Of a DNA stretch of 31,529 nt, positions 1-31,529 are shown one piece after another. The stretch comes from a virus: IMG/VR virus record IMGVR_UViG_3300037170_000022, positions 1-31,529 of that record; one strand, written 5' to 3'. Numbering within the stretch: position 1 is the first letter of the stretch; every line of letters begins with the position of its first letter. The translations under genes and the position numbers were made by a program. The notes beneath the pieces are model-generated. The model made no database searches. It saw nothing but the letters and a program-made list of their open reading frames with translations, and was not told where the DNA came from.

Positions 1-2
1 TC

Positions 3-1385
3 ATCGTTGAGGATTTTGTCACGGCGGTCGTCGGCGCGTTCATGCCGGAAGCCGAGCCGTGGTGCGAGCGCGGGCCGGGCATGGACCTGCCGGGCGGCGC
101 CGAAGGGCCGGTTTGGCGCAAGGTCCGCGACCAGATCAAGAAGGACGATCAGGCGATCTTCGCCGCGATGAAGGCGTCGAACCTTTATCCTGAAATCCCG
201 AAAGCCTTCAACCCTGACCTCGCGATCGGCACGGCTGCCGTGTGGGTCGAGCGCCCGCATCCGGCCTCGGCGATCACGGTTTCAGCCATTCCTTTCCGAG
301 AACTCGAAATCGACCTCGGACCCTATGGCGAGGTCGACTACCGCGCCGCCGTGCGTTTCACTAGGAACCACTACGTCCGCGAACTCGTTGGCGAGGAAGT
401 GTGGAAGAAGGTGCCTCCCGAGGTCAAGAAGAAGCACGAGGACAAGCCGTCCGACCGGACGCAGGTGATTTGGGCCTTCTGGCGTGATTGGGAGGACAAA
501 TCGGACGAGGTTTGGCAGCACGTCATCATGATTGGCAACGAGGTCATTCACGACGCCAAATGTGTCGGCGAGGGCTCGTGCCCGTTGCTGGTCATGCGAT
601 TTGGCGCGACGGCAGACTGGCCGCACGGCGTCGGTCCGCTGATCAAGGGCCTGCCGAGTTTCCGCCAGATCGACGAACTCGAATATATGCGGACGGTTCA
701 CGCCGCGCGCTCGATCATGCCGCCGATCACGTACCCCGACGATTCCTTCGCCGCCGTCGAACAGGGCGTCGAGGAAGACATGGCCTATCCGATTCGGCCG
801 GGCTCCGAGGGCGCCGTCAAACCGATCTTCACGGTGCCACCGCCCGAGGTCGCAAACTACGCCTATCAGGAGAAGATCAAGAAGCTGCGCAAGCTGTTCT
901 TCGTCGACTACCCCGAGCAGACCGGCGACACGCCGCCAACGCTCGGCCAGTGGCTCGACGAGATGGCGCGCGCGCAGCGCCGCCTTGGGACGCCCGGTCT
1001 GCCGTTCTGGCGCGAGGGGCCGGCGCAGATTTTCCTCCGCTTCAAGTGGCTGCTTGAGAAGGCCGGCGCGATTCAGCCGATCCGCGTTGACGGCCGCGCC
1101 GTCGCGACCATGCCGCGCAATCCGGCGCAGGCCGCCGCCGAACAGCAGGAAGTCGGGATGGCGATCAAGGCGCTGCAAATCATCGCGCCAACCTTCCCCG
1201 AGGAATTCAAGATGTACTGTGACGGCGCCGGAACGATGAAGGCGATCGTCGACAAGATGCGCGTCGGCCTGATCAAGTGGCGCAATCCCGACCAGGTCAA
1301 ACAGGCAACCGCGGCGATCGCCCAACTGGCCGGCGCGCGCCATGCTGGAGCGCCGCCCAACGAGACCCCAGGGCCTGTCTCATGA
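3..1385 (+). CDS. Portal (head-to-tail connector) protein, 5' end cut by window edge
   Basis: The reading frame is open from base 3, before the first ATG at 42, so the N-terminus lies outside the window and about 460 residues are visible. The sequence fits the podoviral head-to-tail connector family (PF12236, T7 gp8 type). It has the central stretch GPLIKGLPSFRQIDELEYM, followed by AARSIMPPI and a C-terminal helical region with QRRLGTPGLPFW and NPAQAAAEQQE. Family knowledge: the portal forms a dodecameric ring at one capsid vertex, through which DNA is packaged and ejected. The next gene starts inside the stop codon (ATGA at 1382-1385), which points to translational coupling. Terminase genes would be expected upstream but are not in the window. 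Confidence 0.88.
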   Translation: MVEDFVTAVVGAFMPEAEPWCERGPGMDLPGGAEGPVWRKVRDQIKKDDQAIFAAMKASNLYPEIPKAFNPDLAIGTAAVWVERPHPASAITVSAIPFRELEIDLGPYGEVDYRAAVRFTRNHYVRELVGEEVWKKVPPEVKKKHEDKPSDRTQVIWAFWRDWEDKSDEVWQHVIMIGNEVIHDAKCVGEGSCPLLVMRFGATADWPHGVGPLIKGLPSFRQIDELEYMRTVHAARSIMPPITYPDDSFAAVEQGVEEDMAYPIRPGSEGAVKPIFTVPPPEVANYAYQEKIKKLRKLFFVDYPEQTGDTPPTLGQWLDEMARAQRRLGTPGLPFWREGPAQIFLRFKWLLEKAGAIQPIRVDGRAVATMPRNPAQAAAEQQEVGMAIKALQIIAPTFPEEFKMYCDGAGTMKAIVDKMRVGLIKWRNPDQVKQATAAIAQLAGARHAGAPPNETPGPVS

Positions 1386-1750
1386 ACGAAGTTTCCGACG
1401 ACGATCTAAAACTGGCGATCGACCGCATTGCGCGCACGCCCGACGGCGTGACGCTCTACCTCTATTTGCAGAAGGCGCTCTGCGGCGTCATCAGCGATGG
1501 GTCAGAGAGATCATTGCAAGCCGACCACGGTCGCCGCAGTTTTGCGCGTGATCTAATGGCCCTGATGGCCGAGGGAATTGCTCTAAGTGACCGAAGCCGC
1601 CCCGTCACCTTCCGTCTCGCCAGCGCCGTCGAGCGCTCCGGCCGTCGCATCCCCGGCGCCCGTCTCGTCAGCCGCGACGACTACGTCCCCGGCTTCTCCG
1701 ACCCCGACGCCGACCCCAACTCCCACGCCGACTCCGGCCGCTCCGAGTAA
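1382..1750 (+). CDS. Bbp19-like small phage protein
   Basis: This encodes 122 aa, starting at the ATG that overlaps the portal stop by 4 bases. The N-terminal 65 residues carry the pattern of the Bbp19-like family found beside portal genes of BPP-1-type phages: DDLKLAIDRIARTPDGVTLYLYLQ, then LQADHGRRSFARDLMALM. The role of this family is not established. The frame stays open well past the conserved part and overlaps the scaffold gene by 164 bases (1587-1750). That C-terminal tail is rich in S, R, D and P, and may be a by-product of the overlap rather than a selected sequence. The identity rests on the motif and the position between portal and scaffold. Confidence 0.7.
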   Translation: MNEVSDDDLKLAIDRIARTPDGVTLYLYLQKALCGVISDGSERSLQADHGRRSFARDLMALMAEGIALSDRSRPVTFRLASAVERSGRRIPGARLVSRDDYVPGFSDPDADPNSHADSGRSE

Positions 1751-2411
1751 CGAGCGGCCGGCTTATATCCCCGAGGCGTATTGGGACGCCGCCGCCGGCA
1801 AAGTCAAGGACGCCGAGTTCGCCGCCCACTTCAACGAATTGCAGACGCGCGTCGCCGCCGATGAATCGCGCCGGTTGACGCTCCCGGCCAAGCCGGAAGA
1901 CTACAAGATCGAACTGCCGAAGGATTTCACTCTGCCGCAAGGCGTCGAGTTCAAGATCGACGCCGACAATCCGTTGTGGGCGCAAGGCCAGCAATGGGCG
2001 CAGAAAAACGGCCTGACGCAGGAAGCTTTCCAGGAAGCCATTGCCCTCGTCGCCGGCGACCGCGTCGGCACCGCCGCGCAGATCGAACAGGCGCGCAAGG
2101 CCGAGATCGGCAAGCTTGGCGCCAATGGCCCGGCGCGCGTCACCGCGATCCAGACCTGGGCGCAGGGCCTGCTCGGCCAGGAGCCCGGCGCGCGCTTCGT
2201 CTCGCGCCTGTTCACCGCCGCCGACGTCCAGATGGCCGAATCGCTGATCGCCAAGTTCACCGGCTCGGGCACGTTCAAGAGCGGCGGACGCGAGCCGCCG
2301 GAAGCGTTTGGTAAGCTGTCCGAGGAAGCCTACGGCAAGCTCAGCCTGCCGGAACGCCTCGACTACGCGCGCGCCCAAACGGCTGCGAAGCTAGGCAAGA
2401 AGGTCGCCTGA
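1587..2411 (+). CDS. Capsid assembly scaffold protein
   Basis: This encodes 274 aa from a GTG start preceded by GAGGGA at 1571-1576. Residues 1-55 are almost only A, S, P, T and V and contain a run of Thr-Pro dipeptides. They are followed by RPAYIPEAYWDAAAGKVKD, a segment typical of phage scaffolds lying directly before the capsid gene. The rest is charged and probably helical, with many E, K, A and Q, and the C-terminus is basic. Known role of such proteins: to guide procapsid assembly and then leave. The position upstream of the major capsid gene supports the call. The low-complexity N-terminus is encoded over the tail of the Bbp19-like frame. Confidence 0.75.
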   Translation: MTEAAPSPSVSPAPSSAPAVASPAPVSSAATTTSPASPTPTPTPTPTPTPAAPSNERPAYIPEAYWDAAAGKVKDAEFAAHFNELQTRVAADESRRLTLPAKPEDYKIELPKDFTLPQGVEFKIDADNPLWAQGQQWAQKNGLTQEAFQEAIALVAGDRVGTAAQIEQARKAEIGKLGANGPARVTAIQTWAQGLLGQEPGARFVSRLFTAADVQMAESLIAKFTGSGTFKSGGREPPEAFGKLSEEAYGKLSLPERLDYARAQTAAKLGKKVA

Positions 2412-2412
2412 C

Positions 2413-2631
2413 ATGACCGTTTTCGTCGCCACCTTCGTCGACCAGGCCTTCGACAAGAAGTCGGCCGAGGTCACCTATATCGCGCGCATGCTGCGCAAGA
2501 TGGCCGACGATGTCCAAAAGACGCAGGGGACGGTCAGCGCCGCGACCTCCGTGCTGCTTCCCAACGCGGCGGGAACGGCGAACACCGCTGTCGCTTCGTG
2601 GACCTACACGGCAAGCGCGTCCAATCCGTGA
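2413..2631 (+). CDS. Small protein between scaffold and capsid genes
   Basis: This encodes 72 aa, starting one base after the scaffold stop. The N-terminal half is charged (residues 1-35, including KKSAEVTYIARMLRKMADD) and the C-terminal half is small and polar (SAATSVLLPNAAG, then ASWTYTASASNP). I do not recognise a family. Position and size suggest a minor head or capsid-assembly protein. Codon use matches its neighbours, and the tight spacing on both sides (1 and 17 bases) supports a real gene. Confidence 0.6.
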   Translation: MTVFVATFVDQAFDKKSAEVTYIARMLRKMADDVQKTQGTVSAATSVLLPNAAGTANTAVASWTYTASASNP

Positions 2632-2648
2632 TCTGAAAGGGAATTCCG

Positions 2649-3602
2649 ATGGCCGTCTCGAACCTCATGACCCTCACGGAATACGCCAAGGGAATGGCGC
2701 CGGAGGACGTTCGCCGCCCCGTGATCGAGATGTTCACGCAGTACAGCGACGTTTTCGAGGTCATGCCCTTTGAAGGGCTCAAGGGATCGAAGTACGTCGG
2801 CTACCGCGAAGCCGCGCTGGCTACGCCGGTGTTCCGCGCCGTCAACGAGGCGTCTTCGTCCGGGCATGGCGTGATCTCGCCGTTCGACGAGGCGACCTAC
2901 ATCATCGACCACGACATCGACATCGACCGTGCGATCCAGGATCGCTTCGGCCCCGAGCGGCGCAATTACGAAGAGCGAATGGGTATCACCGCCTTCGCCC
3001 GCCTGTGGATCGACACCTTCGTCAAGGGCGATCAGTCGGTCAACGCGCGCGTCTTCAACGGCCTCCAGGTCCGCGCGCAGAAGTTCGGCCGGCTCTACTA
3101 CAACTCGACGGCCTCCGGCGGCGCGGCCCTGTCGCTCGCCAACCTCGACACGATGCTCAACAACCTGTCGGGCAAGTCCGGCACGCGCTACCTATTCGTT
3201 CCCTTCCTGTCGCTGCCGCTGTGGATTCAGGCGGCGCGCAACCAGGCGCTGACCGGCTACGTCATGCAGACCTGGGACGAGATCGGGCGGCCGAAACTGA
3301 CCTACGCAGGCATCCGGCTTCTCTACGGCTACCCCAAGGACGACCAGGTTCCCGTCCTCCAGTTCAACGAAGTCGCCTACGGCACCGGCTCGGCGGTCAC
3401 GTCGTCGATCTACGGCATGACCCTCGGCGAAGGGATGTTGCGCGGCATCTACGTCCGCAACCTGACGCCCGAAGACGTCGGCCTGCTGGAAGACAGAAAA
3501 ACGTATAGGACCCACATCTCTTGGGACGTCGGCCTGGTCGACGAGTTCAAGTATTGCCTGACTCGGATGACGAGTTGGACAAATGCTCCCATCGTTGCTT
3601 GA
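2649..3602 (+). CDS. Major capsid protein
   Basis: This encodes 317 aa, with AAAGGGA upstream of the ATG. It resembles the major capsid proteins of BPP-1-like podoviruses. The N-terminal part contains TLTEYAKGMAPEDVRRPVIEM. The C-terminal segment is a strand-rich run ending in the conserved style GLLEDRKTYRTHISWDVGLV and then TRMTSW. Family knowledge: an HK97-fold shell protein made as hundreds of copies per head. It lies after scaffold and portal as expected. There is no long delta domain, in keeping with a separate scaffold gene. A relic of an HNH endonuclease follows after 5 bases. Confidence 0.85.
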   Translation: MAVSNLMTLTEYAKGMAPEDVRRPVIEMFTQYSDVFEVMPFEGLKGSKYVGYREAALATPVFRAVNEASSSGHGVISPFDEATYIIDHDIDIDRAIQDRFGPERRNYEERMGITAFARLWIDTFVKGDQSVNARVFNGLQVRAQKFGRLYYNSTASGGAALSLANLDTMLNNLSGKSGTRYLFVPFLSLPLWIQAARNQALTGYVMQTWDEIGRPKLTYAGIRLLYGYPKDDQVPVLQFNEVAYGTGSAVTSSIYGMTLGEGMLRGIYVRNLTPEDVGLLEDRKTYRTHISWDVGLVDEFKYCLTRMTSWTNAPIVA

Positions 3603-3607
3603 AGAAA

Positions 3608-3770
3608 ATGCTTACTTATCAAAGACTTAGAGAATTGCTCGATTACGAGCCGCAGACCGGAAAGTTCTTCTGGAAGGTCAGGACGGCTCGTTGCGTCAAG
3701 AGAGGCGGCGCACGCGGCCTACGTTGAGAAGGCCAACGAGATTTTTGGCGAGTTCGCCCGAGCGGCATGA
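3608..3770 (+). pseudogene. Relic of an HNH/AP2-type homing endonuclease
   Basis: Two fragments of the same family lie side by side in different frames. From 3608 the frame reads MLTYQRLRELLDY, then TGKFFWKVR, the usual N-terminus of phage HNH endonucleases; it stops at 3727. From about 3702, one frame over, the DNA reads EAAHAAYVEKANEIFGEFARAA and stops at 3770. This is the usual C-terminus after the AP2-like DNA-binding domain. The catalytic HNH core, which would lie between them, is missing. An intact gene has therefore lost its centre by a deletion that also shifted the frame. It sits 5 bases after the capsid gene, a common insertion place for phage homing endonucleases. Confidence 0.75.
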
Positions 3771-3782
3771 GAGGATACGACG

Positions 3783-4310
3783 ATGGGTGACAGAACCTAC
3801 GCAGTCGACGCCAACAACTTCCTGTCCGACGGCGCCGCCGCTCTGACGGTATCCGGTTACGCGCAGTATGGCGGCGCGGACGGCATCATCGATTGTGGCG
3901 GCAACCAGAACATCACGGTTACGCTGCCCTCGATCGCCGCCTCGTCCAGCATCACGCCGCAGCAACAGCGCATTGACGCCGCTGTGGTTATCGATGTCAC
4001 CGCAATCGTCGTCACGTCGGGCTGCTACTACAAGCTGATGGTGCTGGTCTCGAACGACCCGGCTTTCGGCGCCACGAACGTCATGCTGGCCGGCGCGCTC
4101 CAGCTTGCCATCGCCGGCACCGGCGACGTCCCCAACAACTTCACCCCGCCGGCGGTCCCCGCGATCGGCGGCAACCGCTACGAGATTCTGTTCTCCAACG
4201 AGCAGAACAACGTCAAGTACGAGTACGTCAAGCTGTACGTCGTCCTTGGCGGCTCGAACGCCTCCATCACCTTCAAGGCCTTTATGGCCATCCTCCCGGC
4301 GATGCAGTAA
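3783..4310 (+). CDS. Probable capsid cement protein (Bbp16-like)
   Basis: This encodes 175 aa, with GAGAGGA before the ATG. The protein is mostly short strands and small residues, ending with YEYVKLYVVLGGSNASITF. In BPP-1 the gene beside the capsid gene codes for the Bbp16 jelly-roll cement protein, and the strand pattern and C-terminal style here are similar. Family knowledge: such proteins sit on the capsid surface and stabilise it. The call combines position and style and is not a firm homology. Another kind of head decoration protein is possible. Confidence 0.5.
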   Translation: MGDRTYAVDANNFLSDGAAALTVSGYAQYGGADGIIDCGGNQNITVTLPSIAASSSITPQQQRIDAAVVIDVTAIVVTSGCYYKLMVLVSNDPAFGATNVMLAGALQLAIAGTGDVPNNFTPPAVPAIGGNRYEILFSNEQNNVKYEYVKLYVVLGGSNASITFKAFMAILPAMQ

Positions 4311-4311
4311 C

Positions 4312-4872
4312 ATGGTCGAAGCGATCCAACTCAACGAGTACGTCAAGCTCTCGAACGTCGGGCCGGGGCTGGCCGCGATGGCCGACCGCGAACGTTCGAT
4401 GGTCTATCTGTGGGACTGCGGTCCGACCGCGCCGAGCGCTCCCAAGCGCCCGGTTGCCCCGCGCGGCAAGGAAGGCGACCCGGAGTTTGATCTCGCAATG
4501 GTCGACTTCCGTCAGGCGCTTCTCGACTACGAGGCCGACCTGCGAACCTACGGCGCCCGCAAGGACGAGTTCGCCAAGTGGCAGACGCAGAACGGCGGCC
4601 CCTTCGAGATCAAGATGTGGTCGGTCGACGCGCGCGACGCGCTGGAGATCGATGAGCGGGTGGTCAAGGAAGGGCGCCAGCCGGCGAAGCGCTACTTCAT
4701 TTCGTCGCGCACGCGCGGCTTCGAGTCGCTGCCCAACCAGGGCTTGCCTGGCGCGATGAAGCCCGGCAAGGCCCATTTCGACAATCTGAACCGCGAACGC
4801 GCGGGCGAGGCTGACCTCGATGAAGCCCGCCGCTCCGACCCGGTATTCGGCTCCAGGGAGATGCGAGCATGA
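4312..4872 (+). CDS. Unrecognised virion-region protein
   Basis: This encodes 186 aa from the ATG two bases after the previous stop. An in-frame extension upstream to 4105 exists but runs through the cement gene and is not used. The protein is charged, with a proline-rich stretch near residue 40 and a helical middle (DYEADLRTYGARKDEFAKW). The C-terminal half contains KRYFISSRTRGFESLPNQG. No signal peptide or membrane segment is seen. I do not recognise a family. The ATGA overlap with the next gene (4869-4872) shows that the two are co-translated. Confidence 0.6.
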   Translation: MVEAIQLNEYVKLSNVGPGLAAMADRERSMVYLWDCGPTAPSAPKRPVAPRGKEGDPEFDLAMVDFRQALLDYEADLRTYGARKDEFAKWQTQNGGPFEIKMWSVDARDALEIDERVVKEGRQPAKRYFISSRTRGFESLPNQGLPGAMKPGKAHFDNLNRERAGEADLDEARRSDPVFGSREMRA

Positions 4873-5489
4873 ACACGAAACACTGGCTCATTGGCGCCCT
4901 TACCGCCGCCGCGCTCGCCATCAGCCTGGCCGCCCCGGCCTCGGCCGGCGCAATTCTCTGCACGCCGCGCAACATGCCCGATGGCAACGCCGGGACTGTT
5001 GGCGGCACGAACTCCGCTGTCCCGTCGCAGACGCTCTACACGCTCAACTCCGAAGGTTGCGCTGCGGTTTCTAACCAGGACGTCGGCTACTTCAAGTCGC
5101 AGGGATGGTTCCCCGGCCCGAACCTGTTCTCCGTCTCGCTGGTCGGCATCACCGCGCAGACGACCGCCGCTCAGGCGCCCGTCCTTCCGGCGGGGTCCTA
5201 CATCGTCGGCCTCGTCATTCAGGAAACGGCCGGACAGGCTGTGACCGGCGGATTGGACATCGGCATCGCCGGTTCGTCTGACGCGACGATTGCTTCGGCC
5301 GTGACCTGCGCGGCGAGCTGTCTCGTCCACGTCGCCGACTCGGCGATCTTGGTTCGCACCGTCGGCGCGACGACCACCGGCACGGGCGTGCCGAAGGCCT
5401 TCCCGATCTACATCAATGCCCACACCAATTGGTCGGATGCGGCAAAGGTCAACCTGACCGTTTTCTACAGCCTGTATTCCCCGACCTGA
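4869..5489 (+). CDS. Exported or virion protein with Sec signal peptide
   Basis: This encodes 206 aa. The N-terminus MNTKHWLIGALTAAALAISL is a classic signal peptide: positive start, hydrophobic core, then APASA before residue 28. After it come four or more cysteines (near residues 31, 58 and 140-145) and many strand-forming small residues. I do not recognise a family. The start overlaps the upstream stop by 4 bases. A signal peptide is unusual for a gene inside a head/tail operon. If used, the product would be made in the cytoplasm but end in the periplasm or outside. The alternative is a virion protein whose hydrophobic N-terminus has another role. Confidence 0.6.
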   Translation: MNTKHWLIGALTAAALAISLAAPASAGAILCTPRNMPDGNAGTVGGTNSAVPSQTLYTLNSEGCAAVSNQDVGYFKSQGWFPGPNLFSVSLVGITAQTTAAQAPVLPAGSYIVGLVIQETAGQAVTGGLDIGIAGSSDATIASAVTCAASCLVHVADSAILVRTVGATTTGTGVPKAFPIYINAHTNWSDAAKVNLTVFYSLYSPT

Positions 5490-5498
5490 GACGAAACG

Positions 5499-6038
5499 AT
5501 GGCGACTGTCGCACTTCAAAAGATCGACGCCAACGTTGCAATGGGGCAACAGCAGTCGATCTTTGGCCCCGTGACGGGCGCTCTCTATATCGTCGACCCG
5601 CTCGGCCGCGTTGTCGTATCGACCCTTGACTCGCCGACGCTCGTGGCCCAAGGCTGGGCATACGCCGAACTCGAATATCTGACGGGCGCCCCTAACAACG
5701 GGGTCGCAACGGTAAACTTTGGCGTGTTTCCAGGTTCCCCCAACACTCAGGTCACGATCGTCGCTGCCGACGCCTACGATCCGGCGGCGACCCTCCTGGC
5801 AGCCATCACGCCAATCGCGACCGGCGATCACTCCGCCGACGAGCACTCGGCCGACCCGCCGATGGTTTCGGCACAGGTTGTCGCCGGGAACATCGTGATC
5901 AACGCTGCGGCGAGCGGGCGCGACTGGCCGACGCCGGCCGGGACGCCGTTTGGTGGGGCCGCCAGTCAGCAGCCGATCGGGCTCCAGCAGCCGCAGCCCT
6001 ACGGCGCGTGGTCGGTCGCCTGGTCCTTCAATTCGTAG
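5499..6038 (+). CDS. Unrecognised virion-region protein
   Basis: This encodes 179 aa. It has the look of a beta-sandwich decoration or fibre protein: short strands, many V, T, A and P, no long helix. A D/H-rich segment (GDHSADEHSADPP) lies near residues 107-120, and a proline/glutamine-rich patch (QQPIGLQQPQPYGAW) lies near the C-terminus. It starts 9 bases after the previous stop. There is no signal peptide. I do not recognise a family. A structural role is inferred from its place between the cement and tail-tube genes. Confidence 0.55.
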   Translation: MATVALQKIDANVAMGQQQSIFGPVTGALYIVDPLGRVVVSTLDSPTLVAQGWAYAELEYLTGAPNNGVATVNFGVFPGSPNTQVTIVAADAYDPAATLLAAITPIATGDHSADEHSADPPMVSAQVVAGNIVINAAASGRDWPTPAGTPFGGAASQQPIGLQQPQPYGAWSVAWSFNS

Positions 6039-6047
6039 GAGAGATTG

Positions 6048-6713
6048 ATGCTCGCCATCCAAGGGTACTCCACCGGCAACGGCCTGGAAATTGAAGCCAA
6101 CACGAACGCCATGCGCGTCAACGAGCGCGGCATCAACGTCGGCGCCTACGGCTCCTATTCGGCCTCGGCGGTCAACGGCACGACCGTCATGGCTGCGGGC
6201 CTTGCCGCCGCCGCCCCAATTTTTGCGCTGCGCAGCGCCGCCGCGGCCGGGCCGCTCGTGGTCATCCGGCGCGTGCGATTCGAGGCCAACGTCGGCACGA
6301 CCGCTTTTGCCAACACGCCCGGCTACTTCCAGTTGTTCGTTGCTCGGGCCTTCTCGGCTTCCGACACCGGCGGCGCGGCGGCGACCCTGACCACGAACAA
6401 CGCCAAGCGCCGCACCGCCTTTGGCACGACCGCGCTCCAGGACTTCCGCTATTCCCAGGCCGCGACGCTGACTGCCGGCACGCGCACGCTCGACTCGACG
6501 CCCATCGCCAGCGTAGTCACGCAGAATGTCGCGACGGCCGGCGCCCAGCTTGTCCCGCCGACTGATCTTTTGCGCTACGGTCCCGACGCATGGCCGCTGA
6601 TCCTGGCCGCGAACGAAGGCATCGTCATTCAGGCGACGGTCCCGGCGACCGGCGTGTGGAACTTCTCCGTCTCGGTCGATTGGGACGAAGTTGCGGCGAC
6701 CGGCACCATCTGA
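6048..6713 (+). CDS. Unrecognised probable virion protein
   Basis: This encodes 221 aa. I chose the ATG at 6048 over a TTG one codon upstream because AGGAGAG ends 4 bases before it. The sequence is strand-rich and ends in WNFSVSVDWDEVAATGTI, a closing-strand style often seen in jelly-roll virion proteins. VIRRVRFEANVGTTAFANTPGYFQLFVARAF-like strands lie in the middle, split here by family-neutral small residues. There is no signal peptide. I do not recognise a family. A possible intrinsic terminator follows, so this may be the last gene of the head sub-operon. Confidence 0.55.
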   Translation: MLAIQGYSTGNGLEIEANTNAMRVNERGINVGAYGSYSASAVNGTTVMAAGLAAAAPIFALRSAAAAGPLVVIRRVRFEANVGTTAFANTPGYFQLFVARAFSASDTGGAAATLTTNNAKRRTAFGTTALQDFRYSQAATLTAGTRTLDSTPIASVVTQNVATAGAQLVPPTDLLRYGPDAWPLILAANEGIVIQATVPATGVWNFSVSVDWDEVAATGTI

Positions 6714-6736
6714 GGCTTGCCGAGGAACAACGCGAG

Positions 6737-6769
6737 AGGCGGCCGCGCGAAATCGCCGCCGCCTTTTTT
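6737..6769 (+). terminator. Probable intrinsic terminator after the head gene block
   Basis: AGGCGGC (6737-6743) pairs perfectly with GCCGCCT (6758-6764) across a 14-base loop and is followed by a run of six T (6764-6769). It lies in the 66-base gap after the 6048-6713 gene and just before the ribosome binding site of the next gene. That fits partial termination between head and tail genes. The loop is rather long, so efficiency is uncertain. Confidence 0.55.
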
Positions 6770-6782
6770 GTTGGAGTGGATG

Positions 6783-7217
6783 ATGAAAAAGCTGCTCACC
6801 ACGCTCACGGTTTGGCTGTTGTCGGCCTCGCTCGCTTGCGCTCAGATTTGGTTCCCGACACCGAACTCAAGCGTGAACGCGCCAAGCTCTGTGCAGATGT
6901 GCCTCAACCCGGCCGGGACCGCGACGTGCGCCGCGGTGCCCGCCAAGACGAACTACCTCACGGGCTATGACATTGAGGCGGCCGGCGCGACTGCCGCGGC
7001 TGTGGTCAACCCGACCATCACAGGCCTTCTTGGCGGCACGCGCACGATGACGTTCGCCGCGCCGTTGGGCGCCGTCGTGGCCGCACAGCCGCTGATGCAG
7101 ACCTTCAACCCGCCGCTCCAGGGGTCCGCCGTCAACACGGCGATCTCCGTGTCGATGCCCGCTCTCGGCGCTGGCGCTACGAACGCGACCGTCAACGCGC
7201 AGTGCTTCTACCAGTAG
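6783..7217 (+). CDS. Exported or virion protein with Sec signal peptide
   Basis: This encodes 144 aa. Two adjacent ATGs exist (6780 and 6783). GGAG at 6773-6776 gives a better distance to the second. The start MKKLLTTLTVWLLSASLACA is a clear signal peptide with a likely cut after ACA. The mature part is strand-rich and contains two cysteines early (CLNPAGTATC) and one near the end. I do not recognise a family. It is the second signal-peptide protein in the virion operon. It follows a probable terminator and directly precedes tail tubular protein A. Confidence 0.6.
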   Translation: MKKLLTTLTVWLLSASLACAQIWFPTPNSSVNAPSSVQMCLNPAGTATCAAVPAKTNYLTGYDIEAAGATAAAVVNPTITGLLGGTRTMTFAAPLGAVVAAQPLMQTFNPPLQGSAVNTAISVSMPALGAGATNATVNAQCFYQ

Positions 7218-7256
7218 ATCATTGCGTGAGCCCTGCCGTGCGGAGAAAGGTGCGGC

Positions 7257-7982
7257 ATGGCTTACCAGTTCCCGCTCGACGAGCTTGGCATCGTCAACCG
7301 CGCCTTGTCAGCTACCGGCGACAACCAAGTCGCCCAAGCTGACGACGGTTCTGACGAGTGGAACACCTGCGACCCCGCCTATCAGGCGGGCCTAGGGTAC
7401 GCTGCGGAAAGCCATAGCTGGGGATTTGCCAAGCAAGTCTTGACGCTGACCGCCAGTCCGACGGCGCCGCAAGACGTGACGTGGGACACGGCCTACCCGA
7501 TCCCGAGCGATTGCGTCCACATCATCTGGATCAAGATCAACCAGGACGCACCGACGGTCAACACGCCGACGCTGACGCTGTACGACATTATGGGGACGCC
7601 GAGCGGCCCTGTCATCGTCTGCAACGCCCAAGGCGGGCCGCCGCCGCCCGCCGCGCCGCAGGTCCCTGCGACCGTCACGCTCTGCTACATCTCGAACTCA
7701 GGGGCGCTGTGCGATTCGACCAACGGCACGCCGACGCTTCTGCTCGCCCTGCAATCCTTCGTCATGTCCGGCATCTACCGCGGGCTCCACGAGGACCCTG
7801 GCGAGGCCGACAAGATGTGGATGGCCGGCGAAAAGATGCTCCAGATGGCGCGCACGCGCTACGACCAGCAGAAACCGAAGCGGCAGTTTTTCAATTCGCG
7901 CATGGCCGCCGCGCGCCGCGTCCGCCGCCCGTGGCCGCCCAACGGCCTGAACAATTGGGGCGGCAGCGGCGGACCGGGTTGA
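7257..7982 (+). CDS. Tail tubular protein A (T7 gp11-like)
   Basis: This encodes 241 aa with GGAGAAAGG upstream of the ATG. The N-terminus (LDELGIVNRALSATGDNQV) and the helix WGFAKQVLTLTASP, followed by PSDCVHIIWIK, match the gatekeeper tail-tube A family of podoviruses. Family knowledge: twelve copies form the ring between the portal and the nozzle. A proline-rich linker (GGPPPPAAPQVP) near residues 125-136 is an insertion-like feature. The C-terminus is basic and ends in a W/G/P-rich tail. It is followed after 6 bases by tail tubular protein B, the usual order. Confidence 0.75.
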   Translation: MAYQFPLDELGIVNRALSATGDNQVAQADDGSDEWNTCDPAYQAGLGYAAESHSWGFAKQVLTLTASPTAPQDVTWDTAYPIPSDCVHIIWIKINQDAPTVNTPTLTLYDIMGTPSGPVIVCNAQGGPPPPAAPQVPATVTLCYISNSGALCDSTNGTPTLLLALQSFVMSGIYRGLHEDPGEADKMWMAGEKMLQMARTRYDQQKPKRQFFNSRMAAARRVRRPWPPNGLNNWGGSGGPG

Positions 7983-7988
7983 TAGCCG

Positions 7989-10601
7989 ATGGCAATCCCC
8001 AAGATCATCGGGGCGCAGCGCGACTTCTCGGGGGGAGAGCTCGACCTGTCGATGAAGCGCGCCGACGAAAACCCGATCATGAAGATTGGTTGCCGTCAGC
8101 TTTCCAATTGGCGTGTGCTGCATGGTGGAGCGGTGAAGAACCGCCCCGGCAGACGCGCGCTGTTTCCAGAAGCAGGACGGGTTGAAGAAGTCCTGATGTC
8201 GCCGGGAAACGTCTTTTATCTCGTCTTCGGCGCTGGCTATCTCAGGGTTTACAACGCGGCGGGGACGCAGGTTTTCAATTCGACCAATCTCGGCGATGGC
8301 TCTACGGCCATTCCATGGACCTCGACGACAATTCACAACGTATCGTTCGTCGCCGCCGCCGGCGCAGCTCTTGCTATATACATTGCTTTTGCTGATGGAT
8401 TTCCAACAAACCCGCCACAGGTTTTGACGTGGGATGGTATATCCCAAACGTCGACATGGACACTTGCCACTTATTCCGAAACAATTACGCCATCAGGACA
8501 AAAAAGAACAATATTCGATCGTATTTCTCCGCAAGATGTAACCCTCTTGCCAAGCGCTACAACAGGGAACATTAACATTACGATGTCTTCGGCAATTCTT
8601 GTTTTAGGGATGGTTGAAACACGTCTGACATATTGCGGCAGACAAGTTGTTATTACAGGCGTCACTCTTTCCGATTTTACGACCGCAACCGCCGGCCCCT
8701 CGCAATATGGCACGGCATCTGTCGTCGAACCGCTGCCGCCGTCGCAGACCTTCACGGTGTCGACATCGCAGGGAGCAATCAACATTGGTGACGAAGTGGT
8801 CGGATCAGTAACCGGCGCTAAGGGTATTATCGTCAGCAATACAAAAACGCAGCAGCTACAATTGTCTTCTTCTATTACTGGCGCCGCCCCTGTTGCTGGC
8901 GACAGTGTTAGCCAAGTATCTTCAGGGGCCACCGGCATCATAACTGGTGCGTATCTTTACCCCGCTACGAATTATTGTTCCATAACCATATTTTTATCGA
9001 CATTAACTCCATTTGTAACGCATCAACCTGTTGTTTGGACGGGCAATAGTTCAGGAAACGCGGCGTTCACTTTCGCAACTACGGCATTGTTGGTTGCCCA
9101 GCTTTTGCCATCGTCAAGTAATAGCATTATTCAATTTTCGACGAGCGACGAAATCGCTGGTCCGTCCGGTAACGTCACCGTGTCGTCGGCTTCGGTAACC
9201 GTCCCAAATGCGGTATCTATTTGGGACGACGAAGTGATGAATTTGTATAGGGGGTATCCTTCGTCTGTATTTTATGATCAGAGTAGGCTTGGGTTTTGTA
9301 ACTTTCCGGCGCGTCCGTCCGGTATTGCGTGGGGGACAATATCTCTGCCACAAGATATATTTGTGTCTGCTCTCGACGATACGGTCACGTCATCGAGCGC
9401 AATATTTGAATTATCGCCCGGCAAATCGCAAGTGCTGTTCGTGCAGCCCGGCATGGAGTCGAGCGAGTTCGTGTTCTGCGATAACGCAATCTATTATATC
9501 CCAATTACAACACAGAACCCGCTTAAGCCGGGATCGGTGGCGTTCAACCTCTTAAGCTCGGATGGCTGCGCGCCGAACGTCAGACCAAAGCCAATTCAGC
9601 AATCGATCCTCTACATGAAGGCTGGACTCGCGCGTGTTGGCGCGGTGCAGGCTCCCGGCGCTTATTATCGTCCTTACGTGGTCGATGATGTCTCGCAGGG
9701 CCATGAGCATCTGTTCACTGGATCGAATGCAATTGCGATTGCGGCCCCAAGTGCGCCGGGGCAGTTTGAAGAAAGCTACGCCTATATCCTGCTCGCCAAT
9801 GGCAACATCGTCATGGCGCAGTATTCCATCCGCCAAGGGCTGATCGATGTTGGCCCTGAGGGCAAACCCAAGATGGGCTGGCTGCCTTGGAACGGAGCCG
9901 GGGTTGTGACGTGGCTGTCGGCCCAAGCCGCAGACGTGATTTTCACCACGACCTATCAGCCCACCGGGGCTGCGGCGGTCAGCATTGCGGAGATTCTGGA
10001 CAACACGCAATATCTCGATGGTGCAATTTTCGTCACCGCTCCTCCGACGCCATTTGTCACCGCAGGCAAAGGTCCGCTGTATTTTCTCGCTGGCGGTCAG
10101 GTGACGTTGATCGACAACGGCACGCGCATGATGGGGACTTACAATATCGATGTGAACGGCAATATCATTCCGCAGTTCAACGGCGGCGAGAATCTGTCCA
10201 GCGCGACGCTCGTCGCAGGACAGCCGTGGACCTCCGTGCTAGAGCCGTTTGTCCCCGACGCGCCGCCCGGTCCGAGCCAGCATCAGCGCATGTTCAAGCG
10301 GCGCGTGTCGCGCATGGCGGTCTATGTTTCGAACTCGACCGGCTTCCTGATGGCGCGGTTGTTCAGTGGGCCGATCACGCCGGCGACCGCCGCGGCCGGC
10401 CTGGCGCTCGGGACCGTCATGAACACGTTCCGCGTCACGACGTGGAACATCGGCGACAATGTCGAGGCCGCGCCGCCGCTGCGCGAGGAAGCCTATCGCT
10501 GGCGCCCGCTCGGCCGCTCCTACGATCCGCGCATGGCCGTGATTAAGGATGTGCCGGGGCCTTTGATCGTTCACGAAATTGGTTTGGAGGCCAGCCTCTA
10601 A
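7989..10601 (+). CDS. Tail tubular protein B (nozzle protein)
   Basis: This encodes 870 aa. The N-terminus contains the family hallmark FSGGELDLSMKRADENPIMK and then CRQLSNWRVLHGGAVKNRPG, as in tail tube B/nozzle proteins of BPP-1- and T7-like phages. The C-terminal 250 residues (RRVSRMAVYVSNSTGF, RWRPLGRSYDPRMAVIKDV) also fit. From about 8340 to 9500 (residues about 117-517) the DNA is clearly poorer in GC than both ends. Inside this part are two similar modules, GDEVVGSVTGAKGIIVSNT and GDSVSQVSSGATGIITGAY, suggesting an acquired or fast-changing surface region. The stop overlaps the next start (TAATG). Confidence 0.75.
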   Translation: MAIPKIIGAQRDFSGGELDLSMKRADENPIMKIGCRQLSNWRVLHGGAVKNRPGRRALFPEAGRVEEVLMSPGNVFYLVFGAGYLRVYNAAGTQVFNSTNLGDGSTAIPWTSTTIHNVSFVAAAGAALAIYIAFADGFPTNPPQVLTWDGISQTSTWTLATYSETITPSGQKRTIFDRISPQDVTLLPSATTGNINITMSSAILVLGMVETRLTYCGRQVVITGVTLSDFTTATAGPSQYGTASVVEPLPPSQTFTVSTSQGAINIGDEVVGSVTGAKGIIVSNTKTQQLQLSSSITGAAPVAGDSVSQVSSGATGIITGAYLYPATNYCSITIFLSTLTPFVTHQPVVWTGNSSGNAAFTFATTALLVAQLLPSSSNSIIQFSTSDEIAGPSGNVTVSSASVTVPNAVSIWDDEVMNLYRGYPSSVFYDQSRLGFCNFPARPSGIAWGTISLPQDIFVSALDDTVTSSSAIFELSPGKSQVLFVQPGMESSEFVFCDNAIYYIPITTQNPLKPGSVAFNLLSSDGCAPNVRPKPIQQSILYMKAGLARVGAVQAPGAYYRPYVVDDVSQGHEHLFTGSNAIAIAAPSAPGQFEESYAYILLANGNIVMAQYSIRQGLIDVGPEGKPKMGWLPWNGAGVVTWLSAQAADVIFTTTYQPTGAAAVSIAEILDNTQYLDGAIFVTAPPTPFVTAGKGPLYFLAGGQVTLIDNGTRMMGTYNIDVNGNIIPQFNGGENLSSATLVAGQPWTSVLEPFVPDAPPGPSQHQRMFKRRVSRMAVYVSNSTGFLMARLFSGPITPATAAAGLALGTVMNTFRVTTWNIGDNVEAAPPLREEAYRWRPLGRSYDPRMAVIKDVPGPLIVHEIGLEASL

Positions 10602-11047
10602 TGGGACAAGCAGCTTCCGCAGGCGCTAGCATCTTCCAGGCCGCCGGCTCGATAGTCCAAGGAATCGGCACATCCAACGCTGACAAATACCAAGCCGACG
10701 AACAGGAACAGGCTGCGCAATACGGCGAACTCAAGGCTGTCCAGACCAACGCGGCGCTGACTCGCAACCTCAACCAGACACTCGGCAACATCGACGCCGT
10801 CCGCGCGGCGGCGCGCACAGACCCGACCTCGCCGACGGGGGCGGCCGTCCGCAACACGGTCGAAGCGACCAGCACCGAGAACAAGAACATTCAGGTAGAC
10901 AGCATCATGGCGCAGGCGGAACAGGACCAGGCGAACGCGGCCTATCTCCGCAGCGCGTCGAGCACGGCGCTGCTCAGCGGCGGGATTGGCGCCTTTGGCG
11001 ACATCCTCAAGGGATTCTCGGGAATGCCGGCGCTGGCGGGAGGCTGA
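10601..11047 (+). CDS. Small internal virion protein (T7 gp14-position)
   Basis: This encodes 148 aa. Glycine/alanine-rich hydrophobic segments lie at both ends (AGASIFQAAGSIVQGIG; LLSGGIGAFGDILKGFSG) with a long charged helix between them, rich in Q, E, A and N. This layout and the position after tube protein B match the small ejection protein that opens the outer-membrane channel in T7-like phages. There is little sequence identity to judge by, so the call rests on architecture and order. It shares one base with the previous stop and is followed after 5 bases by the next gene. Confidence 0.6.
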   Translation: MGQAASAGASIFQAAGSIVQGIGTSNADKYQADEQEQAAQYGELKAVQTNAALTRNLNQTLGNIDAVRAAARTDPTSPTGAAVRNTVEATSTENKNIQVDSIMAQAEQDQANAAYLRSASSTALLSGGIGAFGDILKGFSGMPALAGG

Positions 11048-11052
11048 ACGAC

Positions 11053-14000
11053 ATGCCCGAACTTCTCGACCTCGTCCCGAAGGAAGTCGTCACTAGCCAG
11101 CAGCCGCGGGGCCTGAGCCCCGGCCAGGTTGCGCAGCCCTATGAGGAGCTTGGTCGCTCACTCCAGACGCTCAGCACTGGCCTGAGCGACGTCGCCGTGC
11201 CGCTCGCCGAGAAACAGGCGGCGGCCGATCTCAACCAGCAGAAGGTGACGCGCGGGCCGGACGGTTCGATCCAGGTTGCCAACCCGGCGAACGCCGTGAT
11301 CTTCGGCGAGGCAGGCAAGGCTTACGAGCGCGCGGTCGTCTCGGGCACGGTCGCCCAGGCGGGCAATCTTGCCGCGCAGGACATGACGCAACTGCATCGG
11401 CAGTTTCCGCTCGACCCGCAGGGTTTCTCGACCGCCGCGCAGGCGCACCTCGACAAGATCGCTTCCGGCCAGGGCGACTCGATCGCCGGCCAGGAAATCT
11501 TGCGCGAAGGCCGCAGCCTCTACACGCAGCATCTCGACGCGATCACCAACGCGGCGGCGATGAACGACGTCGACAATTCCAAGAAGTCGATCTTGGCGAC
11601 GATCGACGACCAGAAGAACACCGCGATCGCGCTCGCCCGGCAGCCTGGCGGAACGGACGCGCCGGAGTTCAAGCAGTCCGTCGCCAAGCTCAACGCGGCC
11701 TATGACGCGCTTGGCACAAACCCGCTGTTCAAGACGCCGCAGGACCAGATTGATCTCGAAAAGAAGAACACCGTCGCGTTGCTCCAGAGCGAGGGCGTCG
11801 TCGCGCACATCGACGACACGTTCAACAAAAAGAGCAAGGCCGAAGCGCAAAAGGAACTGACGGACTCGGTCCTCAACAATCCAAACCTGCGCGAGGTCGA
11901 TCGCGATCGGCTCTATCGTTTCGGCATGGCGCACCTGGAGTTTCTGACCGGAGATCAGCAGGCGTCCATTCAGGCGAGTCGCCAGACGACGACCGACATT
12001 GAGAAACTGGTCTCGACCGGAAAGTTGCGGCCCGATGATCCGGCGATCGGCTCGGCGATCACACAGGCCAAGGCGATCGGCGACGATTCGAGCGTGCTGC
12101 GGCTCCAGGCGGCGATCAAGGTTGCGCCGGCGCTCAACGCCAGCGCAGCGCTCCCGTCTGCTCAGCGTCCAGCGGCGATGGGGGTCGGCGATGACTATTT
12201 CTCCATCACGCGCCGCCTAGAAAGCAGCGGCAACGACAATGCCGTCAGCCATAATCCAAAGACAGGCGCGCCTATTGCCTACGGCCGTTACCAGTTCACG
12301 GCGCCAACGTGGGACCAGGTCGGGAAGGACCATCCCGAACTCGGCCTGACGCCGCTCAACATTTTCAATCCAGACAAGCAGGAACAGGCGATGCGCGCCT
12401 TTACTGCGGACAATGCTGCCGTGTTGCAACATGAGGGATTGGCGACGACCGCGCCAAATCTGCGCATGTCAGCATTCCTCGGCCGCACTGGCGGTCCGTC
12501 GTTCCTTCGGGCGATGCAATTCTCTCCAGATGGCAACGCCGCAGCGATGTTCCCAAAGGAGGCGCAGGCCAACCCGAGCATTTTCTACGGTCCCGGAGGT
12601 CAGGCTCGCACGTTCGCCCAGGTCTTCGCTGTATCGACAAAAGCTATGGGCGGCGCGCAAGTTAACATGACCGGGGGCGCTCCGTCGGCCAATGGAGGTA
12701 TGCCGTTCAGCCAGGCGGACGTCGCTCGCAATCCCTACCTGTTGTCGGCCTATTTCCGCACGCTCGCGGCAGACCCGGAGGACCGAGGAGAGACGGTCAA
12801 GGCAACCGCCGAAGCCGCGTTCAAGGCGATCGACGCAGGGATCAAGCCGTCCGACGACGCCATCGCGCTCGTCTATCAGGCGGCCGACCGCGACAAGGCG
12901 AAGTTTGGATTCCTCGGTTCTGAGTTGACCGGCAAGCTGGCGGCGCTCGGCGCGGCCGGCATGAGCGGCCCGGACCGCGCGGCCTTTGCGGACCAAGCGC
13001 GCGCCGCCGCCGTGGCCGCTCCCGACATCTACCATCAGGCGATCGCCACCGCGGCGATGACGCAGGCGAAGCAGCAGGAGCGCTTGCAGGCCGAGCAACC
13101 CTACACCGCCGCGGCGAACCGCTTCGGCACGCCGACGCCGGCCGCGATCGATCCTGCGCACCCCGAGTTGGCAGGGCAGGCGCTGGCTCAGCGCGGCGTT
13201 CTGTCGCAGCACATCGGCGCGCTCGACGGCACGCCGCCGCCGCCGTTGCTCGAAAAGGGCGACGAGCCGGCATTGCGCGCGCTGTTGCAGGGTCCCCAGG
13301 CCGCGCAGGTCCTGCCGCAGATCGCCGCGAACATGCGGCCTGACGATCTCGACCGCCTGGCGCGCGAGCCCGCGTTCAAGGAGAGCGTCGTCGGCATGTC
13401 GCGCTCAGGCGACCCGGCGAAGATGAACTCCGCCTATTCGCTCATGGACACGCTGGCGCGCCGCAACCCGCTTTCGTTCGACGCCGAGTACAAAGAAGGC
13501 GTGAAGGACCTCAGCGTCTGGCAATCGCTGCTCAGCCAATATCCGCCCGCCGAGGCGGCGAAGCGCATGATGCGCGCCAACGATCCGGCGCAAGCCGGCG
13601 CGATCGAGGACGCCAAGAAGGTCGCCGACGAAGCGTTGAAGGCGCTCACGCCCGCCGCCGTGGTCTCAAAGTTCTCGACCGGCTGGGGGCCATTCGGCAC
13701 GACCGCCCAAGCGCCTGTCAATCCCGACGGCGCGGCCAACGCCTCGATGGCGCTGCGGCGCGAATACGGGACGGCCTACCGCGAGGCGTTTGCTTCGTCT
13801 GGCGACGTTCACGCGGCCGACGTCGCGGCGACCAATGCGATCAAGATCAAATTTGCGACCTCGCCGACAAACGGCAACCGCGTCATGGCCTACGCGCCGG
13901 AGGGTTACTATCCGCCAGTCGACGGATCGCGCGATTGGATGGCGAAGCAACTCGACGACGACGTCGCCAAGCTGATCAAGACGCAATACAACTCGAGCCT

Positions 14001-14325
14001 CGACGTGCAAGCGTTCGACCGCCCTGGCGCGCTGCCGCAATATGGCGGCTCCGAGCAAGACGCCGCGGCGATGGCGGCCTACCGCGCGCCGCGCGCGCTC
14101 GTCCCGGACCAGACGACGCAGGCCGATATTGCAGCGCACAAACCACCGTCCTACACCGTCGTTGTCCAACAGCCTGACGGCCGCTTTTCCGCGCTGGCGC
14201 AGCCCGACGGCACACCGCTCCGCTACCGATTTGATCCATCGCAATTCCAAGCCGATCTTGCCGCGCGGAAGGAACAGGAGCGGAACACCCCGGCGCCAGA
14301 CATTGAAGTTCGGAGCATGCGCTGA
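11053..14325 (+). CDS. Internal virion protein with lytic transglycosylase domain
   Basis: This encodes 1090 aa. Around residues 380-500 there is a lysozyme-like transglycosylase module: ITRRLESSGNDNAVS with the probable catalytic Glu at residue 390, then GRYQFTAPTWDQVGKDH and PDKQEQAMRAF. The flanks are long alanine/glutamine/aspartate-rich helical regions. Family knowledge: such ejected proteins cut peptidoglycan locally so that the DNA conduit can cross the cell wall, as the transglycosylase domain of T7 gp16 does. Here the domain sits in the first of two giant ejection proteins. It overlaps the next gene (TGATG at 14323-14327). Confidence 0.75.
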   Translation: MPELLDLVPKEVVTSQQPRGLSPGQVAQPYEELGRSLQTLSTGLSDVAVPLAEKQAAADLNQQKVTRGPDGSIQVANPANAVIFGEAGKAYERAVVSGTVAQAGNLAAQDMTQLHRQFPLDPQGFSTAAQAHLDKIASGQGDSIAGQEILREGRSLYTQHLDAITNAAAMNDVDNSKKSILATIDDQKNTAIALARQPGGTDAPEFKQSVAKLNAAYDALGTNPLFKTPQDQIDLEKKNTVALLQSEGVVAHIDDTFNKKSKAEAQKELTDSVLNNPNLREVDRDRLYRFGMAHLEFLTGDQQASIQASRQTTTDIEKLVSTGKLRPDDPAIGSAITQAKAIGDDSSVLRLQAAIKVAPALNASAALPSAQRPAAMGVGDDYFSITRRLESSGNDNAVSHNPKTGAPIAYGRYQFTAPTWDQVGKDHPELGLTPLNIFNPDKQEQAMRAFTADNAAVLQHEGLATTAPNLRMSAFLGRTGGPSFLRAMQFSPDGNAAAMFPKEAQANPSIFYGPGGQARTFAQVFAVSTKAMGGAQVNMTGGAPSANGGMPFSQADVARNPYLLSAYFRTLAADPEDRGETVKATAEAAFKAIDAGIKPSDDAIALVYQAADRDKAKFGFLGSELTGKLAALGAAGMSGPDRAAFADQARAAAVAAPDIYHQAIATAAMTQAKQQERLQAEQPYTAAANRFGTPTPAAIDPAHPELAGQALAQRGVLSQHIGALDGTPPPPLLEKGDEPALRALLQGPQAAQVLPQIAANMRPDDLDRLAREPAFKESVVGMSRSGDPAKMNSAYSLMDTLARRNPLSFDAEYKEGVKDLSVWQSLLSQYPPAEAAKRMMRANDPAQAGAIEDAKKVADEALKALTPAAVVSKFSTGWGPFGTTAQAPVNPDGAANASMALRREYGTAYREAFASSGDVHAADVAATNAIKIKFATSPTNGNRVMAYAPEGYYPPVDGSRDWMAKQLDDDVAKLIKTQYNSSLDVQAFDRPGALPQYGGSEQDAAAMAAYRAPRALVPDQTTQADIAAHKPPSYTVVVQQPDGRFSALAQPDGTPLRYRFDPSQFQADLAARKEQERNTPAPDIEVRSMR

Positions 14326-17300
14326 TGCCGACCTTCGTCGAAGGGCAGGATCCGCTTGACCAGGGGGCGCCGGCGCCCGGTAGGATGCCGCTCGGGCCAA
14401 TGCTGCCCGACCCGTTCGTCGGGCCGACGCACAGCGAAGTCATCGGCGCCGCGTTCCGGCAGGACAATCCGGTCGCTTCGGTGCTCGATGCAATCTCGCG
14501 CGGCCCGACCGTCGCTCCGCCGGTGCCGGGCTACGATCCAATCCCTCGCCTTGTCGGAACGAAGTACGAGCCGTTGCTCAACCAATCGCTCGGCGACACG
14601 AGCCCGGACGAAACGACGGCGCGGATGACGAAGTTCGACGCCGAGCAAAAGGACCAGCAGACGCTGGCCGACGCCGGCTGGGGCGGCACGGTGGCGGCGC
14701 TCGCCGCCGGCGCGCTCGATCCGTCATGGTTCATCCCGATCGCGGGCGAGGCGCGGGCCGGCGCCGAGCTTGGCATTGGCGCGCGCATCCTGCGCGGCGC
14801 GGGCGAGGGCGCGCTTCGCTCGGGCGTCTCGGAAACCGCGCTGATGGCGTCGCAGGTCACGCGGACACCAGAGACGGCGGCCGCCGACGTCGCGACGAAC
14901 ACCCTCCTGATGGGCCTCATCGGCGGCGGCGCGCGCTACCTAGAGGGCGGTGAGCGCAAGGGCGCGGTCGACGGCCTGGAGGCGATGCGTCGCGACCTGA
15001 CGCCCGGCGCTGCGCCCGCAATGGCCGAAGACGTTTCCGCCGCGGCGGCCGACAAGCGGACGATGGTGCTCTCGCCAATCCTGCCGCCAATCGTGCGCAA
15101 CCTCATCGCGGCGATCCCCGGCGGCGATGCGGCGCTCAACGCCATGCGGCAGATTGGCCTCGCCGCGTCGCCGTCTGGCCGGACCTTCCTCAACGGTTCG
15201 TTGCCGGGTGCGCGGGCGATGGGCGACCTCGCCGAGACGTCGCTGAAATTCACGCAGGCGGCGGAAGGACAGACCGCCTCGACTCTCGGGACAGTCCCGA
15301 TCAGCCGCATCTCGCGAATGCAGCAAATACGGTTCGAGCAGGTCAACCGAGACGCTCTTGAAGACGCCTTCACGCAGTATCGCGGCAAATCCGGCCCGTC
15401 GATCCTCGTGCGCGCGCAGGCCGCCGTCGAAAATCTGACCGGGAACAACGACGGTAAGATGAACTTCGACGAGTTCAAAAAGCAGGTCTACCTCGCTCAG
15501 ACGCAGGGCGGCGAGCATCCAATCCCCGAGGTCGCCAAAGCGGCGCGCGACGTCACGGCCAAAGTCTACGATCCCGTTCTCAAGTTCGCGCAGAGCGTGA
15601 AGGACAAGGACGGGCGCCCCGTCATCGCGGAGGCGATCGGGCCACCGAAGGGGGACAAGGGTTTCGCGCCGCGCGTGTGGAACAAGGCCGCCATCGCCGA
15701 AGACCCAAACGGCTTCGACACCACGACCGCGTCATGGCTGGACACTGAGCAGCGCCGCCACGTCTCGATCAAGGAGAACCTCGAATATCTGCGCGAGCAG
15801 CACAACAAGCTTGGCGAGGACGCGGAGGCCGAGCGCCAGCAACTGCGCTCGCGCATGGAAGAACAGATCGTCGATTGGGGCGGCAAGACGACGGACGAGG
15901 CTGTCGCTGCGCTTAAGAAGCGTGAGGCCGCTGAGGGAATGCGGCCGGAAGCAAAGGACCGCCTCAAAGGCGCGGACAAGGCGGTCGACGCGGCAATCGA
16001 CAAGATTATCAAGTCCGAGCGGCTGGATATGTCGCCGGACGAACTGATGAGCCTGGCGCGCGAAATCCGCAACCGGATCAACACCGCCGCGGACGGGCGA
16101 CTTCCTTACGACATGCCGTCGGGCGGCCCGCAGTTGGGCTACGGTGAGGCTAATCCGGTGCGCGGCTCGCTCAACGGGCGCGACTTCGCCATCCCGACGG
16201 CCAACGTGTTGAAGTATGTCCACACAGACATGGAGCATGTCGTCCCGGCATACCTCCGCACGATCATCCCGGACCTGCACCTGATGAAGCGGTTCGGCGA
16301 CGTCGAGATGAGCGAGCAGTTCAAGAAGGTCAACGAGTGGTACGACGGCCTCGCGGCGAAGGAGACGGACGCCAAGAAGTTGATAAAGATTGACGCCTCG
16401 CGCAAGGCGGAGGTCCGCGATCTTGCCGCGACGCGCGACCGCATCCGCGGCGTCTACGGAATGCCGACGAACCAGACGCAGCGCAACTTCGGCCGCGTGG
16501 CGCGCGCCGTGGGGAACTGGAACGTCGGGACCTTTCTCGGCACGTCGATGCTCAATCGCTTTCAGGACATGGCGAACGCGACGGCGCGGCGCGGCCTGCT
16601 CGGTTACATGGGCGACGGCTTCCTGCCCTTCATCAAGGGCGCAGCGCGGATCGACGCCGGCTCCGCCGCCAGCCGCCAGTTCATGAAGGACATCGGCGTC
16701 GGCGTCGACACGGTCAGCGGCCACTCGGCGTCGCTCTTTTGGGACGTCGTCAACAACCACCTGCCGGGCAACCGCTTCGAGCGCGGCCTGCGCGCGTCCG
16801 CCAACACGGCCATGATCGTCACCGGCCACACGCCTTGGACGGACATGAACAAGCAGATCGCCGGCATGGCCGCGTCCGCTGAGTTCCTGCGCATGGCCGA
16901 GCGCATTGCGGAAGGCGCGCACACCGAGCGCGACATTCGCTCGATGGCCCACGCCGGCATTGACCCGGCGATGGCGCGGCGCATCTCTAAGTCGTTCAAC
17001 GATGGCGGATTCACTCAGGTCGGGGACGCCAAGGTTCCCAACACTGCCGACTGGAAAGACGCCGGCGCGCGCGAGGCGTTCGAGGCCGCAATCCAAAAAG
17101 ACGCCGACATTGCCGTCATCACGCCTGGCGCCGAGAAGCCGCTGTTTCTCAGCGACCCGACGATGGCGCTCCTCGGGCAGTTCAAGGGCTTCGCTTTTGC
17201 CGCACAAGAGCGCATCCTGATTTCTAATTTGCAGGAAGCAGACGGCCGGACGCTCCAGGGCCTTCTCCACATGCTCGGCATGGGCGCCCTGTCCTACGCC

Positions 17301-17744
17301 GCCTACAGCCTCGCAACCGGCCAGGCGATGAGCAATCGGCCGCAGGATTGGGTCAAGGAAGCCGTCACGCGCGCCGGAATGATGGGCTGGATGATCGACG
17401 TCAACGCCATGCAGGCCAAGTTCACCGGCGGCAAGACGGACGCCTGGCGGGGTATTGGGGCCGATCGGCCGCTGACTCGCCACACTTCTCAAAGCGCGCT
17501 CGAGGAAATGCTCGGGCCGACCTTCGCGCTTCTCAACGGCGTCGCGCAGGCCGGGACGGACGCCTCCTTTGGCGCGTGGTCCGCCAAGGACACACACAAG
17601 CTCCGTCAGGCGATGTTCCTGCAAAACCACTTCCTGATCCGCAAGCTGCTCGATCAGGCCGAAGCGGGATTCGACGAACACCTTGGCCTGAAACCGCCCG
17701 TCCATGATCCATCCTTGTGGACCGGCGCGCCGCCGAAACAATAG
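14325..17744 (+). CDS. Large internal virion (DNA ejection) protein
   Basis: This encodes 1139 aa. A hydrophobic, Gly/Ala-rich region near residues 120-205 (VAALAAGALDPSWFIPIAGE and on) suits membrane interaction. The centre (residues about 480-570) is highly charged and probably coiled coil. The C-terminal third has further hydrophobic stretches (AFAAQERILISNLQEAD; MLGMGALSYAAYSLATG). Size, place after the transglycosylase protein and composition fit the second large ejection protein of T7-like virions. No enzyme motif is visible. It is the last gene before a 540-base non-coding gap. Confidence 0.65.
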   Translation: MPTFVEGQDPLDQGAPAPGRMPLGPMLPDPFVGPTHSEVIGAAFRQDNPVASVLDAISRGPTVAPPVPGYDPIPRLVGTKYEPLLNQSLGDTSPDETTARMTKFDAEQKDQQTLADAGWGGTVAALAAGALDPSWFIPIAGEARAGAELGIGARILRGAGEGALRSGVSETALMASQVTRTPETAAADVATNTLLMGLIGGGARYLEGGERKGAVDGLEAMRRDLTPGAAPAMAEDVSAAAADKRTMVLSPILPPIVRNLIAAIPGGDAALNAMRQIGLAASPSGRTFLNGSLPGARAMGDLAETSLKFTQAAEGQTASTLGTVPISRISRMQQIRFEQVNRDALEDAFTQYRGKSGPSILVRAQAAVENLTGNNDGKMNFDEFKKQVYLAQTQGGEHPIPEVAKAARDVTAKVYDPVLKFAQSVKDKDGRPVIAEAIGPPKGDKGFAPRVWNKAAIAEDPNGFDTTTASWLDTEQRRHVSIKENLEYLREQHNKLGEDAEAERQQLRSRMEEQIVDWGGKTTDEAVAALKKREAAEGMRPEAKDRLKGADKAVDAAIDKIIKSERLDMSPDELMSLAREIRNRINTAADGRLPYDMPSGGPQLGYGEANPVRGSLNGRDFAIPTANVLKYVHTDMEHVVPAYLRTIIPDLHLMKRFGDVEMSEQFKKVNEWYDGLAAKETDAKKLIKIDASRKAEVRDLAATRDRIRGVYGMPTNQTQRNFGRVARAVGNWNVGTFLGTSMLNRFQDMANATARRGLLGYMGDGFLPFIKGAARIDAGSAASRQFMKDIGVGVDTVSGHSASLFWDVVNNHLPGNRFERGLRASANTAMIVTGHTPWTDMNKQIAGMAASAEFLRMAERIAEGAHTERDIRSMAHAGIDPAMARRISKSFNDGGFTQVGDAKVPNTADWKDAGAREAFEAAIQKDADIAVITPGAEKPLFLSDPTMALLGQFKGFAFAAQERILISNLQEADGRTLQGLLHMLGMGALSYAAYSLATGQAMSNRPQDWVKEAVTRAGMMGWMIDVNAMQAKFTGGKTDAWRGIGADRPLTRHTSQSALEEMLGPTFALLNGVAQAGTDASFGAWSAKDTHKLRQAMFLQNHFLIRKLLDQAEAGFDEHLGLKPPVHDPSLWTGAPPKQ

Positions 17745-18286
17745 TTCGCGGACTTGATCAAAAGTTCACATGTTCACAGACGGCTAGATCATCGCCGCGC
17801 CGCCATCGTTGTGGTGAAAAAGGTGGCCGGCGGCGATAGCGAGTCGCCCACCGGCCGGTTCGGACATACGGTTTGAAGCACAAACTGTCCGAAAGAACGA
17901 ACGTCCTATATAACGGACGTTTCGTTCGGTCAACCGGAATTGTGCAGCCCGGCCTTCGCGCCGATCGAGCCCCGTCCGAAATTCGCGCCGTGTCGGCGGT
18001 TCCGACAACGTGCAGACGAGGGACTCTTCACCCGATCTTCGGGGCTTCCGGTCCGGCCGCGGCGGCTTAGCGCCAACGCCATATCCCCCAAAACAAACGG
18101 CAATCCACCTATGGCCAGTCCGAGGCAATGTACGGACGCCGGGCGTCTGGCTCACGATACGGGCAGGGCGGGTAAACTCTAACTAAGCTCCTCAGTCCGT
18201 GTCGGCTTCTAGGGGCCGGGGATTACGGAAGGCGGACTGTTGCCTTGGTCATTGCGGCCGCCCGACCGCGCGCGCAAACGGTCATC
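17745..18286. other. Non-coding gap with several hairpins before the tailspike gene
   Basis: This is the longest gene-free stretch of the window, 542 bases. No reading frame here looks like protein. Three hairpins are packed end to end at 17825-17927 (listed separately). Further short ones follow: TGTCGG/CCGACA at 17991-18007, CCCGA/TCGGG at 18031-18043, GACGC/GCGTC at 18135-18147. A late promoter for the tailspike and lysis genes is expected here, but I see no convincing -35/-10 pair; TATATAAC at 17907 lies in a hairpin loop. The gap separates internal-protein genes from the tailspike transcript. Confidence 0.6.
17825..17927. ncRNA. Candidate structured element: three consecutive hairpins
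   Basis: Hairpin 1 is GGCCGG (17825-17830) with CCGGCC (17851-17856), enclosing GGCGA (17832-17836) with TCGCC (17844-17848). Hairpin 2 is TTCGGACA (17859-17866) with TGTCCGAA (17886-17893), enclosing GTTTG/CAAAC around a 5-base loop, with a 4-base bulge. Hairpin 3 is GAACGAACGTCC (17895-17906) with GGACGTTTCGTTC (17915-17927), 12 pairs with one bulged T and loop TATATAAC. Only 1-2 bases separate them. On the - strand, hairpin 1 runs into CCACC and five T, so a terminator in that direction is an alternative. Function and strand are unknown. Confidence 0.5.
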
Positions 18287-20557
18287 ATGAAGACCTTGCG
18301 CCGCCTGTCCATCGCCGCGCTGTTTGCGCTTGGCCTCTCGAACGCGGTCGCTCAAGCGCCGCCGGTCGTTCCCGCTCTGCCCGACACGCCGCGCCTGACG
18401 AGCTACACGATCGCCGGCACGACCTGCGCGTGCGCGGTCAACTTCGCGCTCTACGGCAACGCCAACCTCGCCGACTATCAGGATTGGGTCGAGGTCTTCC
18501 TGAACGGCGTCCAGGTCGCCTACAACGATCCGACCTACGGCTGGGCGATCACGTCGCCGACCGGGGCGCTGGCTTCGATCTCTCGCCCCATTACCGACGC
18601 CGTCCTGACCTTCACTGGCGTCCAGACCGGCACGGTCGAGATCGTCGGCGCAGCGCGTCCGGCGCGGCTGTCGCAATGGTCGGAAAACCAGGGCGTCTCG
18701 GCGCGCAATCTCAACGTCGCCTTCACCGGCATTGTCGCGCAGCTTCGCGAGATATGGGACAAGGTCAACGACGTCACCGGGCGCGATCTCAAGTCTCAGC
18801 CCGGCAACACGGTTGGCCTACTGCCGCTGCCGGCCGCCTGCCAGAGCAAGTTTCTCGGGTTCGACGCAACCGGCCTCAACCCGACTTGTTCTTCGAGCCC
18901 TGCCGTTCCAGGGCCGCCTACCGGCTCGGCCAGCGGCGATCTCTCGGGATCATATCCCGGTCCGACCGTCGCCAAGGTCCAGGGCCTCGCCTACAAATCC
19001 GGCGTGACGTACGCGGGCGGCCAGGTTCCGACATGGAACTTCACAAACAGCGACTTTGAACCGGGTAACGGTGCTAGCCAATATACGCAGAGCGCCAACG
19101 GAACGGGCGTCTCGCGCACGCTGCAATCCAAGCTCGACGATGTTGTTTCGCTGACGGATTACGGCGCCGGTACAGGACTCAGCGACAACAGCGCGGCGAT
19201 CAACCTATGGGCGGCGGCGGTCGCGGCGGTCCACGCGAACGGGTACATCCCGTCTGGAAATTTCACTTTTACGTCATGCTTGACGCTTCCTGCCGTCTCA
19301 AACTGGGGGTTTCACGGAGCTGGTAGCTATCAAAGTGTCTTGACGTACAACGGGTTGTCGGCAACTTGCGACCTGCTTTCAATTCCCGGCACCTCCGGCG
19401 CCCAGCTGGCAAATCTCGACTTCCGCGACTTCCGCATCGCCAGCAACAAGACGATGACGGGCGGCAATGCATTCCGTTTGACGTATGTCAATTATTCTAA
19501 CTTCGACGGTATTATTCTAGACGGTAACGCTTACGGCAATAAGAAACTCTATGACGGCGTATATTTTGAAAACAGTTCGTGGAACTGGTGGCTCCGATCG
19601 AACGTATATGGCTCGCACTTTATGATTAAAGCGTCTTCTGTTGGGGGTGGCGCTGAATTAGTACTTGACGAAGTGCAATGCATCGCGCCGGGGGACACCT
19701 GCGTTTACCTTGGCGGAGGATTTGGCGGGCTTTATACGAAATACGTGTCAATGTTCGGTGGAGCTGTCGGCCTTAGAGTAGACACCGGAGTTACGGGGAC
19801 CGCTAACAATCAGATATTTATTCTTGAGGGGACAGAAGCAGACAATTTTACGGCTGCTGGATACTATCTAGCCGACGCCATTGCATCAAACAAATCTATG
19901 CAGTTTGCCGGATGGTGCGCGTCGATGATTACCGGAGCGTCCGGTTGCCTCGACATCGTCAACTTCGCCAATGGCAACATCCAAATTGGGGGTGGTGCAC
20001 AGTTTATTTCCAATGCATCGTCTGGCATCTACTACGCTGACGCAACTGTCGGCTTGAATATTGATACGGCCGCGGCGTTCGGGGCCAATACGCTGTATGG
20101 CGTCAACTGCACTGTAGCGACGACGAAAGTCGTCTCGGACATGCAGGGATTGACCAACACATCTGGTAACGCTGCTGGTGACTATTCGCCGAACTGCGGC
20201 GGCCAACTTCGTACAGCCTGGACTGCCTACACCCCGACGCTCAGCTGCGCCAGCGGGACGCTGACCACGGCCTCGGCGACCGGAAGATTTAGGCAAGTCG
20301 GCAAGACGACCGAGATCGAAATCAACGCGACAATCACGACGTTGGGCAGCTGCGCAACGGCGTTGCGCGCGACGTTGCCAAATATCGCCGCTTCCGTGGC
20401 TGTTCTCGCCGGACGTGAGAACGCCGCGACTGGCGTCGCTCTCGCCGGGTTTATCGGCGCCGGCGCAACCGTGGTCTCCATCACGAAGTACGACAACTCG
20501 ATCGGCGCTGGAACCGGATGGGCGTCGGTAGTCTCCGGCACCTATGAAAATCAGTAA
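18287..20557 (+). CDS. Tailspike with T7-type anchor domain and beta-helix
   Basis: This encodes 756 aa from the ATG at 18287. A TTG at 18245 with GGAAGG upstream is a possible longer start. Residues 1-22 (MKTLRRLSIAALFALGL, then AVA) look like a signal peptide. Residues about 30-145 resemble the T7 gp17 N-terminal anchor that attaches fibres to the tail. GDLSGSYPGPTV (about residue 216) is a common fibre linker motif. From about 288, TDYGAG, then DNSAAI, opens a pectate-lyase-3/right-handed beta-helix, the usual enzymatic or binding part. The last 110 residues (from WTAYTP, about 644) match a C-terminal domain shared by many tail fibres. The beta-helix region (about 19270-20200) is lower in GC. 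The host glycan is unknown. Confidence 0.75.
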   Translation: MKTLRRLSIAALFALGLSNAVAQAPPVVPALPDTPRLTSYTIAGTTCACAVNFALYGNANLADYQDWVEVFLNGVQVAYNDPTYGWAITSPTGALASISRPITDAVLTFTGVQTGTVEIVGAARPARLSQWSENQGVSARNLNVAFTGIVAQLREIWDKVNDVTGRDLKSQPGNTVGLLPLPAACQSKFLGFDATGLNPTCSSSPAVPGPPTGSASGDLSGSYPGPTVAKVQGLAYKSGVTYAGGQVPTWNFTNSDFEPGNGASQYTQSANGTGVSRTLQSKLDDVVSLTDYGAGTGLSDNSAAINLWAAAVAAVHANGYIPSGNFTFTSCLTLPAVSNWGFHGAGSYQSVLTYNGLSATCDLLSIPGTSGAQLANLDFRDFRIASNKTMTGGNAFRLTYVNYSNFDGIILDGNAYGNKKLYDGVYFENSSWNWWLRSNVYGSHFMIKASSVGGGAELVLDEVQCIAPGDTCVYLGGGFGGLYTKYVSMFGGAVGLRVDTGVTGTANNQIFILEGTEADNFTAAGYYLADAIASNKSMQFAGWCASMITGASGCLDIVNFANGNIQIGGGAQFISNASSGIYYADATVGLNIDTAAAFGANTLYGVNCTVATTKVVSDMQGLTNTSGNAAGDYSPNCGGQLRTAWTAYTPTLSCASGTLTTASATGRFRQVGKTTEIEINATITTLGSCATALRATLPNIAASVAVLAGRENAATGVALAGFIGAGATVVSITKYDNSIGAGTGWASVVSGTYENQ

Positions 20558-20571
20558 GAAGGAAGATAGCC

Positions 20572-20820
20572 ATGTTGCAAGTCGTTGTTCTATTTCTGGT
20601 CTGCTCCGGAGCCCCGTTCACGCCGACGCAACCTGGACAGGTCGCTCCGGCGGAAATATGCACGCAGGAGAATGCCAAGCAATACTTCACGGCGCAAATG
20701 TCGGATCGCGCCTGCACCGTCTATCGCATCGGCAACGAGATCGAACGCGAGGCGTACGTCGCCCGCAATTTTCACTACAACGCGGCCGACGACGAACATG
20801 TTCTGACGGTGTGTCCATGA
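20572..20820 (+). CDS. Small protein with hydrophobic N-terminus
   Basis: This encodes 82 aa, starting 14 bases after the tailspike stop with AAGGAAG as ribosome binding site. Residues 1-12 (MLQVVVLFLVCS) are hydrophobic, followed by a proline-rich stretch (PFTPTQPGQVAP) and a polar C-terminal half with three cysteines (ICTQ, RACT, TVCP). It could be an exported or membrane-anchored protein of the lysis region. The cysteine after the hydrophobic segment is not in a clear lipobox. No family is recognised. The stop overlaps the next start (ATGA, 20817-20820). Confidence 0.55.
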   Translation: MLQVVVLFLVCSGAPFTPTQPGQVAPAEICTQENAKQYFTAQMSDRACTVYRIGNEIEREAYVARNFHYNAADDEHVLTVCP

Positions 20821-21086
20821 TGCGATCTCTCGCACTTTGCGCCGCTTCTCTGATTGTTGGTGCGATCGCCACCGATTTGGTGCTCGATCCCCGCCGCCAC
20901 ACTGACAAGACGCAAGAAGCGGTGCTCTCCGAGACGCTGACGGTCTATTGCGAATCGACGACGCAGCCTGAGCGTTATATCGGCGCAACTGCACTCGGAG
21001 CGCGTATTGCCATGCGGTCGGGCCTTGGACCGTTGCTCGCCGCTGAGGTCGCAAAATGCCGAGCACTTTCGGCGCTTGGAAAATGA
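20817..21086 (+). CDS. Small single-pass membrane protein of the lysis region
   Basis: This encodes 89 aa from the ATG overlapping the previous stop by 4 bases. One hydrophobic segment lies near residues 3-22 (RSLALCAASLIVGAIATDLV). The rest is polar (VYCESTTQPERYIGATALG) with a second cysteine pair. The N-in topology with a soluble C-terminal part would suit an exported or inner-membrane protein. It could be a spanin-like component, but no coiled coil is seen, so that is weak. The next frame begins at its stop (ATGA at 21083-21086). Confidence 0.55.
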   Translation: MMRSLALCAASLIVGAIATDLVLDPRRHTDKTQEAVLSETLTVYCESTTQPERYIGATALGARIAMRSGLGPLLAAEVAKCRALSALGK

Positions 21087-21301
21087 AACATCAATGGCCT
21101 TAGCCGCCACTGTCCTACGGGCCGCGCGGCAATGGCGCTCCGGGCGATCTGGCCGTGTTTGTCGGGCGGCGCGGCGCTTACCACGTCGGCGTCGTCGTCG
21201 CGGCGCTCGGCGACAAGGTCGAGGTTGTCAGCGGAAACTGGGGGCGTCGTGTCGGCCGCGCCATCGTGTCGCGTCGCTCGCTGATCTTCGTCAGGACGTG
21301 A
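21083..21301 (+). pseudogene. Amber-interrupted fragment of a C40/TIGR02594-type peptidase
   Basis: The frame starts with an ATG overlapping the previous stop by 4 bases, reads six codons, meets TAG at 21101-21103, then stays open to TGA at 21299-21301. The part after the TAG contains GAPGDLAVFVGRRGAYHVGV, then VEVVSGNWG and RRSLIFVRT. This is the second half of phage cell-wall peptidases of the TIGR02594/NlpC-P60-like group, with the catalytic-type His (YHVG). The first half, with the catalytic Cys, is missing. It is probably a decayed endolysin, its role now taken by the DUF1906 protein downstream. Readthrough of the TAG or a reading error are alternatives. Confidence 0.55.
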
Positions 21302-21305
21302 GGCC

Positions 21306-21377
21306 ATGACCAAGGGCGATTGGTTCGTTTTCGCGATAGCGCTGCTGGCGATCTACGCGGCTGGAATGAGGATGTGA
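21306..21377 (+). CDS. 23-residue membrane microprotein
   Basis: A short frame, too small for routine gene calling, reads MTKGDWFVFAIALLAIYAAG plus three residues. It has a charged N-terminus and one hydrophobic span of about 15 residues. It begins 4 bases after the stop of the peptidase fragment and ends 2 bases before the ATG of the next gene. It thus fills the gap exactly, and GTGAGG lies upstream as a weak ribosome binding site. A tiny membrane protein next to an endolysin candidate would fit a holin or antiholin helper. This is inference from position and composition only. Confidence 0.45.
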   Translation: MTKGDWFVFAIALLAIYAAGMRM

Positions 21378-21379
21378 GC

Positions 21380-22048
21380 ATGGGATACGCAGGCTTTGAT
21401 CGGTCCGAATATCCTGGCGACGCGGCCATGAAATGGCTGCTCGCCAACACGAATCTGCGTTGGGCCGGCTTCTACCTTTCGCCAGCGCCGAGTCATCAGG
21501 ATCCGTCGTGGATGAAGGCGGCGGAGGGCGATGGGCTGGCCGGCTGGGGCTTGGCGCCGATCTTCGTCGGGCAGGAGACGATCGGTCCGGGCTCACATCT
21601 CGTTACCGCGGCGCAGGGCGCTATCGATGGAGCGGCGGCGTGCGCGCTGATGACGCAGGCCGGCTTCGACGCCGGCTCGTTCGTCTATCTCGATCTGGAG
21701 AACGGCCCGCCGTTCGGGGTCGCGCAGCAAGGCTACGTCGGCGCGTGGGTTGACGCGGTCGTCGCCGGCGGCTTCGGGCCGGGTGTCTACGCCTCGTTCA
21801 TGTTTGCCGCCGCTGTAAAAGCGTTGCGACCGAACGCGCGGATTTTTGCGTTCCACGTTCGCACGACTTCGCCGCACCACGTCATGGGCTCGACGTTCGC
21901 CAGTCCTGACCCGACGACCAGCGGGTTCGCCGGCGCATCAATCTGGCAGCACGACGATGAGGCGCGCATTTACTGCCCCGCCACGCCGAACAACCTTCTC
22001 GCCTGCGATCTCGACAGCGCCGACTCGGAAGACCCGAGCGCGCCATAA
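21380..22048 (+). CDS. DUF1906 glycoside-hydrolase-like protein, endolysin candidate
   Basis: This encodes 222 aa from the ATG at 21380; the frame extends upstream to 21320 but that part overlaps the microprotein. It follows the DUF1906 (PF08924, Rv2525c-like) TIM-barrel pattern: MGYAGFDRSEYPGD at the start, WAGFYLSP (residues 28-35), FVYLDLENG with acidic residues D105 and E107, and GASIWQHDD near 185-193 with a closing ACDLD, as in GH25-like barrels. Family knowledge: related domains are associated with cell-wall hydrolysis. Its place before a holin-like gene makes it the best endolysin candidate in the window. There is no signal peptide, so it would need a holin or the translocation of its partners. 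Confidence 0.7.
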   Translation: MGYAGFDRSEYPGDAAMKWLLANTNLRWAGFYLSPAPSHQDPSWMKAAEGDGLAGWGLAPIFVGQETIGPGSHLVTAAQGAIDGAAACALMTQAGFDAGSFVYLDLENGPPFGVAQQGYVGAWVDAVVAGGFGPGVYASFMFAAAVKALRPNARIFAFHVRTTSPHHVMGSTFASPDPTTSGFAGASIWQHDDEARIYCPATPNNLLACDLDSADSEDPSAP

Positions 22049-22058
22049 GGAGTCCGTC

Positions 22059-22967
22059 ATGAACTTCAATCCGAAGGTCGGCGTGGTGATCAGCGCGATG
22101 GCTGTGGTCATCTCCGTCATTGCCTTTCTCAGCCCGACCGCCTTCCCGTCCTACGTCCCGGCGGCGGTCGCAACCGCGATCATCAGCACTTGCGCCTTCC
22201 TGAACATCATCTTCAACGCGGTCAACGGCGTGCTGCATCTCTATTCGTCGAGCGCGCCCGGCCCGCTGGCGCCGAAGGACTCCGCCCTCATCACTGCGGT
22301 GACGAAGTTGCAAGCGGATGACACAGCCATCGATACGGCCACGAAGACCGCGGCCACAACGATCATCGCCGCCGCGGCGAAAACCGCCAGCGCCCTTCTC
22401 GTCGGCGCGACGGTCGTCGGCGCTCTCGCCTTCGGCGCGCCTTCCATCGTCCGAGCCGCCGAAGCTGCGAGGCCAGTTGCAACAGGCCCCATCATTGACC
22501 CGCTCGGCCTCAACAAGAAACTGTCAGGTACGTCAATGGCGGACGGGACCGCGCCAGACCTGTTCACGGCGATCACCGACTATTTCCAGCAAGGGCTCGA
22601 CGAGGCCGAGACGCTATCGCTCGCCGTCCCGTCGATCCAAGACGGCAACGGCCACGACTGCGCGGTCGCCGGCCAGACGCTCATGTCCGTGCTCAAGGTG
22701 CATCCGAAGCTGATCTCCGGCCACGCCGCGGAGGACGTCGAGGGGCTGCGGATCACAATCGCCGCGTTCCATCAAATCTGCGACAACGCGGCCTGTCAAA
22801 AGGTGTTTTCCGAGGCGTCCAACGCCGTCGCGACGGTCGGCGTCGGGATCACGGTGCCGGTATTCCCCGCCTTCTGCGCGAAGCTTCCCGCCATCACGCT
22901 TGTCCCGCCGACGGCGCCTATTACGGGGTCCGTCGCCTCGCCCACTCCTGCTCCAACGGCACAGTGA
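22059..22967 (+). CDS. Holin-like membrane protein fused to an exported domain
   Basis: This encodes 302 aa from the ATG at 22059, with TAAGGAG 8 bases upstream. Two hydrophobic spans lie at residues about 8-25 (VVISAMAVVISVIAFL) and 32-54, separated by a short turn, a holin-like hairpin. A third span lies at about 111-128 (SALLVGATVVGALAFG) and is followed by SIVRAAEAA, resembling a signal-peptide end. The C-terminal 165 residues are soluble, with four cysteines (DCAVAG, ICDNAAC, FCAKL), and would lie in the periplasm. I do not recognise that domain. It may be a fusion of a holin with a once separate exported protein. The stop overlaps the next start (TGATG). Confidence 0.55.
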   Translation: MNFNPKVGVVISAMAVVISVIAFLSPTAFPSYVPAAVATAIISTCAFLNIIFNAVNGVLHLYSSSAPGPLAPKDSALITAVTKLQADDTAIDTATKTAATTIIAAAAKTASALLVGATVVGALAFGAPSIVRAAEAARPVATGPIIDPLGLNKKLSGTSMADGTAPDLFTAITDYFQQGLDEAETLSLAVPSIQDGNGHDCAVAGQTLMSVLKVHPKLISGHAAEDVEGLRITIAAFHQICDNAACQKVFSEASNAVATVGVGITVPVFPAFCAKLPAITLVPPTAPITGSVASPTPAPTAQ

Positions 22968-23620
22968 TGCTCACCCACCAGCAAATCTGCGCGCTCGTCG
23001 CCCAGTCCTACAGCGTCCCCGCGACGTGGAAGTGCGGGAACGACGTGCGCGCGGTCGGGACGAAGATCGGCGACGAGTTTGTGGTTGCTGTCCCCGGCAC
23101 AGTCAACCTCGCGCAATGGATGATCGATTTCTCGATCTGGCCGAAACCCTTCCCCTACATCGGGACGTATCACGAGGGCTTCGGACTGTGGGGGTTGAAA
23201 CTGTGCGAGGCCGTGTTGAAGGACCTCCCCTCGAACTGCCGCGCCATCTTCGCCGGACACTCTCTCGGCGCACAACTCGCGCAGGTGATGGCTGCGGTAT
23301 TCGCCGCGCTCAAGCACAAGATTGCCCCAATGCGCGTCGTCACCTTCGGTTGCCCGCGCGGCGCATTCATGGGGAATCTGACGGCGCCTGGACTTATCAA
23401 GACGGCGCTGGAGGCAGTCTCCTACCACAATTGCGGCGACCCGATCTGTGAGGTCCCGCCATTGCCAATGTGGAAGCACAACGTCGGCCTGACGGAGATC
23501 GGTTCGATCATCCACGCGCGGGCGCCCTCGATGAGGGACCACGCAATTGAACTCTACCTGACCAACCTCAAGATTAGGGACCAAGAATTGCCCCAAATCA
23601 AAGGCGAGAAAGCGGGCTAA
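22967..23620 (+). CDS. Class 3 lipase / alpha-beta hydrolase in the lysis cassette
   Basis: This encodes 217 aa from the ATG at 22967 (a GTG one codon upstream is possible). It is a clear Lipase_3 (PF01764) type hydrolase: nucleophile elbow AGHSLGAQLAQ with Ser99, then CGDPICEVPP with Asp158, then MRDHAIELY with His192, a complete catalytic triad. VAVPGTVNLAQWMIDFS (from residue 40) matches the family's N-terminal strand and oxyanion region. There is no signal peptide. It is co-translated with the holin-like gene. In mycobacteriophages an esterase (LysB) helps to breach the outer lipid layer. A similar job against a Gram-negative outer membrane is inferred, not shown. Confidence 0.75.
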   Translation: MLTHQQICALVAQSYSVPATWKCGNDVRAVGTKIGDEFVVAVPGTVNLAQWMIDFSIWPKPFPYIGTYHEGFGLWGLKLCEAVLKDLPSNCRAIFAGHSLGAQLAQVMAAVFAALKHKIAPMRVVTFGCPRGAFMGNLTAPGLIKTALEAVSYHNCGDPICEVPPLPMWKHNVGLTEIGSIIHARAPSMRDHAIELYLTNLKIRDQELPQIKGEKAG

Positions 23621-23621
23621 G

Positions 23622-23990
23622 ATGGCTGGGGCTGCTACCGACTGGTCGACATGGGAGATTACTGTGTCCCTTCTCAGCAGTGGAGGCCTTGCCGCCGCCG
23701 CGACCGCTCTCATCAACTCCGTTCGCAAAAGCGCGCAGAACGAGATCATCGCGGCAACCGTGCGCAGCGACCTCGAAAAACACCGCGCCGACACCAAGGA
23801 ACACTTGGCCGAGACGGACAAGAAGATCGAGAACCGCTTTGCCTCAACCGAGGCCAAGATCGAAGTGATCCGCTCTGATATGGCGACCAAGAATGATCTC
23901 GATCGCTGGGGCTCGATGATCCGGGACTCTCAGGATTCGCTACGCACGGCTATTGCGGCGCTCGGGCGCGACGGTCGGCAGGGAAGCTAG
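23622..23990 (+). CDS. Membrane-anchored coiled-coil protein, possible lysis accessory
   Basis: This encodes 122 aa, starting one base after the lipase stop. A hydrophobic segment lies at residues 13-31 (ITVSLLSSGGLAAAATALI), followed by a basic NSVRK and then a long charged helix (residues 40-90, rich in E, K, D and A) that should form a coiled coil. Such a layout is seen in inner-membrane spanins and in small phage membrane proteins. No outer-membrane spanin partner with a lipobox is visible, so the role is open. It is the last + strand gene and converges with the - strand operon. Confidence 0.55.
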   Translation: MAGAATDWSTWEITVSLLSSGGLAAAATALINSVRKSAQNEIIAATVRSDLEKHRADTKEHLAETDKKIENRFASTEAKIEVIRSDMATKNDLDRWGSMIRDSQDSLRTAIAALGRDGRQGS

Positions 23991-24079
23991 GCCTCCCCCT
24001 TCTCTGCCGCGTCGAGAGCGGCGGCGCGGGCGAGGATGCGGCTGATGGTTTTGAACAGCGCCTTACGGTTGGAGGAGAT
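23987..24079 (-). pseudogene. C-terminal gene remnant past the stop of the low-GC gene
   Basis: Directly after the TAG of the next - strand gene (24080-24082), the same frame continues for 30 GC-rich codons, containing RKALFKTISRILARAAALDA and ending in a TAG at 23987-23989. Composition and wording resemble the C-termini of the small helical phage proteins in this operon, unlike the low-GC protein before it. The likely story: a low-GC gene was inserted into a native gene, cutting off its end. It overlaps the last bases of the convergent + strand gene. It has no start of its own. Confidence 0.4.
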
Positions 24080-24916
24080 CTAGTTTCCAATGCAAGGGTC
24101 AGCAGCCAGCCCCGTGGATACCCTGGACCACGTTCCGTCGTGGTACATAATATATGTCACGCCTGTAGATACATCGCTATTTACTGGAGTAACCCGAAAT
24201 ATTCCGTATATAGTTCCTTTCTGGAACTCTTGATAGAATATTTTTCGCCCATCTAGATCACATTGATTTACTTTCTTTCCTATCCAAGACCAGTCTTTGT
24301 TATTTATTTGAGCAAACGCTAGGCTACCTTGCGGCCACCTATCAGATTTAGATAGCTTTAGGCGAGATTTAACATAAGATTCGTTCCATAATTCCGGCTC
24401 TTTTGATCCAGAATGAAATACATCTGTCGTACATACGTGACGTTTCCCTGACTCAAGATCGAATGCACACATTATGCCAGGATTTTGCATCCATATTACA
24501 AATGCATTATCAGTAAATAATTCGACTGCGCCGCTATCTTGGCTATTTGGAGATCCGGCGCTGTTTATCGCCGATCTAAGAGGCCACCCAAGTTCGCCGC
24601 TATTTCTGTCATAAGTGGTGCGAAACGACGAATGGACGGGCACCGGCCAAAAATACCACGCAGCTATGCCTAGAATTACTGCGCCGAAGATAATACCAAC
24701 TCGCGCTGCTGTGGGTTTCATATTTCTCGGCTCGTTTGACCGAAATTCAGTCCAAAGCTCGACGACAAGTCCGATGACACCGAGGGCCCCGAGGCCCCAA
24801 AAAATGATGCCCGCAGCATATGGGGATAGAGTGAGATAAGTCGGCGCGGCCATCAGAGCCCCCGCCAACGTTTGGGGCCAAGCCTTCCGGATAAACGATG
24901 TGGCCAAATTAGGCAT
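24080..24916 (-). CDS. Low-GC membrane protein, probable acquired (moron-like) gene
   Basis: This encodes 278 aa from the ATG at 24916, preceded by GGAG and AGG; a TTG at 24952 is less likely. Two hydrophobic regions are seen: about residues 17-55 (LTLSPYAAGIIFWGLGALGV and on) and 74-90 (VGIIFGAVILGIAAWYFWPV). A soluble C-terminal domain of about 185 residues follows, with tryptophans and four cysteines. GC content is clearly lower than in neighbouring genes, a sign of recent transfer. It lies at the end of the - strand operon next to gene remnants on both sides. I recognise no family. Candidates are superinfection exclusion or another host-altering role, by position only. Confidence 0.65.
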   Translation of the reverse strand: MPNLATSFIRKAWPQTLAGALMAAPTYLTLSPYAAGIIFWGLGALGVIGLVVELWTEFRSNEPRNMKPTAARVGIIFGAVILGIAAWYFWPVPVHSSFRTTYDRNSGELGWPLRSAINSAGSPNSQDSGAVELFTDNAFVIWMQNPGIMCAFDLESGKRHVCTTDVFHSGSKEPELWNESYVKSRLKLSKSDRWPQGSLAFAQINNKDWSWIGKKVNQCDLDGRKIFYQEFQKGTIYGIFRVTPVNSDVSTGVTYIMYHDGTWSRVSTGLAADPCIGN

Positions 24917-25278
24917 ATGCTTACACCTGACTCCGTCTGCGCAATCGCGCAACAGCAGTTAGGTCGCAGAGGCTGAGCCGTGACGCTCATAGCGGCGTCC
25001 TCCGGCTTGTGGCGGTTGCGCGATAAATTATGAATGCCCGGAGACAAGCAGAAAATATCAGTTCGGCAAACTGAGACACTACCCACTGTCGGGTCTTCCT
25101 GATCGACGCCGGTGGCGATCTCTGCGGCCTCGCGTAGTCCCTCTGCCCGGCTTCGGGCTTTGGCACGGGTGAGGGCGGCTAGCAAGATCGGCATTGCTGT
25201 TTCGCGTCCCAACACGCGGCCAGTGGATGCGTCGAGCGTGTCGAATAGCTCCCGCGCCTCGCGTTCGGTAGGGGTCAT
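24853..25278 (-). CDS. Small operon protein, C-terminus probably altered by insertion
   Basis: This encodes 141 aa from the ATG at 25278, overlapping the upstream stop (ATGA). The first 60 residues (MTPTEREARELFDTLDASTG, then RAEGLREAAEIATGVD) look like a normal helical phage protein. From about residue 67 the character changes to an irregular, cysteine-rich sequence (CCCAIAQ) that runs 64 bases into the low-GC gene. The native C-terminus was probably replaced; the 23987-24079 remnant may be part of what was lost. An internal ATG at MSVTAQ with GGAGG upstream could start a separate 45-residue peptide. Function is unknown. Confidence 0.5.
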   Translation of the reverse strand: MTPTEREARELFDTLDASTGRVLGRETAMPILLAALTRAKARSRAEGLREAAEIATGVDQEDPTVGSVSVCRTDIFCLSPGIHNLSRNRHKPEDAAMSVTAQPLRPNCCCAIAQTESGVSICLIWPHRLSGRLGPKRWRGL

Positions 25279-25544
25279 GATTGTGTTCCTCCCGCCGAGG
25301 CAACCTCGCGAATAGCGTCCTGATTGCCAGCCTCAATGTTGTCGGAGACAAGTTGCATGACCATTACTGACGTAAATCGGCGTTGGTCCTGCATGGCGAT
25401 CAGTTGTCCCATCGTGTAGGCATAGATCGCCAGTATCTCCTCAGCCGGGGTGTTGGCGAAGTCCGTCCGCATGATATCGAGCATCTTGTCACGTAAAGCG
25501 ATGTGGCGCGGTGACGGCGTGATTTTCTTCGTCGGTACCTTCAT
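25275..25544 (-). CDS. Small helical protein of the early operon
   Basis: This encodes 89 aa. Both ends overlap neighbours by 4 bases. The sequence is basic at the start (MKVPTKKITPSPRHIALRDK) and then helical (ILAIYAYTMGQLIAMQDQRR; VMQLVSDNIEAGN). No metal, nucleotide-binding or membrane motif is seen. I do not recognise a family. Codon use and tight coupling support a real gene of the phage accessory set. Confidence 0.6.
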   Translation of the reverse strand: MKVPTKKITPSPRHIALRDKMLDIMRTDFANTPAEEILAIYAYTMGQLIAMQDQRRFTSVMVMQLVSDNIEAGNQDAIREVASAGGTQS

Positions 25545-25870
25545 GTCCCCACCTTCTCATTGGTGCCGTCCCAAACGAACTCACCATCCTCGCCAACCGG
25601 GAAGTGCGCACGACAACCGCAGCAAAACGTCCCCGAGTAGAAGGACGGTTCACGCGCATAAGTCTCGGCGAGCGCCCAACCCATCGTCGTGACTGAGCCG
25701 CATTTTAGGTGAACATAGGAGCGCCGCACGGGTCGCACAAATCCCTTGGTGCGCTCTTCTTCGGCAAGTACAACGTAGCCGCGTTGCTGACCGGTCTCTG
25801 GGACGATTTCTTTGTGTGCCGGGAAAATCTGCGTCCCGTCGCTCAGTGTCTTGCGTGGTTCCTCGCTCAT
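25541..25870 (-). CDS. Zinc-ribbon-like small phage protein
   Basis: This encodes 109 aa. Cysteines are arranged as one single (HLKCGS, about residue 57) and a cluster FCCGCRAHFPV (about residues 83-93), followed by GEFVWDGTNEKVGT. The pattern suggests a metal-binding ribbon. Proteins ending in a similar FVWDGT-type sequence occur, as I recall, in phages and prophages of alphaproteobacteria, without known function. A histidine/proline-containing N-terminus (DGTQIFPAHKEIVPETG) precedes it. It overlaps the next gene by 4 bases. Confidence 0.6.
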   Translation of the reverse strand: MSEEPRKTLSDGTQIFPAHKEIVPETGQQRGYVVLAEEERTKGFVRPVRRSYVHLKCGSVTTMGWALAETYAREPSFYSGTFCCGCRAHFPVGEDGEFVWDGTNEKVGT

Positions 25871-25871
25871 C

Positions 25872-26126
25872 TCACTCTCCCTTGCTTGGCGTCACCGCGT
25901 CGAGGGCGGCGAGGGCGGAATCGACTTCGTTGGTCAGCGTGCAGGTGCCGTCGTCAAGGTCTTGACCGCGCTCGCATGGACCGTCACAGCACTTGGGCCG
26001 AATCTTCAACAGCGCCTCTCTCGCCGTCGCTACGGCCGAGCGGAGGGTGGCGTTTTCAGCTTCTAAAACTTGAATGAGTTCGTAGGCCTCGCGCGGATTG
26101 GCGTGGACCTGTACAAGCAAAACCAT
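25872..26126 (-). CDS. Small coiled-coil protein with cysteine cluster
   Basis: This encodes 84 aa with AAAGGAG before the ATG at 26126, one of the best ribosome binding sites in the operon. Residues 14-40 (EAYELIQVLEAENATLRSAV) form a short coiled coil. A cysteine group CCDGPC at about 46-51, with another Cys near 62, could bind metal. The function is unknown. The gene is one base upstream of the zinc-ribbon-like gene. Confidence 0.6.
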   Translation of the reverse strand: MVLLVQVHANPREAYELIQVLEAENATLRSAVATAREALLKIRPKCCDGPCERGQDLDDGTCTLTNEVDSALAALDAVTPSKGE

Positions 26127-26130
26127 CTGC

Positions 26131-26631
26131 TCACTCCTTTTGAATTGAAAGGGCGCGGAGGGCGGAGAGGATAGCCTGCCGATCAGCGCGGCTAAGGCCC
26201 ATCAGTATAGCAGACGGCCCCTCATCGAGGCCCTGCGCGTTAGATTGTTCGTTTTCAAGAGTCGCAGCGAACCGCTCGCTCAGCTTCGCCGCGACGCCGG
26301 TTAGCACCGTGACTTCTGGTCGCGGCCGTTTCAGCGTCGTCTGCGCTCGATCAGCCGCCGCCATGCCCATCTCGCCGCGAACGAAGCTTTCTTTCTGCGC
26401 CGCGGCGTCGGTCGGGGCGGGGGATTCGGCGGGGAGTCCCTCGACCATATGACGAATCATCGCGTCGGCCTGCGTCGCGTCGAGCAAATTAGTTCCGGTT
26501 GGCCAAGGCCATGAGACGGAAGGGTCGAAGCTAACCCCCGCATCGGGACTGAAATTGTTGGGCAACTTCCACGACAGGAAGCGGTCAACCATGTGTTTGA
26601 TCTGGGCATCGCTCAGCTTTGATTCGCTCAT
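26131..26631 (-). CDS. Conserved-type phage protein of unknown function
   Basis: This encodes 166 aa. The first half carries a pattern that I recall from many phage hypotheticals: MVDRFLSWKLPNNFSPDAG, then GTNLLDATQADAMIRHMVEG. The second half is helical, rich in E, R and A (LSERFAATLENEQSN; LSRADRQAILSALRAL). No catalytic motif is visible. It is coupled by ATGA to the upstream gene. The family is widespread but, to my knowledge, uncharacterised. Confidence 0.65.
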   Translation of the reverse strand: MSESKLSDAQIKHMVDRFLSWKLPNNFSPDAGVSFDPSVSWPWPTGTNLLDATQADAMIRHMVEGLPAESPAPTDAAAQKESFVRGEMGMAAADRAQTTLKRPRPEVTVLTGVAAKLSERFAATLENEQSNAQGLDEGPSAILMGLSRADRQAILSALRALSIQKE

Positions 26632-26927
26632 TTTGGCTGCTCCGTGGGTGGGGGGTTGATGCTCGATCCTGTGGTCGGGGCCTTCACGATGTACGGCTCC
26701 AACGCCAGAAGCAGGTCTTTGTTGCTCTCGACCAGCTTCGCATTCTCCGCCCGCGCCGCTTCTAGCTCGGCGGTGAGGTGGGTGATGGTGGCGTCGCGGG
26801 GGTCAATCTTAGCGTGAAATCCGCCTTGCGTGGTAACGGGGAGATACCAGCCCGCAGTATCTGACCAAGCGTAGCCATTCTTTGCAAACCAGTCGGGGTC
26901 TGCATCCCAAGGTCCTCCGATTGTCAC
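26628..26927 (-). CDS. Small protein with coiled coil, GTG start
   Basis: This encodes 99 aa. I place the start at GTG 26927, which overlaps the stop of the DfrB-like gene (GTGA) and follows GGAGAAGG. The longer frame to 27128 runs through the DfrB-like gene and its extra part is basic shadow sequence. The N-terminal half contains W, Y and P ([18 protein letters not shown]). The second half is a coiled coil ([20 protein letters not shown]). The role is unknown. Confidence 0.6.
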
Positions 26928-27316
26928 TGGCCCTTCTCCTCTCCCCGCGCGCGGATGGCTTCGTAACAGGCCGCGTGCTGTTTGCGAGCGCCTTCGTCGA
27001 GACCTTGCGAATAGGAGTCCATGCCTTCGTGCCGCCACGCAGAAAATCCTACAGCGGCAAGACAAGCGGCCCTCTCCCCTTCCACCGTCTCGCGGATGGC
27101 GGAGGGGTGGGACAGTTCCGGCTTCCATTCAACCAGCGCGGTCTCGGGATAGATTTGCACACTGCCCGGCTCGTTCGTCGACTCGACGCAGTAGCCGCGC
27201 GGGGTCATGTCGGTTGCGTAGAACCCGACGACCTTGCCGCGCCAGGATGATCCGGATTTCTTCTGGACGAAGTCGCCGAGCTTGAATGCCCCGGCGGAGT
27301 TGTAGAAGTTATCCAT
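26924..27316 (-). CDS. R67/DfrB-type (type II) dihydrofolate reductase homologue with C-terminal extension
   Basis: This encodes 130 aa from the ATG at 27316 (ATGs at 27322 and 27331 are also possible; GGAG is best placed for 27316). Residues 11-64 match the SH3-like R67 DHFR almost end to end. Shared stretches are GD, KKSG, W-x-G, VG-x-Y, TP-x-[13 protein letters not shown] and AL; from memory of R67, about 31 of 54 positions are identical. The active-site residues Lys32, Gln67, Ile68 and Tyr69 of R67 correspond to K19, Q54, I55 and Y56. In R67 four copies form one active pore that reduces dihydrofolate and resists trimethoprim. The last 65 residues ([18 protein letters not shown] and on) are an unrelated helical domain absent from R67. 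No thymidylate synthase gene is nearby. Confidence 0.8.
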
Positions 27317-27341
27317 GATCATAGTCTCCATTCCTTATCAC

Positions 27342-27366
27342 TTGGGGCAGATCGCACCTGCCCCAA
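27342..27366 (-). promoter_or_regulatory. Perfect 9-bp hairpin just upstream of the DfrB-like gene
   Basis: TTGGGGCAG (27342-27350) pairs perfectly with CTGCCCCAA (27358-27366) around a 7-base loop. It lies in the 55-base gap between the exported-protein gene (stop at 27387) and the DfrB-like start region, the largest break in an otherwise overlapping operon. No T run follows on either strand, so a standard intrinsic terminator is unlikely. It may be an RNA processing or stability element, or a binding site that tunes the DfrB-like gene. Confidence 0.45.
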
Positions 27367-27386
27367 GGACATAAGGGAGGGGTTAG

Positions 27387-27749
27387 TTACGGATTGTAAG
27401 CTTCTATGCTAGGTTGGCATCGAATAACAAAGGCTCCATCGCTAAAAGACACATGACCAATTGGACCATCGTTGTCAGAGTCACCGAAAAAGGCGCCAGT
27501 CACGTTAAAGGCACCCTTATTGCTACCGATAAGAATGTCGGTTGATCCCTCATCGACTTGAGAGTCAACCGCTAGTCCAAGAAGAATCGGATTTCCGTCG
27601 CTACCGTAAAAGCAGAACGTGGCAGACCCTCCATAGGCAGTAATGCTCGCGTGAGCCGGCTCAGGCGCAAAGAACGAAGCGCCTAAATGATCTATGATAA
27701 CGCCAAATCCGAAAGCTAAGGCAACCAAAGCTATGTAAATGGTTTTCAT
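27387..27749 (-). CDS. Low-GC exported protein, probable acquired gene
   Basis: This encodes 120 aa from an ATG with GGAG upstream, overlapping the previous stop (ATGA). Residues 1-35 (MKTIYIALVALAFGFGVIID, then APEPAHA) form a signal peptide or anchor. The mature part is glycine/aspartate-rich and strand-like (GGSATFCFYGSDGNPILLG), with two cysteines. Its GC content is lower than in the genes on both sides, as for the gene at 24080-24916, so both may be accessory cargo. No family is recognised. Confidence 0.6.
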   Translation of the reverse strand: MKTIYIALVALAFGFGVIIDHLGASFFAPEPAHASITAYGGSATFCFYGSDGNPILLGLAVDSQVDEGSTDILIGSNKGAFNVTGAFFGDSDNDGPIGHVSFSDGAFVIRCQPSIEAYNP

Positions 27750-27964
27750 GCCAATCTCCTGGGCTTCCCTCGATCTAGCCGGGCGATCGCACCGACCGGT
27801 GGTATGGCGGACGCGAGCATATGCCGCGCTCGACGGAGCATCCCAAGCGGCACAAAGACCGTCCGCTCATCGTCCAAGCCTTCATAGAGGTTCATAAGGC
27901 CCCAAATTGGAGCCATCGCTTCCGCCGCGCGTTCTACAGCGGCGGGATCAAGCGAGGGGGTCAT
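27746..27964 (-). CDS. Small early-operon protein
   Basis: This encodes 72 aa, overlapping both neighbours by 4 bases. Sequence features: a helical N-terminus (DPAAVERAAEAMAPIWGLMN), an acidic turn (EGLDDERT) and a basic helix (MLRRARHMLASAI). No known motif. It follows the ATPase gene directly, so its expression is coupled to the recombination genes; whether it works with them is unknown. Confidence 0.6.
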   Translation of the reverse strand: MTPSLDPAAVERAAEAMAPIWGLMNLYEGLDDERTVFVPLGMLRRARHMLASAIPPVGAIARLDRGKPRRLA

Positions 27965-28917
27965 GGTGCTTGTTCCTGCTCAGTCGCCGCCGCGGCGACG
28001 CGCGCCTTCCATTCATCGAGACGCGCCCGCCCGATGGCGTCGCGCTCGGCCTTCGTCCGCGCCTTCCAGAAAGCCTCCAGCGGGGCAAGCGTCGACATGG
28101 ACGCCGCGGCGTCACCTTCGGCCAGGAGCGCGGAGATGTCCGCCTGCATGGCCGGCGGCACGTCGCCGCGCGCCCACTCGGCCAGGAGCCGGCCCGTCGT
28201 CTCGTCAAGAGGCTTGTCCTCAGCGAAGATGTGCTCGAATTGCTGCGGCAGTTTCATCATCAGCTTCTCGCCGACGTGGTCGCTGCGCCAGCTTGGGACG
28301 CCGCCCGCCTTCGGCAGCAGCAGGCAGTTCACCGTCATCTCGAACAGCAGTTCCTCGCCGGCGATCGGCATGAAACCCATCTCGATCGGCTGACCGCCCT
28401 TGACCGGCTTCGTCTTCTCCTTCGCGCGGAAGCAGAAGATGAAGTTGGCGTTGAGTTGCAGCAGGCCGGTGATGAACTGTTGGCGCAGCTTGGCCGGCTT
28501 GATCCACGCCGCCATCTTGACGCGCTCACGCTTCGCCATGTCGTCGCCGGCCATGCGCTCGACTTCGGCTTCCTGCGTCAGCAGATAGCCGCCGATGCCA
28601 ATGTGCTCATGGCTGAGCGAGTCGACGACGATGACGCCGGCGCCCTTGTTGACGCAGTGCTGCATCGCGGCGAGGTAGTCGAGCGAACCAAACGGCGCGC
28701 CGAACGCAATGTGTCGAAACTTGAACGTGTCCGCATAGTGAAGCGCACGTCTCGACTCTGTGTCGACGACAAAAATCTCCCCGCCCGAAACATTTTGGAT
28801 GCCGGTCGCGACGCGGAGCGCGGAGAAAGTCTTGCCACTCCCGGAAGGTCCCATAAGTCCGACCAACAGCGGAACGTGCGAGCGGACGGCGGGCTGGTCG
28901 TCAAACGTGCGGGTCAA
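27961..28917 (-). CDS. RecA/Sak4-like phage recombination ATPase
   Basis: This encodes 318 aa. I place the start at TTG 28917 because it overlaps the nuclease stop (TTGA) and GGAGG lies 6 bases upstream; the longer frame to 29073 is shadow. The Walker A motif GPSGSGKT is at residues 23-30, VVDTES at 50-55, and the Walker B-like VIVVDSLSHE around D99. This layout is that of AAA/RecA-core phage ATPases, including the Sak4 single-strand annealing group. A basic segment lies near KRERVKMAAWIKPAKLRQQF. Together with the adjacent nuclease it suggests a recombination or replication-repair pair. A DNA-packaging role is unlikely given the location. Confidence 0.75.
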   Translation of the reverse strand: MTRTFDDQPAVRSHVPLLVGLMGPSGSGKTFSALRVATGIQNVSGGEIFVVDTESRRALHYADTFKFRHIAFGAPFGSLDYLAAMQHCVNKGAGVIVVDSLSHEHIGIGGYLLTQEAEVERMAGDDMAKRERVKMAAWIKPAKLRQQFITGLLQLNANFIFCFRAKEKTKPVKGGQPIEMGFMPIAGEELLFEMTVNCLLLPKAGGVPSWRSDHVGEKLMMKLPQQFEHIFAEDKPLDETTGRLLAEWARGDVPPAMQADISALLAEGDAAASMSTLAPLEAFWKARTKAERDAIGRARLDEWKARVAAAATEQEQAP

Positions 28918-29831
28918 AGCTGTCCTCCATCCATCCTGCCAAGCATCTCGACCGGGCCCATTACGCTCGTAGGCGCGACCTCGCGCTCCAGCCATTCCCG
29001 CTCTTTCCAGTCGGGATAAGCGAGTCGCCGCGGCAGGTTCTCGAAATGCGGCCACCTGCCGTTGCCCAGGCACTCGCGCCAGATGTCGATCGCATACTGC
29101 ATCTTGCGCCGGCCCATCTCGCGCATCGTCGCGTCCGCTTCGATGATGCGCAGGCCGAAGGGCTCGTCTTCCTCGAGAAACAACCAGCGAAAGTTGATCC
29201 GGCCCGCCAGGTCGGGGAAGACGAGTTCGGCGACGTGGATGTAGAACGCCGCGCGCATGTCGTAGCCCATGTCAACCATGTGCCGCGCGAGCGCCGCGTC
29301 GTTGGCGAGGTTGATTTTACTAATTTTCCAATCATTGATCCACGGCGGCGCGAAGCTGTCCATCATCGCGCGCAGCCACGCGCCCTTGTCTTCGGCGATC
29401 AGGACGCATTCCTGCATCCCGAGGCTGATCCCCTCCTTGACCGCCGTTTCCTTAGCGACGGCGGCGATGTCGATGACCTGCTCGAACTGGTGCGTCAGGA
29501 GCGGGATCAGCCCGGCGGCGCGGGCGGCCGCGCGCTGCTCCTGCGCCGCGTCCTTTTTCCAATCCTTGAAGCCTGTTACGATCTTGATGCGCGCCGCGCC
29601 GCCGGCGAGGTAGTCATGGACGGCCGAGCCAAGGGCGAACTTGTCGTCATCCTCCGGCTTGAACTTCGGATTGAGCCGCGGATGCTGTAGCCATGCGTGC
29701 TTCGGCGTCTGCGCGACGAGCACCTTGGCGAGCGAACTCGACAGCGACGGCTCGATCGCACAGTCGGCGTGATAATCGGCCGGCGCGACGGCGGGATGCA
29801 AGCCGGCGGCGAGGCGTAGGGGATCGGTCAA
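28914..29831 (-). CDS. PD-(D/E)XK nuclease-like protein (RecB/Cas4-type)
   Basis: This encodes 305 aa from a TTG start at 29831 with GGGAGG 6 bases upstream, overlapping the previous stop (TTGA). The pattern fits the phage PD-(D/E)XK family PF12684: ALGSAVHDYL (residues 66-75), QECVLIAED with E141, MMDSF with D158 and DWKISKI with D167 and K169 as probable metal-binding and catalytic residues. A C-terminal part rich in W, R and E follows. Family knowledge: such nucleases often sit beside phage annealases or ATPases and probably process DNA ends. It is directly followed by the Sak4-like ATPase. Confidence 0.72.
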   Translation of the reverse strand: MTDPLRLAAGLHPAVAPADYHADCAIEPSLSSSLAKVLVAQTPKHAWLQHPRLNPKFKPEDDDKFALGSAVHDYLAGGAARIKIVTGFKDWKKDAAQEQRAAARAAGLIPLLTHQFEQVIDIAAVAKETAVKEGISLGMQECVLIAEDKGAWLRAMMDSFAPPWINDWKISKINLANDAALARHMVDMGYDMRAAFYIHVAELVFPDLAGRINFRWLFLEEDEPFGLRIIEADATMREMGRRKMQYAIDIWRECLGNGRWPHFENLPRRLAYPDWKEREWLEREVAPTSVMGPVEMLGRMDGGQL

Positions 29832-30100
29832 TATGGTCCTCCCAATTTCTCGATGGTGCGGCGCTCGTTCGTCTTGCCGCAGTCGAACGTCGCGCCAAAC
29901 GGCGTCACGCGCAGCCGGGTTCCGCCGCCGCCTGGCGGTCTATAGAACTCTACCAACTCGGAATCGCGCAGAGCATTCCACGTTGACCGCATGAACGGAG
30001 CCCATTCGCCGCCGGCCAGGACAACGGCCTTTTTCCCGAACACGCCATCGCCCCCGTGGTCGCGCAGCCATTTCAGGGCGGCTCGTTCAGCCTCGGTCAC
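29828..30100 (-). CDS. Small protein, possible winged-helix type
   Basis: This encodes 90 aa from GTG 30100, overlapping the upstream stop (GTGA). The N-terminal helix EAERAALKWLRDHGGDGVFG, then WNALRDSELVEFYR and TRLRVTPFGATF, gives a helix-helix-strand order that recalls small winged helix DNA-binding proteins ending in a beta wing. That reading is inference; no close family comes to mind. It could be a transcription or replication accessory factor. Confidence 0.55.
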   Translation of the reverse strand: MTEAERAALKWLRDHGGDGVFGKKAVVLAGGEWAPFMRSTWNALRDSELVEFYRPPGGGGTRLRVTPFGATFDCGKTNERRTIEKLGGPY

Positions 30101-30333
30101 CTTGTCTCTCCCGTTTTCAGCCGGTCAGGCTGGCGGCGCTCGATGATGGTGCAAATCCGGTCGGCGGTGTAGTCGCTCGCCATCATCAGCGCGCGGCTCG
30201 GGTTGTCGCGGAACGCTTCCCACGTGAAGCCGAACTCGCCGAACTTCACGCCGACGGAGGCCAGTTCGTGCTCGTCGATCGAGTGCAGGATGCGGAGCGA
30301 GTTCATGAAGCGGTCGCGCGCGAGGTCGCTCAC
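30097..30333 (-). CDS. Small early-operon protein
   Basis: This encodes 78 aa from GTG 30333 (GTGA overlap). The N-terminal region is helical (RDRFMNSLRILHSIDEHELA), then GFTWEAFRDNPSRALMMASD and a basic C-terminus (IIERRQPDRLKTGETR). No motif recognised. The continuous overlaps on both sides support expression as part of the operon. Confidence 0.58.
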   Translation of the reverse strand: MSDLARDRFMNSLRILHSIDEHELASVGVKFGEFGFTWEAFRDNPSRALMMASDYTADRICTIIERRQPDRLKTGETR

Positions 30334-30620
30334 GACGCGGCCCCCGGCGCCAACGGGACGCCCGCGGCTTCGTGTTCCGGCTCAGCCGCGCCGTTGCTCT
30401 TGCGCGTCCGCTTGAGGTCGCCGCTCTCGCGCCGAGCGCGAGCGATCTTGCCCCCCAGCGCCTCGAAAGCGTCGGCTAGGTCGGCGTCGGTCCGCGCAAG
30501 CGCCGCGGCGACTTGGTCGGCGGTCAGCCCGACGACGCGGGCCTCCGGTCGAGCGGCCTCGTGCGCCGCGCATTCCTCGACCGACTCAAAAACCTTGCCG
30601 TCAAAAGCTAGAAATTTCAT
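30330..30620 (-). CDS. Small early-operon protein with acidic helix and basic tail
   Basis: This encodes 96 aa. The ATG at 30620 is preferred over the GTG at 30623 because it forms a TGATG junction with the upstream gene. It begins MKFLAFDGKVFESVEECAAH, a start I associate with small phage proteins of unknown role. It continues with an alanine/aspartate-rich helix (DQVAAALARTDADLADAFEA) and a basic linker (RARRESGDLKRTRKSNG). It may bind nucleic acid through the basic part; this is weak inference. Confidence 0.58.
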   Translation of the reverse strand: MKFLAFDGKVFESVEECAAHEAARPEARVVGLTADQVAAALARTDADLADAFEALGGKIARARRESGDLKRTRKSNGAAEPEHEAAGVPLAPGAAS

Positions 30621-30763
30621 CACTCTGCTCCAGTCCAGTTTTCAGGTTCGTCCGCGCGGTTTGTCCGCGCCCAATCGCACCACACGCAGCCGGCGACGAA
30701 GCCTAGATTGAGGCCGGCGATCGCCGCAGCGATGATCGCCAAAACGATTTGAGCCGTGGTCAT
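30620..30763 (-). CDS. 47-residue single-pass membrane protein
   Basis: This encodes 47 aa from the ATG at 30763 (ATGA overlap). Residues 2-28 are hydrophobic (TTAQIVLAIIAAAIAGLNLG, then FVAGCVWC), followed by a charged tail (RTNRADEPENW). A longer frame to 30925 exists but runs through the neighbour and is not used. It is probably a small inner-membrane protein of the early operon; function unknown. Confidence 0.55.
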   Translation of the reverse strand: MTTAQIVLAIIAAAIAGLNLGFVAGCVWCDWARTNRADEPENWTGAE

Positions 30764-31116
30764 TCCTCTGCCCCCCAAATGCGCCGAGCCTCCTCCCGCT
30801 CGTCGCGCAAATCGTCTGCGTGCTGGTTCTCGTTGCTTGCGTCCTCGGCGATTGCCGCGTAAATCTGCCCGTCCGGATCCTCGTAAAGCCAGTTCTCGAT
30901 CTCGGCCTTGAGCCACGCGGGGCAATCGACGGGAGTCTCTTTGCCGCCGCCATCGTCCTTGCGCAGATCAATGAACGCGACCTCATACTCCATCGGCGAT
31001 GCGGGCTCGCCACCGCTCGCATAGGACGGTCCCTGCTCGGCAACCGCGTCAGCTGTGATTTTGTAGTCGTAGCCGACAACGTACTCGGCCCCGGCGATGG
31101 TCAGGTAGGCGTCCAT
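30760..31116 (-). CDS. Small acidic early-operon protein
   Basis: This encodes 118 aa from the ATG at 31116. No good ribosome binding site lies directly before it; a GGAG is 36-40 bases upstream inside the direct repeat. The product is acidic, with a strand-rich start (DAYLTIAGAEYVVGYDYKIT), a middle MEYEVAFIDLRKDD and an acidic helical end (DDLRDEREEARRIW). Function is unknown. It is the first clear gene of the - strand operon visible in the window and follows the repeat array. Confidence 0.6.
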   Translation of the reverse strand: MDAYLTIAGAEYVVGYDYKITADAVAEQGPSYASGGEPASPMEYEVAFIDLRKDDGGGKETPVDCPAWLKAEIENWLYEDPDGQIYAAIAEDASNENQHADDLRDEREEARRIWGAEE

Positions 31117-31147
31117 GATCAGTGACCGTCCGTTGTGGAAGTGTTGA

Positions 31148-31170
31148 ATCGCTGCTCTCCTAGGCCGACC
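31148..31170. repeat. 23-bp direct repeat, copy 1
   Basis: The first copy of a 23-base sequence (contains GCTGCTCTCCTAGGCCGACC) repeated exactly at 31359-31381. On the - strand it carries a stop codon TAG and a ribosome-binding-like AGGAGAG. It marks one edge of the first hexamer block. Confidence 0.8.
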
Positions 31171-31360
31171 ACGACCACGACCACGACCCCGACCGCGACC
31201 GCGACCCCGACCACGACCGCGACCCCGACCGCGACCGCGACCGCGACCGCGACCACGACCACGACCACGACCCCGACCGCGACCACGACCCCGACCACGA
31301 CCGCGACCACGACCCCGACCGCGACCGCGACCCCGACCACGCTTGAATTGCTGGGTTCAT
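31160..31360 (-). CDS. Possible Ser-X repeat protein (low complexity)
   Basis: This encodes 66 aa from an ATG at 31360 with AGGAGAG 7 bases upstream. After MNPAIQAW the product is pure dipeptide repeat, Ser followed by Gly, Arg or Trp, about 29 units, ending in SA and TAG. All six frames are open across this repeat, so an open frame is no evidence by itself; only the start signal supports it. An alternative frame gives Val-Ala/Val/Gly repeats and ends 2 bases before the next gene. It may not be translated. Confidence 0.3.
   Translation of the reverse strand: MNPAIQAWSGSRSRSGSWSRSWSGSWSRSGSWSWSWSRSRSRSRSGSRSWSGSRSRSGSWSWSWSA
31165..31340. repeat. Hexamer array NCGACC, block 1 (about 29 units)
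   Basis: Tandem hexamers NCGACC in which only the first base varies, between a, c and g (roughly 11, 7-8 and 11 times) and never t. There is no longer fixed period in the order. The block lies between the two copies of the 23-bp direct repeat, with 18 unique bases after it. Confidence 0.85.
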
Positions 31361-31375
31361 CGCTGCTCTCCTAGG

Positions 31376-31381
<6 letters not shown>
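31359..31381. repeat. 23-bp direct repeat, copy 2
   Basis: An exact second copy of 31148-31170. On the - strand it gives the stop of an upstream repeat frame, then AGGAGAG and the ATG of the 31160-31360 frame. The spacing of 211 bases suggests a tandem duplication of flank plus array. Confidence 0.8.

Positions 31382-31529
<148 letters not shown>

What the first reader, a model, noticed from the sequence alone, without database searches (positions are those of the whole stretch)
26924..27316. DfrB (R67-type) dihydrofolate reductase homologue in a phage operon, fused to an extra domain
Seen: a 54-residue region with KKSG, the VQIY active-site motif and nearly all glycine, proline and tyrosine positions of R67 DHFR; K19/Q54/I55/Y56 match Lys32/Gln67/Ile68/Tyr69. 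Known: R67 (DfrB) is a plasmid-borne trimethoprim-resistant enzyme of obscure origin with an SH3-like fold. Inference: phages like this could be a reservoir or ancestor of DfrB genes. The 65-residue C-terminal helical extension is not part of R67 and may change assembly of the four-subunit pore.
Basis: partly seen in the sequence, partly recalled or inferred. Interest (0 to 1): 0.85.

Follow-up and report, generated by a model that had tools for sequence, protein, structure and literature searches.

The report
Phage DfrB-type (R67-like) reductase domain protein
This small phage gene really does carry the same unusual pore-forming enzyme domain as the plasmid trimethoprim-resistance protein R67; such phage relatives were already known, but a wider search shows hundreds of them, with the pore kept intact, and places R67 among them, so the old question of where R67 came from becomes testable.

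Summary
Confirmed. Window 27316-26924 (minus strand) encodes a 130-aa protein. Residues 6-61 match Pfam DHFR_2/R67 (E 1.8e-22), and the predicted fold's best PDB hit is R67 DHFR. K32, W38, S65 and VQIY are all kept. It sits in an early operon of a podovirus-like phage, next to exonuclease VIII-like and AAA_24 genes. The nearest tested homologue, DfrB-H5, a proven tetramer and reductase, is 67% identical to this domain. New here: over 240 phage relatives in IMG/VR; near-invariant pore residues in a set not selected on them; R67 nested among phage proteins, one 81% identical in the core, while this phage lies on another branch; one fusion to thymidylate synthase; and a sister phage keeping a divergent DfrB-like gene without the C-terminal extension. 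That extension is a shuffled phage tail, not a DfrB feature. DHFR competence is likely; its native role is less certain, because most carriers lack thymidylate synthase and a related SH3 family without VQIY also fuses to it. New member of a known kind.

The parts
26924..27316 (-). DfrB-like protein, 130 aa (P0001), ATG 27316 to TGA 26924-26926
27125..27286 (-). SH3-like DfrB domain, residues 11-64; pLDDT about 96 over residues 11-60; 58% identical to R67 core
27260..27262 (-). K19, equivalent of R67 Lys32 (ligand binding)
   Evidence: role from PMC9835603
27242..27244 (-). W25, equivalent of R67 Trp38 (tetramerization)
   Evidence: role from PMC9835603
27149..27160 (-). VQIY, residues 53-56, equivalent of R67 66-69 (pore active site)
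26927..27124 (-). C-terminal extension, residues 65-130, two predicted helices; modular phage tail with HPSAIRExVEGER and [10 protein letters not shown] segments
27326..27329 (-). GGAG ribosome-binding-like site 9 nt upstream of ATG 27316
   Evidence: read directly
26628..26927 (-). downstream gene, GTG start overlapping the DfrB stop (GTGA), suggesting translational coupling
   Evidence: read directly
27961..29073 (-). AAA_24 ATPase (a Sak4-like recombination role is an inference), upstream on the same strand; exact start uncertain
28914..29831 (-). PDDEXK nuclease, exonuclease VIII-like

Best explanation
The gene encodes a member of the wider DfrB (R67) domain family carried by phages. Its SH3-like domain should assemble into a four-subunit ring with one central pore lined by K19, S52, V53, Q54, I55 and Y56, and should reduce dihydrofolate with NADPH slowly and independently of trimethoprim (inferred from homology and from tested homologues). 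Most likely native role (inferred, about 0.4): a phage-encoded dihydrofolate reductase that helps thymidylate supply during infection, expressed with the recombination genes. The C-terminal helices are an exchangeable tail typical of this phage's accessory genes and not part of the catalytic machine.
For: Shown: family match and fold match, R67 2gqv/1vie as top hits at E about 4e-6, next best 0.1. In 36 non-redundant phage sequences found by patterns that do not include the pore motif, K32 is kept in 97%, Q67 in 35 of 35 present, Y69 97%, V66 97%, I68 92%, S65 92%, W38 100%, while other surface positions vary freely (W38 lies inside one of the two search patterns, so its figure is biased). dN/dS over the domain between two phages 0.18. 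DfrB-H5 (same Glu at position 62) is 67% identical to this domain and is a proven tetrameric reductase; DfrB-H4, from a Vibrio phage, is 65% identical and its full-length and extracted forms gave trimethoprim resistance (PMC9835603). One phage carries the domain, with K32, W38 and VQIY, in frame at the N-terminus of thymidylate synthase, with the only good start site in the DfrB part; one phage has thyX within 0.8 kb. None of 50 carrier records has a FolA-type DHFR, against 14 of 50 ThyA-bearing viral records without DfrB. A sister phage retains a divergent DfrB-like gene in the same variable slot.
Against: Only 11 of 50 carriers encode ThyA and 1 ThyX, the ThyA cases all in genomes of 65 kb or more; the window itself was not searched for them separately and may be incomplete. 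The FolA contrast within ThyA-bearing phages is weak (0 of 11 against 14 of 50, Fisher p 0.054, relatedness not corrected). The related LHIY SH3 family, without VQIY, is also fused to ThyA, so ThyA fusion alone does not prove reductase function. Fusions to HNH-like and Lar-like parts suggest an adaptor role in some proteins. No tetramer was modelled and no activity measured; DfrB-H3 from a Pseudomonas phage failed to show resistance, which its authors ascribe to insolubility (PMC9835603).
Confidence: 0.6

Rival explanations
1. A non-catalytic SH3/KOW-like binding module that phages attach to many proteins; reductase activity is an accident of the pore, as PMC9835603 proposes for the ancestors of DfrB.
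For: Very diverse architectures, from 59-aa stand-alone to C-terminal domain of 450-aa proteins; two Lar zinc-finger fusions; an HNH-like fusion; homology to an LHIY SH3 family lacking the pore motif (hhalign probability 88.8, E 2.5e-6); most carriers lack ThyA.
Against: A generic adaptor does not need a near-invariant K32 and Q67 facing the pore; many copies are stand-alone with nothing to adapt.
Confidence: 0.25
2. The tetrameric pore binds or reduces another pterin or nucleotide ligand (for example a nucleotide signal made by host defence), so DHFR activity is a side reaction.
For: Pore conserved without steady company of ThyA; location in accessory regions beside recombination, HNH and integrase genes in several phages.
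Against: No ligand or defence link was found; a literature search for sponge proteins with this fold gave nothing. The only demonstrated activity in the family is dihydrofolate reduction.
Confidence: 0.12
3. A decaying or non-functional copy of a resistance gene picked up by a phage.
For: Below the NCBIfam resistance cut-off.
Against: Purifying selection (dN/dS 0.18), all key residues present, retention in a sister phage at about 63% identity, and phage diversity encloses the resistance clade rather than the reverse.
Confidence: 0.03

Closest known systems
DfrB-H5, Methylobacterium pseudosasicola (PMC9835603; L208)
   Same: SH3-like DfrB domain, 67% identical, GSVQIYP and Glu at position 62, embedded with extra sequence
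   Different: 365 aa with the domain internal; here 130 aa with the domain at the N-terminus and an unrelated tail
DfrB-H4 (Vibrio phage, L009) and DfrB-H3 (Pseudomonas phage PS-1, L013), PMC9835603
   Same: phage-encoded DfrB domains with extra parts, 65% and 50% identical in the domain
   Different: other phages, other fused parts; records L009 and L013 are matched to H4 and H3 by host and neighbouring methyltransferase, not by the paper's accession table
R67 DHFR / DfrB1 (PDB 1vie, 2gqv)
   Same: 58% identical core, all pore residues, same predicted fold
   Different: 78 aa without C-terminal extension, mobile resistance gene; W45 and H62 are F and E here
Burkholderiales chromosomal dfrB (PMC11662351)
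   Same: same domain; proposed source of mobile dfrB
   Different: 78-aa resistance type, no phage structural genes among the families listed for the neighbours
Phage SH3 family ending in LHIY (RHEph10 ThyA N-terminus, Kolga gp36)
   Same: homologous SH3 domain by profile comparison, found with ThyA
   Different: lacks W38 and VQIY; function unknown

Membership tests
DfrB / PF06442 DHFR_2 domain family | Match above the curated Pfam cut-off | tested here: met
   79.4 bits against 25
DfrB / PF06442 DHFR_2 domain family | R67 SH3-like fold | tested here: met
   AlphaFold2 domain model, Foldseek top hits R67 with E about 4e-6, TM 0.8-0.88
DfrB / PF06442 DHFR_2 domain family | K32, W38 and VQIY | tested here: met
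DfrB enzymes | Homotetramer with one central pore | not testable with these tools
   no multimer prediction available; W38 and S59 equivalents kept, W45 is F, H62 is E as in the tetrameric DfrB-H5
DfrB enzymes | NADPH-dependent dihydrofolate reduction insensitive to trimethoprim | not testable with these tools
   only inferred from homologues in PMC9835603
NCBIfam NF000331 DfrB resistance gene | Score above 137 bits (resistance-type, 78 aa) | tested here: not met
   83 bits; 130 aa
Acquired DfrB resistance clade (DfrB1 and Burkholderiales) | Falls inside that clade | tested here: not met
   window groups elsewhere with L002, L024 and alphaproteobacterial sequences; tree of 54 columns, weak resolution

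The most novel reading that the evidence does not exclude
Phages use the DfrB domain as their own dihydrofolate reductase, in some cases fused to thymidylate synthase as an R67-type bifunctional DHFR-TS, and the plasmid resistance enzyme R67 descends from such phage genes.
Probability: 0.3. Interest if true: 0.8.

Novelty: new member of a known kind. Interest (0 to 1): 0.5.

Why it matters
The origin and natural function of R67/DfrB are called unknown in the papers read here (PMC9835603, PMC11662351). The phage set found from this lead is many times larger than the 12 distant homologues published in 2023, shows that the pore is under selection outside the resistance context, includes phage proteins 77-81% identical to R67 in the core, and gives three direct handles on native function: a ThyA fusion, a thyX neighbour, and sister phages that keep the gene while swapping its sequence and tail. 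The window's own protein is an ordinary member of that set.

Tried and rejected
(1) Pore conservation from the first viral search was not used, because its pattern contained VQIYP; one search was run with patterns outside the motif. (2) RHEph10 and RHph_N1_10 first looked like further DfrB-ThyA fusions; reading the frames showed the SH3 part is LHIY type without W38 or VQIY, so only L077 counts. (3) Prophage origin of Burkholderiales dfrB: no phage structural family among the 25 listed for 119 neighbouring ORFs; rejected for those loci within about 5.5 kb. (4) Sponge/anti-defence link: literature search without a lead. (5) ThyA enrichment: 11 of 50 carriers, but all at 65 kb or more, so genome size explains it as well. 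(7) Absence of the exonuclease from the sister contig G090 says nothing, since that 24-kb record ends within the neighbouring AAA gene. (8) One query was a consensus-like sequence typed by hand; it served only to find real members of the LHIY family and no homology claim rests on it.

Full report
WHAT IS THERE. The minus-strand ORF 27316-26924 encodes 130 aa. Residues 6-61 match Pfam DHFR_2 (E 1.8e-22), NCBIfam trim_DfrB (E 1.1e-23 but 83 bits against a cut-off of 137), phrog_31682 (E 3.3e-19) and R67 DHFR in the PDB (E 2.5e-17). All catalytic-pore and key tetramer residues of R67 are present: K19, W25, S46, S52, V53-Y56. Differences are F32 at W45 and E49 at H62. An AlphaFold2 model of the domain (pLDDT 88) has R67 as its seven best PDB matches, E 4e-6 to 1e-5, the next fold at 0.1. 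The full-length model puts two helices, lower confidence, after the domain.

SURROUNDINGS. The window is a viral record with podovirus-like structural genes on the plus strand (portal/adaptor, major head, tail, internal virion proteins) and a minus-strand early region with an exonuclease VIII-like PDDEXK protein and an AAA_24 protein. The DfrB-like gene lies between that pair and small unknown genes; its stop overlaps a GTG start (GTGA). The head protein is 47% identical to Microcystis phage Mwe-JY08 and about 30% to Caulobacter and Mesorhizobium phages.

HOW COMMON. 26 annotated phage records match, mostly Rhizobium phages, many already annotated as dihydrofolate reductase. IMG/VR gave 244 confirmed stretches with patterns in the N-terminal half (the 80 best were read), and one-per-species bacterial genomes gave 53 loci, mostly Alphaproteobacteria and Burkholderiales. 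Architectures run from 59-aa stand-alone proteins to C-terminal domains of 450-aa proteins. Pfam found only two Lar-like partners, one thymidylate synthase and one marginal match among 85 extended proteins.

SELECTION ON THE PORE. In 36 non-redundant sequences not chosen by the motif, K32, Q67, Y69, V66, I68 and S65 are 92-100% conserved. Exceptions are a truncated frame (L119), VQVW (L130) and VQLY (L150). H62 of R67 is Glu in 61%, as here and as in the active DfrB-H5. Between the window and L002 the domain has dN/dS 0.18 (only 58 codons).

THE EXTENSION. L002 (another phage, with no match to the window's head or AAA proteins) shares a 231-bp island at 90% identity covering the domain, while its tail differs except for HPSAIRExVEG and [10 protein letters not shown]. 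The same two segments recur in a neighbouring, otherwise different gene of L002 (E 1e-5), as DNA repeats of 46 and 38 nt. The sister phage L024, with a 98% identical head protein and 92-93% identical DNA on both flanks of the slot, has a 76-aa DfrB-like protein without the tail in that slot. So the domain is kept and the tail is exchanged (inference from these facts).

RELATION TO R67. In a tree of 108 sequences over 54 columns, R67 and the Burkholderiales-type sequences form a supported group with phage L057 (100/89), next to phages L050, L063, L087, L110 and L157 (84/88); the window sits elsewhere with L002, L024 and alphaproteobacterial sequences, weakly supported. Core identity to R67: L057 81%, L050 77%, window 58%. 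The tree is unrooted and poorly resolved, so direction of transfer is not shown. Burkholderiales loci show no phage structural genes nearby.

FUNCTION. L077 carries the domain (K, W and VQIY kept) fused in frame to a full thymidylate synthase (PF00303 E 1.2e-107), start with a good ribosome site before the DfrB part. In L035 thyX lies within 0.8 kb. Of 50 carriers 11 have ThyA, 1 ThyX, none FolA. Among 50 ThyA-bearing viral records without DfrB, 14 have FolA; within ThyA-bearing phages the contrast is 0 of 11 against 14 of 50, p 0.054, without correction for relatedness. Caution: other rhizobial phages fuse a related SH3 domain of LHIY type, lacking the pore motif, to ThyA; the two families are homologous by profile comparison (E 2.5e-6). 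So the ThyA fusion is suggestive, not proof.

KNOWN OR NEW. Lemay-St-Denis et al. 2023 (PMC9835603) showed that DfrB homologues embedded in other proteins, two of them from phages, can be tetrameric trimethoprim-insensitive reductases and that the domain alone suffices. A 2024 study (PMC11662351) places the environmental source of mobile dfrB in Burkholderiales and leaves the original function open. The window protein is therefore a new member of a known kind. The larger phage set, the conserved pore, the ThyA fusion, the sister-phage comparison and the LHIY relatives were not found in the papers read here; papers outside the held library, and supplementary files, were not searched.

Noticed in passing
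L077:4001-4999: In-frame fusion of a DfrB-type domain (res 1-52) to thymidylate synthase in a 71-kb viral contig: an R67-type DHFR-TS arrangement.
   Followed up: partly
L231:2483-3499, L232:2483-3478, L244, L246: Thymidylate synthases of Rhizobium phages RHEph10 and RHph_N1_10 and two IMG/VR contigs carry an in-frame N-terminal SH3 domain of LHIY type; in RHEph10 and RHph_N1_10 the annotated starts (ATG 2654) skip it, a TTG at 2483 with AAGGA upstream fits.
   Followed up: partly
L235:916-2158: Pelagibacter phage Kolga gp36 joins an unrelated N-terminal part to an LHVY SH3 domain, 5 bp upstream of a thymidylate synthase gene.
   Followed up: no
L002:3736-7400: Neighbouring accessory genes share short near-identical DNA cassettes (46 nt HPSAIREAVEGERE, 38 nt [12 protein letters not shown], a 217-nt module twice), looking like in-frame joints for shuffling.
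   Followed up: partly
L016:3001-3213: Ti plasmid of Rhizobium sp. K1/93 carries a 70-aa DfrB-like gene beside a Tn3 transposase and recombinase, annotated as trimethoprim-resistant DHFR; a distinct KKGRASWRGKIVGWYRT branch found on rhizobial and sphingomonad replicons.
   Followed up: no
L073:3593-4195; L022:2644-3312: DfrB-like domains C-terminal to an HNH-nuclease-like part (L073, read by eye) and to a Lar-like CPFCGG zinc finger (L022, read by eye; two Lar matches).
   Followed up: no
window 31106-31529: Array of 12-nt direct repeats at the window's end, coding a Val/Gly/Ala or Pro/Thr low-complexity stretch.
   Followed up: no
window 25083-25279: A second 198-bp island 90% identical between the window and the otherwise unrelated phage L002, in a small ORF with an AAEIATG tail.
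   Followed up: no
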